This document shows, one piece after another, positions 1-64,000 of a stretch of 64,000 nt of DNA. The notes under the pieces were generated by a model. The model was not told the origin of the DNA. It made no database searches and saw only the letters and a list, made by a program, of their open reading frames with translations. Location: assembly GCF_015278255.1 (NCBI RefSeq), contig NZ_JADIJC010000002.1:519601-583600 (forward strand). Reading direction: 5' to 3'. This DNA is from Microbacterium hibisci. GTDB taxonomy: Bacteria; Actinomycetota; Actinomycetes; Actinomycetales; Microbacteriaceae. The translations under genes were made by a program, and so were the position numbers. Positions within the stretch are counted from its first letter, which is position 1. Each line of letters begins with the position of its first letter.

Positions 1-27
1 GGCTGAGGTCTCCTCGCGAGTCGCAGG

Positions 28-188
28 CGTTTCGTCTCGCTCGTTCCTCGCTCGCTCAACGGCCGGTGGTCTCGGTCGTTGAGCGAGCGAAGCGAGTCGA
101 AACGCGGTGGTCTCGGTCGTTGAGCGAGCGAAGCGAGACGAAACGCGGTGGTCTCGGTCGTTGAGCGGGGCGAGGCGAGCCGAAACGC
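28..188. repeat. Three tandem 41-bp repeats preceded by an inverted copy
   Basis: Units at 66-106, 107-147 and 148-188 share a 41-nt period built on GGTCGTTGAGCGAGCGAAG followed by CGAGNCGAAACGCG. The third unit is diverged (GAGCGGGGCGAGGCG). An inverted copy lies at 28-60. Relatives are found at 3183-3210 and 19770-19843. The array sits just beyond the 3' end of the TPR-like gene on the minus strand, where a hairpin between the inverted and direct copies could end transcription. Function is inferred; the repeats are seen directly. Confidence 0.9.
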
Positions 189-189
189 G

Positions 190-798
190 CTACAGCGCGG
201 CGCGGGCCTCGGCGAGGGCCTCGTCGGCCCACTGCACCTGCTGCGGCGTTCCCCAGCGGGTGGCGGCATCCCACGCCCGCTCGAACTCCGAGATCGCGTC
301 GGCGACCCGTTCCGCGTCGAACAGCCGCCAGCCGGCGTTGTTGTGGAGCGAGACGCGCCAGCGGAGCGTGCGGGGGTCGTCGACGCCGTCGAGCACCGCC
401 AGCGCGGCAGCCGTCCACTCCTCGGCCTGGTCCGGCTCGGCGATCGCGAGCATGTGCAGTGCGTCGACCTGCAGGAACGCGATCCCGGATGCCGCGTCCA
501 CCGCCGCGAGGAAGTACGGCACCGCCGCCTCGGCGTCGCCCGCCGAGTTGCGCAGCCGCCCGCGTTCGAGCGCCGCACGTGCCGCCACGGCGGCCTCGTC
601 GATCGACACGCGGTCGAGCACGGCGTCGGCCTCGGCGAACCGCTCCTGCAGCCCCAGGGCACGGGCGACCTGCGTCTCGAGCTCGGCGCGGGTCGCGGCA
701 TCCGTCTCCTGCGCGGCGGCCTCACGCAGCCGACGCTCCGAGGCGGGAGCATCGGCGAAGTCCCACAACTCGTCGAGGCGGGTCTGCGCAAGCGTCAT
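190..798 (-). CDS. TPR-like alpha-helical hypothetical protein
   Basis: A 202-residue, Ala/Glu/Arg-rich, all-helical protein without signal peptide or membrane segment. The repeating pattern of about 35 residues (for example RFAEADAVLDRVSIDEA and NNAGWRLFDAERVADAI) resembles tetratricopeptide repeats, so a cytoplasmic protein-protein interaction role is likely; no catalytic motif is seen. The start is supported by a TAGCAT box at 805-810, six nt before the ATG, as expected for a leaderless mRNA. It is a single gene whose 3' end runs into the repeat array at 28-188. Partner and pathway are unknown. Confidence 0.75.
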   Translation of the reverse strand: MTLAQTRLDELWDFADAPASERRLREAAAQETDAATRAELETQVARALGLQERFAEADAVLDRVSIDEAAVAARAALERGRLRNSAGDAEAAVPYFLAAVDAASGIAFLQVDALHMLAIAEPDQAEEWTAAALAVLDGVDDPRTLRWRVSLHNNAGWRLFDAERVADAISEFERAWDAATRWGTPQQVQWADEALAEARAAL

Positions 799-862
799 GG
801 CGGAATGCTAATCCGGTCTTCCGGGGGTGTCGCGGGCCGGGCGGGCGGGACAGGATGGAGTC

Positions 863-1300
863 ATGGCTGACACACCGGACCCCGTCGTCGCCCTCTCCGA
901 TGAAGAGTGCTGGGAGCGCCTGCGCACGCAGGAACTCGGGCGGCTCGTCACGCACGTGGGCGACGTGCTCGACATCTTCCCCGTGAATTACGTCGTGGAC
1001 GGCGAGAGCGTGCTCTTCCGCACCGCGCAGGGGAGCAAGCTGTTCGAGCTGACCGTCAACGACGAGGTGCTCTTCGAGGTCGACGACCACACCGACCGCG
1101 ACGCGTGGAGCGTGATCCTGCGAGGCCGCGCGCACCCCCTCGACCGCTCGGCCGACGTCGAGCGGGCGGACGGGCTGGGCCTGCGCCCCTGGATCCCGAC
1201 GCTCAAGTACACGTTCGTTCGGGTCGAGCCGACCTCGCTCTCGGGACGGGCTTTCGAGCGCTCGCCGGAGCCCGACCGCTACGGCGTCCAGCAGTACTGA
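863..1300 (+). CDS. Pyridoxamine 5'-phosphate oxidase-family flavin-binding protein
   Basis: A 145-residue split-barrel protein of the PNPOx-like family, which binds FMN or F420 and often acts as a small reductase or flavin carrier. It begins with a short helix (LSDEECWERLRTQELGRL) and continues as beta strands containing FPVNYVVDGESVLFRTAQG, the usual flavin-phosphate region. The ATG at 863 was preferred over an upstream in-frame start because CAGGAT at 851-856 lies six nt before it, a leaderless arrangement. No operon partner. The real substrate cannot be read from sequence, and the family is too broad for a pyridoxine-pathway assignment. Confidence 0.85.
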   Translation: MADTPDPVVALSDEECWERLRTQELGRLVTHVGDVLDIFPVNYVVDGESVLFRTAQGSKLFELTVNDEVLFEVDDHTDRDAWSVILRGRAHPLDRSADVERADGLGLRPWIPTLKYTFVRVEPTSLSGRAFERSPEPDRYGVQQY

Positions 1301-1348
1301 TCGGGGCAGGGATGCAGGCGTCGACACGCCCGCCGGTCCGGCCCCGGT

Positions 1349-1377
1349 TCGCGGGGCTCGCGGGCATGCCGTACACT
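1349..1377 (+). promoter_or_regulatory. Weak candidate promoter for the tRNA-Trp/secE/nusG unit
   Basis: TACACT at 1372-1377 is a fair actinobacterial -10 box about 110 nt upstream of the tRNA. The -35 position (TCGCGG at 1349-1354, 17-bp spacer) is poor. This is the best candidate in the 188-nt gap after the flavoprotein gene. Confidence 0.3.
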
Positions 1378-1488
1378 GGATCATGCAGTTGAAGTCTGCA
1401 TTCTTTCGCCGTGCCCGGTGTCCGGGAGCGGATCCTCAAGCCGTGGTGAGAGGGGAAGAGTGCGGGCTTCAGAGACCTCCGGGTCTCT

Positions 1489-1561
<73 letters not shown>

Positions 1562-1642
1562 CGCGTCAGCGCAACACCGGCCACATGCCGGTGGTTGACA
1601 ACACAGTGTGCCGACCCGTGTCGGCTCACGGAAGGTAATCAG

Positions 1643-1924
1643 GTGGCATCGATGGTTCAGGACGAGCCGAAGGGCGAAGTCGTCCCCGCTGAGGGAACGG
1701 CCGCACCTCGCGAGAAGAAGCCGAACGTCTTCGCTCGTATCGCCCTGTTCGTCCGTCAGGTCTTCGCCGAGCTCCGCAAGGTCGTCACGCCGACGCGCCA
1801 GGAGCTGCTGAAGTACACGGCGGTGGTGCTGGGCTTCGTCGTCGTGATGATGGCGCTCGTCTATGGCCTGGACGTGCTGTTCGTGTGGATCACGTCGTAC
1901 GTCTTCGGAGTGCCCGGCGCCTGA
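1643..1924 (+). CDS. secE: Preprotein translocase subunit SecE
   Basis: A 93-residue single-spanning SecE of the small actinobacterial type. It is the inner-membrane subunit that clamps SecY in the general secretion channel. A charged cytoplasmic amphipathic helix ([20 protein letters not shown]) is followed by one membrane span near residues 62-82 ([20 protein letters not shown]). GTG 1643 was chosen because GGAAGG at 1630-1635 is well spaced; ATG 1652 is an alternative. It lies between tRNA-Trp and nusG, 83 nt before the latter, as in most bacteria. Confidence 0.95.
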
Positions 1925-2007
1925 TCCCGACGTCCCCGGCTCGCAACGGGGGCATGACACGGGGCGGACCGCAGGTCCGGCAGCGGACGGAACGGAAGAG
2001 AACTCAC

Positions 2008-3129
2008 GTGACTGAAAGATATGTCGACGACGCCGATTGGGCGCCGGCAGCCGAGCAGTCGTCGGAGGACGACGAGGCGCAGGAGGGCAACGTCCTGGCG
2101 GCCGAGGAGCGGTCGGTCGAACCGGCCGAGCACCTCGCCATCCACATCGTCGACGACGTCGACGAGGACGACGCCGATCTGGACGACATCGACATCGACG
2201 ACCCGGAGGCGGACGCGATCGTGAACGACGCTCTGAATCTTGACGAGACCGCAGAGACCGAGGCGGCGGCCGAGGTGATCAACGACTCCATCGCGGAGGA
2301 GGTCGCCGAGCGCGAGGCCGAGGCGGCCGACGAGGTGACCCCCTACGACGGTCCCGACGTGAACGGCGACGAGGACGAGCCCGTCCTCGACGAGGACTTC
2401 GTGGCGGACGTGGATGCCGCAGCCGGCGTCGTGGACGAGGTCGAGGCCTCCGTCTCCCCGGCCGACGCCGCCGAGGCGCCCGAAGGCGACGAGGACGACG
2501 AGGACGAGGACCCGTACGAGGCGTACCGCGCCGAGCTGCGGACCCTCCCGGGCAAGTGGTACGTCATCCACTCCTACGCCGGGTTCGAGCGCAAGGTGAA
2601 GGCCAACATCGAGCAGCGCAAGTCGACGCTCGAGGTCGAGGACGACATCTACCAGATCGAGGTCCCGATGGAGGACGTCGTCGAGATCAAGAACGGCCAG
2701 CGCAAGATGGTCAACCGCGTGCGCATCCCGGGCTACGTGCTCGTGCGCATGGAGCTCAACGAGGACACCTGGTCGGTCGTGCGTCACACCCCCGGTGTGA
2801 CCGGCTTCGTCGGCAACGCCCACAACCCGACGCCGCTGCGCTTCGAAGAGGCCTTCAACATGCTGAAGAGCCTCGTCGAGGTCAAGGAGGTCGCCGGCGC
2901 GAAGGGCGGTGCGGCCAAGAAGGGCGCGGCCGCCGCGGCGCGCGTCATCCCGGCCGAGGTCGACTTCGAGGTGGGCGAGACCATCACCATCAAGGAGGGC
3001 TCGTTCGCGGGCCTGCCCGGCACGATCAGCGAGATCAAGCCCGAGAGCGGCAAGCTCACGGTCCTCGTCTCGCTCTTCGAACGCGAGACCCCGGTCGAGC
3101 TGTCGTTCGACCAGGTCACGAAGCTTTGA
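2008..3129 (+). CDS. nusG: Transcription elongation/termination factor NusG with long acidic N-terminal extension
   Basis: A 373-residue protein against roughly 180-240 for most NusG. Residues 1 to about 170 are an Asp/Glu-rich, apparently disordered extension. The NGN domain begins near residue 183 ([16 protein letters not shown]), and the C-terminal KOW domain ([20 protein letters not shown]) follows a Lys/Ala-rich linker. NusG binds the RNA polymerase clamp and couples polymerase to Rho or the ribosome; the extension's role is unknown. GTG 2008 follows GGAAGAG with suitable spacing. The gene follows secE and precedes rplK, the conserved order. Confidence 0.96.
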
Positions 3130-3182
3130 CGCGGGTCGGATCAATGCGAGCGCCAGCGAGCGTTGATGCGATCCCGGGTAAA

Positions 3183-3210
3183 GGTTGAGCGAGCGAAGCG
3201 AGTCGAAACC
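3183..3210 (+). repeat. Single copy of the GGTTGAGCGAGCGAAGCGAG repeat
   Basis: A 28-nt copy of the family seen at 28-188 and 19770-19843, ending in TCGAAACC like the unit at 66-106. It lies between nusG and the rplK promoter. A short hairpin (CCAGCG at 3211-3216 with CGCTGG at 3221-3226) follows directly. Confidence 0.85.
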
Positions 3211-3223
3211 CCAGCGAAATCGC

Positions 3224-3264
3224 TGGTAGACTCTGCAGGTTTGCGCGCGCGCTGAGCGCGCGCG
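3224..3264 (+). promoter_or_regulatory. Candidate extended -10 promoter and leader hairpin of rplK-rplA
   Basis: TGGTAGACT (3224-3232) is an extended -10 element with a good hexamer TAGACT at 3227-3232; no convincing -35 is visible. Downstream, CGCGCGCGC (3244-3252) and GCGCGCGCG (3256-3264) form a 9-bp hairpin with a TGA loop, and CGGATGCC/GGCATCCG (3306-3313/3316-3323) forms another just before the ribosome binding site. These could hold the L1 autoregulation site known for this operon; that is inference. Confidence 0.5.
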
Positions 3265-3345
3265 ATCGACACCGCGGTCCGGAACGGCCGGATTCGCGGG
3301 AGAACCGGATGCCCCGGCATCCGTGGTTCGACGAAAGGAAGAAGA

Positions 3346-3777
3346 ATGGCACCGAAGAAGAAGGTGACCGGCCTGATCAAGCTTCAGATCAACGCCGGTG
3401 CAGCCAACCCGGCGCCGCCGATCGGCCCCGCGCTCGGTCAGCATGGCGTCAACATCATGGAGTTCTGCAAGGCGTACAACGCCGCGACCGAGTCGCAGCG
3501 CGGCAACGTCATCCCCGTGGAGATCACCGTCTACGAGGACCGCAGCTTCACGTTCATCCTGAAGACCCCGCCGGCCGCTGAGCTCATCAAGAAGGCTGCG
3601 GGCGTCCAGAAGGGCTCGAAGACGCCTCACACGGTCAAGGTCGCCAAGCTCACCAAGGAGCAGGTGCGCCAGATCGCCGAGACGAAGCAGCCCGACCTGA
3701 ACGCGAACGACCTCGAGGCCGCCTCGAAGATCATCGCCGGCACCGCCCGTTCCATGGGCATCACGGTCGAGGACTGA
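3346..3777 (+). CDS. rplK: 50S ribosomal protein L11
   Basis: 143 residues, the normal L11 length. L11 organises the GTPase-associated centre with 23S rRNA helices 43/44 and stimulates RelA on stalled ribosomes. The N-terminal region carries [20 protein letters not shown], and the C-terminal RNA-binding domain contains [18 protein letters not shown] and the terminal [12 protein letters not shown]. The ATG follows GAAAGGAAG. It is co-transcribed with rplA, which starts 14 nt downstream. Confidence 0.98.
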
Positions 3778-3791
3778 GGGGGAGAATAACC

Positions 3792-4484
3792 ATGGCTACC
3801 AAGTCCAAGGCCTTCCAGGCCGCTGCCGCCAAGATCGAGGCGGACAAGTTCTACACGCCCACCGAGGCTGTCGCCCTCGCGAAGCAGACCGGATCGGCGA
3901 AGTTCGACTCGACCGTCGAGGTCGCGCTCAAGCTCTCGGTCGACCCCCGCAAGGCCGACCAGATGGTGCGCGGCACCGTCATCCTCCCGCACGGCACGGG
4001 CAAGACCGCCCGCGTCATCGTGTTCGCGACGGGTCCGGCCGCTGAGGCCGCGATCGCCGCGGGTGCGGACGAGGTCGGCGGCGCCGAGCTCATCGAGAAG
4101 GTCGCCGGCGGCTGGACCGCGTTCGACGCGGCCGTCGCGACGCCCGAGCTCATGGGCCAGGTCGGTCGCCTGGGCAAGGTGCTCGGCCCGCGCGGCCTCA
4201 TGCCCAACCCGAAGACCGGCACCGTGACCCCCAACCCGGCCAAGGCCGTGGAGGAGATCAAGGGCGGCAAGATCGAGTTCCGCGTCGACAAGCACGCCAA
4301 CGTGCACTTCGTCGTCGGCAAGGCCTCGTTCTCGGCCGAGCAGCTCGACGAGAACCTGAAGGCCGCGCTCGAAGAGATCGTGCGCCTCAAGCCGTCCAGC
4401 TCGAAGGGCCGTTACATCCAGAAGGGCGCCGTGTCGACCACGTTCGGCCCCGGCATCCCGCTGGACGTCAACACGCTCGTCTGA
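3792..4484 (+). CDS. rplA: 50S ribosomal protein L1
   Basis: 230 residues, the normal length. L1 forms the mobile L1 stalk that helps expel E-site tRNA and in many bacteria represses its own L11-L1 operon. The L1 signature is visible around [20 protein letters not shown] (near residues 130-150), followed by [24 protein letters not shown] precedes the ATG. It is the last gene before the repeat at 4485-4506 and the terminator at 4523-4552. Confidence 0.98.
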
Positions 4485-4506
4485 CGCTTCGACAAGCTCA
4501 GCGACC
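4485..4506 (-). repeat. 22-bp dispersed repeat, copy 1
   Basis: Read on the minus strand it is GGTCGCTGAGC followed by TTGTCGAAGCG. It starts one base after the rplA stop codon. All 22 bases recur in the opposite orientation at 49735-49756, inside the molybdoenzyme gene. The GGTCG(C/T)TGAGC head is shared with the repeat family at 28-188. Confidence 0.85.
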
Positions 4507-4522
4507 TTTCACCGGTCGCACC

Positions 4523-4552
4523 GAAGGCCCCACCCGCTCGGGTGGGGCCTTC
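4523..4552 (+). terminator. Terminator of the secE-nusG/rplK-rplA region
   Basis: GAAGGCCCCACCC (4523-4535) and GGGTGGGGCCTTC (4540-4552) form a perfect 13-bp hairpin with a GCTC loop, followed by TCGTCGTT. The GAAGGCCCC form is shared with the hairpin after rplL at 29371-29403. Confidence 0.9.
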
Positions 4553-4572
4553 GTCGTTCGACGACGCGTCGT

Positions 4573-4656
4573 GCACAGAATCGGAATTGCGGGGCCGACA
4601 CGCCGGATGACGGATGCCGCGGCCCGGCGTGTCGAGCAGAACTTCCGATTCTGTGC
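4573..4656. repeat. Nested inverted repeat (REP/MITE-like)
   Basis: Outer arms GCACAGAATCGGAA (4573-4586) and TTCCGATTCTGTGC (4643-4656) match perfectly over 14 bp. Inner arms CGACACGCCGG (4596-4606) and CCGGCGTGTCG (4624-4634) match perfectly over 11 bp. A related half copy is at 51322-51354. No coding capacity. Confidence 0.85.
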
Positions 4657-4705
4657 GCCGCCCCGCCGTCGCCCGGGGCGGCGGGGCGGGAGTAGCGTCG
4701 GACGC

Positions 4706-5752
4706 ATGGTCGCCACGCTCCAGGATCTGTTCGGCATCGACGCGCCGATCGTGCTCGGTCCCTTCGGCGGTCTCTCGTCGATCGAGCTCGCGGCGGCGGT
4801 GAGCGATGCCGGGGGCCTCGGCTCGTACGGACTGTACGGCTATGCGGCCGACCGCATCAGCGACACCATCGCGGCGCTCCGTTCGGCGACCTCGCGCCCC
4901 TTCGCGGTCAACCTGTGGCTGCCGACCGGCGACGAGATCACCCCCGGCGAGGTCGACCTCGCGCCGGCGATCGCGGCGGTGGCGCCGCTGTTCGACGAGC
5001 TGGGCCTCGCGCACCCCACGCCGCCGATCGAGTTCCTGCCCGACCTCGACTCCCAGCTGACGGCCGTGCTGGATGCCGCGCCCGCGGCGCTCAGCGTGGT
5101 CTTCGGCGTCCCCTCCGAGCGGCTGGTCTCCGCGGCTCACAGCCGCGGCATCCGGCTGATCGGCACTGCGACCACGGTGGCGGAGGCGGTCGCCCTCGAT
5201 GCGGCCGGAGTGGACGCGATCGTGGCGACCGGCGCCGAGGCGGGCGGGCACCGCGTCTCGTTCCTCCGGCCTGCGGAGCAGTCGCTCGTCGGAACATTCG
5301 CACTGGTGCCCCAGGTGGTCGACGCCGTCGACGTGCCCGTGATCGCGGCCGGCGGCATCGCCGACCGGCGCGGCGTCGCCGCGGCGCTCGCGCTGGGTGC
5401 GTCGGGCGTGCAGGTCGGGTCCGCCTTCCTGGGGACGAGGCAGTCGGCCGCGACCGAAGCGCACCGGCAGGCCATCGCAGGCGCCGCCGACACCGGCACC
5501 GTGCTCACGCGGGCGATGAGCGGAAGGCTGGCGCGCGGCATCCCCAACCGCGCGATGCGTGAGATCGAGACGACCGGCGTGATCCTCCCGTTCCCCGCCC
5601 AGAACTGGCTCACCGGGCAGTTCCGCGCCGAGGCGGGGCGCCGCGGCGACGGCGACCTGGTCTCGCTGTGGGCCGGCCAGGCGGCCGCGCTTTCGACGAG
5701 CGACGACGCCGCCGAGGTCTTCGCCGAGCTCGCGGCGGGACTCGGAGGGTGA
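4706..5752 (+). CDS. Nitronate monooxygenase family FMN protein
   Basis: A 348-residue TIM-barrel flavoprotein of the 2-nitropropane dioxygenase/nitronate monooxygenase family, which uses FMN to oxidise alkyl nitronates. Features: APIVLGPFGG near the N terminus, the ATGAEAGGHRVS segment with the family's conserved His, and an FMN-phosphate site (PVIAAGGIADRRGVAAAL followed by LGASGVQVGSAFL). ATG 4706 fits the domain start and has TAGCGT at 4693-4698, seven nt upstream. The physiological substrate is uncertain, because many family members are broad detoxifiers of propionate 3-nitronate. Not linked to its neighbours. Confidence 0.88.
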   Translation: MVATLQDLFGIDAPIVLGPFGGLSSIELAAAVSDAGGLGSYGLYGYAADRISDTIAALRSATSRPFAVNLWLPTGDEITPGEVDLAPAIAAVAPLFDELGLAHPTPPIEFLPDLDSQLTAVLDAAPAALSVVFGVPSERLVSAAHSRGIRLIGTATTVAEAVALDAAGVDAIVATGAEAGGHRVSFLRPAEQSLVGTFALVPQVVDAVDVPVIAAGGIADRRGVAAALALGASGVQVGSAFLGTRQSAATEAHRQAIAGAADTGTVLTRAMSGRLARGIPNRAMREIETTGVILPFPAQNWLTGQFRAEAGRRGDGDLVSLWAGQAAALSTSDDAAEVFAELAAGLGG

Positions 5753-5755
5753 ACC

Positions 5756-5777
5756 TGCTTCCGCTCCTGCGGAAGCA
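5756..5777 (+). terminator. Short hairpin after the nitronate monooxygenase gene
   Basis: TGCTTCCGC (5756-5764) and GCGGAAGCA (5769-5777) form a 9-bp perfect stem with a TCCT loop, four nt after the stop codon. There is no U-tract, so termination is plausible but unproven. Confidence 0.45.
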
Positions 5778-5897
5778 ATGCGGCGTAACGAAGCGACCTC
5801 GAGCGGCGAGGGCCGTGTTTGACTGGAGAGTCACCCCGGCGCCGCGCCCGATCGGCGCAGCGCCTTGCACACACGCCACCCCACCAGGAACAGCACC

Positions 5898-6704
5898 ATG
5901 TCACGCCGCAGCATCTCCCTTCTCGCTCTCGCCGCCACCACCGCGCTCGCCCTCACCGCCTGCAGCTCGGCAGCGCCCGAGCCGACCGAGTCCGCCGCCG
6001 CGGGCGACGACTTCGGCCTCGTCACCGACGGCACGCTGACGGTCGCGACCGAGGGCACGTATCCTCCCTTCACGTTCCACGACGAGTCCGGCGACCTGGT
6101 CGGATTCGACGTCGAGATCGCCGAGGCGGTCGCCGACAAGCTCGGCCTCGAGATCGTCTTCCAGGAGACGCAGTGGGATGCGATCTTCGCGGGGCTGGAC
6201 GCCGGCCGCTTCGACGTCATCGCCAACCAGGTCTCGATCAACCCGGAGCGCGAGGAGAAGTACCTCTTCAGCGAGCCGTACACCGTGTCTCCCGGCGTGA
6301 TCGTCGTGCCCGAGGACGACGACTCGATCTCGAGCTTCGACGACCTCGCAGGCAAGACGACCGCCCAGTCGCTCACGAGCAACTGGTACGAGCTCGCACA
6401 GACCAGCGGCGCCAACATCGAGGCCGTCGAAGGTTGGGCGCAGGCCGTCGCGCTGCTGCAGCAGGGCCGCGTGGACGCCACGATCAACGACAACCTGACG
6501 TTCCTCGACTACGAGAAGAACGAGGGCCCGACGGGTCTCAAGATCGCCGCCGAGACCGACGACCCCGCGTACAACGCGTTCGCCTTCACGCAGGACAAGG
6601 AAGCGCTCGTAAAGGCCGTCGATGAGGCGCTGGCCGAGCTGCGCGAAGAGGGCGTGCTCGCCGAGATCAGCGACACCTACTTCGGCGCAGACGTCACGCA
6701 GTAG
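5898..6704 (+). CDS. Amino-acid ABC transporter substrate-binding lipoprotein, cystine type
   Basis: 268 residues with a lipoprotein signal peptide; lipobox LTAC with Cys near residue 22. It is a cluster F/family 3 solute-binding protein: TLTVATEGTYPPFTFHDESG, the arginine-ligand neighbourhood DVIANQVSINPEREEKY, and the C terminus TYFGADVTQ, which resembles the L-cystine-binding FliY/TcyJ group (ends WFGADVTK). Cystine or another polar amino acid is therefore the inferred ligand. It is followed by permease and ATPase genes. A 14-bp hairpin at 6712-6746 separates it from the permease, a common way to raise binding-protein expression. Confidence 0.9.
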   Translation: MSRRSISLLALAATTALALTACSSAAPEPTESAAAGDDFGLVTDGTLTVATEGTYPPFTFHDESGDLVGFDVEIAEAVADKLGLEIVFQETQWDAIFAGLDAGRFDVIANQVSINPEREEKYLFSEPYTVSPGVIVVPEDDDSISSFDDLAGKTTAQSLTSNWYELAQTSGANIEAVEGWAQAVALLQQGRVDATINDNLTFLDYEKNEGPTGLKIAAETDDPAYNAFAFTQDKEALVKAVDEALAELREEGVLAEISDTYFGADVTQ

Positions 6705-6711
6705 ACCTCGA

Positions 6712-6746
6712 GCCGTCGCCCGCCCTACCGTGGGGCGGGCGACGGC
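6712..6746 (+). terminator. Intra-operon hairpin after the binding-protein gene
   Basis: GCCGTCGCCCGCCC (6712-6725) pairs perfectly with GGGCGGGCGACGGC (6733-6746) around a TACCGTG loop, seven nt after the stop. Between binding protein and permease it probably acts as a partial terminator or 3' stabiliser rather than the operon end. Confidence 0.7.
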
Positions 6747-6776
6747 GTTCTCCGACGCCCGGAGGGAGGACCCTCG

Positions 6777-7508
6777 ATGACTTCGTTCTCGACGCTGCTC
6801 GTCCCCGCGCTCGCAACGATCGCGGCGGCCGACGTCGATTCCGGCAACGAGATCTGGAATCTCGTCGTCGACTCGTTCTGGCCGTTGCTGCTGGCGGGAC
6901 TGACGGGCACGATCCCGCTCGCGCTCTCGTCGTTCGCGATCGGCCTCGTCCTCGCGCTGCTGGTGGCGCTGATGCGCATCTCGTCCAACCCGGTCGTGTC
7001 GAACATCGCGCGCTTCTACGTCTCGGTGATCCGCGGCACGCCGCTGCTCGTCCAGCTCTTCGTGGTGTTCTACGGGCTGGGGTCGATCGGTCTGGTCATC
7101 GATCCGTGGCCAGCCGCGATCATCGCGTTCTCGCTCAACGTCGGGGGCTACGCGGCCGAGGTCATCCGCGCGGCGATCCTCTCGGTGCCCAAGGGCCAGT
7201 GGGAGGCGGGGCACACCGTCGGGTTCTCGCACACGACGACGCTGCGACGGATCATCCTGCCCCAGGCGGCTCGCGTGTCGGTGCCGCCGCTGTCGAACAC
7301 CTTCATCTCGCTGGTCAAGGACTCCTCGCTCGCGTCGCTGATCCTCGTGACCGAGCTCTTCCGCCGCGCGCAGGAGATCGCCGCGTTCACGTACGAGTTC
7401 ATGGTGATCTACCTCGAGGCGGCGCTCATCTACTGGCTCTTCTGCCTCGTGCTGTCGTCCGGCCAGAGCGCCATCGAGAGGAGGCTCGACCGCTATGTCG
7501 CCCACTGA
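6777..7508 (+). CDS. Amino-acid ABC transporter permease, cystine type
   Basis: 243 residues, HisMQ-type permease with about five membrane spans. Diagnostic stretches are FYVSVIRGTPLLVQLFVVFY, the EAA-loop region KGQWEAGHTVGFSHTTTLRR and the tail PPLSNTFISLVKDSSLASL. These closely match the cystine permease group (YecS/TcyB), supporting the same substrate inference as for the upstream lipoprotein. GGAGGGAGG precedes the ATG. The 3' end overlaps the ATPase start by 14 nt, implying translational coupling. Confidence 0.92.
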   Translation: MTSFSTLLVPALATIAAADVDSGNEIWNLVVDSFWPLLLAGLTGTIPLALSSFAIGLVLALLVALMRISSNPVVSNIARFYVSVIRGTPLLVQLFVVFYGLGSIGLVIDPWPAAIIAFSLNVGGYAAEVIRAAILSVPKGQWEAGHTVGFSHTTTLRRIILPQAARVSVPPLSNTFISLVKDSSLASLILVTELFRRAQEIAAFTYEFMVIYLEAALIYWLFCLVLSSGQSAIERRLDRYVAH

Positions 7509-8439
7509 TCCCCACGAGCCCGTCGACCCGCGCGAGCCCGTCGACCCGCGTGAGCCCGTCGACCCGCATGAGCCCGTCGACCTGCATGAGCCCGTCGACC
7601 CGCGTGAGCCCGTCGACCGCTCCCCGCACGTCGATCCGGCTGCGGGCGACGCGCTCGCGCCGCCCACTCCGGCGGACGACCGGGCCCTCCTGCGCGTCGC
7701 GGGGATCACGAAGAGCTTCGGCACGAACCGCGTGCTCGACGGCGTCGGTTTCGAGGTGCGCCGCGGCGAGGTCGTGGTGCTCATCGGGCCGAGCGGCTCG
7801 GGCAAGACCACCGTCCTGCGCTCGCTGAACGGACTCGAGACGCCTGATGCGGGCACCCTGAGCTTCGACGGCGGACCCGAGATCGACTTCTCGGCCAAGG
7901 TCTCGAAGGCCGACCGCCTCGCGCTGCGGGATCGCTCGGCGATGGTCTTCCAGCATCACAACCTCTTCCCGCACCGCACGGTGATCCAGAACGTGCTGGA
8001 GGGTCCGGTGTACGCGCACCGTGTGCCGAAGGCCGAGGCGACGGCTCGCGCCGAGGCGCTGCTGGAGCGGGTCGGGCTGGCCGAGAAGCGGGACGCCTTC
8101 CCGTTCGAGCTGTCCGGCGGACAGCAGCAGCGCGTCGGCATCGTCCGCGCCCTCGCGCTCCAGCCGTCGCTGCTGCTGTTCGACGAGCCCACCAGCGCCC
8201 TCGACCCCGAGCTGGTGGGCGAGGTGCTGCTGGTGCTCAAGGAGCTCGCCGACGAGGGCTGGACCATGGTGATCGTCACGCACGAGCTCGGGTTCGCGCG
8301 GCAGGTCGCGGACGAGGTGCTCTTCTTCGACGAAGGGGCGATCGTGGAGCGTGGCACGCCGAAGCAGCTCTTCACCGACCCGCAGCACGAGCGCACCCGC
8401 CGGTTCGTCGACCGCATCCTGCGTCCGCTCGAGGAATGA
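7495..8439 (+). CDS. Amino-acid ABC transporter ATPase with N-terminal hexapeptide repeats
   Basis: 314 residues against roughly 245-255 for the family. The first about 60 residues are extra: EPVDPR/EPVDPH-type hexapeptides encoded by the 18-bp tandem repeat at 7516-7620, then a Pro/Asp-rich linker. The nucleotide-binding domain has Walker A GPSGSGKTT, Q-loop VFQHHNLFPH, signature LSGGQQQR, Walker B LLLFDEPTSALDPE and H-loop VIVTHE. It powers uptake with the two preceding genes. The start overlaps the permease gene. The extension looks disordered and has no known role. Confidence 0.93.
   Translation: MSPTDPHEPVDPREPVDPREPVDPHEPVDLHEPVDPREPVDRSPHVDPAAGDALAPPTPADDRALLRVAGITKSFGTNRVLDGVGFEVRRGEVVVLIGPSGSGKTTVLRSLNGLETPDAGTLSFDGGPEIDFSAKVSKADRLALRDRSAMVFQHHNLFPHRTVIQNVLEGPVYAHRVPKAEATARAEALLERVGLAEKRDAFPFELSGGQQQRVGIVRALALQPSLLLFDEPTSALDPELVGEVLLVLKELADEGWTMVIVTHELGFARQVADEVLFFDEGAIVERGTPKQLFTDPQHERTRRFVDRILRPLEE
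7516..7620 (+). repeat. 18-bp in-frame tandem repeat, nearly six copies
   Basis: The unit GAGCCCGTCGACCCGCGN starts at 7516, 7534, 7552, 7570, 7588 and 7606 (the last partial). Variation is confined to the final positions and to one C-to-T change in the fourth unit. The array keeps frame and encodes EPVD(P/L)(R/H) repeats at the N terminus of the ATPase. Copy number is likely to vary between strains by slippage. Confidence 0.95.
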
Positions 8440-8462
8440 CGACCGGTCGAGCACGCGGCCGG

Positions 8463-8738
8463 TCACGCCGTCGGTCGCACCTCGAAGCCGCGTTCGCCGG
8501 TGGGCGCGGCATCCGTCACCGTCGCCTCGGCGACGCGCGAGCCGGGCGGCCCCTCCGCCATCCAGGCGAGCACTTCGTCGACCGCGGCGTCGGTGCCCTC
8601 GACCTCGGCCTCCACCGACCCGTCGCGGCGGTTGCGCGCCCAGCCGGCGGCTCCGGCCTCGCGCGCCACCATGCGCATCGTGTAGCGGTAGCCGACGCCC
8701 TGCACCTCGCCCCGGACGATCACGTGCACGCGTCTCAT
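8463..8738 (-). CDS. acyP: Acylphosphatase
   Basis: 91 residues, the usual small alpha/beta sandwich. The catalytic Arg is in GEVQGVGYRYTM and the catalytic Asn in GWARNRRDGSVEAEVEG. The enzyme hydrolyses carboxyl-phosphate bonds such as acetyl or carbamoyl phosphate. Start 8738 is supported by CACGAT six nt upstream on the minus strand (8745-8750). It converges on the ABC operon and is divergent from the DUF1801 gene. Confidence 0.92.
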   Translation of the reverse strand: MRRVHVIVRGEVQGVGYRYTMRMVAREAGAAGWARNRRDGSVEAEVEGTDAAVDEVLAWMAEGPPGSRVAEATVTDAAPTGERGFEVRPTA

Positions 8739-8797
8739 GGCTCCATCGTGCACCGGCGGGGCTGTCGCGGGCGAGTGCCGGATGCCAGGATGCGTGC

Positions 8798-9151
8798 ATG
8801 GGAACCGTCGACGAACTCCTGGCCGGACTCGATGACGCCGACCGGCCCTCGGTCGAGCGCATCTATGCGATCGCGCGCGAGGAGGCGCCCGATGCTGAGC
8901 AGGGACTCGGATACGGGATGCCGGCGCTGGTGTACCACGGAAAGCCGCTGGTGTCGGTGATGAGGGCGAAGAAGCACATCGGCGTGTACCCGTTCAGCCC
9001 GGAGGCGGTGTCGGCGGTGGCCGGGGCGCTCGACGGTCATCCGGGAATCGGGCTCGACAAGGGCACGATCCGCTATCAGCCGGAGCACCCACTGCCCGAC
9101 GGTGTCGTGCGCGCGCTCGTGATCGCCCGCAAGGAGCAGATCGAGCGCTGA
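8798..9151 (+). CDS. DUF1801 (YdhG-like) family protein
   Basis: 117 residues, small alpha/beta protein of the DUF1801 family, related to iron-chaperone/YdhG-like proteins. Family features are LGYGMPALVYHGKPLVSVMRAKKHIGVYPFS and KGTIRYQPEHPLPDGVV. The biochemical role is not settled. ATG 8798 is preceded at six nt by CAGGAT (8786-8791), a leaderless start. Single gene between acylphosphatase and lysE. Confidence 0.85.
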   Translation: MGTVDELLAGLDDADRPSVERIYAIAREEAPDAEQGLGYGMPALVYHGKPLVSVMRAKKHIGVYPFSPEAVSAVAGALDGHPGIGLDKGTIRYQPEHPLPDGVVRALVIARKEQIER

Positions 9152-9220
9152 CCGCGCTGACCCGCTGACCCCGCTGGCCCGCTCTCCTCGGCGCGAGCGT
9201 GGTGCGGGCGCCTGTCCGGA

Positions 9221-9955
9221 TCAGGCGACCGTCGGCAGCACCAGAGAGACGCCCAGCGCGATCATGACGACCGCGATGACGCCGTCGAGGATGCGCCACG
9301 CGCGAGGGGTCGACAGCCAGCGTCCGAGCAGACGCGCGCCGAACGCCAGTCCGAAGAACCAGAGCACGCTCGCCGACATCGCGCCGGCCGCGAACAGCCA
9401 GCGGTCGTCGCCGTGCGTGTTGGCGACCGTGCCGAGCAGGAACACGGTGTCGAGGTACACGTGCGGGTTGAGCCACGTGAGGGCGAGGCACGTCAGGATG
9501 ACGGGCAGCAGGCGGGTGCGGGTCGACGGCGTCGCGGCCGTTCGGACATCGCTGCGCACACCGGATGCCGCGGCTTCGGGCGCGACGAAGGCGCCCACAC
9601 CGCCGTCAGCGTGAGCCGCGGCGCGGTCCGCGTCGCGAGGCACGTCCTCACCGGCACCGAGCACCTGTCCCGACGGCTTCAGCGCGCGGCGCGCCGCGAG
9701 CACGCCGTACGTGACGAGGAAGAGCGCGCCCGCCCACCTCACCGCGTCGACCAGCCACGGCACCGCCTGCAGCACGAAGCCGACGCCCGACACCCCCAGC
9801 AGGATGAGCAGCGCGTCCGAGATCGCGCAGATGGCCGCGACCGCGAACACATGCTCACGGCGCAGACCCTGCCGGAGCACGAAGAGGTTCTGCGCGCCGA
9901 TGGCGATGATGAGCGAGAAGCCGAGGCCGAGGCCGGCCAGAACGGGGGTGAGCAC
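9221..9955 (-). CDS. lysE: LysE/ArgO family amino-acid exporter
   Basis: 244 residues, about six membrane spans. The family signature GFSLIIAIGAQNLFVLRQGL lies near the N terminus. A hydrophilic central loop of about 50 residues (GAGEDVPRDADRAAAH and on) makes it longer than the usual 200-210. It exports basic amino acids (Lys/Arg) with proton exchange, avoiding toxic build-up from peptides. GTG start; TAGCGT at 9962-9967 (minus strand) lies six nt before it. It is divergent from a LysG/ArgP-type regulator across a 71-nt gap, the classic arrangement. Confidence 0.93.
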   Translation of the reverse strand: MLTPVLAGLGLGFSLIIAIGAQNLFVLRQGLRREHVFAVAAICAISDALLILLGVSGVGFVLQAVPWLVDAVRWAGALFLVTYGVLAARRALKPSGQVLGAGEDVPRDADRAAAHADGGVGAFVAPEAAASGVRSDVRTAATPSTRTRLLPVILTCLALTWLNPHVYLDTVFLLGTVANTHGDDRWLFAAGAMSASVLWFFGLAFGARLLGRWLSTPRAWRILDGVIAVVMIALGVSLVLPTVA

Positions 9956-10026
9956 TCTTCGACGCTAGGTTCGGTACCACCCGTAGTCCAGCTCATGGAT
10001 CTTCAGTACCATTAGCCGGACTGAAG

Positions 10027-10917
10027 ATGCGGATCCCGTTCGAGCTCGCCGAGACCCTGGCCGTCGTCGTCGACGAGGGCACCCTCGATGCGGCCGCCCG
10101 GCGGCTGCACGTCACCCCCTCGGCGGTCAGTCAGCGCATCAAGGCGCTCGAGGAGCAGCTCGGCCGGCTCGTGCTCGTGCGCTCGAAGCCGGTGCGCCCG
10201 ACCGAGGCGGGCATGTCGGTGATCCGGCTCGCACGCCAGACAGCGCTGCTCGAGCACGACGCGCTCGCCGAGCTCGGGGCCGACAGCGAGGACGCCGCGC
10301 TCACGAGCGTGGCGCTTGCGGTCAACGCCGACTCCTTGGCGACGTGGTTCCTCCCGCCCCTCGCGCGCCTCGCGGAGCGGCATCCGGTGGTCTTCGACCT
10401 CCACCGCGACGATCAGGACTTCACCGCGGGCCTGCTCGAGTCGGGCACCGTGATGGGCGCCGTGACCTCGCGCGCGGCGCCGGTGGCCGGGTGTCGCTCG
10501 TCGGTGCTGGGCGCCATGCGCTACGAGGCTGTGGCGACGCCGGCGTATGCCGAGCGGTGGCTCGCCGGAGACCGGGAGGCGGCACTGAGCGAGGCGCCGC
10601 TGGTGGACTTCGACCGGCGCGACGACCTGCAGAACGAGTGGCTGTCGCGGCAGGGCGTCGATCCGGCGCGGCCGCCGCGGCACTATGTGCCGGCGTCGAA
10701 CGACTTCGCCACCGCGGTCCGACTGGGCCTCGGCTGGGCGATGCTGCCGCGGTTCCAGTCGCACGAGGCGCTCGAGCGCGGCGAGCTGGTGCTCCTCGGC
10801 GGTCCGCCGGTCGATGTCGTGCTGCACTGGCAGCAGTGGAACCTGCGCTCGCCCCTCCTCGACGCGATCGCCGACGCGATCGTGGCGGAGGGCCGCCGCG
10901 TGCTCACCTCCACGTGA
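10027..10917 (+). CDS. lysG: LysR-family regulator LysG/ArgP
   Basis: 296 residues. The N-terminal winged helix (residues 1-60: FELAETLAVVVDEGTLDAAARR, then HVTPSAVSQRIKALEEQLG) is followed by the effector domain, with the ArgP-type feature LAVNADSLATWFLPPL. The family activates the divergent exporter when cytoplasmic Lys or Arg is high. The operator should be in the 71-nt spacer 9956-10026, which also carries both promoters. A short stretch reading GGACTGAAG precedes the ATG. Regulation of lysE is inferred from pairing and family. Confidence 0.93.
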   Translation: MRIPFELAETLAVVVDEGTLDAAARRLHVTPSAVSQRIKALEEQLGRLVLVRSKPVRPTEAGMSVIRLARQTALLEHDALAELGADSEDAALTSVALAVNADSLATWFLPPLARLAERHPVVFDLHRDDQDFTAGLLESGTVMGAVTSRAAPVAGCRSSVLGAMRYEAVATPAYAERWLAGDREAALSEAPLVDFDRRDDLQNEWLSRQGVDPARPPRHYVPASNDFATAVRLGLGWAMLPRFQSHEALERGELVLLGGPPVDVVLHWQQWNLRSPLLDAIADAIVAEGRRVLTST

Positions 10918-10943
10918 ACCGAGGACGGGCGGGGCGCGGGGGA

Positions 10944-11969
10944 TCAGCCGTCGCTGACCCGCAGCACGACCTTGCCGCGCGTGTGGCCGGTCTCGATCGC
11001 GCGATGCGCATCGGCCGCATCGGCCAGGTCGAACACCTGCTCGATGTACACCTGCACCGATCCCGAGTCGAGCAGCCGGGCGATGGTCGCGAGGGCTCCG
11101 CCGTCGGGGATCACCTTGTACGACGTCGCCCGCACGCCGGCGTCCGCGGCGGCTTCGGCGTAGCCGGGCCAGGAGCCGGTCGGCACCAGCACGTAGAGCC
11201 CGCCGGGCCGCAGCACTTCCAGCGACCGCGTGCCGGTGTCGCCTCCGACGTTGCCGACCAGGTCGATCACGGCATCCACTTCGCCGACCACCTCGTCGAA
11301 CCGCGTCGTCGTGTAGTCGATCACGACGGCGGCCCCGAGCTCGCGCAGCCACGAGGCGTTGCGCCCCGATGCCGTCACGGTGACGTGGGCGCCGAAGTAC
11401 GCGGCGAACTGCACGGCGAAGTGCCCGACGCCGCCGCTGCCGGCGTGGATCAGGATCCGCTGGCCCTCGTGCGCGTGCGCGGTCTCGACGACGAGGCCCC
11501 ACGCGGTCAGCGCGGCCAGCGGAACGCCGGCCGCCTCGACGTGCGAGAGCGAGGCGGGCTTGCGCGCGACCGACAGCGACGGCGCCACGACGTACTCGGC
11601 GTACGAGCCTGACGTGCGCGGGAACGACGCCATGCCGAACACCTCCGTGCCGGCCGGAAACTGATGCGCCTCGTACGGGCTCTTCACCACGATGCCGCTG
11701 AAGTCGAAACCGGGCGTCGCGGGGTAGCGCTCGATGGCGGCCGAGACGCCGGCGCCGCCGCGCGTCTTCGCGTCGATCGGGTTGACCCCTGCCGCGACGA
11801 CGCGCACGAGCACCTCGCTGATGACGGGGGAGGGGACGGAGACGGATGCCGCGCGCAGCGCGTCCGGATCGCCCGGCGCGTCGAACGCCACGGCCCGCAT
11901 CTCGGCGGGCGGCTCGGCGACGGGCACCAGGGTCGACTCGGGGGTCGATCGCAGCGGTCGGATCCTCAT
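10944..11969 (-). CDS. Zinc-independent MDR-family NADP(H)-dependent oxidoreductase
   Basis: 341 residues, medium-chain dehydrogenase/reductase of the quinone oxidoreductase branch. A GroES-like N-terminal domain (EVLVRVVAAGVNPIDAKTRGG) and a Rossmann domain with ILIHAGSGGVGHFAVQFA are present. No zinc-ligand Cys cluster is seen, so a reductase of quinones or enones is likely. Start 11969 was chosen for its GGAAGGAG site; family alignments might favour an internal Met about 23 residues later. The 3' end faces the lysG 3' end, 26 nt away. Confidence 0.88.
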   Translation of the reverse strand: MRIRPLRSTPESTLVPVAEPPAEMRAVAFDAPGDPDALRAASVSVPSPVISEVLVRVVAAGVNPIDAKTRGGAGVSAAIERYPATPGFDFSGIVVKSPYEAHQFPAGTEVFGMASFPRTSGSYAEYVVAPSLSVARKPASLSHVEAAGVPLAALTAWGLVVETAHAHEGQRILIHAGSGGVGHFAVQFAAYFGAHVTVTASGRNASWLRELGAAVVIDYTTTRFDEVVGEVDAVIDLVGNVGGDTGTRSLEVLRPGGLYVLVPTGSWPGYAEAAADAGVRATSYKVIPDGGALATIARLLDSGSVQVYIEQVFDLADAADAHRAIETGHTRGKVVLRVSDG

Positions 11970-12219
11970 CGCACTCTCCTTCCGCGGGCGCACCGTCATC
12001 GGCACAGAACTGAACCCCGTGAGGACAGTCAACCGTGCGTTCGTCTCGGCCGTGTTACGCCGGTGCTACGTCCCTGACCCGTGCGCGCTGGGATACCAGA
12101 CATCGCACTCCGGCGGAAAGCGCACAGCGGGTCGCGCACCGCGGGGCGCGGCATCCGTCTCCGTCCCGCGGCCCGTCATCGGAGAGTCGTGCGGGCGCCG
12201 GAGCGCCGCGACCGCGGAG

Positions 12220-13413
12220 TCAGGCGCGCGCGGCGCGCAGCTCGACCGCGGCGGGGGACAGCACCTGCTGCGTGACCATGATGGCCGCTCCCAGCACGCC
12301 GGCGGTGTCGTCGGCCTGGGACTGGACGATCCCCAGGTGCTGCGTCGCGAGCGGGATGGAGCGCCGGTACACGACCTCGCGGATGCCCGCGAGCAGGTGC
12401 TCGCCGGCGCGCGCGACACTGCCGCCGATCACGATCACCGAGGGGTTCAGCATGTTGACGACCGTCGCGAGCACCTCGCCCACCTCGCGGCCCGCCTGGC
12501 GCGTCGCGGCGATGGCGGCCGGGTGGCCCGCCCGCACGAGTGCCACGACGTCGGAGCTGCCGGTGGCCTCGATGCCCTGGGCCCGGAGGTCGGCGGCGAT
12601 GGCGGTGCCGCTCGCGATGGCCTCGAGGTCGCGCTGGTCACCCGGAGGACGAGGGGAGTCGCGGCTGTAGGGCACCTGGACGTGGCCCATGTCACCTGCC
12701 GAGCCCTGCGCGCCCCGCTGCAGGGCGCCGCCGGAGATGAGGCCGGCGCCGATGCCCGTCGACACCTTGACGAAGATGAGATCGGCGACGCCCGGCCAGC
12801 TGAGCGCCTGCTCGCCGAGGGCCAGGATGTTCACGTCGTTGTCGACCAGCACCGGCACGTCGAAGGTGCGCTGCACGTAGTGCGGCACGTCGAAGCGGTC
12901 CCAGCCGGGCATGATCGGAGGATTGGTGGGGCGACCTGTCGAATGCTCGACCGGTCCCGGCACCCCGATGCCGATCCCCATCACCTGGGAGGCCGCGATG
13001 CCCTGGCGCTCGAGCAGGCTCGCGCCCTCGGCGATCACCGAGTCGAGCACCGGCTCGGGGCCTTCGGCGATGTCGAGCGGATGGGTGTTGGCGGTGAGGA
13101 TGTTCGCCGCGAGATCGGCGACGGCGACCGTCGCGTGCGTCGCGCCGAGATCAACCGCGATGATCACGCCCGCCAGCGGGTTGAAGGCGACTCGGGCGGG
13201 TGGCCGTCCTCCGGTCGAGGCGGCTTCGCCCGCGGGGCGTACGAGACCCGCGGCCAGCAGCGCGTCCACCCGACTCGACACGGTCGAGCGGGCGAGCCCG
13301 GTGAGGGTCGCGAGCTCGGCCTTCGTGCGCGCGCGGCCGTCGCGGAGGATCTGGAAGATCTCGCCCGCTCCGGTGCTGCTCGCGGCTCCGCTGCCGCGCA
13401 TCGCGTCGACCAT
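12220..13413 (-). CDS. ROK-family transcriptional repressor lacking the Cys zinc motif
   Basis: 397 residues. The N-terminal winged HTH (about 15-75: TKAELATLTGLARSTVSSRVDAL) is followed by a sugar-kinase-like ROK domain with the DLGATH phosphate loop (about residue 90). Typical ROK proteins have GEIGH followed by CxCGxxGC; here GDMGHVQV continues into RDSPRPPGDQRDLE with no Cys. It probably represses the divergent operon at 13528-22178, starting 114 nt away, and senses its sugar. TTTACT at 13420-13425 (minus strand) gives a leaderless start. Confidence 0.9.
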   Translation of the reverse strand: MVDAMRGSGAASSTGAGEIFQILRDGRARTKAELATLTGLARSTVSSRVDALLAAGLVRPAGEAASTGGRPPARVAFNPLAGVIIAVDLGATHATVAVADLAANILTANTHPLDIAEGPEPVLDSVIAEGASLLERQGIAASQVMGIGIGVPGPVEHSTGRPTNPPIMPGWDRFDVPHYVQRTFDVPVLVDNDVNILALGEQALSWPGVADLIFVKVSTGIGAGLISGGALQRGAQGSAGDMGHVQVPYSRDSPRPPGDQRDLEAIASGTAIAADLRAQGIEATGSSDVVALVRAGHPAAIAATRQAGREVGEVLATVVNMLNPSVIVIGGSVARAGEHLLAGIREVVYRRSIPLATQHLGIVQSQADDTAGVLGAAIMVTQQVLSPAAVELRAARA

Positions 13414-13527
13414 GGCGACAGTAAAGCACAGGCCTTCTGCCCATCGGCGTGGCGACTTAAGATCACGACCAGATCACTTTTGACGAAGCACTAGCAAAAG
13501 TCGGCGGTTGCGTGACATGATCGCGGC

Positions 13528-14634
13528 ATGACTACGGAAGTCATCGACATCGGCGTCGGCACCGTTCGCACGGGATTCGTGGGCGGCGGCTTCATGGGGC
13601 GCGTCCACGCCGCGGCGGCCCGCCGCGCAGGCGCCCGCCTCACCGCCGTGGCCTCCTCGAGCCGCACACGGGCCGAAGCCGTGGCGCGTGAGCTCGGGGT
13701 GGAGCGGGTGGAGGATGACGCCGACGGCGTGTTCGCGGCATCCGATGTCGACGTGGTGCACATCTGCACGCCCAACGCGACCCACGCGACGCTCGCCGCG
13801 GCGGCGCTCGCCGCCGGCAAGCACGTCGTGTGCGAGAAGCCGCTGGCGACCTCCGCCGCCGACGCACGAGACCTCGCGCGCGAGGCCGAGGCGTCGGGCG
13901 TGGTCGCCGCCGTCCCGTTCGTCTACCGCTACCACCCGATGGTGCGCGAAGCCCGCGCCCGCATCGCCGACGGGCGCATCGGCACCCTCCTCACCCTGGA
14001 CGCCGCGTACCTGCAGGACTGGATGCTGCGGCAGCAGGACGACGACTGGCGGGCGGATGCCGCAGCCGGCGGTCCGTCGCGCGCCTTCGCCGACATCGGC
14101 TCGCACCTGTGCGACCTGATCGAGTTCGTCACCGGCGAGCGGATCGTGCGCCTGTCGGCGCGCACCCGCCGCGTGTTCGACGAGCGCGCGGGCCGGACCG
14201 TCTCGAACGAGGACGCCGCCGCGCTCCTCGTCGAGACCGAGTCGGGCGCGCTGGGCACGCTGCTCGTGTCGCAGATGGCGCCCGGCCGCAAGAACGCGCT
14301 GGTGCTCGAACTCCACGGCACGCGTCGCAGCATCCGCTTCGACCAGGAGCGGCCCGAGGAGCTGTGGATCGGAGCGCGCAAGGGTTCGCGCCTGGTGCTG
14401 CGCGACCCGGCGACCGCCCGCGCCGACTCGGCTCGTCTGCAGTCCGTCCCCGCGGGGCACCCGATGGGCTACCAGGACGCGTTCGACAACTTCGTGGCCG
14501 ACGTCTACGCCGCCATCGGCGGCGCCGAGCCCGACGGCCTTCCGACCTTCGCCGACGGCCTGCGCGCGGCGGTCCTCACCGAGGCCGTGCTCGAGTCGGC
14601 ACTCACCCGCGACTGGATCGAGGTGCCGGCATGA
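13528..14634 (+). CDS. Gfo/Idh/MocA-family sugar or polyol dehydrogenase
   Basis: 368 residues. The N-terminal Rossmann fold has GFVGGGFMGRVHAAAAR; the mid-part has the family EKPLATSAADARDL segment with the catalytic Lys (CEKP). The C-terminal domain has FADIGSHLCDLIEF, containing the usual Asp/His pair. The family oxidises or reduces sugars, inositols and their derivatives with NAD(P). First gene of the ABC operon: the stop overlaps the ATPase start (ATGA). CATGAT at 13516-13521 lies six nt before the ATG. Myo-inositol or a rare sugar is a reasonable but unproven substrate. Confidence 0.92.
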   Translation: MTTEVIDIGVGTVRTGFVGGGFMGRVHAAAARRAGARLTAVASSSRTRAEAVARELGVERVEDDADGVFAASDVDVVHICTPNATHATLAAAALAAGKHVVCEKPLATSAADARDLAREAEASGVVAAVPFVYRYHPMVREARARIADGRIGTLLTLDAAYLQDWMLRQQDDDWRADAAAGGPSRAFADIGSHLCDLIEFVTGERIVRLSARTRRVFDERAGRTVSNEDAAALLVETESGALGTLLVSQMAPGRKNALVLELHGTRRSIRFDQERPEELWIGARKGSRLVLRDPATARADSARLQSVPAGHPMGYQDAFDNFVADVYAAIGGAEPDGLPTFADGLRAAVLTEAVLESALTRDWIEVPA

Positions 14635-16376
14635 CCGACACGATGCTCGCCGACACCCCGGTGCCTCCCACCGGCCCCGACGTCGTGCTCCGCGCACGCG
14701 GCGTCTCGAAGTCGTTCTTCGGCGTGCGCGTGCTGTCCGACATCGACCTGGACGTGCGTCGCGGTGAGGTCCACGGGCTGGTCGGCGAGAACGGCGCGGG
14801 CAAGTCCACGCTGATGAAGATCCTGGCCGGCGTCCACGACGCCGACACGGGCTCGGTCGAATTCGAGGGCCAGCCCGTCGCCTTCCACCACCCGCGCCAG
14901 GCGATGGACGCCGGGCTCGTCACGGTCTTCCAGGAGTTCAACCTGCTGCCCGAGCGCACGGTCGCGCAGAACGTCTTCCTCGGGCGCGAGCCTCGCAAGG
15001 CGGGCTTCGTGGACAAGAAGGGCATGGAGCGCCGCACCCGCGACCTGCTCGAGGGACTCGGCGTCGCGTTCATCGATCCGGGCGCCCGGGTGGGCTCGCT
15101 CACCGTGGCCGAGCAGCAGATCGTCGAGATTGTGAAGGCGCTGTCGTTCGACGCCCGTGTCATCTCGATGGACGAGCCCACGGCTGCCCTCAGCGACCAC
15201 GAGGTGGAGCTTCTCTACGCCATCGTCCGCAAGCTCACGGCGCGCGGCGTGGCCGTCATCTACGTGTCGCACCGGCTGAAGGAGATCTTCGATCTCTGCG
15301 ACACCATCACGATCCTGAAGGACGGCTCGCTGGTGTCGACGGATGCCGCAACCGCCCTCACCGACGCCGAACTGGTCCGTCGCATGGTGGGCCGCCCGCT
15401 GCAGTCGTACTTCCCGGGCCCGGTCGAGGGCACCACGCTCGGCGAGCCGCGGCTGCAGCTCGAGGGCTGCGGCAACGAGTACGTCGACGGTGTCTCGCTC
15501 ACCCTCCGCGCGGGCGAGATCGTGGGGCTCGCGGGTCTGCAGGGATCCGGCCGCACCGAGCTCGTCGAGGGCGTCTTCGGCGTCCACGGCTTCACGCGCG
15601 GGTCGATGATCATCGACGGCCGCTCGGTGAGCTTCGCCAGCCCGAGGGCCGCCGTCAAAGCCGGGCTCGCGCTCGTCACCGAGGACCGCAAGGCGCAGGG
15701 CCTCGCGCTCGGCCAGTCGGTGCTCGACAATGCGCTCCTCGTGGTCCGCAGCGTGTTCGCGGGCCGCACGGGCGCGTCCCGCCGAAGCGTGCCCGGCATC
15801 CTCAGCTCGCTCGAGGTGTCGTCGCGCGGCGTCGACCAGGAGGTGCGCTTCCTTTCCGGCGGCAACCAGCAGAAGGTCGTGCTGGCGAAGTGGCTCGTCA
15901 CCGATCCGCAGATCGTGCTGTTCGACGAGCCGACACGCGGCATCGACGTCGGCGCGAAGGTCGCGGTGTACCAGCTCATGCGCCAGCTCGCCGCCGAGGG
16001 CAAGGCCGTGCTGATGGTCTCGAGCGAGCTGCCGGAGGTCATCGGCATGAGCGACCGCATCCTCGTCATGCGCGACGGTGAACTCGCCGCCGAGCTTCCC
16101 GCGGGATCGGCCGAGCACGAGGTGCTCGCCGCCGCCACCGGCTCGGCGCCGGCGCCCGCCGGCACCGACTCCAGCCCGGCGCCCGCCGGCACCGGCACGG
16201 CGCCCGCCGCCACCGGCCCGGCGCCCGCCGGCTCGGGCCCGGCGCCCGCCGCCACCGGCTCGGCGACGGCACCCACCGGCACCGACTCGGGCCCGGCGCC
16301 CGCCGGCTCGGGCGCGGCAGCGCCCGGCGCCGACATCGCCGATCCGCGCCTCGACGACGACGGGAGCAGGCCGTGA
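14631..16376 (+). CDS. Sugar ABC transporter ATPase (two NBDs) with Ala/Pro/Gly/Thr-rich tail
   Basis: 581 residues, ribose/xylose (RbsA/XylG) type. NBD1 has GENGAGKST, a degenerate signature (LTVAEQQIVEIV) and MDEPTAAL. NBD2 has the usual weakened Walker A GLQGSGRTEL, signature LSGGNQQKV and LFDEPTRGIDVGAK. After the NBDs, about 80 residues form low-complexity PAPAGT/TGPAPAG repeats (16140-16330), absent from standard family members. Start 14631 overlaps the preceding stop. A much longer open frame upstream is only the antiparallel-free shadow of the dehydrogenase gene. Confidence 0.94.
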   Translation: MTDTMLADTPVPPTGPDVVLRARGVSKSFFGVRVLSDIDLDVRRGEVHGLVGENGAGKSTLMKILAGVHDADTGSVEFEGQPVAFHHPRQAMDAGLVTVFQEFNLLPERTVAQNVFLGREPRKAGFVDKKGMERRTRDLLEGLGVAFIDPGARVGSLTVAEQQIVEIVKALSFDARVISMDEPTAALSDHEVELLYAIVRKLTARGVAVIYVSHRLKEIFDLCDTITILKDGSLVSTDAATALTDAELVRRMVGRPLQSYFPGPVEGTTLGEPRLQLEGCGNEYVDGVSLTLRAGEIVGLAGLQGSGRTELVEGVFGVHGFTRGSMIIDGRSVSFASPRAAVKAGLALVTEDRKAQGLALGQSVLDNALLVVRSVFAGRTGASRRSVPGILSSLEVSSRGVDQEVRFLSGGNQQKVVLAKWLVTDPQIVLFDEPTRGIDVGAKVAVYQLMRQLAAEGKAVLMVSSELPEVIGMSDRILVMRDGELAAELPAGSAEHEVLAAATGSAPAPAGTDSSPAPAGTGTAPAATGPAPAGSGPAPAATGSATAPTGTDSGPAPAGSGAAAPGADIADPRLDDDGSRP

Positions 16377-17473
16377 AGCGCCTCCGCATCGACTCCACGG
16401 TGATCGTGCTCGGCATCCTGATCCTCGTCATCGCGGTCGGAGCCGTCCTCGTCGCCACCGTGGGGCGCAACTTCTTCAGCCCCGGCAACATCCGCGACAT
16501 CCTCACGGGCATGAGCGTGCTCGGCCTGGTCGCCATCGGTCAGACCCTCGTGATCCTCGGGGCGTCGCTCGATCTGTCGGTGACGTACGTGATGAGCCTC
16601 GCGAGCCTCATCGCCGCCACCACGATGAACGGCAACGCCGCCAACATCCCGTGGGCCGTCACCCTCACGCTGCTCGTGTGCGCGGCCATCGGTCTCGCCA
16701 ACGGTCTCATCGTGACGGTGCTCAAGGTGAACGGCTTCATCGCGACGCTCGGCGTCGGGCTCATCCTGCAGGGGGTGCTGAACACGAACTTCCAGGGGAG
16801 CGCCGGGTCGGTGCCGTGGGCCTTCCAGCTCATCGGCGCGTCGGGCGTCGGGCCCATCCCGGTCTCGACGATCATCATGATCGCCCTCGCGGTGCTGGTG
16901 TGGTTCCTCCTCGACCGCACGCGCACCGGAGCCCACCTGTTCGCGGTCGGGGGCGACCCCGAGGTCGCGCGCCTGTCGGGCGTGCGCACCCGCCCGCCGC
17001 TGATCGCCGCACACGTGCTGTGCTCGGTCTTCGCGGGCCTGGCCGGCCTGCTGCTCGCGAGCCGTCTCGGTGTCGGCAGCCCGACAGTGGGTCAGCAGGG
17101 CGGCTACGCGCTGCTGTCGATCGCGGCCGTCGTGCTCGGCGGCACCCTGCTGCTGGGCGGCCGCGGCTCGGTGTGGGGCACCATCGGCGGCGTCGCGATC
17201 TTCGCGGTCGTCGACAACGTGATGAGCGTCATGCAGGTCAACCCGTTCCTCAAGGACGTGGTGCGCGGCGTCGTCATCGTCGCGGCGGTCGCCGTCTACA
17301 GCCGCCGTGCGATCGTGCGCCGCCGCACGCGGTTCGGGCCGGGCGGCACCAGGACGGGCGGAGATGCCGAGGCCGAGGCGGCCGCACCGGCGATGGCCGC
17401 GGCATCCCACGCCCTCGAGGCGGAGGCCGATGCGGCCGAAGGCGGCGCGGCGACGCGAGGAGGCGCGCGATGA
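16373..17473 (+). CDS. Sugar ABC transporter permease 1
   Basis: 366 residues, RbsC/XylH-type permease with about eight to ten membrane spans; it includes VAIGQTLVILGASLDLSVTY and LFAVGGDPEVARLSGVRTRP, the cytoplasmic family loop. The last about 50 residues are an Ala/Glu-rich cytoplasmic tail. ATGA overlaps at both ends place it between the ATPase and a second permease. The two probably form a heterodimeric channel. Substrate inferred from the operon only. Confidence 0.93.
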   Translation: MKRLRIDSTVIVLGILILVIAVGAVLVATVGRNFFSPGNIRDILTGMSVLGLVAIGQTLVILGASLDLSVTYVMSLASLIAATTMNGNAANIPWAVTLTLLVCAAIGLANGLIVTVLKVNGFIATLGVGLILQGVLNTNFQGSAGSVPWAFQLIGASGVGPIPVSTIIMIALAVLVWFLLDRTRTGAHLFAVGGDPEVARLSGVRTRPPLIAAHVLCSVFAGLAGLLLASRLGVGSPTVGQQGGYALLSIAAVVLGGTLLLGGRGSVWGTIGGVAIFAVVDNVMSVMQVNPFLKDVVRGVVIVAAVAVYSRRAIVRRRTRFGPGGTRTGGDAEAEAAAPAMAAASHALEAEADAAEGGAATRGGAR

Positions 17474-18549
17474 GGTTCTTGAAGACTCTCGTGAGCCCGC
17501 GCGGAGCGGTGTTCCTGCTGCTGGTGATCCTGCTGATCGCCATCATGGTGCTGAACCCCAACTTCGCCGATCCGGGCCAGATCATGCGCTACATCCAGCG
17601 CGTGGCACCCGTGGCCATCGTCGCGATCGGACAGTACTTCGTCATCATCGCGGGGGAGTTCGACCTCTCGCAGGGCTCCCTGATCACCGCCCAGGTGATC
17701 GTGGCGGGCAACCTCGTCGGTCAGGATGACGCCCGCACCGTGCCGGTGCTGTGCCTCATGATCGTGTTCGGCCTGTTCATCGGGCTGGTGAACGGGCTCC
17801 TGACGACGCTGCTGAAGGTCCCCTCGTTCATCGTGACGCTCGGCATGATGCTCGCCCTCCTCGGCCTGGTGCTGTGGTGGACGGGCGGCGCCGCCACCGG
17901 CAACCCCGCCGACAGCTTCCGCCAGATCGGCCGCGGCGGCATCCGCGACCTCCCGCTCATCGAGTTCCTGCCGTGGTCGGTGCTCATCCTGGCCGCCTGG
18001 CTCGCGCTCGGCATCTGGGTCACCAAGCGCCCGCTCGGCAAGCTTCTCATCGCGATCGGCGACAACGCGCGCGCGACTCGCTATTCGGGTGCACGGGACT
18101 GGTGGGTCACCACGCAGGCCTTCATGATCTCGTCGCTGTCGGCGACCGTCTCGGCCGTGCTGCTCGTCGGGTACGCCGGCGTGCACCCCTCCGTCGGCCG
18201 CGGCTACGAGTTCGTCGCGATCACGGCCGTCGTGCTCGGCGGCGTGGTTCTCGGCGGCGGCCGAGGCTGGATCGTCGCCGCCGTCGCGGGCGCCTTCGTG
18301 CTCGAGGCCCTGTTCCTGCTGCTGAACATCGCCGGCGTCCCGGCGTCGCTGCGCGACGCCGTCCAGGGCGTCATCATCATCGCCGCCGTCGCGTACTCGG
18401 GTCTGGTCTTCCGGTCCCGCAGGCGTGGCGGGGCCCCACCGACCTCTCCCTCCCTGGGGAAGGAACCCGACGCGCCCGATGGCGCCGAGGAGTCGTCCGC
18501 AACACCGGCCCTCGCAGGCGAGGGCGCCGCACAGAACGACAGGAGCTAG
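17470..18549 (+). CDS. Sugar ABC transporter permease 2
   Basis: 359 residues, same BPD_transp_2 family as its neighbour: VAIGQYFVIIAGEFDLSQGS, LIAIGDNARATRYSGARDWW and FVAITAVVLGGVVLGGGRGW. About ten membrane spans and a polar C-terminal tail of 40 residues. The start overlaps the upstream stop (ATGA), and the binding protein starts three nt after its stop. Confidence 0.93.
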   Translation: MRFLKTLVSPRGAVFLLLVILLIAIMVLNPNFADPGQIMRYIQRVAPVAIVAIGQYFVIIAGEFDLSQGSLITAQVIVAGNLVGQDDARTVPVLCLMIVFGLFIGLVNGLLTTLLKVPSFIVTLGMMLALLGLVLWWTGGAATGNPADSFRQIGRGGIRDLPLIEFLPWSVLILAAWLALGIWVTKRPLGKLLIAIGDNARATRYSGARDWWVTTQAFMISSLSATVSAVLLVGYAGVHPSVGRGYEFVAITAVVLGGVVLGGGRGWIVAAVAGAFVLEALFLLLNIAGVPASLRDAVQGVIIIAAVAYSGLVFRSRRRGGAPPTSPSLGKEPDAPDGAEESSATPALAGEGAAQNDRS

Positions 18550-18551
18550 CA

Positions 18552-19763
18552 ATGCGACGATCAGTGAAGATCGCCACCACCGCGGTGGCGCTCGTCGGTC
18601 TCTTCGCCCTCGCCGGGTGTACGACCGACCCGAACGTGGCCCCACCCGACTCCACGGCCGAGCCGACCGAGGACGCCGGTCCCAACGAGTGGTTCGACCA
18701 GGAGCTGTTCGACACCCAGATGGCCCAGCGCGAGGTCGTGCCCGAGGGCCCCGAGGACGAGCCGTACCTGCAGTACATCGACGCCGAGATGGTCGACACG
18801 GCGCAGTACGCGAGCACCGGTGCCAAGAAGGCCTGCTTCGCGAACGCGTCGATCTCGAACCCGTGGCGCCAGACCGGCTGGATCACCATGAACCAGCAGC
18901 TCGAGGTGCTGCAGGAGCAGGGCGTCATCAGCGAGATGGAGACGCGTGACGCGCAGGACTCCGACGACACGCAGATCGCCGACATCGACTACTTCATCGC
19001 CGAGGGCGGCTGCGACGTCTTCATCATCTCGCCGAACAGCACGGCCGCGATGACTCCGGCGGTGGAGCGCGCGTGCGACACCGGCAAGCCGGTGATCGTG
19101 TTCGACCGCGGCGTCGAGACCGACTGCCCCGTCACGTTCATCCACCCGATCGGCGGATTCGCGTGGGGCATCGACACCGCGCAGTTCCTCATCGACAACC
19201 TCGAGGAGGGCGACAAGGTCGTGGGCCTGCGCATCCTCCCGGGCGTCGACGTGCTCGAGCAGCGCTGGGCGGCGGCCGAGAAGATGTTCGCCGACGCGGG
19301 CATCGAGGCGGTCGACTACTTCACCGGTGCCGACCCGGCCGAGATCAAGAGCATCATCAGCGACGAGCTCGCGAAGGGCGACGTGGCGGGCATCTGGATG
19401 GATGCCGGTGACGGCGCCGTCGCCGCCATCGAGGCGTTCGAGGACGCCGGCGTGGACTACCCCGTCATGACGGGTGAGGACGAGATGAGCTTCCTGCGCA
19501 AGTGGAAGGAGACGGGCCTGACGGGCCTCGCTCCGGTCTACTCGAACTTCCAGTGGCGCACCCCGCTGCTGGCGGCGCAGAAGATCTTCGCCGGCGAGCA
19601 GATCCCGAAGGAGTGGGTGCTCCCGCAGAGCCCGATCACGGCGGAAGAGGTCGACCAGTACCTCGAGGCCAACGACGGCATGCCCGACGGCCACTACGCC
19701 AAGTTCGGCGGCGAGAACCTGCCGGGCTACCCCGAGGTCTGGCAGGAGCGCCAGATCCCGTAA
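18552..19763 (+). CDS. Sugar ABC transporter substrate-binding lipoprotein
   Basis: 403 residues; signal peptide with lipobox LAGC (Cys near residue 23). Periplasmic-binding-protein type 1 fold as in ribose/inositol binders: KKACFANASISNPWRQTGW, EGGCDVFIISPNS, KPVIVFDRGV and IWMDAGDGAVAAIEAFEDAG. An acidic linker follows the lipid anchor. AGGAG precedes the ATG. It is unusual to find the binding protein last among the transporter genes; a long hairpin repeat follows at 19770-19843. The ligand is probably a sugar or cyclitol, not identifiable from sequence. Confidence 0.92.
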   Translation: MRRSVKIATTAVALVGLFALAGCTTDPNVAPPDSTAEPTEDAGPNEWFDQELFDTQMAQREVVPEGPEDEPYLQYIDAEMVDTAQYASTGAKKACFANASISNPWRQTGWITMNQQLEVLQEQGVISEMETRDAQDSDDTQIADIDYFIAEGGCDVFIISPNSTAAMTPAVERACDTGKPVIVFDRGVETDCPVTFIHPIGGFAWGIDTAQFLIDNLEEGDKVVGLRILPGVDVLEQRWAAAEKMFADAGIEAVDYFTGADPAEIKSIISDELAKGDVAGIWMDAGDGAVAAIEAFEDAGVDYPVMTGEDEMSFLRKWKETGLTGLAPVYSNFQWRTPLLAAQKIFAGEQIPKEWVLPQSPITAEEVDQYLEANDGMPDGHYAKFGGENLPGYPEVWQERQIP

Positions 19764-19769
19764 CCCCGG

Positions 19770-19843
19770 CGTTTCGTCTCGCTCGTTCCTCGCTCGCTCA
19801 ACGACCGGTCTCGGTCGTTGAGCGAGCGAAGCGAGACGAAACG
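19770..19843. repeat. Long inverted repeat of the GTTGAGCGAGCGAAGCGAG family (hairpin)
   Basis: The right arm 19813-19843 is a complete family copy. The left arm 19770-19806 is its reverse complement except for six extra bases that bulge (CGTTCC at 19784-19789). The loop is GGTCTC. The 31-bp stem lies seven nt after the binding-protein stop and 23 nt before the isomerase gene, so it may terminate or attenuate transcription. Confidence 0.9.
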
Positions 19844-19866
19844 CGCCGTCTCGGACAGGAGCACGC

Positions 19867-20724
19867 ATGCAGCGCACGATCGGCGTCAACACCTGGGTGT
19901 GGACCTCGCCGCTGACCGACGAGTCGCTGGCCGCGCTCGCGCCGAAGATCGCCGGCATGGGATTCGGTGCCATCGAGCTGCCGCTCGAGAACGCGGGGGA
20001 CTGGGATGCCGCACGTGCGCGTGATCTGCTCACCTCGCTGCAGCTGCAGCCCGTGGTGATCGGCGCGATGGGGCCCGGACGCTCGCTGGTCGACCGGGCG
20101 GGGAACGTCCCCGCCACCCAGGCGTATCTCCGGACGTGCCTGACCGCGGCGCGCGAGGTGGGGGCATCCGTCGTCGCCGGACCGTTCTATTCGCCCACCG
20201 GCGTGACCTGGCGCATGACGCCCGACGAGCGCACCGATGTGGTCGCGCAGCTGCGCCGCAACCTCGAGCCGCTCGTCGACGAGGCGGCGGCCGACGGCAT
20301 CGCGCTCGCCGTCGAGCCGCTCAACCGGTACGAGACCAGCGTCATCAACACCGTCGAGCAGGCGCTCGAGGCGCTGGCACCGCTCTTCGGAGCCGGCCTC
20401 GGGCTGGCACTGGACACCTATCACCTCAACATCGAGGAGAAGCGACCGGATGCCGCGATCCGGGCCACCGCCGGGCGCATCGCCCACGTGCAGGTGTGCG
20501 GCAGCGACCGCGGCGCCGTCGGCGACGATCACACCGACTGGCCTGGCACTCTGGCGGCGCTCGACGACGCCGGGTATGAAGGCATCCTGGGGCTGGAGAG
20601 CTTCACCGGCGAGAACGCCACCATCGCCGTCGCGGCGTCGGTGTGGCGCCCGCTGGCGGCGAGCCAGGACGATCTGGCGGAGCGGTCGCTGCGGTACCTC
20701 ACGGGACTGCAGAACGGTCACTGA
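19867..20724 (+). CDS. Sugar phosphate isomerase/epimerase family protein
   Basis: 285 residues, xylose-isomerase-like TIM barrel. Metal-ligand regions are visible: AVEPLNRYETSVINT (Glu), GLALDTYHLNIEE (Asp-x-x-His), RIAHVQVCGSDRG (His) and GLESFTGEN (Glu), as in D-tagatose/D-psicose 3-epimerases. The motifs and context support keto-sugar epimerisation in the pathway of the imported substrate. AGGAG precedes the ATG. Separated from the next isomerase gene by 132 nt. Confidence 0.9.
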   Translation: MQRTIGVNTWVWTSPLTDESLAALAPKIAGMGFGAIELPLENAGDWDAARARDLLTSLQLQPVVIGAMGPGRSLVDRAGNVPATQAYLRTCLTAAREVGASVVAGPFYSPTGVTWRMTPDERTDVVAQLRRNLEPLVDEAAADGIALAVEPLNRYETSVINTVEQALEALAPLFGAGLGLALDTYHLNIEEKRPDAAIRATAGRIAHVQVCGSDRGAVGDDHTDWPGTLAALDDAGYEGILGLESFTGENATIAVAASVWRPLAASQDDLAERSLRYLTGLQNGH

Positions 20725-20856
20725 CCGCTCCGCAAAAACCCGATCGATCCCCGGACCGAACGACCCGAGGTGTCGCGATACGGGCGCAGAGCGCCCGCGA
20801 CAACCGGCCGCAACCGGCGTATGCGAAGATCACGACCAAGCAAGGGAGCTGAGATC

Positions 20857-21864
20857 ATGGCCGAGCACCCCGTCACCCTGTTCACCGGGCAGTGGGCGGA
20901 CCTGCCGTTCGAGGAGGTGGCACGCCTCGCAGCGGAGTGGGGCTACGACGGACTCGAGATCGCGGCATCCGGCGATCATCTCGATCTGAAGCGCGCAGAC
21001 GAGGACGATGCCTACGCGGCGTCGCGGCTCGAGGTGCTGGACCGCCACGGCCTGAAAGCCTTCGCCATCTCGAACCACCTCGCCGGCCAGGCGGTGTGCG
21101 ATGCGCCGATCGACTTCCGGCACCAGGCGATCCTGCGCGACTACGTGTGGGGCGACGGCGATGCCGAAGGCGTGCGGCAGCGCGCGGCGGAGGACATGAA
21201 GCGGTCCGCGAGGGTCGCGCGCAAACTCGGCATCGACGTCGTGGTCGGCTTCACCGGCTCGTCGATCTGGCCGTACCTGGCGATGTTCCCGCCCGTGCCC
21301 GGCGAGGTCATCGAGGGCGGCTTCGAGGACTTCGCCGCCCGCTGGAACCCGATCCTCGATGTCTTCGACGGTGAGGGCGTGCGCTTCGCGCACGAGGTGC
21401 ACCCGGGCGAGATCGCCTACGACTACTGGTCGAGCGTGCGTGCGCTGGAGGCGATCGGGCACCGCGAGGCGTTCGGGTTCAACTGGGACCCGTCGCACAT
21501 GATGTGGCAGAACATCGACCCGGTCGGCTTCATCTGGGACTTCCAGGACCGCATCTACCACGTCGACTGCAAAGACACGCGGCTCCGGCCGCGCAACGGA
21601 CGCGCCGGGGTGCTCGGCTCGCACCTGCCGTGGGGCGACCCGCGGCGCGGGTGGGACTTCGTCTCCACCGGCCACGGCGACGTGCCCTGGGAGGACTCGT
21701 TCCGGGCGCTCGATGCCATCGGCTACACCGGCCCGATCTCGATCGAGTGGGAGGACGCCGGCATGGACCGCCTCCACGGCGCCGCCGAGGCGGTGAGCTT
21801 CGTCCGCTCGCTGCTGTGGCCGCCGCCGACGGCCTCGTTCGACGCCGCCTTCAGCAACCAGTGA
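20857..21864 (+). CDS. Second sugar phosphate isomerase/epimerase family protein
   Basis: 335 residues, same TIM-barrel superfamily but a different branch from its neighbour: [35 protein letters not shown] and [15 protein letters not shown] carry the metal ligands, and [16 protein letters not shown] lies near the end. Related proteins are often annotated as inosose or hydroxypyruvate isomerase-like. AAGGGAG lies before ATG 20857, which was preferred over an earlier in-frame start. Likely catalyses another step in the same pathway. Confidence 0.9.
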
Positions 21865-21881
21865 TGCGGAAGACTCGCAGC

Positions 21882-22178
21882 ATGCCGATTCAGCACACCG
21901 TCGTCTTCCGTCTCTCGCACGCACCGGGTTCGCCGGAGGAGGCGGCGTTCCTGACCGATGCGCGCGCCGCCCTCACCTCGATCCCCGGCGTCGAGGACTT
22001 CCGGGTCAACCGGCAGGTGAGCCCGAAGAGCGACCTCGCGCACCAGTTCTCGATGGTGTTCGCCGACGATGCCGCTTACCAGGCCTACAACGACCACCCG
22101 ACGCACGTGGCGTTCGTGGCGGAGCGGTGGGTTCCCGAGGTGGCGTCGTTCCAGGAGTACGACTTCGTCGAGGCCTGA
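21882..22178 (+). CDS. Dabb (stress-response alpha/beta-barrel) family protein
   Basis: 98 residues; dimeric ferredoxin-like barrel family: IQHTVVFRLSHAPGSPEE, SIPGVEDFRVNRQVSPKSD and NDHPTHVAFVAERWVPEVAS. The function is usually undefined, though some members are small enzymes in catabolic operons. A second possible start, ATG 21864, overlaps the upstream stop (TGATG) and would add six residues (MRKTRS); both imply coupling to the isomerase. Last gene of this catabolic unit. Confidence 0.85.
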   Translation: MPIQHTVVFRLSHAPGSPEEAAFLTDARAALTSIPGVEDFRVNRQVSPKSDLAHQFSMVFADDAAYQAYNDHPTHVAFVAERWVPEVASFQEYDFVEA

Positions 22179-22221
22179 GTCGCGAGGCTCGAGCTCTGGC
22201 CCCGTCCGCGGGGCGCCGGGC

Positions 22222-22261
22222 GGGCGCTCAGTCGGCCGGGCGCTCAGTCGGCCGGGCGCTC
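22222..22261. repeat. 16-bp tandem repeat spanning the marR stop codon
   Basis: GGGCGCTCAGTCGGCC is repeated exactly at 22222-22237 and 22238-22253, followed by GGGCGCTC. On the minus strand the unit encodes the last codons of marR and its TGA, so the stop context is duplicated. Probably a recent slippage product. Confidence 0.85.
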
Positions 22262-22720
22262 GCCGAGCGTGAGCGCGTGCAGCAGCCGGGTCAGGTTGAG
22301 GATGTCGTCGACCGGCCACTCCTCGAGCGCGTCGACGAGCAGGCTCTCCTGCGGCGCGCGCGCCTCGGCGAGTCGCTCGAGCCCGAACGGCGTGGGGGAG
22401 AGCAGGCTCGACCGGCCGTCGTCGGGGTCGGGCGTGCGCTGGATCAGGCCCAGCTGCTCGAGCTCGCGCACCGTGCGGCTGATCTGGCCCTTGTCGGACA
22501 TGAGCGACTCGGCGAGGGCCGAGAGCGTGATGCCCTCGCGCCGCACGATGGTGGTGAACACCTTGTACGCCCCCGGCAGCATCCCCGGGCTCACGCGGTT
22601 GGCGTTCTCGGTGATGATCCGCCGGAAGCGGTTGATCAGCTCCCCGAACTCCGCCTCGAGGGCGCGCACCGCCTCGGTGCGCGCCGCTCGAGTGTCGTGG
22701 GAGGTCATCGTGTTCGACAT
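22244..22720 (-). CDS. MarR-family transcriptional regulator
   Basis: 158 residues; winged-helix core LSALAESLMSDKGQISRTVR followed by the wing RTPDPDDGRSSLLSPT. The family dimer represses efflux genes and is released by aromatic or lipophilic compounds. The start overlaps the stop of the upstream DHA2 transporter by one nt (TAATG), so the two are co-translated and the regulator probably controls the shared promoter, where three matching palindromes occur (24537-24597). Confidence 0.92.
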   Translation of the reverse strand: MSNTMTSHDTRAARTEAVRALEAEFGELINRFRRIITENANRVSPGMLPGAYKVFTTIVRREGITLSALAESLMSDKGQISRTVRELEQLGLIQRTPDPDDGRSSLLSPTPFGLERLAEARAPQESLLVDALEEWPVDDILNLTRLLHALTLGERPAD

Positions 22721-24477
22721 TATCGCCGGGTGACGGATGCCTCGTCCGCCGCGTCGTCCGACGATGCGGCGGCACCGGGGGTCGAGCCGCGGGTCGTGGC
22801 ATCCGTGTCCACCGTGGCGGTGGCCGTCAGCGTCTCCATGCCCTCGGCGACCGAGACCGTCGCCAGGTCGGCCTCGCTCGCCTGCACGCGCTCGCTCGTG
22901 GTCATGCGGGTGAGCGGCTTGTTGGGCAGGAAGATGATCGCGATGAGGCTGATCACGGCCAGCGGCACCGCGATGAGGAACGAGTGGGCGATGGCCTGGG
23001 CGTAGATGTCCTCGACGATCACGCGGATCGACTCGGGCAGCGCCGAGACCTGCGGGATGGTGCCCGACGCGAGCTGCTGGCCGATCGCGGCGCCCTTCTC
23101 GCCGAGCGCCATGAGGGCCGCGCCGATGTCGTCCTTGCGGTCGGCGAACAGGTCGGTCGCCGAGGTCGCGAGGGCCGCGCCCATCACCGAGACGCCGATC
23201 GTGCCGCCGAGGCTGCGGAAGAACGTGACGCCCGAGCTCGCGACGCCGATCTCGCTGGGCTTCGCGGTGTTCTGCACGATGAGCACGAGGTTCTGCATGG
23301 TCATGCCGACGCCCGCGCCGAGCAGGAACATGTAGAGCGAGACGAGCACGAAGTTCGTGTCGTAGTGGATGGTCGACAGCAGGTACGAACCCGCGATCAG
23401 CAGGACGCCGCCCACGATCAGGTACGGCTTCCAGTGGCCGTGGCGGGTGACGAGACCGCCGATCACGATCGACGAGAGCAGCAGGCCGGCGATCATCGGG
23501 ATGGTCATGAGACCCGCCTCGGTCGGCGTCGCGCCGCGCGCCAGCTGCATGTACTGGCTGAGGAAGACCGAGGTGCCGAACATCGCGATGCCGATCGAGA
23601 TCGACGCGACGACAGCGAGGGTGAAGGTGCGGTTGCGGAACATCGTGAGGGGCACGAGCGGCTCCTTCGAGCGCAGTTCGACGATCACGAACAGCACGGC
23701 CGCGAGGAGCGCGCCGCCGACCATGAGGATGGTCTCGGTGCTCCACCAGTCGTAGTCCTTGCCGGCGTTGGTCACCCAGATGAGCAGCAGCGACACGGCG
23801 GTCGACAGCAGAACGATGCCGAAGTAGTCGATGCGCGCCTTGGTCTTCGGGCGCGGCGGCAGGTGGAGCGTCCGCTGCATCATCACGAGCGCGGCGACCG
23901 CGAACGGCAGCGCGATGAAGAAGTTCCAGCGCCAGTCGATCGTGTCGGTGATGAAGCCGCCGAGGAGCGGACCGCCGACGGTCGCGACCGCCATCACGGC
24001 GCCGAAGAGGCCCATGTACCGGCCGCGCTCGCGCGGGCTGATGATGTCGGCCATGATCACCTGGCTGAGCGCGGCGAGACCGCCGGCGCCGATGCCCTGC
24101 ACCGCGCGGAAGGCGATGAGCGTGCCGGGATCCTGCGAGAACCCGGCCGCCGCGGTGGCGAGCACGAAGATCACGATCGCGATCTGGATGAGCAGCTTGC
24201 GGTTGAACAGGTCGGCGAGCTTGCCCCAGATCGGGGTCGAGATCGCGGTGGTCAGCAGGGTCGCGGTCACGACCCACGTGAACGCCGCCTGGTCGCCGCC
24301 CAGGTCGTGGACGATCACGGGAAGCGAGGTGGAGACGACGGTCGACGCGAGCATCGACACGAACATGCCGAGCAGCAGGCCGGTGAGCGCCTGCAGCACC
24401 TGGCGGTGCCGGCGCTTGTCGGCGGCGGTGCCCTCGGCGGTGGCGACCGACCCGGTCGCGGGGGTGGACGTGGCCAT
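22720..24477 (-). CDS. DHA2-family (EmrB/QacA) drug efflux MFS transporter
   Basis: 585 residues, 14 predicted membrane spans. Motif A is visible as GKLADLFNRKLLI, and the antiporter motif C region as GPLLGGFITDTIDWRWNFF. A charged tail of about 70 residues follows the last span. Expected to export lipophilic toxic compounds in exchange for protons. Promoter-proximal gene of the two-gene operon with the MarR regulator; the operators lie 60-120 nt upstream. Confidence 0.93.
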   Translation of the reverse strand: MATSTPATGSVATAEGTAADKRRHRQVLQALTGLLLGMFVSMLASTVVSTSLPVIVHDLGGDQAAFTWVVTATLLTTAISTPIWGKLADLFNRKLLIQIAIVIFVLATAAAGFSQDPGTLIAFRAVQGIGAGGLAALSQVIMADIISPRERGRYMGLFGAVMAVATVGGPLLGGFITDTIDWRWNFFIALPFAVAALVMMQRTLHLPPRPKTKARIDYFGIVLLSTAVSLLLIWVTNAGKDYDWWSTETILMVGGALLAAVLFVIVELRSKEPLVPLTMFRNRTFTLAVVASISIGIAMFGTSVFLSQYMQLARGATPTEAGLMTIPMIAGLLLSSIVIGGLVTRHGHWKPYLIVGGVLLIAGSYLLSTIHYDTNFVLVSLYMFLLGAGVGMTMQNLVLIVQNTAKPSEIGVASSGVTFFRSLGGTIGVSVMGAALATSATDLFADRKDDIGAALMALGEKGAAIGQQLASGTIPQVSALPESIRVIVEDIYAQAIAHSFLIAVPLAVISLIAIIFLPNKPLTRMTTSERVQASEADLATVSVAEGMETLTATATVDTDATTRGSTPGAAASSDDAADEASVTRR

Positions 24478-24536
24478 AGAAGTCCTTTGAACGAGGAGTG
24501 GGAGGTGGGTTCGCGGCGACAGCGGCGCGGAAGAAG

Positions 24537-24610
24537 GTTGACATGAGTCAACAGTTGATTCAGGTCAACGATACGCCGATGGTTGATGTGTGTCAACTAT
24601 CGGCGTATCG
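24537..24610. promoter_or_regulatory. Three GTTGA-N6-TCAAC operators upstream of the efflux operon
   Basis: Perfect GTTGA-N6-TCAAC palindromes occur at 24537-24552, 24554-24569 and 24582-24597. The third lies in the loop of a 12-bp inverted repeat, CGATACGCCGAT (24569-24580) with ATCGGCGTATCG (24599-24610). Size and symmetry fit a MarR-family dimer site. They lie before the DHA2 gene and could also affect the divergent plus-strand gene at 24710. Confidence 0.8.
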
Positions 24611-24650
24611 GGTGGTGGTGTCGCGATGAGGAGGCGGACGACGACGGCGT

Positions 24651-24681
24651 TGACGGATGCCGCGGCCTGCGGCATCCGTCA
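24651..24681. repeat. TGACGGATGCCGC inverted repeat
   Basis: TGACGGATGCCGC (24651-24663) and GCGGCATCCGTCA (24669-24681) form a perfect 13-bp hairpin with a 5-nt loop, immediately before the 2H phosphoesterase gene. The same arm sequence recurs in the 17-bp hairpin at 40313-40362. Confidence 0.85.
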
Positions 24682-24709
24682 CCCTCTCGCGAGAGCGCAA
24701 GATGGAGGG

Positions 24710-25213
24710 GTGTTCAGTGTCGAACTGCTTCCGGATCCCGAGCTCGACCGCGCGGTGCGCGAGGACTGGGACCGCCTGCTCGGAGCCGACCTGCCGAGCT
24801 CAGGGCGCAACCCTGCGCCGAGCAATCGGCCGCACCTCACCCTCGCGGTGCGAGACGGACTCGAGCCCTCCGCCTTCGCCGGCATCACCGACATGCTCCC
24901 CATCGCGGTCGAGCTCGGGGGAGTCGTGATCCTCGGCCACAGGAATCGCTACGTGCTCGCACGTCACGTCGTCGTGACCGCACCGCTCCTGGCGGTCCAC
25001 CGCACGGTCGCCGAGCTGGCCGGCACCCCGCAGCCGCACTATTCGAACACCGGAATCGATCGCTGGACCCCGCACATGACGCTGGCGCGCGGGCTCACCG
25101 CCGAACGGCTGGCGAAGGCGATGCGACTGATCCGCGCTCCGAACCTCATCGGACAGGCGATCGGCGCACGAGTCTGGGATGCCGACGCCAGAACGGTCAC
25201 GATGCTCGACTGA
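24710..25213 (+). CDS. 2'-5' RNA ligase-like (2H phosphoesterase) protein
   Basis: 167 residues with the two hallmark HxT motifs, PHLTLAV (about residue 44) and PHMTLAR (about 120), of the 2H phosphoesterase/LigT superfamily. Members hydrolyse 2',3'-cyclic phosphodiesters or related nucleotide bonds; the substrate here is unknown. GTG 24710 is favoured because CAAGAT (24698-24703) lies exactly six nt upstream and the hairpin at 24651-24681 interrupts any longer version. Confidence 0.78.
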   Translation: MFSVELLPDPELDRAVREDWDRLLGADLPSSGRNPAPSNRPHLTLAVRDGLEPSAFAGITDMLPIAVELGGVVILGHRNRYVLARHVVVTAPLLAVHRTVAELAGTPQPHYSNTGIDRWTPHMTLARGLTAERLAKAMRLIRAPNLIGQAIGARVWDADARTVTMLD

Positions 25214-25219
25214 GCGGCC

Positions 25220-25927
25220 TCAGTCCGCGAGTGCGAGTGCGCGGAACGGCTCGCGCGGCAGAGCGGGCGGCTGCGGCATCCGTGTCGGCTGCTGCCGTGC
25301 TCTCATCGTTCGCAGATACAGCTCGTCGATGAGTGCGGTCGCCAGGCGCACGAGCTTGGCGATCTCGGCCTCGTCGCGGTCGACCCAGGCGCAGCGTGGT
25401 TCGTCGTCCACCGGCACGAAGCCGTCGTGCTGCTCCCACGCCACGAGCGTGCGCTCCGCGCCGAGGACGTGCTGCTGCCACCACACCTGCCGCAGATAGG
25501 ACCGGGGGATGCTGCGCCACTCCTTGTTGGTGGTCTTGATCTCGGCGAGCGTGATGCGGCCCCCGGAGTCGACCGTGATGCCGTCGGGGGTGGCGAGATG
25601 CCGCTTCTCGACGACGGCATGGAACAGCGCCGAAGAGGGGAGGATGCCGTGCGTCGCCGCGACCCACGATGCGATCTCGGGCTCGCGCGCGCGGCCGTGG
25701 GCGGTATAGGCGTTTCCCGAGAACCCCGAGCCGAGGAGCTTGGCGTCGGCCGCGCGGGCGATCGCCTTCTCGGAGGTCAGGGTCGCGACGTCCGTCGCCG
25801 TGATGCCGCGCGATCGCGCGCGCACCCAGGCCACGCGGTCGCGCGAGTCCGCGACGATGCGGGCGGCGACCTCCGGTGCCTGCGCCGCAAGCCCGGAGGG
25901 GCGCGCGGCGGAGTGCTCGGGGTTCAC
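25220..25927 (-). CDS. YqaJ-like recombinase/exonuclease domain protein
   Basis: 235 residues with the PD-(D/E)XK nuclease core of the YqaJ (lambda exonuclease-like) family: GRAREPEIASWV, LATPDGITVDSGG (Asp) and LAEIKTTNKEW (the Glu-x-Lys pair), then WWQQHVLGAERTLVAWEQ. Phage and plasmid homologues resect DNA ends for recombination. Here it stands alone without a RecT-like partner, as in many actinobacterial chromosomes. TAGCCT (25934-25939, minus strand) lies six nt before the GTG start. Function in the host is unclear. Confidence 0.82.
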   Translation of the reverse strand: MNPEHSAARPSGLAAQAPEVAARIVADSRDRVAWVRARSRGITATDVATLTSEKAIARAADAKLLGSGFSGNAYTAHGRAREPEIASWVAATHGILPSSALFHAVVEKRHLATPDGITVDSGGRITLAEIKTTNKEWRSIPRSYLRQVWWQQHVLGAERTLVAWEQHDGFVPVDDEPRCAWVDRDEAEIAKLVRLATALIDELYLRTMRARQQPTRMPQPPALPREPFRALALAD

Positions 25928-26069
25928 TCCTCGAGGCTACGCCGCCGAGACGACATCCGCCGACTGCGACGCGCGCTCGGCGGTCGGCCCCGGCGGCGGT
26001 GCCCGCCGTTTCGCCGGGGCGTTCGCGGACGGGGTTGCGCTGAACCGGGGCGGTGGCATCCTCGGGTTC

Positions 26070-26702
26070 ATGGACACCATCACCTCCCGCGAGTTCCGCG
26101 CGTTCCCCGGTGTCGAGGACTGGCGTCCCCGGGTCACCGGCGCGTTCGCGCTCTTCCGCACCGGCACCTTCGCCGCCGGCGCTCAGCTGTTCGCCGCGAT
26201 CGCCGAACTGGCCGAGGCGGCCGATCACCACCCCGACGTCGACGTGCGCTACTCCACCGTGCGCGTGCGGCTGCTCACCCACTCCGCCGGCGGGCTGACG
26301 GCCAAGGATGCGGCGCTCGCTGCGCAGATCTCCGACGCTGCCCGGGAACTCGACATCCCGGCGGTCACCGATCGCATGCAGGAGCTCATGCTCGCCGTCG
26401 CCACGACCGACGCGAGCGCCGTCCTGCCGTTCTGGAAGGCGGCGACCGGGTTCAAGGAGCTCCGCGACGGCGTGCTCTACGACGCCGGCGGGCGGGGGCC
26501 CCTGATCTGGTTCCAGCCCCTCGACAAGCCGTTGCGCGGGAAGTCCCACCTCGACGTGAATGCGCCGCGCGACGTGATCGAGAAGCGCCTCCAGGCCGCG
26601 CTCGACGCCGGCGGAGTGCTGGTCGACGACTCCCACGCCCCGGCGTGGTGGACCCTCGCCGACGCCGACGGCCACAAGCTTGACCTCAGCCCCTGGCGCT
26701 GA
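26070..26702 (+). CDS. Pterin-4a-carbinolamine dehydratase fused to a VOC/glyoxalase-like domain
   Basis: 210 residues. Residues 1-95 carry the dehydratase motif EAADHHPDVDVRYSTVRVRL followed by THSAGGLTAKDAALA (His-His-Pro and Thr-His-Ser), which recycles 4a-hydroxytetrahydropterin. Residues about 105-210 form a VOC-like domain (ATGFKELRDGVLYDAGGRGP, KSHLDVNAPRDVIEKRL). No aromatic amino-acid hydroxylase is nearby. ATG 26070 fits the domain boundary. Such fusions occur in actinobacteria; the substrate of the second domain is unknown. Confidence 0.82.
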   Translation: MDTITSREFRAFPGVEDWRPRVTGAFALFRTGTFAAGAQLFAAIAELAEAADHHPDVDVRYSTVRVRLLTHSAGGLTAKDAALAAQISDAARELDIPAVTDRMQELMLAVATTDASAVLPFWKAATGFKELRDGVLYDAGGRGPLIWFQPLDKPLRGKSHLDVNAPRDVIEKRLQAALDAGGVLVDDSHAPAWWTLADADGHKLDLSPWR

Positions 26703-26763
26703 TCCGACCGCCTCTCTGGTGCACTCCCGCGGCGTCCCTCCCTCTGCTGTCGACATCGCGGTT

Positions 26764-26815
26764 TCTCGGCGAGCAACCACATCGTCGGCGCCGACGCCAT
26801 GGTTACTCGCCGAGA
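26764..26815. repeat. Palindrome of the TCTCGGCGAGCAACCA family, copy 1
   Basis: Arms 26764-26789 and 26790-26815 match at 22 of 26 positions with no loop between them. The outer ten bases TCTCGGCGAG/CTCGCCGAGA are perfect. The rest of the 300-nt gap between the fusion gene and the AbiEi-like gene shows no gene. A second element with the same core lies on the other side of that gene at 28039-28088. Confidence 0.85.
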
Positions 26816-27002
26816 TCGAGCGATCTCGGCGGAGTCCGGAAACGGATGCGGCCGCCTGGGGGAACGGGATGCCGCGCCTCTCGCCATTCGGCGTGGCGAT
26901 CCACTCCTCCCCAATCGACTTGTATTGCAGGGGTGCGCGATCGCCACCACAGAAGTGCGCAGGAAGAACCCAGGGGTCCTCGGGGCGTGCCATCGTGCAC
27001 GG

Positions 27003-27986
27003 ATGCCTCGCCACATCAGCTTCGAGGACGCGCGTCGTGCCGTCCTTACCCGAGAGCGGCTGGAACGCAATCGGTGGAGCGACAGGGACATACGACGTGC
27101 GTTGGCGGGTGGCAGCCTTTTGCGACTCCAGCGGAACCGGTACGTTCTCGACGCGGACTGGACGGACCTGTGGCCAGAGTCCCGGCATCGCCTCGAGGTG
27201 GCAGCAGCTTTCGGCGAGATGCGTGGCGGCGGCGCGGTCGCTTGCCACGAGTCCGCCGCGGTGCTGTGGGATATCCCGCTGCTTCGTCACGTCCCCGGCG
27301 CCGTCCATATGACCATCCCCGGCGAGAAGCATGTGTCCAGCCGCAGGGGTCTTCGCCGCCACCTGGACGGACTGCCCGAGGATGACGTGACGACGCGCCA
27401 CGGCATCCGCACGACGACGCTCGACAGGACCCTGTTCGATCTCGCACGCACGCTCAGCTTCGAAGCGGCGGTCGCCGCGGTGGACGCCGGTATACGGCAG
27501 GTGGCGTTTCATGGCCGTGACTACCGCGAGGGCGTCGCAGAGGATTGGCGCGAGCGCATGTTGGTCCGCGTAGCGCGACACAAGGGAGTACGCGGAATCC
27601 GGCAGGCGCGGGCGGTGGTCGAGTTCGCCGATGGTCGCGCCCAGTCACCCGACGAGAGCCTCGCCCGAGTCCATCTGCGCACGCTCGGATTTCAGCGACT
27701 GAGGCTCCAAGTGCCGGTTCGTGGTCCAGAAGGCCAGACTTTCCGCGTCGACATCGAGATCGAAGACGTGCGGAGCTTCCTCGAGGTCGACGGCCTGGGC
27801 AAGTACGAAGATGTGGCGCTGAGATCGGGTCGGACGCTCGAGCAGGTGCTCCTCGACGAGAAGCGCCGCGAGGACTGGATCCGCGGCCGCACACAGCAGA
27901 GGTTCGTCCGGGCTGAGCACAGTCATCTGCGTTCCGCCGCGTCACTCGCTGCACGCCTCAGCGCGTTCGGCATCCGCACCCCGTAG
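27003..27986 (+). CDS. AbiEi antitoxin-like/DUF559 nuclease-like protein
   Basis: 327 residues. The N-terminal half resembles the AbiEi winged-helix antitoxin fold (ALAGGSLLRLQRNRYVL, ACHESAAVLWDIPL, HGIRTTTLDRTLFDLART). The C-terminal third resembles DUF559/Vsr-like PD-(D/E)XK proteins: SPDESLARVHLRTLGF, FRVDIEIED, FLEVDGLGKYED and LDEKRREDWIR. No cognate AbiEii toxin is adjacent. CATCGT at 26991-26996 lies six nt before ATG 27003. It is bracketed by two related palindromes. A solitary defence or regulatory role is speculation. Confidence 0.75.
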   Translation: MPRHISFEDARRAVLTRERLERNRWSDRDIRRALAGGSLLRLQRNRYVLDADWTDLWPESRHRLEVAAAFGEMRGGGAVACHESAAVLWDIPLLRHVPGAVHMTIPGEKHVSSRRGLRRHLDGLPEDDVTTRHGIRTTTLDRTLFDLARTLSFEAAVAAVDAGIRQVAFHGRDYREGVAEDWRERMLVRVARHKGVRGIRQARAVVEFADGRAQSPDESLARVHLRTLGFQRLRLQVPVRGPEGQTFRVDIEIEDVRSFLEVDGLGKYEDVALRSGRTLEQVLLDEKRREDWIRGRTQQRFVRAEHSHLRSAASLAARLSAFGIRTP

Positions 27987-28038
27987 CGGCCGCGTGTCCA
28001 CGCGCCGCAGCGCCGCCGGCTCGTCGATTACGCGGTTC

Positions 28039-28088
28039 CTCGGCGAGCAACCACCCTCTGAGCGGCGATGACGTGGTTGCTCGCCGAG
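28039..28088. repeat. Palindrome of the TCGGCGAGCAACCAC family, copy 2
   Basis: CTCGGCGAGCAACCAC (28039-28054) and its perfect reverse complement (28073-28088) form a 16-bp stem with an 18-nt loop. The core equals that of the element at 26764-26815. The flank GCGATGTCG (28094-28102) is the inverse of CGACATCGC at 26751-26759, so the two elements face each other in inverted orientation around the AbiEi-like gene. Confidence 0.85.
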
Positions 28089-28152
28089 AGAGTGCGATGT
28101 CGGCGGGCGTAGTGGCGCGACATCGGGCACGCAGCACCGGGGCGGAGGCGAT

Positions 28153-28181
28153 TTGGCGGAAGCGGGGGCTTCGCGTACCCT
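28153..28181 (+). promoter_or_regulatory. Candidate promoter of rplJ-rplL
   Basis: TTGGCG (28153-28158), a 17-bp spacer and TACCCT (28176-28181) form a good sigma-70-type promoter about 230 nt upstream of rplJ, leaving room for a structured leader RNA. Confidence 0.6.
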
Positions 28182-28189
28182 TGAGGGAG

Positions 28190-28327
28190 CCGAAGACCGC
28201 CGGTCATCGACGTGCGTGCGAACGCATGGAGATCGAAGCTCTGCAACGCAGGGGCCCGCGCAGGTGTCACGAACGATTCTCCTGGATTCAGGAATCCCGC
28301 TCCGTGCGCTTGCGCCGGAGCTTTTTT
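28190..28327 (+). promoter_or_regulatory. L10-leader-like mRNA ending in an attenuator hairpin
   Basis: After the promoter, the transcript ends a leader with GCTCCG/CGGAGC (28299-28304/28316-28321) extended by GCGC/GCGC around a TT loop and followed by TTTTTT (28322-28327), an intrinsic terminator 84 nt before the rplJ start. Upstream, CTGGATTCAGG and neighbouring segments may form alternatives. Ribosomal L10(L12)4 binding to rplJ leaders is established in other bacteria; attenuation here is inferred from position and structure. Confidence 0.65.
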
Positions 28328-28411
28328 GTTGCCGTGAAGAGATGAGATGACCGGATGCCTCCGGCCGGCGCCCCGCCACCGCGGAGCGTCTCATTCACAC
28401 AAGGAGTGGCC

Positions 28412-28927
28412 ATGGCGCAGAAGGAAGCATCGGTCGCCGAGCTCACGAAGAACTTCGAGGACTCGACCGCCGTTCTGCTGACCGAGTACCGCGGTCTGAC
28501 GGTTGCCCAGCTCAAGGAGCTGCGCAACAGCATCCGTCAGGACGCGGAATACGCCGTGGTGAAGAACACGCTGACCAAGATCGCCGCGAACAACGCGGGG
28601 ATCACGTCGCTGGACGACGACCTCAAGGGTCCGTCTGCCATCGCGTTCGTGCACGGTGACCCGGTCTCCGTCGCGAAGGGTCTCCGTGCCTTCGCCAAGG
28701 CACACCCTCTTCTCGTGATCAAGGGCGGTTTCTTCGACGGAAACCCCCTGAGCGCTGACGAGGTCAACAAGCTCGCCGACCTCGAGAGCCGTGAAGTCCT
28801 GCTGGCGAAGCTCGCCGGCGCGATGAAGGCCTCGATGACCAAGGCGGCATACGTCTTCAATGCGCTTCCGTCGAAGGCCGTCCGCACGGTCGACGCGCTG
28901 CGCGAGAAGCAGGAGTCCGCGGCCTGA
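28412..28927 (+). CDS. rplJ: 50S ribosomal protein L10
   Basis: 171 residues, the normal length. L10 anchors L7/L12 dimers to form the stalk that recruits translation factors. Recognisable segments are [34 protein letters not shown] and [19 protein letters not shown]-like C-terminal helices that hold L12. ATG 28412 follows AAGGAG at 28401-28406; earlier in-frame codons belong to the leader. rplL follows 42 nt later. Confidence 0.98.
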
Positions 28928-28969
28928 CAAGGGCCCGGCTAGGCAAAACCACAATCAAGGAGAAACATC

Positions 28970-29356
28970 ATGGCAAAGCTCAGCACTGAGGAGCTGCTCG
29001 ACGCGTTCAAGGAGCTCACGCTCATCGAGCTCAGCGAGTTCGTCAAGGCGTTCGAGGAGACCTTCGACGTCACCGCCGCCGCCCCGGTCGCGGTTGCCGC
29101 TGCGGGTGCCCCCGCCGGTGCCGCTCCGGAAGAGGCCGAGGAGAAGGACTCGTTCGACGTCGTCCTCGAGGCCGCCGGCGACAAGAAGATCCAGGTCATC
29201 AAGGTCGTGCGCGAGCTCACCTCGCTCGGCCTCGGTGAGGCGAAGGCCGTCGTCGACGGTGCTCCGAAGGCCGTCCTCGAGGGCGCCAACAAGGAGACCG
29301 CCGACAAGGCGAAGGCCGCCCTCGAAGAGGCCGGCGCGACGGTTACCCTCAAGTAA
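28970..29356 (+). CDS. rplL: 50S ribosomal protein L7/L12
   Basis: 128 residues. N-terminal dimerisation domain ([20 protein letters not shown]), Ala/Pro/Gly hinge (about 38-58) and a C-terminal factor-binding domain ([20 protein letters not shown], followed by [14 protein letters not shown]). AAGGAG precedes the ATG. A terminator follows at 29371-29403, so the unit is rplJ-rplL. Confidence 0.98.
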
Positions 29357-29370
29357 TCTCGTTCCTTCAC

Positions 29371-29403
29371 GAAGGCCCCGGGTGCTCCGCATCCGGGGCC
29401 TTC
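29371..29403 (+). terminator. Terminator of rplJ-rplL
   Basis: GAAGGCCCCGG (29371-29381) pairs perfectly with CCGGGGCCTTC (29393-29403) around an 11-nt loop, 14 nt after the rplL stop. Same style as the rplA terminator. Confidence 0.85.
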
Positions 29404-29440
29404 GTCGTGCCCGGGGCCCGTTTCTCCGGGATTTCATCAG

Positions 29441-29574
29441 GTGAGACTGCGTATTCCGCGAAATCCCTTTCTCACGGTTTGATCTCGGTCGAGGCCTGAT
29501 TTCACTGGGGACTTGCGCTCCGGCATCCGTTCTGGCAACAATGAGAATGCGCATTCCAGAAAGCGCATTCTCAT
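29441..29574 (+). promoter_or_regulatory. Promoter/operator region of the first MalFG-type operon
   Basis: ATGAGAATGCGC (29541-29552) and GCGCATTCTCAT (29563-29574) form a perfect 12-bp inverted repeat; its left half contains the 12-bp palindrome GAATGCGCATTC (29545-29556). A related box, GTGAGACTGCGTATTCCGCG, lies at 29441-29460, exactly 100 bp upstream. TTGCGC (29513-29518) and AACAAT (29537-29542) with an 18-bp spacer could be the promoter, overlapping the operator. The rest of the 304-nt gap holds only the rplL terminator. Confidence 0.65.
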
Positions 29575-29660
29575 CACTCGAAGACGAGACCGGAGGATAC
29601 GGTGACGACGACGCACCGCCCCAGGACACGGCCGGACGGCCGTGGCAGCGGAGCAGCCGC

Positions 29661-30587
29661 ATGAGCGCCATCAGCGAGCTCGGGAAGCTCAAGACCGCGA
29701 AGGCCGACGGCAAGAAGCAGAACAAGGCCGCCTACCTGTTCCTCGCGCCGTGGTTCGTCGGATTGGCGCTGATCACGATCGGCCCCATGGTCGCGTCGTT
29801 CGGTCTTTCGTTCACGCGCTACAACCTGCTGAGCCCGCCGAAGTGGATCGGCTTCCAGAACTACGTGCGGATGTGGGAGGACGAGCGGCTTCACACGGCA
29901 CTGCAGGTCACCTTCACCTACGTCTTCGTCTCCCTGCCGCTGCAGCTGGCCGTGGCGCTGTTCCTCGCGATCGTGCTCGACCGCGGCATGCGTGGCCTCG
30001 CGTTCTACCGGTCGGCGTTCTACCTTCCGTCGCTGCTCGGTGCGAGCGTCGCCATCGCGATCCTGTGGCGCCAGATCTTCGGCATCGACGGCCTGGTCAA
30101 CCAGGTGCTCGCCGTATTCGGCATCGAAGGCCAGGGCTGGATCTCGAACCCCGATACGGCGCTGGGCACGCTGATGATCCTCAACGTCTGGACGTTCGGT
30201 TCGCCGATGGTGATCTTCCTCGCGGGCCTGCGCCAGATCCCCTCCATGTACTACGAGGCGGCCGACGTCGACGGTGCCAGCAGGCGGCAGCAGCTGTTCC
30301 GGATCACGATCCCGCTGCTCACGCCGATCATCTTCTTCAATGCCGTGCTCCAGCTCATCGGCACGTTCCAGTCGTTCACCCAGGCGTACATCGTCTCGGG
30401 CGGCACGGGCGGTCCGGTCGACGCCACCCTCTTCTACACGCTGTACCTGTACCAGCAGGGCTTCACGAACTACAACATGGGCTACGCGTCGGCCATGGCG
30501 TGGCTGCTGCTGGTCATCATCGGCATTCTGACCGTCCTGATGTTCTGGACCTCGAGGTTTTGGGTTTTCTACGATGACCAAGATTGA
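29661..30587 (+). CDS. Carbohydrate ABC transporter permease (MalF type)
   Basis: 308 residues, six membrane spans. It starts AYLFLAPWFVGLALITIGP and has the EAA loop YYEAADVDGASRRQQLFRIT, which binds the ATPase. ATG 29661 fits the family; in-frame codons back to 29541 would run through the operator. No ATPase gene is in this operon, so a shared MsmK-like ATPase elsewhere is expected, as is common in actinobacteria. It overlaps the second permease by 14 nt. Confidence 0.93.
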   Translation: MSAISELGKLKTAKADGKKQNKAAYLFLAPWFVGLALITIGPMVASFGLSFTRYNLLSPPKWIGFQNYVRMWEDERLHTALQVTFTYVFVSLPLQLAVALFLAIVLDRGMRGLAFYRSAFYLPSLLGASVAIAILWRQIFGIDGLVNQVLAVFGIEGQGWISNPDTALGTLMILNVWTFGSPMVIFLAGLRQIPSMYYEAADVDGASRRQQLFRITIPLLTPIIFFNAVLQLIGTFQSFTQAYIVSGGTGGPVDATLFYTLYLYQQGFTNYNMGYASAMAWLLLVIIGILTVLMFWTSRFWVFYDDQD

Positions 30588-31497
30588 CGACGCCGCCATG
30601 ACGGCCCCGCTCGCGACCGAGACCATCGTCACCGGTCACGCCCCGCGCACCCGCCGGCGCAGTCCGTTCCGCCGGCCGGTGACGAGCATCGTGCGCCACG
30701 CGCTCCTCATCGCTCTGGCCCTCGGCATGCTCTATCCGGTGATCTGGATGGTCGTCAGTTCGCTGCGGCCCAACGACGAGATCTTCCGGGATCCGTCGAT
30801 CATCCCGGACAGCTTCGAGATCTCGAACTACACCGACGGATGGAACGCGCTGGCGTATCCCTTCAACGTCTACATGTGGAACTCGGCGCTGATCGTGCTG
30901 GGCTGCATCATCGGCAATCTGGTGTCGTGCTCGATGGCCGCGTACGCCTTCGCCCGCCTGCACTTCACGGCCAAGCGGTTCTGGTTTGCGGTGATGCTGC
31001 TGAGCATCATGCTCCCCATCCACGTGATCATCGTCCCGCAGTACGTGCTGTTCTCGCAGCTCGGCTGGGTGAACACGTTCCTGCCGCTGATCGTGCCGAG
31101 GCTGCTGGCCACCGACGCGTTCTTCATCTTCCTGATGGTGCAGTTCATCCGCGGCATCCCGAAGGAGCTCGATGAGGCGGCGCGCATCGACGGCGCCGGC
31201 CACCCGCGCATCTTCCTGCAGATCATCCTGCCGCTGATGGTGCCGGCTCTGGCGACCACCGCGATCTTCACCTTCATCTGGACGTGGAACGACTTCTTCT
31301 CCCAGCTCATCTTCCTCACCAAGCCCGAGCTGTACACGGTGCCCCTGGCGCTCCGTTCGTTCGAGGACGCGCAGAGCACGACCAACTACGCCCAGATGTT
31401 CGCGATGAGCGTCGTCTCGCTCATCCCGATCTTCCTGATCTTCCTGTTCGGCCAGAAGTTCCTCATCAAGGGGATCGCGACGACCGGGATCAAGTGA
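30574..31497 (+). CDS. Carbohydrate ABC transporter permease (MalG type)
   Basis: 307 residues, six membrane spans: HALLIALALGMLYPVIWMVV, SCSMAAYAFARLHFTAKRFW and the EAA loop PKELDEAARIDGAGHPRIFL. It forms the membrane channel with the overlapping upstream permease. The binding-protein gene begins 94 nt downstream. Confidence 0.93.
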   Translation: MTKIDDAAMTAPLATETIVTGHAPRTRRRSPFRRPVTSIVRHALLIALALGMLYPVIWMVVSSLRPNDEIFRDPSIIPDSFEISNYTDGWNALAYPFNVYMWNSALIVLGCIIGNLVSCSMAAYAFARLHFTAKRFWFAVMLLSIMLPIHVIIVPQYVLFSQLGWVNTFLPLIVPRLLATDAFFIFLMVQFIRGIPKELDEAARIDGAGHPRIFLQIILPLMVPALATTAIFTFIWTWNDFFSQLIFLTKPELYTVPLALRSFEDAQSTTNYAQMFAMSVVSLIPIFLIFLFGQKFLIKGIATTGIK

Positions 31498-31591
31498 CGC
31501 ACGCGTCACGCACTCCTTCGCGGGCCGCGAGGCCCACCCTCATCACACGCACCAACACCACTCACCGACTTCGGTCGAAAGGATGCAAGAC

Positions 31592-32932
31592 ATGCGACGC
31601 ACCACAACCGCATCGCGCTGGTTGCTGCTGACCTCCGTCGGCGCAGCGACGATGCTGACGCTGACGGCCTGCGGAGGCGCGGCGGAAGAGCCCGCCGCCA
31701 CCGGCCCGACCCTGTCCGACGAGCCTGTGACGCTCAGCTTCACCTGGTGGGGCAACGACGTCCGCCACGGGATCACCGAGGAGCTCATCGCGGCCTTCGA
31801 GGCCGAGCACGAGAACATCACGATCGAGCCGCAGTACACCGACTGGGCGGGGTACTGGGACAAGCTCGCCACGACCGTCGCGGCCGGCGACGCGCCCGAC
31901 ATCATCCAGATGGACGAGAAGCAGCTGTCGACGTACGCCGCCAACGGGGTGCTGCTCGACCTCGGGACCCTCGGCGACCAGCTGCCGACCGGCGACTTCC
32001 CCGAGGCGGTCCTGGGGACCGGCGCGCTCGACGGCACGCAGTACGGCATCCCGGTCGGCATCAACACCTACACCTACATGGCGAACGTCGACCTGCTCGA
32101 CAGCCTGGGGATCGAGCTGCCGGACGAAGAGACCTGGTCGTGGGAGGACCTCAACGAGATCGCCGAGGAGGTCACGACCGCCAGCGGCGGCGCGGTCATC
32201 GGCTCCCAGTCGTGGGGCTTCGAGGACGGCGGCCTCAACAACTGGCTGCGCCAGCACGGCGAGTCCCTCTACGCCGAGGACGGCTCACCCGAGGTGACGG
32301 CCAGCGCTGACACGCTCGCGGCGTGGTGGCAGAACCTGCTCGACGTCACCGAGGCGGGCGGCACGCCCGACCCGTCGGCGACGATCGAGCGCGAGTCGGC
32401 CGGCCTCGCCGAGTCGTTCACCGCGACCAACCAGTCCGCGTTCGGTCCGTGGTGGTCGAACCAGGTCGCGGCGCTGCGCGACGCCAGCGGCCAGAACCTG
32501 GTGCCGCTGATGGTGCCGACGCCCGACGAAGGCGAGAGCAGCGCGGCGTACTACAAGCCGTCGATGTTCTGGTCGGCTTCGGCCAAGACCGAGCACCCGG
32601 CCGAGGTGGCGCTGTTCCTCGACTTCCTCGCCAACAGCGAGGAGGCGGCCGACCTGCTCCTCGCCGAGCGCGGTGTGCCGGCGAACGACAAGATCCGCGA
32701 GTACATCACCCCGAAGCTCGACGAGGTCAACCAGGAGGTCGTGGACTTCCTCGACAAGATCGCCCCGCGTGTGGGCGACGCTCCGCCGGCGACCCCTCCG
32801 GGCGGTGGCGCGATCGAGACCATCATCGACCAGCACACCCAGCGCGTGCTGTTCGGCGAGGTCACTCCCGAGGATGCCGCCGAGAGCTTCATCGCGGAGC
32901 TGCAGCAGGCGCTCGACGACGCCGCCATCTAG
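31592..32932 (+). CDS. Carbohydrate ABC transporter substrate-binding lipoprotein
   Basis: 446 residues. Signal peptide with lipobox LTAC (Cys near residue 27). MalE-like family 1 solute-binding fold: PVTLSFTWWGNDVRHGITEE, YWDKLATTVAAGDAPDIIQM and YGIPVGINTYTYMANVDLL. GAAAGG is nine nt before ATG 31592. It delivers an oligosaccharide to the two permeases upstream; the ligand is not identifiable. The order permease-permease-binding protein is the reverse of the second such operon in the window. Two hairpins follow. Confidence 0.92.
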   Translation: MRRTTTASRWLLLTSVGAATMLTLTACGGAAEEPAATGPTLSDEPVTLSFTWWGNDVRHGITEELIAAFEAEHENITIEPQYTDWAGYWDKLATTVAAGDAPDIIQMDEKQLSTYAANGVLLDLGTLGDQLPTGDFPEAVLGTGALDGTQYGIPVGINTYTYMANVDLLDSLGIELPDEETWSWEDLNEIAEEVTTASGGAVIGSQSWGFEDGGLNNWLRQHGESLYAEDGSPEVTASADTLAAWWQNLLDVTEAGGTPDPSATIERESAGLAESFTATNQSAFGPWWSNQVAALRDASGQNLVPLMVPTPDEGESSAAYYKPSMFWSASAKTEHPAEVALFLDFLANSEEAADLLLAERGVPANDKIREYITPKLDEVNQEVVDFLDKIAPRVGDAPPATPPGGGAIETIIDQHTQRVLFGEVTPEDAAESFIAELQQALDDAAI

Positions 32933-32940
32933 CCGACGAT

Positions 32941-33020
32941 CGGGCCGCGCCCGCCCGAGGCGCGGCCCGTCGTCCCCAGACCGCACGGGGCCGGACCGAA
33001 GTGATGAGGGGTCCGGCCCC
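32941..33020 (+). terminator. Two successive hairpins after the first MalFGE operon
   Basis: CGGGCCGCGCC/GGCGCGGCCCG (32941-32951/32959-32969) and GGGGCCGGACC/GGTCCGGCCCC (32987-32997/33010-33020) are perfect 11-bp stems just after the binding-protein stop. They likely end the operon. The remaining 280 nt before the LacI-type gene are Pro/Arg-codon-like GC-rich sequence with no convincing gene. Confidence 0.75.
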
Positions 33021-33301
33021 GGGCGGGCCAACCACCGCACCGCGGCGGAGCAGCCCGCCGACGAGACCAGAACCCCGCGGCGCACGCCCCGGGCGAACCG
33101 CAGCTGGCCACCGCGGGCGAACCTGCGGCGGACTGCCGCGGGGGCGAACCCGGCGGACCCGCCGGGACCACCCCGGCGGATCGCACCGGGAACCGCACCC
33201 CGGCGACCACCGCCGCGGGTCGGACCGTGGACATCAGACTCGCGCGAATGCGCCGCACCGGGCCCGTTCGCGCCCAAGATTGAGAGAGGAGGGGGATCGC
33301 A

Positions 33302-35158
33302 GTGAGCGAGGTCACGTCGCGCCCGATCACGATGGCGCAGGTCGCACAGCACGCCGGGGTTTCGCAGGCGTCGGTGTCGCGCGTCCTCAACGGGGTCGCC
33401 ACCGTCGACCCGGCCATCGTCGCGAAGGTGAATCGCGCCGTCGCCGCGCTGAACTACTCGCCCAGCGAGGCGGCACGCAGCCTGGTCCGGGGGAGCAGCC
33501 ACACGATCGCGCTCCTCGTTCCCGACCTCGAGAACCCGATGTTCCAGGGCGTGCTGAAGGGGCTCACCGTCGCCGCCGCGCGCGACGGCTACCGGGTGCT
33601 CGTCGCCGACAGCGCGGAAGCAGTCGGCGTGGAGGCCGACATCGCGAGCGAGGCCCGCAGCAAGTGCGACGCGCTCGTGCTGGTGTCGCCGCGCATGCCC
33701 GACGCCGAGCTGCGGGACCTGATCCAGCGCACCACGCCGGTCGTGGTGGTGAACCGCCGCGTCGACGACACCGCCGCGGCCCAGCTGTCGGTCGACTACG
33801 CCACCGCGGTCAAGGAGCTGGGCGTGCACCTGCGCGGCTTCGGCCATCGCCGCATCGCGTACGTGGCCGGCCCGCCGCTCAGCTTCGCCAACGACCAGCG
33901 GGCACAAGGACTCGGCGAACTCGGCCGCGAGTACCCCGACCTCGAGTTCCTCACCATTCCGGCCGGATCGAGCATGGAGGCCGGCTACGACGCCGCAGAC
34001 GCCGTGCTCGAGACCGGGGCCACGGCCGCGATCGCCTTCAACGACCTCGTCGCCCTCGGCCTGATGTCGCGCCTGCGCGAAGTCGGCGTCGAGGTGCCCG
34101 AACAACTCTCCATCGTCGGGATCGACGACATCCCGCAGTCTCGTTTCGCCGCCCCTCCGCTGACGACCATGTCGGTCCCGCGGATCGAGATCGGGCGGCA
34201 GGCTTGGAATCGCATGCGTCAAGCGCTGGACGGCGAGAGCGCCGACCACCCCCTCTTCTATCGTCCCGTCCTCGTCCCGCGCCGCAGCTCGGGACCGGCC
34301 TCGCACGCGAGTGGCTGGGTGGGTCCGGCCCGTCCCGTGCTCCGGCTGGGCTCGACCGTGGTGGCCCAGTACGAGGAGGGTGCGAACGTCGACTCGGTGC
34401 TGTCGCCACGGCCGTACCTCGACGCCGTGATCTCGCGGACCGGCACGCCGCTCACCGTCACCGAGCCGACCGACCACCCCCACCACCTCGGCGTCAGCCT
34501 CGCCATCGCCGACGTCAACGGCACCTCGTACTGGGGTGGTCGCACGTACGTGCGCGGCGAGGGCTCGATCATGGTCCCCAATCACGGCCGGCAGCGGCGG
34601 GATCGCCTCCACATCGACGGCCACTCCCTCGACGAGCGGCTCAGCTGGGTCGACGAACGCGGCACGACGCAGCTGGTCGAGGTGCGCGAACTGCGCTCCG
34701 CGGAGCTCGCGAACGGGTGGGCGCTGCGGTGGCGCAGCCACCTCAAGGCCACGCTCGACGCCATCACCTTCGGCTCGCCCGCGACCAACGGTCGCGAGGG
34801 CGCCGGCTACGGCGGCATCTTCTGGCGGTTCGCGCCCGAGATCGCGCGGGTGTTCAGCCCGGCGGGCGACACCGAGCGCGAGGTGCACGGCGCGGTGACG
34901 CCGTGGTTGGCGTTCACCTTCCCCGAGCGCGGCACGTCGGTCATCCTGACGCAGGGCGACGACGCGCTGCCGTGGTTCGTCCGCTTCGCGGAGTATCTCG
35001 GCGCGGGACCGTCGGTGGCGTGGGATGAACCGCGCACCATCCCGGAGGGCGGCGAGCTCGGTCTCGAGCTGACGGCCTTCGTCCTCGACGAAGAGCTTCC
35101 CGACGCCGCTGCCGTCGAAGCGGCGCTCCCGTCGCTGCGCGCCGAGGCGAGCCTGTGA
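33302..35158 (+). CDS. LacI-family regulator fused to a PmoA-like (DUF6807) domain
   Basis: 618 residues, nearly twice a normal LacI. Residues 1-60 are the HTH (ITMAQVAQHAGVSQASVSRV) and about 65-335 the ligand-binding core (IALLVPDLENPMFQGVLKGL to VPRIEIGRQAWNRM). From about 345 comes a DUF6807/PmoA-like domain: RPYLDAVISRTGTPLTVTEP, DHPHHLGVSLAIADVNGTSY and GAGYGGIFWRFAPE. The LacI part probably senses the sugar of the upstream operon and binds the 29541 palindrome; the role of the second domain is unknown. AGGAGG precedes the GTG start. Confidence 0.85.
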   Translation: MSEVTSRPITMAQVAQHAGVSQASVSRVLNGVATVDPAIVAKVNRAVAALNYSPSEAARSLVRGSSHTIALLVPDLENPMFQGVLKGLTVAAARDGYRVLVADSAEAVGVEADIASEARSKCDALVLVSPRMPDAELRDLIQRTTPVVVVNRRVDDTAAAQLSVDYATAVKELGVHLRGFGHRRIAYVAGPPLSFANDQRAQGLGELGREYPDLEFLTIPAGSSMEAGYDAADAVLETGATAAIAFNDLVALGLMSRLREVGVEVPEQLSIVGIDDIPQSRFAAPPLTTMSVPRIEIGRQAWNRMRQALDGESADHPLFYRPVLVPRRSSGPASHASGWVGPARPVLRLGSTVVAQYEEGANVDSVLSPRPYLDAVISRTGTPLTVTEPTDHPHHLGVSLAIADVNGTSYWGGRTYVRGEGSIMVPNHGRQRRDRLHIDGHSLDERLSWVDERGTTQLVEVRELRSAELANGWALRWRSHLKATLDAITFGSPATNGREGAGYGGIFWRFAPEIARVFSPAGDTEREVHGAVTPWLAFTFPERGTSVILTQGDDALPWFVRFAEYLGAGPSVAWDEPRTIPEGGELGLELTAFVLDEELPDAAAVEAALPSLRAEASL

Positions 35159-35457
35159 CCCACGGCTCCGCGTCGGCGTGGCCGGCGTCACGGCCGCAGC
35201 CATTCGATGCGTTGCTCCGGCGCGCCGCCGATCTCGAACTCGTCGCCGTCGCCGACCCCCCGGGGCGGCGGCGACGTTCCCTCCTCCACGCACGTCTTCG
35301 CCGACGCGGCCGCCATGTCGACGCGGGCGGTCCCGGCATCGTGGTGCTGAGCACGCCCATCCCGACCCACACCGGTCTCACGCGGCTCGCGCCGGCGCGG
35401 GGCGTCGAGCGCGTCGCCTGGGATGCCCGGACGGTCCGAGACCTCGGCGCGCTCTGA
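35155..35457 (+). pseudogene. Decayed Gfo/Idh/MocA dehydrogenase fragment
   Basis: Pieces of one dehydrogenase N terminus appear in three frames: RLRVGVAGVTAA (from about 35165), then DALLRRAADLELVAVADPP (from about 35202), then THVFADAAAM (from about 35291), then GIVVLSTPIPTHTGL (from about 35338). After that similarity ends and the frame stops at 35457. This requires several frameshifts and loss of two thirds of the gene. It overlaps the LacI-DUF6807 stop. DUF6807 genes are often paired with such dehydrogenases, so a former operon partner is likely. Confidence 0.75.
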
Positions 35458-35466
35458 CACGCAGCG

Positions 35467-36516
35467 TCAGGGCGAGCCCAGCCTGCCGACCCCGATGACC
35501 GCGGACGCGTCGTCGTCCACCGGCGCGGTGGAGTTGCGCACCACGAGCGGCGACGACTCGTAGAGCCGGTGCGTCGACGCGCCGGGATCGTCGAGCTGCC
35601 ACATGAGCAGCTGCACCGCCGCGCGCCCCTGCTGGTGCGGGCGCTGCTGCAGCGTCGTCAGCGAGAACATGTCGGCATAGGAGTGGTCGTCGATGCCGAC
35701 GACGCTCAGCCGTTCGGGCACGCGGATCCCGAGACGCCGCGCCGCGATGATGGCGCCGACCGCCACCTCGTCGCATACGCCGATGATCCCGGTGGGGCGG
35801 GTGCGGCGGTCGCCGAGAAGGTCCACGGCTGCGGCGTACCCTCCCGGCAGCGTCACCTCGGAGGGGAGATGCCGAGCGGATGCCTCGATCCCGGCCTCGC
35901 GCATCGCCGCGAGGTATCCGTCCAGCCGGCGACCGTCGCTGAAGCTCGTGTGGCGGCCGTCGGGATCGCCGCCCAGGAAGACGATCTCGCGATGCCCGAG
36001 TCCGATCAGGTGGTCGGTCGCGATCCGGGCGGCCGCTCCGTCGTCGATCGAGACGGCGTTGGTGCCGATGTCGTAGCCGCCCACCGCCACGACGGGCTTC
36101 CCGAACGCGACCAGTCGCTCCAGCTCGCGGGCGTTGGGTTCGATCCCCACCGCGATGAGCCCGTCGAATCTCTTCCGCGCGAGGAAGTGCTCGAACATCT
36201 CGCGACGAGCAGCGGACTCGGGGCGCGCGCCGTAGAGGGCCAGGTCGTAGCGGCGCTCGAGGAGGGCGTCCTGGATCCCCTCGAGCACCTGGGTGAAGAA
36301 CCAGCGGTCGAGCGAAGGCATCACGACGCCGACGGTCTGAGTGCGGCCGGTCACCAGACTGACCGCGGACGTCGTCGGGACGTAGCCCAGCGAGGCGGCG
36401 GCATCCCTCACGCGCGTCCGCGTCGCCTCGGAGACGTACCCGGCTCCCGTGAGCGCCCGCGAAGCCGTCGATTTCGAGACGCCTGCCAGCCGGGCGACGT
36501 CGGCGATGCCCGCCAT
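35467..36516 (-). CDS. LacI-family transcriptional repressor
   Basis: 349 residues. HTH at the N terminus (IADVARLAGVSKSTASRALT), hinge and ligand core (VGVVMPSLDRWFFTQVLEGI, GIIGVCDEVAVGAII, SVVGIDDHSYADMF). Start 36516 follows GAGGAGG. Two perfect or near-perfect LacI-type palindromes, one before this gene (36560-36575) and one after the promoter of the divergent transporter operon (36684-36695), suggest it represses both itself and the transporter. Confidence 0.94.
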   Translation of the reverse strand: MAGIADVARLAGVSKSTASRALTGAGYVSEATRTRVRDAAASLGYVPTTSAVSLVTGRTQTVGVVMPSLDRWFFTQVLEGIQDALLERRYDLALYGARPESAARREMFEHFLARKRFDGLIAVGIEPNARELERLVAFGKPVVAVGGYDIGTNAVSIDDGAAARIATDHLIGLGHREIVFLGGDPDGRHTSFSDGRRLDGYLAAMREAGIEASARHLPSEVTLPGGYAAAVDLLGDRRTRPTGIIGVCDEVAVGAIIAARRLGIRVPERLSVVGIDDHSYADMFSLTTLQQRPHQQGRAAVQLLMWQLDDPGASTHRLYESSPLVVRNSTAPVDDDASAVIGVGRLGSP

Positions 36517-36559
36517 CGGGTCCTCCTCGTGCCCGGCGACCTCGCCGTCGCCCGGAAAT

Positions 36560-36575
36560 CTGGAACCGGTTCCAG
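36560..36575. promoter_or_regulatory. LacI-type operator upstream of the lacI-family gene
   Basis: CTGGAACCGGTTCCAG is a perfect 16-bp palindrome, 44 nt upstream of the repressor start. On the minus strand CACAAT (36581-36586) lies just before it and may be the -10 box, so binding would block the repressor's own promoter. Confidence 0.85.
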
Positions 36576-36648
36576 CGCTCATTGTGCCGTGAACGCGGTC
36601 CGCGCACCACCCCGCTTCGGGCGTTTACCGAGTTGTGACCCTCGGTCA

Positions 36649-36695
36649 TTGTGCGGCCTGGCGGCATCCCCTACCGTGGGCATGGAATCGGTTCC
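36649..36695 (+). promoter_or_regulatory. Promoter and LacI-type operator of the second MalEFG operon
   Basis: TTGTGC (36649-36654), a 17-bp spacer and TACCGT (36672-36677) form a good promoter. The near-palindrome TGGAATCGGTTCCC (core GGAATCGGTTCC at 36684-36695) starts seven nt after the -10 box. It matches the core of the operator at 36560-36575 except for one base. Confidence 0.8.
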
Positions 36696-36755
36696 CGAAG
36701 TTCGCACGCGGTCCGGGAACAGCAGTCGGTCCGCGGAGCTCAAAGAGGAGGACGC

Positions 36756-38096
36756 ATGAAGACATCGACACGAGGCCGCGTCATCGCGGCTGTCGCCCTG
36801 GCCGGAACGACGGGCCTGGTGCTCGTCGGATGCACGGGCGGACCGGGCGTCGACGACGGCGGCGGCGGCGGCGAGGAGGGTGGCGAGAACGTCGTCACCG
36901 TCTACGGCACGATCGTCGCTCCCGAGCAGGAGCTGCTCGAGGAGTCCTGGGCCGACTGGGAGGAAGAGAACGACATCGACATCCAGTACGAGGGGTCGAA
37001 GGAGTTCGAGGCGCAGATCGCTGTTCGCGCGCAGGGCGGCACGCCGCCCGACCTCGCGATCTTCCCGCAGCCGGGTCTCATGGCCGACATGGCCAGCCGC
37101 GACCTGATCCTGCCTGCCCCGCAGGGCGTCGCCGACAACGTGGCGGAGTACTGGAGTGAGGACTGGGCCGGCTACGGCACCGTCGACGGCACGCTGTACG
37201 GCGCGCCGCTGATGGCCAGCGTGAAGGGGTGGGTCTGGTACTCGCCGTCGCAGTTCGCCGAACACGGCTGGGAGGTCCCGACCGACTGGCAGGGCGTGCT
37301 CGACCTGACCGCGCAGGCCCAGGCCGACCTCGGGACCGCACCGTGGTGCATCGGCTTCCAGTCCGATGCCGCGACGGGCTGGCCCGGCACCGACTGGGTC
37401 GAAGACATCGTGCTGCGCCAATCCGGCACCGAGGTCTACGACCAGTGGATCGCCAACGAGATCCCCTTCACCGACCCGCAGATCAAGTCGGCGTTCGAGG
37501 AGTTCGGCAAGATCGCCCTCAACGGCGAGTACGTCAACGCGGGCTTCGGCGGTATCGACACGATTCCGACGACCCCGTTCGGCACCGACCCGGCGGCTGC
37601 GATGGCCGACGGATCGTGCGCCCTGCACCACCAGGCGTCGTTCTTCGACGGCTTCCTGGTCGACGCCGGCGCTGAGGTCGGAGAGGACGGCGACATCTGG
37701 GCCTTCCTCCTCCCGCCGTACGAGGCCGGCGGCGAGTCCGCGGGCGACGTGGTGACCGGCGGCGGCGAGATCGTCGCGGCGTTCAGCGACGACGAGGCGA
37801 CCGTGAAGGTGCAGGAGTTCCTCTCGAGCCCCGAGTGGGCGAACAACCGGGTCAGCCTCGGCGGCGTCATCAGCGCCAACAAGGGTCTCGACCCCGAGAG
37901 CGCGTCCAGCCCCATCCTGCAGGAGGCCATCGCGATCCTGCAGAGCGAAGACACCACGTTCCGCTTCGACGCATCCGACCTGATGCCGGGTGCGGTCGGC
38001 GCGGGCACGTTCTTCAAGGGGATGGTCGACTATGTGAACGGCACTCCGCTCGACACGGTGCTGGAGCAGATCGAGTCCGGCTGGCCGGCGGAGTAA
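36756..38096 (+). CDS. Carbohydrate ABC transporter substrate-binding lipoprotein (AglE-like)
   Basis: 446 residues. Lipobox VGC with Cys near residue 26, then a Gly/Glu linker. MalE-type fold: VTVYGTIVAPEQELLEESWA, AVRAQGGTPPDLAIFPQPG and DGTLYGAPLMASVKGWVWYS. The overall pattern, and the long first permease downstream, resemble the alpha-glucoside AglEFG group; this is a family-level inference. AGAGGAGG precedes ATG 36756. It is the first gene after the LacI-controlled promoter, with a hairpin (38116-38143) separating it from the permeases. Confidence 0.92.
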   Translation: MKTSTRGRVIAAVALAGTTGLVLVGCTGGPGVDDGGGGGEEGGENVVTVYGTIVAPEQELLEESWADWEEENDIDIQYEGSKEFEAQIAVRAQGGTPPDLAIFPQPGLMADMASRDLILPAPQGVADNVAEYWSEDWAGYGTVDGTLYGAPLMASVKGWVWYSPSQFAEHGWEVPTDWQGVLDLTAQAQADLGTAPWCIGFQSDAATGWPGTDWVEDIVLRQSGTEVYDQWIANEIPFTDPQIKSAFEEFGKIALNGEYVNAGFGGIDTIPTTPFGTDPAAAMADGSCALHHQASFFDGFLVDAGAEVGEDGDIWAFLLPPYEAGGESAGDVVTGGGEIVAAFSDDEATVKVQEFLSSPEWANNRVSLGGVISANKGLDPESASSPILQEAIAILQSEDTTFRFDASDLMPGAVGAGTFFKGMVDYVNGTPLDTVLEQIESGWPAE

Positions 38097-38115
38097 CGCC
38101 CGCCCGCTTCTGAAC

Positions 38116-38143
38116 GGGGCCGCCGCCGCACGGCGGCGGCCCC
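38116..38143 (+). terminator. Intra-operon hairpin between binding protein and permease genes
   Basis: GGGGCCGCCGCC (38116-38127) pairs perfectly with GGCGGCGGCCCC (38132-38143) around GCAC, followed by TTCTCCC. Probably a partial terminator favouring expression of the binding protein, as at 6712-6746. Confidence 0.75.
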
Positions 38144-38195
38144 TTCTCCCTCCCGCTGCACACGTCAGCGCCGACGTCGCACCCGAAAGGTACCC

Positions 38196-39329
38196 ATGTC
38201 CGCCTTCCTGAGATGGGTGAGCACGCTCAACCCGTGGCTGGAGATCCTCGTCATCGTCGGGGTGTTCCTGCTCGTGGTCGCGCTCATCCTGTTCTTCGTC
38301 GAGATCGCCACTCGCCCCGGTCGCATGTACACGTACATCCGGCTGGCGGCGTGCGTGGCATTTCCCGCCCTCTTCCTCTGGTTCCTGCAGTCGTATCAGT
38401 GGGCCATCGCCGCCGCGGCGGTGCTGGGCCTGCTCTTCTTCTTCCTCGACAAGCGGGCCAGGGGCGGCGAGGGGTCGCTCTTCCAGCTGTTCGGCTTCCT
38501 GACGCCGGCGATCCTGCTGCTGCTGGTCGGCCTGATCGTGCCGACGATCCAGACGATGTTCCAGGCCTTCATGAACTCCCGCGGCACCGCGTTCGTCGGG
38601 TGGGACAACTTCGTCTGGATCTTCTCGCAGGAGCAGAACGTCCGGGTCATCGTGAACACGATCGTGTGGGTGCTGATCGCGCCGGCGGTGTCGACGATCG
38701 CCGGCCTCGCGTACGCGTACTTCATCGACAAGACCCGCGGCGAGCGGTACTACAAGATCCTCGTCTTCATGCCGATGGCGATCTCGTTCGTGGGCGCCTC
38801 GATCATCTGGCGCTTCATGTACACCGCGCGGCCCGCCGATCAGGAGCAGATCGGCTTCCTCAACCAGGTGATCGTGTGGTTCGGCGGCACGCCCGTGAAC
38901 TTCCTCGCGGTCGAGCCCTGGAACACGCTGTTCCTGATCGTCGTCCTCATCTGGATCCAGACCGGTTTCGCGATGGTGATCCTGTCCGCCGCCATCAAGG
39001 GCGTGCCCACCGAGCAGATCGAGGCGGCGGAGCTCGACGGCACCAACGGCTGGCAGCGCTTCATCAACGTCATCGTCCCGGGCATCCGGCCCGCGCTCAT
39101 CGTGGTCCTGACCACGATCTCGATCGCCTCGCTGAAGGTGTTCGACATCGTGCGCACGATGACCGGCGGCAACAACAACACCTCGGTCATCGCGAACGAG
39201 ATGTACACCCAGTTCCGCAGCTTCGAAGCAGGGCGCTCGGCCGCCTTCGCGGTGATCCTGTTCGTGCTGGTGCTGCCGATCGTGATCTACAACGCGATCC
39301 AGCTCAAGAAGCAGAGGGAGGTGCGGTGA
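38196..39329 (+). CDS. Carbohydrate ABC transporter permease (AglF/MalF type)
   Basis: 377 residues, about 70 more than the usual MalF-like protein. Two or three extra N-terminal membrane segments (WLEILVIVGVFLLVVALILF and LAACVAFPALFLWFLQSYQW) precede the core that starts FGFLTPAILLLLVGLIVPTI. EAA loop: PTEQIEAAELDGTNGWQRFI. The added segments are a known feature of the AglF-like branch. The stop overlaps the next start (GTGATG). Confidence 0.93.
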   Translation: MSAFLRWVSTLNPWLEILVIVGVFLLVVALILFFVEIATRPGRMYTYIRLAACVAFPALFLWFLQSYQWAIAAAAVLGLLFFFLDKRARGGEGSLFQLFGFLTPAILLLLVGLIVPTIQTMFQAFMNSRGTAFVGWDNFVWIFSQEQNVRVIVNTIVWVLIAPAVSTIAGLAYAYFIDKTRGERYYKILVFMPMAISFVGASIIWRFMYTARPADQEQIGFLNQVIVWFGGTPVNFLAVEPWNTLFLIVVLIWIQTGFAMVILSAAIKGVPTEQIEAAELDGTNGWQRFINVIVPGIRPALIVVLTTISIASLKVFDIVRTMTGGNNNTSVIANEMYTQFRSFEAGRSAAFAVILFVLVLPIVIYNAIQLKKQREVR

Positions 39330-40300
39330 TGAGCGCGGTGATGCCGGTCGATCTGCCGATCGACGAAGAGGGCAAGAAGGAGCTCGCACGCGGAGCCCGC
39401 AGAGCCGATCGCGACATGTTCGGCAAGACCAAGCGCCGGCTGACGTCGCGCTGGGCGACGCTCGCCGCGCTGATCATCGCGATCCTCTGGACGATCCCCA
39501 CCTTCGGCCTGCTGATCAGCTCGTTCCGTCCGCGGGAGCTCATCCAGACCACGGGCTGGTGGACCGTCTTCGAGAACTGGGGCTGGACGCTCGAGAACTA
39601 CGCGACGGCGCTCCAGGCGGGCAACAGCCAGCTCACGATGGCGCAGGCGTTCGTCAACTCGTTCGCGATCACGATCCCGGCCACGATCATCCCGATCTCG
39701 ATCGCGCTGCTCGCGGCCTACGCGTTCGCGTGGATGGACTTCCGGGGCAAGAACATCCTGTTCATCCTGGTGTTCGCCCTGCAGATCGTCCCGATCCAGA
39801 TGGCGCTGATCCCGCTGCTGCAGCTGTTCTCGCGCGGCACGATCTTCGGCATCCCGGTGATCCAGGCCATCGGCTCGGCCGGCTACGCGCAGGTGTGGAT
39901 CGCCCACACGATCTTCGCGCTGCCGCTGGCGATCTTCCTGCTGCATAACTTCGTGTCGGAGATCCCGGGTGAGGTGATCGAGGCGGCGCGGGTCGACGGC
40001 GCGGGTCACGGGCAGATCTTCTTCCGGATCATCCTGCCGCTCACGATGCCGGCGATCGCGTCGGTGGCGATCTTCCAGTTCCTGTGGGTGTGGAACGACC
40101 TGCTGGTCGCCCTCATCTTCGCCGACGGCAATGTGGCGCCGATCACGAAACTCCTCGCCGAGATGACCGGAAACCGCGGTCAGGACTGGTTCCTGCTCAC
40201 GGCGGGCGCGTTCATCGCCCTCGTGGTGCCGCTGGTCGTGTTCCTGTCGCTGCAGCGGTTCTTCGTCCGCGGACTCCTCGCGGGCAGCACGAAGGGCTGA
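39329..40300 (+). CDS. Carbohydrate ABC transporter permease (AglG/MalG type)
   Basis: 323 residues: a polar N terminus of about 40 residues, then six spans including LAALIIAILWTIPTFGLLIS. EAA loop: PGEVIEAARVDGAGHGQIFF. AGGGAGG precedes the start; GTG 39326 directly before ATG 39329 is an alternative. Last transporter gene; no ATPase is encoded here, implying a shared ATPase. A 17-bp hairpin follows. Confidence 0.93.
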   Translation: MSAVMPVDLPIDEEGKKELARGARRADRDMFGKTKRRLTSRWATLAALIIAILWTIPTFGLLISSFRPRELIQTTGWWTVFENWGWTLENYATALQAGNSQLTMAQAFVNSFAITIPATIIPISIALLAAYAFAWMDFRGKNILFILVFALQIVPIQMALIPLLQLFSRGTIFGIPVIQAIGSAGYAQVWIAHTIFALPLAIFLLHNFVSEIPGEVIEAARVDGAGHGQIFFRIILPLTMPAIASVAIFQFLWVWNDLLVALIFADGNVAPITKLLAEMTGNRGQDWFLLTAGAFIALVVPLVVFLSLQRFFVRGLLAGSTKG

Positions 40301-40312
40301 AAGACCGAGTAG

Positions 40313-40362
40313 TGACGGATGCCGCGGGCGGGCGCTTCGGCGCCGGCCCGCGGCATCCGTCA
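40313..40362 (+). terminator. Terminator-like GGATGCCGCGGGC inverted repeat
   Basis: TGACGGATGCCGCGGGC (40313-40329) pairs perfectly with its complement at 40346-40362 over 17 bp, with a loop that can itself fold (GGCGC/GCGCC). It lies 12 nt after the permease stop and probably ends the operon. It is also the longest GGATGCCGC repeat in the window. Confidence 0.75.
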
Positions 40363-40417
40363 TCCCTGCGCGTGCCGAGGGGCGGCGCTGGCCCGCAGGC
40401 GTCCGCGGACGGGCGCG

Positions 40418-41092
40418 TCAGGCGGCGCAGCCGAGGCGGTCCTGGATGGAGCGCATCGCGTCAATCTCGGCCGTCTGCCCGTTCTTGATCGCCTCGGCGA
40501 CCTCGAGGGCGCGCCCGTCGCTGCCGAGTTCGAGCAGCGCCTCGGCCATCGGGATGGCGCCCTCGTGGTGGCGGATCATGAGGGTGAGGAACCGGCAGTC
40601 GGCCTCCTGGCCCGTGGCGGCCTCGAGCGCTGCGATCTCGTCCGCCGAGGCCATGCCCATCGCGGCGTGCGCTTCTTCGTCGCTCATCGGCTCCGAGGAG
40701 GTGGCGCCGTGCGCGTGGCCGGCCTCGGAGGCCTCCATCCACTGCATCATGGGACCGCCGGCCTGGGGGAGTCCCCATTGCACGAGCCAGTCGTACATCT
40801 GACCGCGCTGGCCGGCCTGCCCGGTGGCGATGTCGTAGGCGAGGATCCGCAGCTCGCTGTCGTCGGTCTTGCGGTAGATCTCCATCGCCATCTCGATGGC
40901 CTGCGCGTGATGCACCTGCATGTCGCGCGAGAACCCGGCCTCGGGCGAGCTCGTCCCGGGAGTGGCCGCGCCGCCCTGTGTGCCGAACGTCGAGAAGCGT
41001 CCCACCGCGAAGGCGAGGCCGGCGATGAGGATGAGTGCGACGGTGACGACGAACCACCGCCGGGAGCCTCCCGCCGATGGCTCGTCCGTCAT
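40418..41092 (-). CDS. DUF305 family membrane-anchored protein
   Basis: 224 residues. One N-terminal membrane anchor (WFVVTVALILIAGLAFAVGR), then an extracytoplasmic helical DUF305 domain, ferritin-like, with two His-rich motifs, MQVHHAQAIEMAM and IRHHEGAIPMAEALLEL. The middle also has HAHGATSSEP and several Met residues, which fits suggested metal (copper) binding but does not prove it. It starts seven nt after the DUF3105 gene, forming a two-gene operon. Confidence 0.88.
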   Translation of the reverse strand: MTDEPSAGGSRRWFVVTVALILIAGLAFAVGRFSTFGTQGGAATPGTSSPEAGFSRDMQVHHAQAIEMAMEIYRKTDDSELRILAYDIATGQAGQRGQMYDWLVQWGLPQAGGPMMQWMEASEAGHAHGATSSEPMSDEEAHAAMGMASADEIAALEAATGQEADCRFLTLMIRHHEGAIPMAEALLELGSDGRALEVAEAIKNGQTAEIDAMRSIQDRLGCAA

Positions 41093-41099
41093 GTCGGGC

Positions 41100-41810
41100 C
41101 TACTTCTTGCCGGGAGCTTCGAACGCGCCGGTGCAGGCCGCGCCCGGCTCGGGGGCGTTGGTGCTGTTCCAGTACGCCTGGATGAACTCCGCGATCCGTT
41201 GGTCGTCGGCGGAGTCGACCTTCAGCTGGGCGTTCCACGCGCTGACGGCGATCGGGGTGTCCATGTCGGGGTACGGCGTGAGCAGCGTGTACGTGGACGG
41301 GAGCTCGTCTTCGAGGGCCGCGATGTCTTCGTCGGTCACCTGGGCCGGGTCGTACGTGATCCACACGGCGCCGTGCTCGAGGGAGTGCACCGCATTCTCG
41401 TTGGGCACCGGCTCGGTGTAGACGCCGCAGTTCAGCCAGGCAGCGTTGTGGTCGCCGCCGGCCGGGGGCGTCTGCGGGTAGTCCACCGCGGTGTCGACGT
41501 GGTTGGCGGTGTTGGTGAAGGTCTCGACGCCCTCGATACCGCTGCCGTCGCCGTCTCCGCGGGCGTAGCTCGGCGCGGGCGCCGGCGCGAAGACGATGGA
41601 GGCGACGATGGCCCCCACCACGAGCACCGCGGCGGTCGAGCCGACGATCCACCACACCAGCTTGCTGCGCCGGCGCTTGGCGAGCTGCTTCTGGTACTCG
41701 GCCAGCTTCTCCTGGCGCTTCTGCTCGCGCTGCTGCTTGACAGTGAGGTCGATCTTCGCCTGAGTCGCGGGGTTGCCGCTCTTGCGCTTGTCGTCGGAGG
41801 TCGGGGTCAT
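41100..41810 (-). CDS. DUF3105 family membrane-anchored protein
   Basis: 236 residues. A basic, coiled cytoplasmic N terminus (LTVKQQREQKRQEKLAEYQK), one span (LVWWIVGSTAAVLVVGAIVA) and an extracytoplasmic DUF3105 domain: DYPQTPPAGGDHNAAWLNCG, VYTEPVPNENAVHSLEHGAV and SAWNAQLKVDSADDQRIAEF. The conserved Cys and His residues suggest metal or redox function, unproven. DUF3105-DUF305 pairs are common in actinobacteria. Confidence 0.88.
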   Translation of the reverse strand: MTPTSDDKRKSGNPATQAKIDLTVKQQREQKRQEKLAEYQKQLAKRRRSKLVWWIVGSTAAVLVVGAIVASIVFAPAPAPSYARGDGDGSGIEGVETFTNTANHVDTAVDYPQTPPAGGDHNAAWLNCGVYTEPVPNENAVHSLEHGAVWITYDPAQVTDEDIAALEDELPSTYTLLTPYPDMDTPIAVSAWNAQLKVDSADDQRIAEFIQAYWNSTNAPEPGAACTGAFEAPGKK

Positions 41811-41973
41811 GCTCGTGATCTCTGCCGTTCTTGAACAGGGGTCTGGGCGCCCGGCGCGTGCCGCGGAAAGCGGGTGGCGGGTTGCCCTCATCCTATGCGA
41901 GCGCATGTGTCCCGGCCCTGGGAAGGCGCCGACAGCGGCGGGCGCCTGCCAGCGGTGCCTGCTGGGAAGGCGC

Positions 41974-42024
41974 TTGCAGGGTGCGGCGCGGCATCCGTTA
42001 TCATGGGTACTCGAATCGATTCGA
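41974..42024 (+). promoter_or_regulatory. Candidate promoter with a 14-bp palindrome upstream of the Bcr/CflA gene
   Basis: TTGCAG (41974-41979), a 19-bp spacer and TATCAT (41999-42004) are followed six nt later by the perfect palindrome TCGAATCGATTCGA (42011-42024), likely an operator. The rest of the 389-nt gap between the DUF3105 and Bcr/CflA genes shows no gene. Confidence 0.55.
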
Positions 42025-42199
42025 CCTTCCTTCAGGTCGGTCGTGCGGATGACGGCGTCGATCGGCAGCGCCGGATCGTCCGCGTCTCTCGGTCCGCCAC
42101 CCCTCCCGTTCCGCGCACCACGACCGGCTTCCGGCCCCGTGCGGTTCCTCCTCGCCAGCGCTCCCCGTCGAAACTCTCGCCACGAAACGAAGTCCACTG

Positions 42200-43555
42200 T
42201 TGCTCGACACCGCCTCCGTCCCCGTCCAGAAGCCCGAAGACCGCCGCCCCGCTGAGCCCGCGCCGCATCCGACCTCGACGGGCGCCATCCGCACGCTGGG
42301 GAGCAACCCCGCGACGGCGCCCATCGTCCTGCACCCCGGGGACTCGATCCCGCACCGCCGCCGGGTGCTCTACATCATCCTGCTCGGCGCGCTCACGGCA
42401 CTCGGCCCGTTCACGATCGACCTGTACCTGCCGGCCTTCCCGGTGCTCGAGGCCGACTTCGACACCACGGCGGCCGCGATCCAGCTGACGCTCACGGGCA
42501 CGATGATCGGCTTCGCGCTCGGCCAGCTGATCGTCGGGCCGCTCAGCGACAAGGTCGGCCGGCGCGTGCCGCTGCTGTCGGTCACGGCGCTCCACGTGCT
42601 CGCGAGCACCGCCGCCGCGCTCGCCCCCACGCTCGAGCTGCTCTCGGTCGCGCGCGTGCTGCAGGGGGCGGGTGCCGCCGCCGGCGGAGTCGTCGCGGCC
42701 GCCATCGTGCGCGACCTGTTCGGCGGCCGTCGCCTGGTGGTCATGCTGTCGCGCCTCGCGCTCGTGTCGGGCGTCGCGCCGGTGCTCGCGCCGCTGGTCG
42801 GCTCGGCGCTCCTGGCGGTCATGCCCTGGCGCGGCATCTTCGTCGTGCTGGCCGTGTACGGCGCGGTCATGCTCGTCTCGGCGATCGTGCTCCTGCCCGA
42901 GACGCTGCCGCCGGCCCGCCGGCACGAGAAGGGCGCCACCACCGTGTGGCAGCGCTATCGCAGCGTCTTCAGCGACCGCGTCTTCATCGGCGTGCTCATC
43001 ATCGGCGGCATGACCTTCTCGGGCCTGTTCTCGTACCTCTCGAGCTCGTCGTTCCTGTTCCAGCAGGAGTACGGCTTCAACGCGCAGCAGTACGGCCTGC
43101 TCTTCGCCGTGAACTCGCTCGGCGTCGTCCTGGGCGTGCAGACGGCGTCGCGGCTCGCCGCCCGCTTCGGCCCGCAGTGGGTGATGGCGTGGTCGACGGC
43201 GGTGCTCGTGGTCGCGGCATCCGCCATCATCGTCACCGACCAGCTGGGCTTCGGCATCTGGGGCACGATGGTGCCGCTGTTCTTCTTCATGACGGCGTGC
43301 GGGTTCACGTTCCCCTGCGTGCAGGTGCTCGCGCTCGACCGCCACGGCAAGGCCGCCGGCACCGCGCAGTCGATCGTCGGAGCGACGAACTTCGGCGTGG
43401 CCGGCCTGATCTCGCCGCTCGTCGGGTGGATCGCGAGGGATGCCGGCATCACGGCCACGACGATGGCCTCGGTCATGGTCGGCTGCGCCGTCGTCGGCGT
43501 GCTGTCGCTGTGGCTGATCGTGCGGCCCCGTACCGTGGAGCGCCTCGCTCCCTGA
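42200..43555 (+). CDS. Bcr/CflA-family multidrug efflux MFS transporter
   Basis: 451 residues, 12 membrane spans: RVLYIILLGALTALGPFTID, the motif A region GPLSDKVGRRVPLLS, and motif C-like SGVAPVLAPLVGSALLA. The family exports bicyclomycin, chloramphenicol or sulfonamides; the substrate here is unknown. The first about 50 residues are a polar tail. The listed start is TTG; no in-frame ATG or GTG exists before the first span, so the exact start is uncertain. Confidence 0.88.
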   Translation: MLDTASVPVQKPEDRRPAEPAPHPTSTGAIRTLGSNPATAPIVLHPGDSIPHRRRVLYIILLGALTALGPFTIDLYLPAFPVLEADFDTTAAAIQLTLTGTMIGFALGQLIVGPLSDKVGRRVPLLSVTALHVLASTAAALAPTLELLSVARVLQGAGAAAGGVVAAAIVRDLFGGRRLVVMLSRLALVSGVAPVLAPLVGSALLAVMPWRGIFVVLAVYGAVMLVSAIVLLPETLPPARRHEKGATTVWQRYRSVFSDRVFIGVLIIGGMTFSGLFSYLSSSSFLFQQEYGFNAQQYGLLFAVNSLGVVLGVQTASRLAARFGPQWVMAWSTAVLVVAASAIIVTDQLGFGIWGTMVPLFFFMTACGFTFPCVQVLALDRHGKAAGTAQSIVGATNFGVAGLISPLVGWIARDAGITATTMASVMVGCAVVGVLSLWLIVRPRTVERLAP

Positions 43556-43636
43556 GCCTCGCGCCCTGAACCGCGTGGCGGTGCGAGGCGCCGCGAGCCG
43601 TCCCACTGTCCGCGTTGCGCGTCCCGTGCTCCGGGC

Positions 43637-44137
43637 TCAGCGCTCCGCGTCGCGCACCGGCTGGAGGCGGAACAGCCGCACCGTGCGCCCCGACTCGCGC
43701 TCGTAGTTGCGGTACCCCGGCCACTGCCGTTCGATCGTCGCCCACGCGGCGTCGCGCTCGTGGTCGGGGATCGGCGTCGCCCGCACGGGCATGCGGCGAC
43801 CGCGGACGGTGATGGCCGCGTCGGGGTGGGCGAGCAGATTGGCGGTCCACGCCGGATGCCGCTGCCCGGCGAAGTTCGTGCCGGCGACGATCGCACGTCC
43901 GTGGCCGTCGGCCGTGTACATCAGCGGCACGTCGCGCGGCTCGCCCGACCTCGCGCCGGTCGTGTGCAGGACGAGGGAGGGCACCAGCAGCGCGCTCAGC
44001 TGCACGCGTCCGCGCGAGATCCGGGCGACGAGGCGCTCGACCGGCGGCAGGAAGACCGGGCCGATGATCCGGCGGAAGACCCGGGTGCGAGTGAGCGGCG
44101 CGATCACCGCGCGTACCGCGTCCACGACGATTCCCAT
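43637..44137 (-). CDS. Deazaflavin (F420)-dependent nitroreductase family protein
   Basis: 166 residues of the DUF385/DDN family: SLVLHTTGARSGEPRDVPLM, AIVAGTNFAGQRHPAWTANL and ITVRGRRMPVRATPI. Such proteins use F420H2 to reduce nitro compounds or quinones. CAGGAT (44144-44149, minus strand) lies six nt before ATG 44137. It is divergent from the PAP2 gene with a 66-nt spacer. A second, membrane-fused member of this family lies at 58491-59201. Confidence 0.88.
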   Translation of the reverse strand: MGIVVDAVRAVIAPLTRTRVFRRIIGPVFLPPVERLVARISRGRVQLSALLVPSLVLHTTGARSGEPRDVPLMYTADGHGRAIVAGTNFAGQRHPAWTANLLAHPDAAITVRGRRMPVRATPIPDHERDAAWATIERQWPGYRNYERESGRTVRLFRLQPVRDAER

Positions 44138-44203
44138 TGCCACATCCTGCCCGACTCCGGCAAGTGGCGCCCGGAATCGGGCCGCGGCGGGCACAATGGG
44201 GCG

Positions 44204-44863
44204 ATGACGACCTCGGCAGAGCGGCGGGTGAGGACGTCCGTCGTCTGGTATCTCGCAGCGGGTGGCGCCCTCGTGCTGTTCGCGTGCCTCCTCGGCTGGT
44301 GGATCTTCAGCAGGGGTGAGGAGCCGTTCGCCGTCGACCTCGGCTGGAACGCCCTGGTCGCGAACCTCTTCCACCCGGTGGTCACGGCGTTCTGCCAGTT
44401 CATGGACTGGGTGGGCGGCGGGTGGTTCGGTGTGCTGGCCGTGCCGATCGGCGGTGCCATCGCGCTCGTCCTGGTGCGCAGGCCATGGGCCGCGGCCTAC
44501 TTCCTCGCCGCGGAGGCCGTCTCGGCCGCCGGCGTGCAGCTGCTCAAGCACCTGTTCGGCCGGGTGCGGCCCGAAGACATCCTCATCGTGGCCGACTTCG
44601 GCTCGTACCCGTCGGGTCACGTCGCGAATGCGGCGACGATCGCGGTGGCGGCGTTCGTGATCTTCCCGCGGGTCTGGGTCGCGATCGTGGGAGGCGTCTG
44701 GGTGGTGCTCATGGCATTCAGCCGCACCTACCTCCACGCGCACTGGCTGAGCGACACCGTCGGCGGCGCCCTGCTCGGGGCGGGTGCCGCGCTGCTGGTC
44801 GCGGCCGCGTTCGCGGTGCCGCTGACGCGGGAGCGGGCGGATGCCGTGGCCAAAAGCCGCTGA
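44204..44863 (+). CDS. PAP2-family membrane phosphatase
   Basis: 219 residues, about six spans. The three phosphatase motifs are visible: KHLFGRVRPED, SYPSGHVANAATI and SRTYLHAHWLSDTVGG. Substrates in this family are lipid phosphates such as undecaprenyl pyrophosphate, phosphatidate or phosphatidylglycerophosphate; choice here is not possible. CACAAT (44192-44197) lies six nt before the ATG. The HerA-like gene starts 14 nt downstream. Confidence 0.92.
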   Translation: MTTSAERRVRTSVVWYLAAGGALVLFACLLGWWIFSRGEEPFAVDLGWNALVANLFHPVVTAFCQFMDWVGGGWFGVLAVPIGGAIALVLVRRPWAAAYFLAAEAVSAAGVQLLKHLFGRVRPEDILIVADFGSYPSGHVANAATIAVAAFVIFPRVWVAIVGGVWVVLMAFSRTYLHAHWLSDTVGGALLGAGAALLVAAAFAVPLTRERADAVAKSR

Positions 44864-44876
44864 CTAGGCTGAGCGC

Positions 44877-46973
44877 ATGACCGCCGCCGCGCCCGATTCG
44901 CCCGCGCCCGACTCCACCGCGATCGATCCGGCCGTCGCCGCGGCCGAGGCGGAACTGGCGCGTCTCCGCGCCGAAGCCGAGGCCGCCGAGGCCCAGCTCA
45001 AGGCCGCGCAGGCGCGCGCCGCCCTGGCCGCCGCCGAGGCCGCCGCCGCAAAGGCCAGAGCCACCGGCACGCCCTCCACCCCGGCGGCCCCCGCCCAGCC
45101 CGCCCCGCAGGAACCGGCCTCACCCGCCGCTGAGCCCGACGCACCCGCACAGACCGACACCTCCGTCGCGGCCGCCCCCGGCGAGCCCCCGGTCGCCGCG
45201 ACCCCAGGGCCCGCGGGAGCGCCGACGGTACCCCGGCCGACGCAGGAGCGAACCCCCCACCCAACCGCCTCCGCAACGCAACCCGCCCCGACAACCCACA
45301 CCGGCCCGACAACCCACACCGGCCCCCTGAAACCTGAAGAGATCCAGAAGATCACCGCCGGCTACACGTTCGACGCCGCCACGCAGACCCTCGATCTCGG
45401 CGCCCTCCTCAACACCGACCCTGTGCCGTCGGCGCAGATCCGCATCCCGCTCGGCATGATGAACCGCCACGGCCTCGTCGCCGGCGCGACCGGCACCGGC
45501 AAGACGCGCACGCTGCAGGGGCTCGCCGAGCAGCTGGCGGCCAAGGGCGTGCCGGTGTTCGCGGCCGACATCAAGGGCGACCTCTCGGGAGTCGCGACCC
45601 CGGGTGAGCCGAGCGAGAAGCTGTTCGCGCGCACGCAGGCGATCGGGCAGGACTGGAAGCCCGAGGCGTCGGTGACCGAGTACTTCGCGCTGGGCGGCGT
45701 CGGCAAGGGCGTGCCCGTGCGCGCGACCGTCTCGGGCTTCGGGCCGCTGCTGCTGAGCAAGGTGCTGGGCCTCAACGCGACGCAGGAGTCGAGCCTCGGC
45801 CTGGTGTTCCACTACGCCGACGCCAACGGCCTCGCCCTCGTCGACCTGTCGGACCTCCGCGCCGTGCTCACTCACCTCACCAGCGACGAGGGCAAGGCCG
45901 AGCTCAAAGAGCTGGGCGGGCTGTCGGCGGCGACAGCGGGCGTGATCCTGCGCGAGCTGATCACCTTCGCGGATGCCGGGGCCGACGTCTTCTTCGGCGA
46001 GCCCGAGTTCGACGTCGCGGACTTCATCCGCACGGCGCCCGACGGTCGCGGCATCATCAGCCTGCTCGAGGTGCCAGGGGTCATCGACAAGCCCGAGCTG
46101 TTCTCGACCTTCCTGATGTACCTGCTGGCCGAGCTGTTCGAGATCCTCCCCGAGGTCGGCGATGCCGACAAGCCGAAGCTCGTCTTCTTCTTCGATGAGG
46201 CGCACCTGCTCTTCAAGGACGCGTCGAAGGACTTCCTGTCGGCGATCGTGCAGACGGTGCGGCTGATCCGCTCGAAGGGCGTCGGGGTGTTCTTCGTGAC
46301 GCAGACCCCGAAGGACGTGCCGTCCGACGTGCTCGCGCAGCTCGGCTCGCGCGTGCAGCACGCGCTGCGGGCGTTCACACCCGACGACGCCAAGGCGCTG
46401 CGCGCCACCGTCGGCACCTATCCCAAGTCGGGCTACGACCTCGAGCGCGTGCTGCAGGAGCTCGGCACCGGCGAGGCGATCGTCACGGTGATGAGTGAGA
46501 AGGGCGCCCCCACACCGGTCGCCTGGACCCGGCTGCGCGCGCCGCAGGGCCTGATGTCGCCGACGCCCGACCCGGCGATCGAGGCCGCGGTGAAGGCGTC
46601 GCCGTTGCTGGCGAAGTACGGCACGGCGATCGACCGCGAGTCGGCCCGCGAGGTGCTCACCGCGAAGATGAAGGCCGCCGACGACGCCGCCGCAGCCGAG
46701 GAGGCGGCGCTCGCGAAGGCGAGGGCCGACGCCGAGTACGCCAAGCAGAAGGCCGCGATCGACAAGCAGCAGGCGGCCGCCGACAGGGCGAGCGCCGCGG
46801 CGGAGAAGAAGGCGCAGCAGGAGTACGAGCGGCTGCTGAAGAAGACGGCCGGCACGAGCCGCACCTCGCGGTCGGCGCAGAAGTCGCCGATCGAGCAGAT
46901 TCTGAACTCCAAGTCGACGCAGACGATACTGGGGGGAGTGATCCGCGGGATCTTCGGCACCGGCAGGCGCTGA
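44877..46973 (+). CDS. HerA-like helicase (DUF853) ATPase
   Basis: 698 residues. Residues 1-60 are a coiled coil (AEAELARLRAEAEAAEAQLK), followed by a Pro/Ala/Thr linker with an 18-bp duplication (ACAACCCACACCGGCCCG near 45291-45325). The ATPase domain has Walker A GATGTGKTRTLQGL and Walker B KLVFFFDEAHLLF; a second coiled coil (AEEAALAKARADAEYAKQKA) and a basic tail end it. The DUF853 family is related to HerA/FtsK DNA translocases; the usual nuclease NurA is not nearby. TAGGCT (44865-44870) lies six nt before the ATG. Confidence 0.9.
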   Translation: MTAAAPDSPAPDSTAIDPAVAAAEAELARLRAEAEAAEAQLKAAQARAALAAAEAAAAKARATGTPSTPAAPAQPAPQEPASPAAEPDAPAQTDTSVAAAPGEPPVAATPGPAGAPTVPRPTQERTPHPTASATQPAPTTHTGPTTHTGPLKPEEIQKITAGYTFDAATQTLDLGALLNTDPVPSAQIRIPLGMMNRHGLVAGATGTGKTRTLQGLAEQLAAKGVPVFAADIKGDLSGVATPGEPSEKLFARTQAIGQDWKPEASVTEYFALGGVGKGVPVRATVSGFGPLLLSKVLGLNATQESSLGLVFHYADANGLALVDLSDLRAVLTHLTSDEGKAELKELGGLSAATAGVILRELITFADAGADVFFGEPEFDVADFIRTAPDGRGIISLLEVPGVIDKPELFSTFLMYLLAELFEILPEVGDADKPKLVFFFDEAHLLFKDASKDFLSAIVQTVRLIRSKGVGVFFVTQTPKDVPSDVLAQLGSRVQHALRAFTPDDAKALRATVGTYPKSGYDLERVLQELGTGEAIVTVMSEKGAPTPVAWTRLRAPQGLMSPTPDPAIEAAVKASPLLAKYGTAIDRESAREVLTAKMKAADDAAAAEEAALAKARADAEYAKQKAAIDKQQAAADRASAAAEKKAQQEYERLLKKTAGTSRTSRSAQKSPIEQILNSKSTQTILGGVIRGIFGTGRR

Positions 46974-47063
46974 GGCCCCCGAGTCCCCGCGCCCGCCAGC
47001 TTCGGGCCGCGTGGCGTGCGCTGCGCGGGCGGGGAGGATCCGTCCTCACCCCGAAAGGTCTCC

Positions 47064-47699
47064 GTGCGCCGCAGAGCCGTCGCCATCGTCGCGCTGACGC
47101 TCGCTCTGGCGACCGCCGCGGCCGGCATCGGGCTGGCGCTCGCCTCGACGGCAGGACGGACGACGGATGCCGCGCCCGCCGCCTCGGCGTCGCCGTCGGC
47201 GTCCGCGCCGGTGACGGCCGACGACTACTGCTACGTCGAGGCGATGATCTACTACCGCGTTGAGGAGCAGGAACTCGCACAGACGCTGCTGCGCAAGGAC
47301 GGACTGGATGCCGGGGCGAGCGGGTTCGCGCAGGGCATCGTGCAGCGGAACGAGGACGAACTCGAGGATCTGCGCGAGTGGTACGTCTCCTGGGCGGATG
47401 CGCGCCCCCTCGAGCCGCCCGACGAGGGCCCGTGCGCGGGTCACGGCGCCGACCACGCGCAGATGCCCGGCATGCCGGCATGGAGCGCGCTGCAGGGGCT
47501 GGTGGACGCGCAGCACCCCGCGGCCGAGCGGCGCTTCGCCGAGATCGTCCAGGCGCAGAACGCCGGGATGATCGCCTTGGTGACGCTGATCCTCGAGGGC
47601 GATCCGCACCCGGCGGTGGTGGAGTCGGCCGCGCAGGTGCTGCGGCAGGCCGAGGCCGATGCCGCGACCCTGCAGGGCATCCTCGACGAACTGCCCTGA
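47064..47699 (+). CDS. Secreted DUF305 family protein
   Basis: 211 residues. A signal peptide or anchor (VAIVALTLALATAAAGIGLA) and a Ser/Ala-rich linker precede a DUF305-like helical domain: YCYVEAMIYYRVEEQELAQT, CAGHGADHAQMPGMPAW and FAEIVQAQNAGMIALVTLIL. The double-His motifs of the copy at 40418 are degenerate here (QAQNAGMIAL), though Met and His remain. GTG 47064 follows GAAAGG. Single gene between the HerA-like ATPase and the molybdoenzyme. Confidence 0.82.
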   Translation: MRRRAVAIVALTLALATAAAGIGLALASTAGRTTDAAPAASASPSASAPVTADDYCYVEAMIYYRVEEQELAQTLLRKDGLDAGASGFAQGIVQRNEDELEDLREWYVSWADARPLEPPDEGPCAGHGADHAQMPGMPAWSALQGLVDAQHPAAERRFAEIVQAQNAGMIALVTLILEGDPHPAVVESAAQVLRQAEADAATLQGILDELP

Positions 47700-47881
47700 C
47701 GCCCTGGGCGGGCGAGGTGCGGCGGGCCGCGGCATCCGTCATCCCCTTCCGCAGGGGAACGGGGGTTATGCAGGACATTGCGGGTGTTTCGCTCCTCTGG
47801 AACGCCGGTTCTCCTGTGGCAGCCCCTGCGGCACAGCCCCGCAGCGGCGCCAGGAAGCCTCCCGAGGCTTAGCCTGGAGGC

Positions 47882-50350
47882 ATGGCGACGAAGCCTCCGA
47901 AGAGCGACATCGACGAGACGCGCGTGCATGTGTCGCGGCCCAAGAAGGTCGCGGTCGGCGTTCCCGCGGTGCTGCATGCCCTGGAGTACGCGAATGAGCA
48001 GATGGGCGTCGCGCGATCCGTGCAGACCCTGCGCCGGGTCAACCAGAAGGACGGCTTCGACTGCCCCGGATGCGCCTGGCCCGAAGAAGACAAGCGCCAC
48101 ATCGCGGAGTTCTGTGAGAACGGTGCGAAGGCCGTCGCCGAGGAGGCGACGCTGCGCCGCGTCGGCCCGGAGTTCTTCGCCACCCACTCGCTCGACCAGC
48201 TCCGCGCGCACGACGACTGGTGGCTCGGCCAGCAGGGCCGCCTGACCCACCCGATGATCCTCGACGAGGGCGACACCCATTACCGCCCGATCTCGTGGGA
48301 CGACGCGCTGGCGCTCGTGGCCGACGAGCTGCGCGCGCTGGACGACCCTGACGAAGCGGTCTTCTACACCTCGGGCCGCACCTCCAACGAGGCTGCCTTC
48401 CTGTACCAGCTGCTGGTGCGCGGCGTCGGCACGAACAACCTGCCGGACTGCTCGAACATGTGCCACGAGTCCAGCGGCTCGGCGCTGACGGAGACGATCG
48501 GCATCGGCAAGGGCACTGTCTCGATCGAAGACGTCCACGAGGCCGACCTGCTGATCGTCGCCGGTCAGAACCCCGGCACGAACCACCCGCGGATGCTGTC
48601 GGCGCTCGAGAAGGCCAAGCAGCGCGGCGCCACGATCATCGCGGTGAACCCGCTGCCCGAGGCGGGGCTCATCCGCTTCGAGAACCCGCAGACCGTCCGC
48701 GGCGTGGCCTTCGGCGGCACCAAGCTCGCCGACGCGTTCGTGCAGATCCGCCTCGGCGGTGACCAGGCGCTGTTCCAGGCGATCGGCAAGCACCTGCTCG
48801 AGGCCGAGGCCGCCGACGGCGGCGTCCTCGACGACGACTTCATCGCGGAGCACACGAGCGGCTTCGACGCCTACCGGCAGGCGATGACGGATGCCTCGTG
48901 GCCCGAGCTCGTGAAGGCCACCGGCATCCCCGAGAAGGGGCTGCGGCGCGTGGGCGAGGCGGTCCGGCGGTCGAGGGCGACGATCGTGTGCTGGGCGATG
49001 GGACTGACCCAGCACAAGCACTCGGTGCCCACCTTGCGCGAGATCGTGAACGTGCTGCTGCTGCAGGGAAACATCGGGCGCTCCGGAGCAGGCCTCTGCC
49101 CGGTCCGCGGTCACTCGAACGTGCAGGGCGACCGGACCGTGGGCATCTACGAGAAGCCGTCGACCGCCTTCCTCGACGCGCTGGACGCCGAGTTCGGGTT
49201 CGCGGCCCCGCGCGAGCACGGCTTCGACACCGTGCAGGCGATCCGCGCGATGCGCGACGGCCGCGTGCGGTTCTTCATGAGCATGGGCGGCAACTTCGTC
49301 TCGGCCACCCCCGACACCCGGGTGGTGGAGGCTGGCATGGCTCAGGTGGGGCTGACGGTGCACGTCTCGACGAAGCTCAACCGCTCGCACGTGGTCACCG
49401 GGCGCCGTGCGCTGATCCTGCCGACACTGGGCCGCACCGACCGCGACCGTCGCGGCGGCGCCGAGCAGCGGGTCACCGTCGAGGATTCGATGGGCGCCGT
49501 GCACGCCTCGCGCGGCCGGCTCGCCCCGCCGTCGGAGGAACTGCTCAGCGAGGTCGCGATCGTCGCCCGGCTGAGCGCGCTGGTGTTCGGCTCCGGCACC
49601 GCCTCGCCGACGCCCGCCTTCGCGACCGAGGCGGCCGCTGACCCCGCGCGACACGATCGCGGTTACCCGGAGCGCACGCCCACCGAAGAGGCGGCGCAGG
49701 CCCACCGAACGGATCCCGCCGAGGCGCACCCTCCGGTCGCTGAGCTTGTCGAAGCGGCCAACGTCCCGCACGCCGACTGGGCAGCGCTCGAGGCCGACTA
49801 CGCGCTCATCCGCTCCCACATCGAGCGGGTCGTCCCGGGGTTCGAGGGCTACGAGGAGCGCATCGACAAGGGCCGCACGCTGCACCTGCCGAACGGCCCG
49901 CGCGATGCGCGCCGGTTCGCGACCGTCGACGGCAAGGCCCGGTTCACGGCCAACCCGCTCGAGTACCCGCGCATCCCGCGGGGTCGGCTGCTGCTGCAGA
50001 CGCTGCGCTCGCACGACCAGTACAACACCACGATCTACGGCAAGGACGACCGGTACCGCGGCATCCACGACGGCCGCCGGGTGGTGCTGGTGAACGCGAA
50101 GGACATCCAGCAGCTCGGGTTCGCCGAGGACGACATCGTCGACCTGGTGTCGGAGTGGACCACCCCGGGCGGCAGTGTCGAGGAGCGTCGGGCCGAGGAG
50201 TTCCGGATCGTCGCCTACTCGACGCCCCGGGGCAACGCCGCGGCGTACTACCCCGAGACGAACGTGCTCGTGCCGCTGGACTCGGTCGCCGACGTCTCGG
50301 GAACCCCCACATCGAAGTCGGTGGTGGTGCGCCTGGAGCGCCGCGCATGA
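47882..50350 (+). CDS. FdhF/YdeP-family molybdopterin oxidoreductase
   Basis: 822 residues. Cys pair DCPGCAWPEEDKR near 61-64; MGD-binding regions FYTSGRTSNEAAFLYQLLVR, LPDCSNMCHESSGS (Cys194 as likely Mo ligand) and LIVAGQNPGTNHPRM. The C-terminal domain starts near 680 (KARFTANPLEYPRIPRGRLL). Only one CxxC is visible where classic formate dehydrogenases have four Cys. Homologues are linked to formate oxidation or acid resistance; the substrate is unproven. A low-complexity segment at about 585-628 contains an in-frame copy of a dispersed 22-bp repeat. TAGCCT (47870-47875) precedes the ATG by six nt. Moco genes follow at once. Confidence 0.9.
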   Translation: MATKPPKSDIDETRVHVSRPKKVAVGVPAVLHALEYANEQMGVARSVQTLRRVNQKDGFDCPGCAWPEEDKRHIAEFCENGAKAVAEEATLRRVGPEFFATHSLDQLRAHDDWWLGQQGRLTHPMILDEGDTHYRPISWDDALALVADELRALDDPDEAVFYTSGRTSNEAAFLYQLLVRGVGTNNLPDCSNMCHESSGSALTETIGIGKGTVSIEDVHEADLLIVAGQNPGTNHPRMLSALEKAKQRGATIIAVNPLPEAGLIRFENPQTVRGVAFGGTKLADAFVQIRLGGDQALFQAIGKHLLEAEAADGGVLDDDFIAEHTSGFDAYRQAMTDASWPELVKATGIPEKGLRRVGEAVRRSRATIVCWAMGLTQHKHSVPTLREIVNVLLLQGNIGRSGAGLCPVRGHSNVQGDRTVGIYEKPSTAFLDALDAEFGFAAPREHGFDTVQAIRAMRDGRVRFFMSMGGNFVSATPDTRVVEAGMAQVGLTVHVSTKLNRSHVVTGRRALILPTLGRTDRDRRGGAEQRVTVEDSMGAVHASRGRLAPPSEELLSEVAIVARLSALVFGSGTASPTPAFATEAAADPARHDRGYPERTPTEEAAQAHRTDPAEAHPPVAELVEAANVPHADWAALEADYALIRSHIERVVPGFEGYEERIDKGRTLHLPNGPRDARRFATVDGKARFTANPLEYPRIPRGRLLLQTLRSHDQYNTTIYGKDDRYRGIHDGRRVVLVNAKDIQQLGFAEDDIVDLVSEWTTPGGSVEERRAEEFRIVAYSTPRGNAAAYYPETNVLVPLDSVADVSGTPTSKSVVVRLERRA
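49735..49756 (+). repeat. 22-bp dispersed repeat, copy 2, inside the molybdoenzyme gene
   Basis: GGTCGCTGAGC followed by TTGTCGAAGCG, identical over 22 bp to the inverse of 4485-4506. It is read in frame as VAELVEA (about residues 619-625) within a segment rich in Ala, Glu, Pro and His that is probably an insertion. Confidence 0.88.
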
Positions 50351-50373
50351 CGTCATGCGCCTAGGCTGAAGCC

Positions 50374-50853
50374 ATGATCCGAGCCGCCGTCGTCACCGTC
50401 TCGGACCGCTCGGCCACCGGCGCGCGGGCCGACGAGAGCGGGCCGATCGCGGTCGCCGCCCTCCGTGAGGCCGGGTTCGATTGCGACGACGCGGTCGTCG
50501 TGCCCGACGGCGCCGACAGCGTCGAGCGCGCGCTCACCGTCGAGATCGTCGCCGGAGTCAAGCTCATCATCACGACCGGCGGCACCGGCGTCTCACCGCG
50601 TGATCAGACGCCCGAGGGCACGTCGCGCGTCGTGACACGCGAGATCCCCGGCATCGCCGAGGAGCTGCGCCGGCGCGGCGCGTCCGAGAAGCCCGCCGGC
50701 ATGCTGACGCGGGGTCTCGCCGGTGTCGTCGACCCGCACGGGGCGCTCGTCGTCAACCTGCCCGGCTCGCCGGCCGGCGTCGCGTCGGGGATGCCGGTGG
50801 TGCTGTCGGTCGCGCGTCACGTGCTCGACCAGCTCGGCGGGAGCGACCACTGA
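50374..50853 (+). CDS. moaB: MogA/MoaB-family molybdopterin adenylyltransferase
   Basis: 159 residues. MPT-binding motif KLIITTGGTGVSPRDQTPEG, then GLAGVVDPHGALVVNLPGSP. The protein activates molybdopterin by adenylation before MoeA inserts molybdenum. TAGGCT (50362-50367) lies six nt before ATG 50374, so the Moco genes have their own leaderless promoter. The stop overlaps moaE (TGATG). Confidence 0.92.
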   Translation: MIRAAVVTVSDRSATGARADESGPIAVAALREAGFDCDDAVVVPDGADSVERALTVEIVAGVKLIITTGGTGVSPRDQTPEGTSRVVTREIPGIAEELRRRGASEKPAGMLTRGLAGVVDPHGALVVNLPGSPAGVASGMPVVLSVARHVLDQLGGSDH

Positions 50854-51293
50854 TGACCGTCGCGACGAACGCGGTGCGGGTCGCGGCGATCAGCGCCGAG
50901 CCGCTGGACCTCGACGCGCACCTGCGCGCCGTCGACGACGCGCATATGGGCGCCGTCACGACGTTCGTCGGTCGCGTTCGCGATCATGATCCGGATGCCG
51001 CCACCGCCGTGGTCGCCCTCGAATACTCCGCCCACCCCGACGCCGAACAGACGCTGACCCGCCTCGCCGCCGCAGCGATCGGGGCCACCGGCGCACTGGT
51101 CGCCGTCTCGCACCGGGTCGGCACGCTCGGGGTCGGCGACGCGGCCGTCGTCATCGCGGTCGCCTCCGCGCACCGGGCCGAGGCGTTCGAGGTGTGCCGC
51201 ACGCTCATCGAGACGATCAAGACCGACCTCCCCGTGTGGAAGAAGCAGGTCGAGTCCGACGGCACCGCCACCTGGCTCGGCCTCGGCGGCTGA
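50853..51293 (+). CDS. moaE: Molybdopterin synthase catalytic subunit MoaE
   Basis: 146 residues. Family segments: HMGAVTTFVGRVRDHDPDAA, VVALEYSAHPDAEQT and, near the end, VWKKQVESDGTATWLG with the conserved Lys pair. With MoaD thiocarboxylate it converts cPMP to molybdopterin. It overlaps the moaB stop by one nt. Its partner moaD lies on the opposite strand 116 nt away, so the two converge. Confidence 0.94.
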   Translation: MTVATNAVRVAAISAEPLDLDAHLRAVDDAHMGAVTTFVGRVRDHDPDAATAVVALEYSAHPDAEQTLTRLAAAAIGATGALVAVSHRVGTLGVGDAAVVIAVASAHRAEAFEVCRTLIETIKTDLPVWKKQVESDGTATWLGLGG

Positions 51294-51321
51294 GCGCTTC
51301 CGGCCCGTTGCTCGCCCCCGA

Positions 51322-51354
51322 GCACAGAATCGGAGGTCTTCGCCGACGCGCCGG
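51322..51354 (+). repeat. Half copy of the GCACAGAATCGGA palindromic element
   Basis: GCACAGAATCGGA (51322-51334) and GCCGACGCGCCGG (51342-51354) match the left half of the element at 4573-4656, where GCCGACACGCCGG occurs at nearly the same distance. The right half is missing. It lies between the convergent moaE and moaD genes, next to GCGGCATCCG. Confidence 0.7.
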
Positions 51355-51408
51355 TTCGCGGCATCCGTTGTCGGTGTGTCGTCGGATCGTTCCGATGTTG
51401 TGCTGGGA

Positions 51409-51642
51409 TCAGCCGCCGGCGAAGGGCGGCAGCACGTCGACGAGGTCGTCGGCGGCGAGGGGCGTGTCGTCGGCGACGCGTGAGCCGCCGACGAGCACCG
51501 CGCAACGGGGGAGGATGCCGCCGAGGCCGGGGTAGGCCGCCGAGACCGCCTCGCGCAGAGCGCCCAGCGTCGGCTCGGACCGGCGCTCGGTGTCGAGCCC
51601 CGTCGCCTCGTGGGCCGCGGCGAAGTACCGGACGACGGCCAT
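51409..51642 (-). CDS. moaD: Molybdopterin synthase sulfur carrier MoaD
   Basis: 77 residues, ubiquitin-like. VVRYFAAAHEATGLDTERRS at the start, CAVLVGGSRVADDTPLAADD in the middle, and the essential C-terminal Gly-Gly in PPFAGG, which is adenylated and thiocarboxylated by MoeB. Last gene of the minus-strand Moco operon; its ATG overlaps the stop of the DUF6457 gene. Confidence 0.94.
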   Translation of the reverse strand: MAVVRYFAAAHEATGLDTERRSEPTLGALREAVSAAYPGLGGILPRCAVLVGGSRVADDTPLAADDLVDVLPPFAGG

Positions 51643-51917
51643 CAGCGCTCGTGCTCCCAGGTCGCGGCCATCTCGGTGATGGCCTTGACCGCTGCGGTGG
51701 TGTCTTCGGGCGATCCGCCCGCGCGGCCGGCGACGAGGCCTGCGGCGAACGCGCTGAACGGCGCCGCCGGGCGCGCGACCCCGATGGCGACATCGCGCGC
51801 GAGCTCGAGGATCAGCGCCACGGGCAGGTCTTCGGGGGCGAGGCCGAATCGCTCGCGCAGCGCCGCCGCCCACTCGTCGAGGGCCTCGGGCGGAAGGGTG
51901 CGGGACTGCTCGGTCAT
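51642..51917 (-). CDS. DUF6457 small helical protein in the Moco operon
   Basis: 91 residues, all-helical: PPEALDEWAAALRERFGL, DLPVALILELARDVAIGVAR and PAAPFSAFAAGLVAGRAGG. No catalytic motif, signal or membrane span. It overlaps mobA upstream (ATGA) and moaD downstream (TGATG), so it is tightly coupled to Moco synthesis. Actinobacterial Moco clusters commonly carry this family, but its task (chaperone, nucleotide transfer, or enzyme targeting) is not known to me. Confidence 0.8.
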   Translation of the reverse strand: MTEQSRTLPPEALDEWAAALRERFGLAPEDLPVALILELARDVAIGVARPAAPFSAFAAGLVAGRAGGSPEDTTAAVKAITEMAATWEHER

Positions 51918-52534
51918 GGCGACTCCTCGAGGTGCGCGGCCCGCTGCCGGGCCTCTTCCAGATCTTCCCACGTGTCCACGTCGCGGGTCAGGTCGTCGGG
52001 CGCCGCGATGACCGCGATCGCCAGGTCGTCGAGCAGCGCACGCACCGGCGCGTCGCGTCCGCCATCGGGAAGAGCGGATGCCGCGGCCCGCAGCGCGCCG
52101 GTGCGATAGGCGCCGATCAGCCACTGCGGCCGGCTCGACCGGTCGGCGAGGCAGATCCCGTCGGTGTCGGCGGGCAGCAGCGGTAGGTCGGCGACGAGCC
52201 GCCGCACCGCGGCGCCGACCCCCGGCAGATCGCACGCCAGCAGCAGCGTCCAGTCCGGATCGTCGGCATCCGGCCACGAGGACAGCGCCGCCACGATCGC
52301 CGCCGCCGGGCCCGAGAACGGCGGGTCTTCGCGCACCCAGGTCACCGGCAGCGTCTCGTCGAGAACGGGGGCGACCACGGTGATCGGCCGGGCCGCGGCA
52401 TCCGTCACCGCCGTCACGGCCGCGTGCAGCAGGGTCTGCCCACCCACCTCGAACAGCGGCTTGGCCGCGCCGCCGACGCGCGTGGCGCGTCCGCCCGCGA
52501 GGAGGATCGCCCCGAGGCGGTCGTCGCCTGTCAT
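51914..52534 (-). CDS. mobA: Molybdenum cofactor guanylyltransferase MobA
   Basis: 206 residues. Nucleotidyltransferase P-loop-like AILLAGGRATRVGGAAKPLF, then WVREDPPFSGPAAAIVAALS and the metal-binding LLACDLPGVG. It attaches GMP to Mo-MPT to form the MGD needed by FdhF/YdeP-type enzymes such as the one at 47882. Overlaps moaC (ATGA) and the DUF6457 gene. Confidence 0.9.
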   Translation of the reverse strand: MTGDDRLGAILLAGGRATRVGGAAKPLFEVGGQTLLHAAVTAVTDAAARPITVVAPVLDETLPVTWVREDPPFSGPAAAIVAALSSWPDADDPDWTLLLACDLPGVGAAVRRLVADLPLLPADTDGICLADRSSRPQWLIGAYRTGALRAAASALPDGGRDAPVRALLDDLAIAVIAAPDDLTRDVDTWEDLEEARQRAAHLEESP

Positions 52535-53022
52535 GCCTCGCCGGGGCGGTGCCAGTTGCCGCTCTTGCCGCCGGTCTTCGTCACGATGCGCACGCGCTCG
52601 ATCGAGGTGCCCTTGTCGAGGCCCTTCACCATGTCGACGACGGCGAGCGCGGCGACCGAGACGGCGGTGAGCGCCTCCATCTCGACCCCGGTGCGATCGG
52701 CGGTGCGCACCGTCGCCTCGACGGCGACGCCGTCGTCTTCGATCGCGAGGTCGACGGTGGCGCCGTGCACGCCGATGACGTGCGCGAGCGGAAGGAGCTC
52801 GGGCGTGCGCTTGGCGGCCTGGATGCCTGAGACGCGGGCCACCGCGAGCACGTCGCCCTTCGGAACGGCGCCGTCGCGAAGCGCCGCGACGACCTCGGGC
52901 GAGCACCGGACGAATCCACGCGCCGTGGCAGAGCGCACCGTCGGCTGCTTGAGGGTCACGTCGACCATGCGGGCGTTGCCCGCCGCGTCGAGGTGGGTGA
53001 ACGTCGGCTGGTCGGTGCTCAT
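52531..53022 (-). CDS. moaC: Cyclic pyranopterin monophosphate synthase MoaC
   Basis: 163 residues. MVDVTLKQPTVRSATARGFV, KRTPELLPLAHVIGVHGATV, GVEMEALTAVSVAALAVVDM and the C-terminal KTGGKSGNWHRPGEA are family landmarks; the usual CHPL is AHVI here. MoaC follows MoaA in making cPMP; moaA is not in this window. Overlaps moeA by four nt. Confidence 0.93.
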   Translation of the reverse strand: MSTDQPTFTHLDAAGNARMVDVTLKQPTVRSATARGFVRCSPEVVAALRDGAVPKGDVLAVARVSGIQAAKRTPELLPLAHVIGVHGATVDLAIEDDGVAVEATVRTADRTGVEMEALTAVSVAALAVVDMVKGLDKGTSIERVRIVTKTGGKSGNWHRPGEA

Positions 53023-54266
53023 GAGATCAGCATGACATCGACGACGTCGCCGGCGGCGACGGCCTCGACCTCGGCGGGAACGACCGCGTACGCCTCGGCG
53101 CGGCCGAGGCCTCCGGCCAGGTGGGAACCTCCCGACGTCGCCGGGCCGACGCGCCACCCACGCGGATCGGAACGGTCGATGACGACGGGAAGATACTGGC
53201 GGCGGTCGGGAGGCGTGCGCCACGCGGATGCCGCGGGCAGAGCCATGACGGGCCTCTCCAGGGTGCGACGGCCCTGCAGCTGCAGCAGCGCGGGGCGCAC
53301 GAAGACCTCGAACGACACGGCGGCGCTGACCGGATTGCCCGGCAGGCCGAACAGCAGCGCCCCGTTGTCGTGGAGGCGGCCGAAGCCCTGCGGCTTGCCG
53401 GGCTGCATGGCCACCTTCGAGAACACCATGGTGCGCGCCAGCGTCGTCTTGACCACTTCGTACGCACCGGCGCTCACGCCGCCCGAGAAGACGACGACGT
53501 CGGCGGCCCGGGGCGAGCCGGCGTCGGTCACCTCGGCGAGCAGCGCGTCGAGTTCGCCGGGCTCGTCGGGCACGCTGGCGCGCCGCACGACCTCGGCGCC
53601 CGCATCCGTCGCGAGCGCCGCGAGCAGCACGCTGTTCGACTCGGGGATCTGGCCTCTGCGCAGGGGCGACCCCGGCTCGACGAGCTCCGAACCGGTCGAG
53701 ATGACGGCGACCCGCGGGCGACGCGCCACCACGACCTCCGCCGCGCCGGCCGCGGCGGCGGCTGCGACCTGCAGCGCGCCGAGGAGCGCGCCGGCCGGCA
53801 GGATCTCGTCGCCGACGCGGGCATCCTCCCCGGCGCGGCGGATGTGCGCGCCCTGCGCGCGCGGCGCGCGCAGCACCGAGATCGAGCCGAGGGAGTCGGC
53901 CAGGCCGCCGGCGGTGTCTTCGAACGGCACGATGGCATCGGCGTCCGACGGGACCGGCGAGCCCGTCATGATCCGGGCGGCCTCTCCCCGGTCGAGGGCG
54001 GGGTCGGCGGCGGTGCCGGCCGGCAGGTCGGCGACCACACGGAGGCTGGCGGGGGCGCCGGGGGCGGCATCCGTCACATCCGCGAAGCGCACGGCGAAGC
54101 CGTCCATGGCGGAGTTGTCGAAGACCGGGATGTCGACGGCGGCACGCACCGGTTCGACGAGCGTGCGGCCGTGGGCGTCGGCGAGTTGCACCCGCTCGCC
54201 GGGCAGCGGTGCGGCGGCTGCGAGCACGTCGGCGAGGTGCTCTTCGACAGTGCGCAAGCCGCTCAC
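53019..54266 (-). CDS. moeA: Molybdopterin molybdenumtransferase MoeA
   Basis: 415 residues. FDNSAMDGFAVRFADV, RIMTGSPVPSDADAIVPFED, VISTGSELVEPGSPL, FSGGVSAGAYEVVKTTL and LFGLPGNPVSAAVSFEV are all present. It inserts molybdate into adenylylated MPT from the MogA/MoaB step. GTG 54266 was preferred: it overlaps the moeB stop by four nt and begins the domain. Confidence 0.93.
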   Translation of the reverse strand: MSGLRTVEEHLADVLAAAAPLPGERVQLADAHGRTLVEPVRAAVDIPVFDNSAMDGFAVRFADVTDAAPGAPASLRVVADLPAGTAADPALDRGEAARIMTGSPVPSDADAIVPFEDTAGGLADSLGSISVLRAPRAQGAHIRRAGEDARVGDEILPAGALLGALQVAAAAAAGAAEVVVARRPRVAVISTGSELVEPGSPLRRGQIPESNSVLLAALATDAGAEVVRRASVPDEPGELDALLAEVTDAGSPRAADVVVFSGGVSAGAYEVVKTTLARTMVFSKVAMQPGKPQGFGRLHDNGALLFGLPGNPVSAAVSFEVFVRPALLQLQGRRTLERPVMALPAASAWRTPPDRRQYLPVVIDRSDPRGWRVGPATSGGSHLAGGLGRAEAYAVVPAEVEAVAAGDVVDVMLIS

Positions 54267-55405
54267 GCGTCGACCGCCGCGATGTCGCGGTTCCACGCGT
54301 CGATGCCGCCGTCGAGGACGGATGCCTCGACCCCGGCGGCGCGCAGCGCCGCGGCCGCGCGCTGCGCACGCATCCCCACCTGGCACACCACGACGACCGT
54401 CGGCGCCTCGACCTGCGACGGGTCGGCGAGCACGTCGCCGAGCGGCAGCAGGGTGGAGCCGGGGATGACGCCGCGCTCGGTCTCGAAGGGCTCACGCACG
54501 TCGAGCAGCACGGCGCCGGCGCGCTGCGCGGCCAGCGTCTCGGCGGGGGAGAGGTGCGGGATCGCGGAGGCCGGCTGCACGGCGGGTGCCGATGCCCGCT
54601 GCTGCATCGCGGCTGCGGGCGCGGCATCCGTCGTCGCCTCCGCCGGTCGCAACGGCACCTCGTCGGTGCGGCCACGGAGGGCATCGATCACGAGCACGCG
54701 ACCGAGGAGCGGCTCGCCGACCCCGGTGAGGAGCTTCACGGCCTCTGTCGACATCAGGGCCCCGACCTGCAGGCACAGCGCGCCGAGCACGCCCACCTGC
54801 GCGCACGAGGGTGCCTCGCGCCCGGCATCCGGCGGGTAGAGATCGGCCAGTCGCACCGGCGTCCGGCCCGCGGGCGGCGCGGACCAGAACACCGTCACCT
54901 GCGCGTGGAACTCCTGCACGACGCCCCACACCAGCGGCACCCCGAGCTCTTCGCACGCGGCCGCAACGGCCTCGCGGGTCTGGAAGGTGTCGGTGCCGTC
55001 GATCACGACGTGCGCGCCCGCCAGCAGCGCGGTCGCATTGTCGGGGGTCACCCGTTCCTGCACCGGGACGACGCGGGTGGTCGGCGACAGGTCGGCCGCG
55101 ATGCGCACGGCCGAATCGACCTTCGCCGCGCCCACGTCGCTCACGCGGTGCATCACCTGGCGCTGGAGATTGGATGCCTCGACACGGTCGTCGTCGACCA
55201 CGGTGATCGTTCCGACGCCCGCGGCCGCGAGTGCCAGCACGACGGGGGAGCCGAGCCCACCGGCCCCGACGACGGCGACGTGCGCGGCCGCGAGGCGGCG
55301 CTGGGCGAGCTCGCCGAAGCCCGCCAGCACACGATGGCGTGCGGTGCGGGTGCGTTCGGCATCGGTGAGCTCGGCGACCGGATCGACGAGCGGGGGAATG
55401 GCCAT
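54263..55405 (-). CDS. moeB: MoeB/ThiF-type adenylyltransferase fused to rhodanese
   Basis: 380 residues. Nucleotide site VAVVGAGGLGSPVVLALAAA, VVDDDRVEASNLQRQVMHRV and DGTDTFQTREAVAAAC; catalytic region PSCAQVGVLGALCLQVGALM. The CxxC zinc pairs usual in MoeB are not visible. The C-terminal rhodanese domain (about 285-380) has LLDVREPFETERGVIPGS and the active-site Cys in VVCQVGMRAQ. It adenylates MoaD and may deliver its sulfur. TAGCCT (55412-55417, minus strand) is six nt before the ATG, the promoter of the six-gene operon. Confidence 0.92.
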   Translation of the reverse strand: MAIPPLVDPVAELTDAERTRTARHRVLAGFGELAQRRLAAAHVAVVGAGGLGSPVVLALAAAGVGTITVVDDDRVEASNLQRQVMHRVSDVGAAKVDSAVRIAADLSPTTRVVPVQERVTPDNATALLAGAHVVIDGTDTFQTREAVAAACEELGVPLVWGVVQEFHAQVTVFWSAPPAGRTPVRLADLYPPDAGREAPSCAQVGVLGALCLQVGALMSTEAVKLLTGVGEPLLGRVLVIDALRGRTDEVPLRPAEATTDAAPAAAMQQRASAPAVQPASAIPHLSPAETLAAQRAGAVLLDVREPFETERGVIPGSTLLPLGDVLADPSQVEAPTVVVVCQVGMRAQRAAAALRAAGVEASVLDGGIDAWNRDIAAVDA

Positions 55406-55496
55406 GCCCTCAGGCTAACCGCGGGGCGGGGAAGTGGGACTCGGCGGGTCCGAAGAGGACATCGGTACTGCCGCGGGCGGATTGGGGGTGGAGGCG

Positions 55497-56813
55497 TCAT
55501 CCCGTCTCGGCGTCGGGCCCGACGTCGGGCTCGGTGTCCGCGTGGGGGGTGACCTCGCGCGCGGAGTCGGCGGGCGCGTTCTGCGCACGGCTCAGCAGGA
55601 CGAAGGGCACCGCGACCGCGGAGATGACACCGCTCCAGATCAGCGACGCGCCGTAGCCGCCGACATCCGCCGCCCGTCCGAGCACCGGCTGGAAGACGAC
55701 CCCGCCCGCCGAGCCCATCAGCGAGTCGAACGAGAGCACCGTGGCGCGCTGCTTCGACGGGATCATGTCGTTGAGGTAGGCCCGATGCACCGGGTCGTCG
55801 ATCGCCGAGGCGATGCCCCACAGCGCCACCAGCACGACGGCGAACCAGAAGTTGCGCACCAGGCCGAGCCCGAGCAGAACCAGCGCGCTCGACACGGTCG
55901 CCAGCAGGATCGCCGAGGTGCGGCGCCGGAAGAGCTTGCGCACCCAGGGCGCCAGGGTGCCGCCGAGGATCGCGGCGCCCGACAGCAGCGCGGCGGCGAG
56001 GCCGGCGATGGAGTAGGCGTCCTCGTCGCCCCAGAGCTCGAGCAGATACGGCTGAAGGGCGTAGAACACGTAGATGCCGACCCCGGCGGTGAAGGGGCTC
56101 GTGAGCATGAGCCAGCGCACGGGTGGGTCGCCGAGTCCATATCGGACGGATGCCCGCAGAACGCTCCGCGTCGCCTGCAGCGGCTTCTCGCTGCGGTCGG
56201 GCGTGAAGCCGAGGTCGTGCATCAGCAGGGCCGCGACCACCAGCATGAGCAGCAGAATGGCGCCACGGATGACGAACGGGACGCCGAGATCGGTCATCTG
56301 CGCGACCACGCCGCCCAGCACCGAGCCCGCCAGCATCGCGATGCCGCCGACGATCTGCGCGCGCCCGAATACGGTCTCGAGACTGCCCTCGTAGCCGGTC
56401 GCCTTCAAGGCGTCGACCAGCCACGCGTCGACCGCGCCGGAGAAGAAGGTGAAGCCCAGCCCGAGCAGCACCGACACGATCGCCCATGCCCAGAACGGCG
56501 ATTCCCAGACCCACAGCAGCCAGTAGAGGATCGTGGTCACGGCGAGGGTGACAGTGCCGAGAAGGTACGACGCCCGGCGACCCACGGTGTCGGCGACGAC
56601 GCCCGTCGGGATCTCGAAGAGGAGCATCCCGGCCGTGAAGAACGCGTTGGCCGAGAAGGCTTCGAGGTTCGACAGGCCGGCGTCGAGCAGGAACAGGGTG
56701 TTGACGCCCCAGATGAACGACGCGGCCAGGGTGTTGCCGAGCATCAGCGTGTAGTACGTGCCCTGCACCCGCCTCGGCGTGGGCAGCGCGCGTACGGCAC
56801 TCGACCTGGACAT
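55497..56813 (-). CDS. MFS transporter
   Basis: 438 residues, 12 spans. YYTLMLGNTLAASFIWGVNT at the start, the cytoplasmic motif A-like PTGVVADTVGRRASYLLGTV, and RAYLNDMIPSKQRATVLSFD in the second half, typical of a branch of uncharacterised MFS permeases in actinobacteria. The C terminus is an acidic tail. Substrate unknown. It lies upstream of the Moco operon on the same strand but with its own 91-nt gap. Confidence 0.88.
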   Translation of the reverse strand: MSRSSAVRALPTPRRVQGTYYTLMLGNTLAASFIWGVNTLFLLDAGLSNLEAFSANAFFTAGMLLFEIPTGVVADTVGRRASYLLGTVTLAVTTILYWLLWVWESPFWAWAIVSVLLGLGFTFFSGAVDAWLVDALKATGYEGSLETVFGRAQIVGGIAMLAGSVLGGVVAQMTDLGVPFVIRGAILLLMLVVAALLMHDLGFTPDRSEKPLQATRSVLRASVRYGLGDPPVRWLMLTSPFTAGVGIYVFYALQPYLLELWGDEDAYSIAGLAAALLSGAAILGGTLAPWVRKLFRRRTSAILLATVSSALVLLGLGLVRNFWFAVVLVALWGIASAIDDPVHRAYLNDMIPSKQRATVLSFDSLMGSAGGVVFQPVLGRAADVGGYGASLIWSGVISAVAVPFVLLSRAQNAPADSAREVTPHADTEPDVGPDAETG

Positions 56814-57085
56814 GGCGCACCGCCTCGGTCACGGCATCATGACGACACAGCGACGGTAGTCCTGTGCCGGCACGGCGTCCAGAGGGGTGGGACAGAGCGC
56901 CGGGCGCGGCAGCATCGGCGGCGGGCGTCTGCTTCCGGTCACGACCGCGATGCGGAGACGATCCGGGCCAACCAGAGCGGTTTCCCCGGTCGGCATCCCT
57001 CGTTCTCGGCGCCGCAGACGGTCGGCGGTGGGCGGTCGGCGGTCAGCTGTCGACAGCGTCGCGGAGGCGCCGCTATGGTGCGGGT

Positions 57086-57436
57086 GTGGGTGAGCAGACG
57101 ATGACGCGCGACCGGCTGACGGCGCTGGCGGCCTGGGCGGTCGGCTTGGCGGCGGGGGCAGCCTGCGCGCTGTGGTGGTACAACTCGCTGTGGGTGCAGA
57201 GCGCCGGGAATCCGATGGCTCTCGATGCGAACGAGAACCTGGCGGCGCTGGCCTGGGTGGTGGGCTGGCTGCTGATCGCCTGCGCCGCGTGCCTGTCGGC
57301 CGTCGTCCTCGTTCGCGCGATCCGGCGGAGCGCCTCACGACGCCCCATCCTCGACAGCGTGGCCCTCGGGGTGACCCTGCTCCTGCTCGTGGGCGCGGTG
57401 ATGTCGGCGCCGCTGTGGGGATCCGCGTCCGGCTGA
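57086..57436 (+). CDS. Small membrane protein of unknown function
   Basis: 116 residues with three predicted spans: LAAWAVGLAAGAACALWWYN, ALAWVVGWLLIACAACLSAV and SVALGVTLLLLVGAVMSAPL. I do not recognise a family. TATGGT (57074-57079) lies six nt before GTG 57086; ATG 57101 is an alternative. The 272-nt gap upstream shows no gene. Confidence 0.65.
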   Translation: MGEQTMTRDRLTALAAWAVGLAAGAACALWWYNSLWVQSAGNPMALDANENLAALAWVVGWLLIACAACLSAVVLVRAIRRSASRRPILDSVALGVTLLLLVGAVMSAPLWGSASG

Positions 57437-57498
57437 CGCCCTTCGGCCACGCGGCGCCCGCTCCGTCCCACGGCGCAGGGGCGGCGTAGGGTGCGGGC

Positions 57499-57762
57499 AT
57501 GCGAGAGTTCGGGCCGCTCGCCGACATCGCCGACGACACCTGGGAGCTCGGCGGCGGGGATCCCGCTGCCGTCACCCTCAGTGCGGCCGTGCCCTTCGCC
57601 CCGCGCGACGCGACGAAGCAGCTCGACCGGCGCATCGATCACATCCTCGTGAGCAGGGGATCCGGCGTCTCCGCCCGCAGTGCGTTCACTGTGGACGCAC
57701 CCGTGGGCGGCGTGTATCCGTCGGACCACTTCCCGGTGGTGGCGGATGTCGAGTGGGGGTAG
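57499..57762 (+). CDS. C-terminal fragment of an endonuclease/exonuclease/phosphatase-family protein
   Basis: 87 residues corresponding only to the end of an EEP-family protein: TWELGGGDPAAVTLS, then RRIDHILVSRGSGV and YPSDHFPVVADVEW with the terminal Asp-His active-site pair. The N-terminal metal-binding parts are absent. Oddly, a good leaderless start (TAGGGT at 57487-57492, six nt before the ATG) precedes it, so the remnant may still be expressed. Likely a truncated gene; activity is improbable. Confidence 0.7.
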   Translation: MREFGPLADIADDTWELGGGDPAAVTLSAAVPFAPRDATKQLDRRIDHILVSRGSGVSARSAFTVDAPVGGVYPSDHFPVVADVEWG

Positions 57763-57770
57763 CCCGCCCG

Positions 57771-58271
57771 TCAGGAATTCGCGAGCGACTTCGCCATGTG
57801 GAAGTTTGTCATCTGCACGCCCCCGGTGACGGGGTGCTGCTCGGCGACGACCTGAAACCCGGCTCGCTCGAAGAACGGTCGCGCCGTGATGCTCACGTCA
57901 GCGGTGAGCCGGCTGGCGCCGGCGTCTCGCGCTCGTTGTTCCAGAGTGGTCAGGAGCGTTCGAGCCACGCCTCGACGTGCGTGCGTCGGTGAGACGAACA
58001 TCATGTCGATGTAGCCGGTCTCAGCGACGTCAGAGAAGCCGACGACCTCGCCGCCGATCACAGCGACGTAGGTGTTGCGGCTCTTCCGCGCCGCATCCCA
58101 TTCGGTGAGGTTCCGGCGATCGGGCCGCGCCCACGCCTGCACCTGTTCTGGCGAATAGTCGGCTGCGGCGGTCTCGGTGATCGCCGCGAGGAAGATCGTC
58201 AGGGTTGCCCGCGCGTCCTCGGCTCGGTAGCTGCGGACGCGCGGGCGCGCGGGCTCGAAGTCGTCGCTCAT
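57771..58271 (-). CDS. GNAT-family N-acetyltransferase
   Basis: 166 residues. GNAT fold with strand beta4 and acetyl-CoA loop MMFVSPTHARRGVARTLLTT, then RLTADVSITARPFFERAGFQ. It transfers an acyl group from CoA to an unknown amine. CACAGT (58278-58283, minus strand) is six nt before ATG 58271. It converges with the EEP fragment (8 nt apart). Confidence 0.9.
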   Translation of the reverse strand: MSDDFEPARPRVRSYRAEDARATLTIFLAAITETAAADYSPEQVQAWARPDRRNLTEWDAARKSRNTYVAVIGGEVVGFSDVAETGYIDMMFVSPTHARRGVARTLLTTLEQRARDAGASRLTADVSITARPFFERAGFQVVAEQHPVTGGVQMTNFHMAKSLANS

Positions 58272-58490
58272 GTCTCCACTGTGTCAGCAACCGCCGGGCG
58301 GGCACCCCGGGCTGCGGTTGCCGCCGCGCCCCCGCGCGTCGGTACGCATCGGACCTCACTTCGCTCGGTCTCCGTCGCCACCAGTTCCTCCACATCCGTC
58401 CGGTCCGAATCGGCCGCCGGCTCCTGTCGCCGTCGCAGGCTCCTGCGGTCGCTGTCCCAATCGATCGGCGAGCGGACGTAGGGTGTGCGT

Positions 58491-59201
58491 GTGTCGGTCA
58501 TGACGACGGTCAGAAGCGCGCTGGGCGCCGCGTTGCTGGTCAACGCCGTGCCGCACGGCGTCAGCGGCGTGCAGGGCAGGCCGTTTCCCAGCCCGTTCGC
58601 CGATCCTCCAGGCGTCGGCATGTCGTCGCCGCGCGTGAACGTCGCCTGGAGCGCGGCGAACGCGATCGCCGGCGCACTGCTTCTGCGGCGCGGCATCCGT
58701 TCGCGAAGCGAGGCCGTGGCTGCGGCCGCCGGTGCCGTCGCGATGGCCGTTGTGATCTCGTACCACTTCGGCGACGTGATGTCAGGGGGCAGAGGTCTGA
58801 GCGGTCTCAGCGCCCCGCGTTCAGGACCCCCGCGCGCGCTGGTGAAGGCGACCGAGCCCATCGCGATGGCGCTCGCCGGACGCCCAGGGGTCCCGCTGTG
58901 GGCGCTCATCCACCATCGCGGACGCAAGAGCGGTGCCGACTACGCGACGCCGGTCGCGGTCGTGCCCACCGTCGACCCCGCCGTCGTGCTGATCGGGCTG
59001 CCGTGGGGGCCGAAGACCAACTGGGCCCGCAACGTCGTCGCGGCGGGCACGGCCGATCTCACATCGAAGGGCGCCGAGCTGCGCGTCGTCGAACCTCGGA
59101 TCGTCGAGCCGGGCGAAGCGGCGGCAGTGGCGAAGCCCTTCTTCCGTTTCGTCGTGAAGCGGATGCCGGCGGCCATCGTCCTGCGACGGACCACGGGGTA
59201 G
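58491..59201 (+). CDS. Membrane domain fused to an F420-dependent nitroreductase-like domain
   Basis: 236 residues. The first about 95 carry hydrophobic helices typical of small DoxX-like or unknown membrane proteins (AWSAANAIAGALLLRRGI, EAVAAAAGAVAMAVVISYHF). From about 115 a DUF385/DDN-type domain follows: PLWALIHHRGRKSGADYATP, VVLIGLPWGPKTNWARNVVA and FFRFVVKRMP. The fusion would place an F420-linked reductase at the membrane. TAGGGT (58479-58484) is six nt before GTG 58491; ATG 58500 is possible. Confidence 0.75.
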   Translation: MSVMTTVRSALGAALLVNAVPHGVSGVQGRPFPSPFADPPGVGMSSPRVNVAWSAANAIAGALLLRRGIRSRSEAVAAAAGAVAMAVVISYHFGDVMSGGRGLSGLSAPRSGPPRALVKATEPIAMALAGRPGVPLWALIHHRGRKSGADYATPVAVVPTVDPAVVLIGLPWGPKTNWARNVVAAGTADLTSKGAELRVVEPRIVEPGEAAAVAKPFFRFVVKRMPAAIVLRRTTG

Positions 59202-59207
59202 CGGTGG

Positions 59208-59585
59208 TCAGCGGCTCGGGGCCAGGCGAAGCGTCGATGCGGCGGCTTCCGCCGTGACCATGCTGCGGGCGGCGAGCTCCCCGTACTTCGCGCGGTACGC
59301 GGCGTCGACGGTCGCCGCCTGCTCATCGCCGACCGCCGTGACAGTCACCTCGAGCGGAGAGTCCTCGACCCGGATGCGCGCGATCCCGGACCTGACCGCG
59401 CCGCCGTACCAGCCGGTCTCGCGCCGGTGCCACGTGCGAACGAAGACCTCCGCCCGCGCGACGACGACCCAGATCGGCGTCCAGTGCGTGAGACCACCGT
59501 CGCGGCGGGGTGCCGACACCTCGATCTCGATCGCGGTGGCGAGAACCCGCAGCTGCTCCGGCGTCCACACCGAGCCCTCCGGCAT
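59208..59585 (-). CDS. DUF2255 family protein
   Basis: 125 residues: IEIEVSAPRRDGGLTHWTPI, WVVVARAEVFVRTWHRRETG and WYGGAVRSGIARIRVEDSPL match the DUF2255 pattern, a small split-barrel-like family probably distantly related to flavin/F420-binding proteins. Function unknown. The C terminus faces the fusion gene with six nt between the stops. Confidence 0.8.
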   Translation of the reverse strand: MPEGSVWTPEQLRVLATAIEIEVSAPRRDGGLTHWTPIWVVVARAEVFVRTWHRRETGWYGGAVRSGIARIRVEDSPLEVTVTAVGDEQAATVDAAYRAKYGELAARSMVTAEAAASTLRLAPSR

Positions 59586-59914
59586 CGGTCAGCGCCTCAG
59601 CTCGCCGAGCGCGGCGAAACGCGATGCGTTCGAGGTCATGTGCGCCATTCTCGACCGCAGCCCGCGTCATCGCCACACCCGGTCGCAACCCGCATCGGCG
59701 GCCTCACTCGCGGCGGCGCGAGCCCCTCCTGCGTGAGTGGCGGGCGCTCACGCGCATCAGTCAGATCGGGGGAGAGGGATCCGTGACGAAGGGGCTCGGT
59801 GCGACCATTTCAACCGTCCGGCGCAGCGGCGCCGGCTTGTCCGCCCGCGGCGCGCAGGCTCCTCGCCCTCGACCGCCTCGACGATGCGTTTGACCACCTC
59901 ACGGCGGACAGGCG
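59586..59914. other. 329-nt gap without a supportable gene
   Basis: Open frames here are high-GC shadows without start signals, family motifs or consistent codon use. I see no repeat, hairpin or promoter worth naming. Confidence 0.5.
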
Positions 59915-60838
59915 TCAGGCGGCTCCGCGCTCGAGGCGCTCGCGCAACCAGTCGCGGGCGGTGGCGAGGAGGTCGCGCGCCATCGGGCTGTCGGACGCCC
60001 ACGCCTCGAATCCGTGCGGCGCGGCGTTGACCACCTCGACGGTGACGTCGGTGCCCGCCGCACTCAGCCGGTTCGCGTACTCGATGTCTTCGTCGTGGAA
60101 CAGCTCGATGTCGGACGTGTAGATCCAGGTCGGCGGCATGCCCGCGAGCTCCTCGCGGCGTGCGGCAGCCGCGTACGGCGGGAGCGACTCGGCACCGACG
60201 GCCGTGCCGAGATACGACCGCCAGCCGACGAGGTTCGAGCGGTTGCTCCAGATGAAGTGGTTCACGGCGTCGTGATCGCGCTCGGCCGCAGTGCGGTCGT
60301 CGAGCATGGGGCAGAACAGCCATTGCGCCGCGACCGCGTCGCCGGCGTCGATCGCGCGCTGCACGAGGCTCGCCGCGAGCCCGCCACCCGCGCTCTGCCC
60401 GCCGATCGCCAGCCTCTCGCCGTCGAGACCGAGCACTTCGGCGTGCGCACGGAGCCACTGCCATCCGATGAAGCAGTCGTCGATCGCGGCGGGGAACGGA
60501 TGCCGCGGCGCAAGCCGATAATCGACAGAGACGATCGTCGTCCCGGTGTCGCGTGCCGTCTCGCCGCAGTGCACGTCGTCCATCGCCGCGGCGCCCAGCA
60601 CGAGTCCGCCGCCGTGGATCCACAGCAGGCCCGCGCCCGAGGGTCGTGCAGGGATGTAGACGCGCAGCTTCACGCCGTCGTGGCGCAAGGTGCGGCGTTC
60701 CACCCCGGCGACGCGCTTGCCGGGGATGAGCGGCGACGCGGCCCCTGCCAGCCACCGCACCACGCTGTTCTCGAGGTTCACCGCGGGGGCCTTCTCGGTC
60801 GCGGTCCGCAGTGTCGGGTTCACTGCCGAAATGTCCAT
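59915..60838 (-). CDS. Alpha/beta hydrolase of the hormone-sensitive-lipase (HGGG) family
   Basis: 307 residues. Oxyanion-hole motif LLWIHGGGLVLGAAAMDD, VDYRLAPRHPFPAAIDD, nucleophile elbow IGGQSAGGGLAASLV, and the acid and His in HDEDIEYANRL and NAAPHGFEAW. Family IV esterases hydrolyse short acyl esters. Start 60838 has GGAG upstream. Single gene, substrate unknown. Confidence 0.9.
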   Translation of the reverse strand: MDISAVNPTLRTATEKAPAVNLENSVVRWLAGAASPLIPGKRVAGVERRTLRHDGVKLRVYIPARPSGAGLLWIHGGGLVLGAAAMDDVHCGETARDTGTTIVSVDYRLAPRHPFPAAIDDCFIGWQWLRAHAEVLGLDGERLAIGGQSAGGGLAASLVQRAIDAGDAVAAQWLFCPMLDDRTAAERDHDAVNHFIWSNRSNLVGWRSYLGTAVGAESLPPYAAAARREELAGMPPTWIYTSDIELFHDEDIEYANRLSAAGTDVTVEVVNAAPHGFEAWASDSPMARDLLATARDWLRERLERGAA

Positions 60839-61029
60839 GCCTGCTCCGTTCCAGGACGGTCGTCGTCGAGCCGCCGATTCATCGTAGAGCGTCACCGGAC
60901 ACGCGTGTCCTGTACGAGCGGTCTGCCGACTGCACGCCGGACTGGTCTTGCTCCTTGCGCTAGATGATCGACACCGCGCGGAAGACCTCCGGTTCGGCCC
61001 GAGCGGGTCGTCTCCGAAAGCGAGTTCCG

Positions 61030-62523
61030 CTAGCGATTTGTCGTAGTCTCTGCCGCCGTGCCGTCGGCCTCTGTGGCGTTCACCGGCGTTCCGCCTGCGC
61101 CACCGTCCTTGGCGCTCGTAGGAACGCTGTCCAGTACGGTTTGAGCCTGGAGGTCGATGAGGCGGGTGAACGCTTCCTGCGAGACACCGAAGACGAGCGC
61201 CCACGCCAGAATCGCCTGCTGAGAAGTGAGGGTGAAGCTGTCGACCACGCTGAGCAGCAACAACCCGAGGAACGCTGTCAGCGCTCCGATCGGCAGCTTG
61301 ATGAGCACCGACCACAGGGGCACGCCGTACGGCGTGCTCGTTCCGCGAAGCCGGCGGATCGCGATCGCGCCCGTGACAGCCGCGCCGAGCAGCCCGAGGA
61401 GGGAGACCAGAGCGACGTCGCCTCCCGTCGGCGACGAGAAGCCCGATGGGCAGATGGTATCGGCCGCGTCGCCGCCGTCGGCTCCATCCGGCACAGTCCA
61501 GCAGAGGTTCAAAGACGTCGGCCACAGCCAGCCGACGGCCGAGAGCAGCACGGCGCCGACGAAGAGGACGACGGTGGCCGCGATGAGCACGTTCCGGAAG
61601 TCGCGCACCTGCCGATGCTTCGCAGCGTTGGCGGAGTATGCGGCGCGGAGGGCGACAGCGGCCTTGACCATCGTTCCCGCGCGCAGCTTCTCCGACTCGG
61701 GAGCCGGGAGCGGGTCCTGCAGGCCGACGAGCGAGGTGAGCCGGGAGTCCTTCGGTTTCAGCAGCTGAGCCGCCCGTTCTTGTGCCTCGATGACGAGGCC
61801 GGCGTCTTTGGTCGCGTCCGGTGTGAGTTGGACGATCGCCGCTCGCACTTCATGCAGCGCGAGGTTCGCGCTGTCGATGTCGCTGCCGCGCCACATGGTG
61901 CGGAACCTCTGTCCACGTGGCGGTGGAGTGCTCGCGACGTCGAAGGCGTACCTGAGTCGCTCGTAGGCATGTTTGAGCTGCTGTCTCGCGGACGCCGTTG
62001 ATCGTTCACCCAGGCGGATATTCAGGCAATCGAGTTCGGCCTTGAGCTCCCAATAGGTCGCGAGAGCCCGATTTCGCCACGATGCCAAGCGTTTGCGAGG
62101 GTTTTCCTGAAGCTGGGCTGTCTCCGGGACATCTATTGCCGGCGTCTTCGACTCCGGCTCCGGCTCCGGCTCCTGGTGTGGTTCCGATTGTGGTTGTGAC
62201 GATGACTGCGATCGCGGATCTGGCTGTGACGGTGACCGTGAAGCGGACTGTGACTCCCGCGGGGACACAGTAGAGCGGAAGCTCGCGGTTGTCTTGACGA
62301 CCGACTCGGCTGCTTTGATCGCCGCCTCGACGGAGGCTCCCGCGGCGACGGCGTCAGCAACCAACTTGCCGAAGATATCCACCCAGGATGGCTGGTCGAC
62401 CGAGGCGTCATCCTTGCTCGCAGTCTCCGCTGCTTCGTTGTCGGCAGCAGCTGCTTCGTCTGGTGAGGTCTGTCCGGTTCCGCCGCCTGTCCCGCCTCCG
62501 GCCTCTCGGTTGGCAGAGTTCAT
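61030..62523 (-). CDS. Unidentified membrane protein with long disordered N terminus
   Basis: 497 residues. Residues 1-130 are low complexity (Gly, Ala, then Ser/Gln/Pro/Glu runs such as SQSASRSPSQPDPRSQSSSQ). A helical cytoplasmic region (about 140-290: RNRALATYWELKAELDCLN, LRYAFDVASTPPPRGQRF) follows, then four spans between about 310 and 460 (VLIAATVVLFVGAVLLSAVG; ALVSLLGLLGAAVTGAIAIR; IGALTAFLGLLLLSVV; ILAWALVFGVSQEAFTRLID). I do not recognise the family. Third positions look less GC-rich than in neighbours, hinting at transfer. ATG 62523 preferred over an upstream TTG. Confidence 0.7.
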   Translation of the reverse strand: MNSANREAGGGTGGGTGQTSPDEAAAADNEAAETASKDDASVDQPSWVDIFGKLVADAVAAGASVEAAIKAAESVVKTTASFRSTVSPRESQSASRSPSQPDPRSQSSSQPQSEPHQEPEPEPESKTPAIDVPETAQLQENPRKRLASWRNRALATYWELKAELDCLNIRLGERSTASARQQLKHAYERLRYAFDVASTPPPRGQRFRTMWRGSDIDSANLALHEVRAAIVQLTPDATKDAGLVIEAQERAAQLLKPKDSRLTSLVGLQDPLPAPESEKLRAGTMVKAAVALRAAYSANAAKHRQVRDFRNVLIAATVVLFVGAVLLSAVGWLWPTSLNLCWTVPDGADGGDAADTICPSGFSSPTGGDVALVSLLGLLGAAVTGAIAIRRLRGTSTPYGVPLWSVLIKLPIGALTAFLGLLLLSVVDSFTLTSQQAILAWALVFGVSQEAFTRLIDLQAQTVLDSVPTSAKDGGAGGTPVNATEADGTAAETTTNR

Positions 62524-63008
62524 GATGCCCCCAGGATCCTCGCTGATGCCGTGCAAAGGGTCACTACTACGCTCCGGGGCAATAATGCTCCGGCCGACGG
62601 CGGACCGCCAGTGGCGACGCCGAGCGGCAGAGCGGGTCCGAATGATCGTTCGTCGGGTCCCGCACCGCGCCGTTACGAAGACTGAGAGCGATAGTCCGGT
62701 GGCTGATACGACCTGGCTGCGCCTCTCGCCGAGACGGCAGGAATCTCCCCCTACTCCGTCGCGCTCACTTTCCGATCGCCTCGATCGAAGCGTGGAACGT
62801 GAGCACGATGTCGTTCGCGATCATCGTGACGGCGGCCACTTTCGGTTTCGGCCGGGTCGTGCACGCCGGCGCCGAGGGTGCGCACCGCGGGCTGTCCTGC
62901 CAAGGTTCGGATCTTTCCGGCCACTCCGCGCCCAGGCACGGCGATCGTCGTCGCGCGGGCACTCGCACGGGTGAGACTTCTGTGAGGCCCGGCCGCAAAG
63001 GAAGCTCC
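62524..63008. other. 485-nt gap without a supportable gene
   Basis: No open frame here has a convincing start, codon pattern or family motif. The base composition is more mixed than elsewhere. The ribosome binding site of the NIPSNAP gene (AAAGGAAG) is at its right end. Confidence 0.5.
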
Positions 63009-63314
63009 ATGATCACCGTTCACCTTCGCTACGAGATCGATCCCGACAAGCTCGACGACTTCACCGAGTACGGCCGTGCGTGGATCCGACTCGTCGACAA
63101 ACTCGGCGGCACGCACCACGGCTACTTCATGCCGAGCGAAGGCGACAGCGACGAGGCGTTCGCCCTGTTCAGCTTTCCCTCGCTGGCCGAATATGAGGTG
63201 TACCGCAACGCCTCGAAGACGGACCCCGAGTGTCAGGAGGCGTTCGAGCTCGCGCGCACGACGGGTTGCATCCGCCGCTACGAGCGCCGTTTCCTCTCAC
63301 CCGTGTTCTCGTAG
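63009..63314 (+). CDS. NIPSNAP-family small protein
   Basis: 101 residues, dimeric ferredoxin-like barrel: MITVHLRYEIDPDKLDDFTE, KLGGTHHGYFMPSEGDSDEA and LFSFPSLAEYEVYRNASKTD. Bacterial NIPSNAP proteins have no settled function; some are small oxygenase-like or chaperone-like proteins. AAAGGAAG just upstream supports ATG 63009. Single gene. Confidence 0.88.
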   Translation: MITVHLRYEIDPDKLDDFTEYGRAWIRLVDKLGGTHHGYFMPSEGDSDEAFALFSFPSLAEYEVYRNASKTDPECQEAFELARTTGCIRRYERRFLSPVFS

Positions 63315-63418
63315 GGCGCTCGCGGGCGGTCGACGCGAGCGCTCTCGCAGCGCAGGTGCGAATGTGCTTCTACAACGCCCGGGCCGACCGGTGCGTCGAA
63401 GACCCTCGACGAGACGGC

Positions 63419-64000
63419 TCAGTCGCGCGAAGTCGCGTTCACGCTTCCGGAGCGCTCCTGTCCGCTCAGGCGAGCGATGGCGGCCATCATGCGCTCGGTG
63501 ATCTCGCGGCGGGCCTTGCCGTCCGGCACGCCGTCGAGGTCGGCGAGGTCGAGCGGCTCGCCGAAGCGAACCTCCAAGCGCGGCCTTCCCGGCAGCAGGT
63601 GGCTCAGCGGCTTGACGGTGCCGGTCCCGATCAGTCCGACGGGCACGACCGCGGCGCCCGTGTCACGGGCCATCCAGGCTGCGCCACCGTGGCCCTCGTG
63701 CAGCTTCCCGTCGCGTGAGCGGGATCCCTCAGGGAATACCGCGAACACGCTCCCGGCCCGCAGGATGCTGCTGCCCGCATCGAGGGCGTCGCGGGCGTCG
63801 CGACCGGTCGCGCGGTACACCGGCACACCGCCGATCGACGTGAAGAACCAGCGCTTGACGCGTCCCAGCACCCCGGAGCCCGTGAAGTATGACGACTTGA
63901 TGAGGAACTGCACGGGGCGGGATGCGGATGTCGGGATGATCACCGTGTCGAGCGAAGCGAGGTGGTTGCTCGCCAGCAGCACCGGGCCGCGCTCCGGCAC
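63419..64000 (-). CDS. 1-acyl-glycerol-3-phosphate acyltransferase (PlsC-like), 5' end outside window
   Basis: 193 residues visible. Acyltransferase motif I is SNHLASLD, motif II region SIGGVPVYRATGRDARDALD, motif III VFAVFPEGSRSRDGKLHEGH, and motif IV AAVVPVGLIGTGTV. It adds an acyl chain to lysophosphatidate or a related lipid at the membrane. The gene is cut by the window end, so the apparent start near 64000 is not real. Confidence 0.9.
   Translation of the reverse strand: MPERGPVLLASNHLASLDTVIIPTSASRPVQFLIKSSYFTGSGVLGRVKRWFFTSIGGVPVYRATGRDARDALDAGSSILRAGSVFAVFPEGSRSRDGKLHEGHGGAAWMARDTGAAVVPVGLIGTGTVKPLSHLLPGRPRLEVRFGEPLDLADLDGVPDGKARREITERMMAAIARLSGQERSGSVNATSRD

Follow-up and report, generated by a model that had tools for sequence, protein, structure and literature searches.

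A nuclease gene with an AbiEi-like part bracketed by palindromes of its own family in Microbacterium and other Actinobacteria

In a stretch of 64,000 nucleotides of Microbacterium hibisci DNA (the window), a gene encoding an AbiEi-like part joined to a predicted Vsr-fold nuclease lies between two facing palindromes of one family, and this bracket is one case of a general pattern. Most homologs examined in the genus and across the class are bracketed in the same manner, by sequences which differ from gene to gene. Further copies of the palindromes lie dispersed between other genes, in one genome of another family of the class (G157) as elements with terminal inverted repeats, and the gene and its elements are present in some species and absent from others. 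The reading we favour, with a probability of about 0.7, is that the protein is a sequence-specific nuclease which recognises its own palindromes and mobilises or copies them, in a manner similar to REP/RAYT (REPIN) or insertion sequence/MITE systems, with a Vsr-like nuclease as the enzyme.

The upstream palindrome reads from 26764 as TCTCGGCGAGCAACCA..20 nt..TGGTTACTCGCCGAGA, and the downstream palindrome from 28039 as CTCGGCGAGCAACCAC..18 nt..GTGGTTGCTCGCCGAG. Compared as direct repeats, 26749-26832 and 28023-28106 were 77% identical over 84 nt; compared as inverted repeats, 26751-26814 and 28039-28102 were 78% identical over 64 nt, the outer CGACATCGC / GCGATGTCG included. The initial annotation of the window had placed the gene between two facing palindromes that match out to their outer flanks, as was found here. 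The exact 15-mer core occurs three times in the 3.97-Mb genome, every time at this locus. The neighbouring genes are a pterin-4a dehydratase/glyoxalase fusion upstream and rplJ downstream (Table 1). The first part of the gene, 27003-27260, has an atypical codon usage: trained on the window, a codon-usage scorer recognised 27261-27986 alone as coding sequence.

Table 1. Positions in the window of the gene, its two protein parts, the bracketing palindromes and the segment missing from an empty site.
Feature	Position	Strand	Basis or remark
Upstream palindromic element, ~84 bp	26749..26832		four CGAGnnACCnCG-like units forming two inverted pairs
Downstream palindromic element	28023..28106		same family as the upstream element
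Gene for 327-aa protein, AbiEi-like with Vsr-fold nuclease	27003..27986	+	open reading frame
AbiEi-like part, about residues 11-210	27033..27632	+	PADLOC profiles, Foldseek, Z 9.3
Vsr / I-Bth0305I-fold nuclease part, about residues 213-326	27639..27980	+	fold matches, invariant residues
Approximate segment missing in empty-site genome G010	26703..28147		from dehydratase stop to conserved GATTTGGC block upstream of rplJ

The AlphaFold2 model of the protein (mean pLDDT 91.8, pTM 0.89) predicts an AbiEi-like fold followed by one of Vsr type. Residues 11-210 matched the AbiEi antitoxin of S. agalactiae (6y8q) with a Foldseek E value of 2.6e-5 and could be aligned to it over 171 residues (Z 9.3, rmsd 7.4). 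The PADLOC AbiEi models matched all 52 members scanned, the window protein with a best E value of 4.2e-16 over residues 10-166, and Pfam AbiEi_4 matched 22 of the 52, which places the N-terminal and middle domains in the AbiEi antitoxin family. For residues 215-325 the top-ranked structure was the catalytic domain of I-Bth0305I (3r3p; Z 10.0, rmsd 3.1 over 94 residues); the Vsr endonuclease 1cw0 matched with Z 8.5, and the same list also contained mitoribosomal proteins at Z 9.3-9.8. Residues E218, D250, E261, D263, K267, E286, K287, R289, E290 and D291, the EK-RED motif among them, were invariant in 27/27 and 52/52 aligned members. Both the fold and the conserved acidic residues are those of Vsr-like PD-(D/E)XK nucleases; E218, D250, E261 and D263 would be the catalytic ones, and the invariance throughout the 52 members suggests that the active site is functional.

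Profile libraries added little to this picture. The window protein itself had no Pfam match at E ≤ 1, Transposase_17 was not among the 16 Pfam families matched by any of the 52 members at that threshold, a search of the sequences of solved structures found no match, and NCBIfam returned only scattered matches to unrelated families (best E 0.012). PADLOC matches in the window protein were confined to the AbiEi part, and outside the AbiEi models there was one weak match to DpdE (E 0.0025) in one member. The antitoxin-like and nuclease-like parts read earlier from the sequence are therefore borne out by the AbiEi profiles and fold and by the predicted Vsr-type fold. The accompanying label, AbiEi/DUF559-like, holds in its first half only: DUF559 (PF04480), whose D...ExDG core resembles that of the present proteins, gave one weak match (E 0.0086) in one of the 52 members and none in the window protein.

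No AbiEii toxin gene was found beside the window gene, in agreement with the initial annotation. Ten neighbours of six other homologs (10 of the 12 genes called, by a gene caller that can miss genes) comprised five YqaJ, two L10, Pterin_4a/Glyoxalase_6, ThuA and DUF624, with no toxin, and no methylase was seen among the neighbours examined. A toxin-antitoxin pair was rejected on this ground. The protein resembles type IV AbiE systems in its N-terminal two thirds, by both profile and fold, but differs from them in the lack of an adjacent AbiEii nucleotidyltransferase toxin, in its C-terminal nuclease and in the palindromes on both sides; because the toxin gene is absent beside the copies examined, it is by definition not an AbiE toxin-antitoxin system.

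The generality of the bracket was assessed in the genus: by protein search, 91 of its 99 genomes have homologs, often several per genome. Ninety-one homologous loci were oriented and the 350 nt before the start were aligned locally with the 350 nt after the stop, a score of at least 38 being counted as a match; L010 and L046 were dropped before counting, leaving 89 usable loci. The two flanks matched at 79 of these 89, as against 458 of 7832 mismatched upstream/downstream pairs and 3 of 81 control pairs made from distal flanks of these loci. At 49 of the 89 loci the gene's own downstream flank ranked first among all, and 10 fell under the alignment threshold. A chance repeat is ruled out by the core that is unique to the window locus together with the brackets of the homologs set against these controls. 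A set of named loci, which overlaps in species with the 89 and is not independent of them, gave a matching bracket in 64 of 76 (4 of 80 were dropped). In the class as a whole, relatives of the nuclease were found in 279 of 394 sampled genomes and in 116 of 137 genera. Brackets at this level were scored for 28 usable loci of 29 newly fetched (L313 was dropped), against the 279 genomes with relatives; they matched at 25 of the 28 and at 18 of the 21 from other genera, some of the seven same-genus loci being genes already in the 89-locus set.

The bracketing sequences vary by gene: CGAG is followed by GCAACCAC, TGCACGG, ATGACC, CCGCATA and others, and another group has GTTTGGGGCGCG. At L082, L089 and L071 the brackets are long direct-repeat arrays of a unit of ~40 bp with CCGATACGCGCCCC, instead of palindromes. 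At L010, L024, L025, L027, L029, L046 and L048 the contig stops no more than about 300 nt from the homolog, a sign that short-read assembly may fail at the brackets.

Palindrome likeness between loci rose with the identity of the proteins (Mantel r 0.54, none of 2000 permutations being as high), but less so among pairs below 60% protein identity, where r drops to 0.35. Palindromes cross-matched in 1.2% of the pairs at 40-45% protein identity, in 27% at 50-55%, 22% at 55-60%, 63% at 60-70% and 92% at 70-80%, and in 7/7 above 80%. Since the gene hardly moves and the loci are syntenic, this correlation may largely reflect shared ancestry: of the 84 pairs of homologs at 60% identity or more, 80 have 500 nt or more of homologous flanking DNA in common, 55 of them on both sides and 25 on one side or on the sole testable side, and 4 have it on neither. 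One of the four non-syntenic pairs, L032/L037, consists of two nuclease copies of the same genome (G092), about 60% identical and with unshared flanks, possibly a duplication to a new site.

From such comparisons the nuclease also seems to evolve fast. In the syntenic pairs L018/L021, L019/L021 and L013/L018 the flanking DNA is often 84-98% identical and the nuclease about 63-66%, protein identity here being set against DNA identity. This divergence could be explained by a defence or restriction-like nuclease, for which the palindromes would serve as self marks or decoys and the fast change would be the product of an arms race with phages; the PADLOC AbiEi matches in all scanned members and the Vsr/restriction-type fold point the same way. 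However, the neighbours examined include neither toxin nor methylase, the PADLOC matches of the window protein lie in the AbiEi part only and the DpdE match is a single weak one, and neither a matching bracket nor dispersed intergenic copies would be expected of such a gene. We regard a defence role as quite unlikely.

Dispersed copies of the palindromes were searched for with the window's upstream palindrome as query. It had seven more matches at E ≤ 1e-5 in the genome from which it comes (counted by hand) and, among 97 other genomes of the genus, a single one, in M. jejuense (G028), the holder of the closest homolog. Eleven elements of the M. hibisci genome, the two flanking ones and nine dispersed copies, could be aligned without internal gaps over about 85 nt; two of the nine are weak (C13:67375, weak in the search, and C16:82030, from a pattern search). 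All eleven carry CGAGnnACCnCG-like units, four in number and arranged as two inverted pairs. In M. jejuense the palindrome is a different one, dispersed in 13 copies at E ≤ 1e-7 (counted by hand), and 12 of these aligned with one flanking copy show the layout of the window's elements. The window's genome also encodes a second nuclease paralog, whose own, distinct palindrome family numbers 12 dispersed copies at E ≤ 1e-4 (counted by hand).

All 24 dispersed copies scored for their position lay between genes called by a simple codon-usage gene caller (9/9 for the window's family, 5/5 for that of the second paralog and 10/10 for that of M. jejuense), compared with 12% (587) of 4800 positions placed at random in these loci; for the second paralog's family 5 of the 12 copies entered the scoring and for that of M. 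jejuense 10 of the 13, L266 and L276 being dropped. The genes on either side of 23 copies were in tandem in 14 cases, convergent in 7 and divergent in 2 (counted by hand). The copy between glmS and acpS, the sole dispersed site compared between species, was missing in nine of nine relatives that kept both flanking genes. With this copy as query, the nine relatives gave three weak element matches in G028 and one match of 37 nt in G065; the three in G028 are to the window's family, and the families are therefore not fully private among close relatives. In G065 (L246) the glmS/acpS gap holds six repeats of the type GCCGAGC(A/C/T)TG followed by several inverted ones of the GGGCATGGTCGC type, and in G028 (L248) it is occupied by a further family, in the form of a long palindrome (GACTTGGCGTATATGTACGCGACAC...).

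The initial annotation would have taken palindromes at many unrelated loci as evidence against a link with such genes. In form this was observed, seven clear copies lying beside unrelated genes, but each nuclease examined has a palindrome family of its own, so the dispersed copies point to a REP/MITE-like system and not to a missing linkage.

In Microbacterium the outer limits of the elements are blurred. They are better seen in G157, where 24 dispersed sites (E ≤ 1e-4, counted by hand) match the flanking sequence of the nuclease gene, frequently as inverted pairs. At 14 of 19 fetched sites it forms elements of 168-210 nt (~190 bp) that end in inverted repeats around AATGATCACGTTCACCAC, the ends being matched with at most 4 substitutions; the other five sites have one recognisable end each. 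The element that carries the nuclease gene is 1242 nt long, and its ends are identical in kind to those of the 14 small elements. None of the 19 other fetched sites spans enough DNA to hold a nuclease gene between the ends. This set has the anatomy of an autonomous element with its miniature derivatives. Inspection by eye of the two ends of each of these 14 elements showed no constant target-site duplication. Two groups, five elements in all, have longer flanks in common and may have been copied together with their surroundings.

The initial annotation had also offered a self-regulated unit, and the palindromes could be operators through which the AbiEi-like part represses its own gene, the dispersed copies then forming a regulon. 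AbiEi antitoxins autoregulate through inverted repeats, the protein has an AbiEi-like part, and at most of the loci inspected the matching segment upstream is within about 80-260 nt of the start codon. Nevertheless, a matching element also follows the stop codon, the mostly tandem or convergent genes around the dispersed copies (14 and 7, against 2 divergent) make poor places for operators, and the G157 copies are mostly discrete elements of ~190 bp with terminal repeats. Gene orientation thus speaks against a regulon, and self-regulation alone fails to account for the downstream and dispersed copies. We consider operators an unlikely explanation of the palindromes as a whole; autoregulation via the upstream element may occur in addition to, or as a side effect of, the action of a nuclease on its own palindromes.

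The gene itself was taken at the outset for a small mobile cassette. A relative with intact flanks and no insert was found in G010, where the dehydratase stop is followed by 8 nt and then by the conserved block upstream of rplJ, the gene and both palindromes being absent. Twenty rplJ neighbourhoods, chosen and not drawn at random, were compared; 18 of the 20 have MFS, YqaJ and rplJ in that order and 15 are without a homolog. The unit lies left of YqaJ in G062 and G065, between YqaJ and the dehydratase in G068, between the dehydratase and rplJ in the window, and between YqaJ and rplJ in G028 and G087, where the dehydratase was not found. At least three gaps of one neighbourhood are thus used, with the orientation of the unit constant across them. 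An inversion does not explain the differing gaps; they could stem from rare local shifts of the unit, from repeat-mediated recombination or from displacement of the neighbouring genes.

Among the best homolog matches, 32 of the 95 genomes with an rplJ match have the gene upstream of rplJ at a distance of up to 5 kb (counted by hand; in G059 the orientation is opposite). On a quick gene tree with SH-aLRT support only, this position was clustered, with 5 label changes as against 26.9 after shuffling and none of 500 shuffles as low (G062, about 13 kb off, was counted as near rplJ); residence near rplJ is therefore old. The gene is mostly an old resident there, absent or in other gaps in some relatives. 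What is retained from the cassette proposal is a small unit, cleanly absent from G010 and lying in other gaps elsewhere; recent insertion at rplJ is given up as the whole story, as 32 of 95 genomes share a position clustered on the tree. A phage- or plasmid-borne element was also rejected, the searches having found no match in phages, 2 weak partial matches in plasmids and, in a pattern-based scan of viral contigs, none that was confirmed. The rplJ proteins of the genus occur in a form matched over 171 aa and in one matched over about 156-163 aa with lower identity, and rplJ likeness does not track nuclease likeness (96% and 47% in G087, 80-81% and 66% in G028).

The empty site in G010, together with I-Bth0305I as the best fold match of the nuclease part, would also suit a free-standing homing endonuclease gene, the palindromes then being either the site that it cleaves or scars left by repair. 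A homing site normally occurs once and is destroyed by the insert; the presumed sites of the window gene flank it intact on either side and are dispersed as well, and the gene keeps to few sites. From I-Bth0305I and other Vsr-like homing endonucleases, which it resembles in the fold of residues 215-325, the window gene differs in lying outside an intron or intein, in its fusion to an AbiEi-like part and in its bracketing repeats. Homing is in our view very unlikely.

Among the closest known systems are REP/RAYT and REPIN. According to PMC2817692, RAYTs carry a Transposase_17 (HuH tyrosine nuclease) domain and their genes are flanked by two palindromic repeats in inverted orientation, and REPs are extragenic and usually present in more than 100 copies per genome. 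The genes described here likewise encode a nuclease with inverted palindromes on both sides and, as described in PMC2817692 and PMC3116915, have an element family per gene, dispersed extragenic copies and a mostly vertical descent; the frequent inverted pairs in G157 are a further likeness. The differences are an AbiEi-like part with a Vsr-fold nuclease in place of Transposase_17, a host among the Actinobacteria, and 7-24 copies or sites in the four cases studied. Since Transposase_17 is missing and the copy numbers are lower, the protein is not a RAYT. To insertion sequences and MITEs the likeness lies in the terminal inverted repeats shared by gene-bearing and gene-less elements in G157, and the difference in the protein, in which no DDE transposase domain was seen, and in the lack of a constant target-site duplication. 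Open-access PMC text yielded, among the papers listed, no link of AbiEi or DUF559 genes to flanking palindromes, which is not proof of absence, and nothing joining DUF559 with AbiEi; texts matching both DUF559 and palindrome were unrelated by title. The portions available of PMC2817692, PMC3116915 and PMC12915292 do not describe this nuclease-palindrome system.

In the mechanism we propose, the AbiEi-like DNA-binding part would recognise a short unit, here about CGAGnnACCnCG, which is repeated in inverted pairs in the flanking palindromes, and the nuclease would mobilise or copy the palindromic elements. We infer that the protein binds and cuts its elements and that this cutting drives their spread; no transposition event was seen. 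The elements would spread between genes as small non-autonomous copies, and the gene with its bracketing pair would be the master unit, which mostly stays at a single chromosomal site and is inherited there. We give even odds to a wider proposal, in which AbiEi-like/Vsr-fold nucleases are the transposition enzymes of an unnamed class of palindromic elements in Actinobacteria, a convergent counterpart of RAYT/REPIN with a fast-evolving DNA reader fused to a restriction-fold nuclease that moves or copies the very sites it recognises.

This type of gene is common among Actinobacteria, and little beyond an AbiEi antitoxin is recognised in it by the scanned profile libraries. The present data recast many such genes as the enzyme half of a nuclease-palindrome system. 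The brackets of each gene provide a candidate recognition sequence for its enzyme, and thus many natural enzyme-site pairs from which specificity may be decoded. If the mechanism holds, these proteins would add a further type of nuclease to those which spread small palindromic elements in bacteria.
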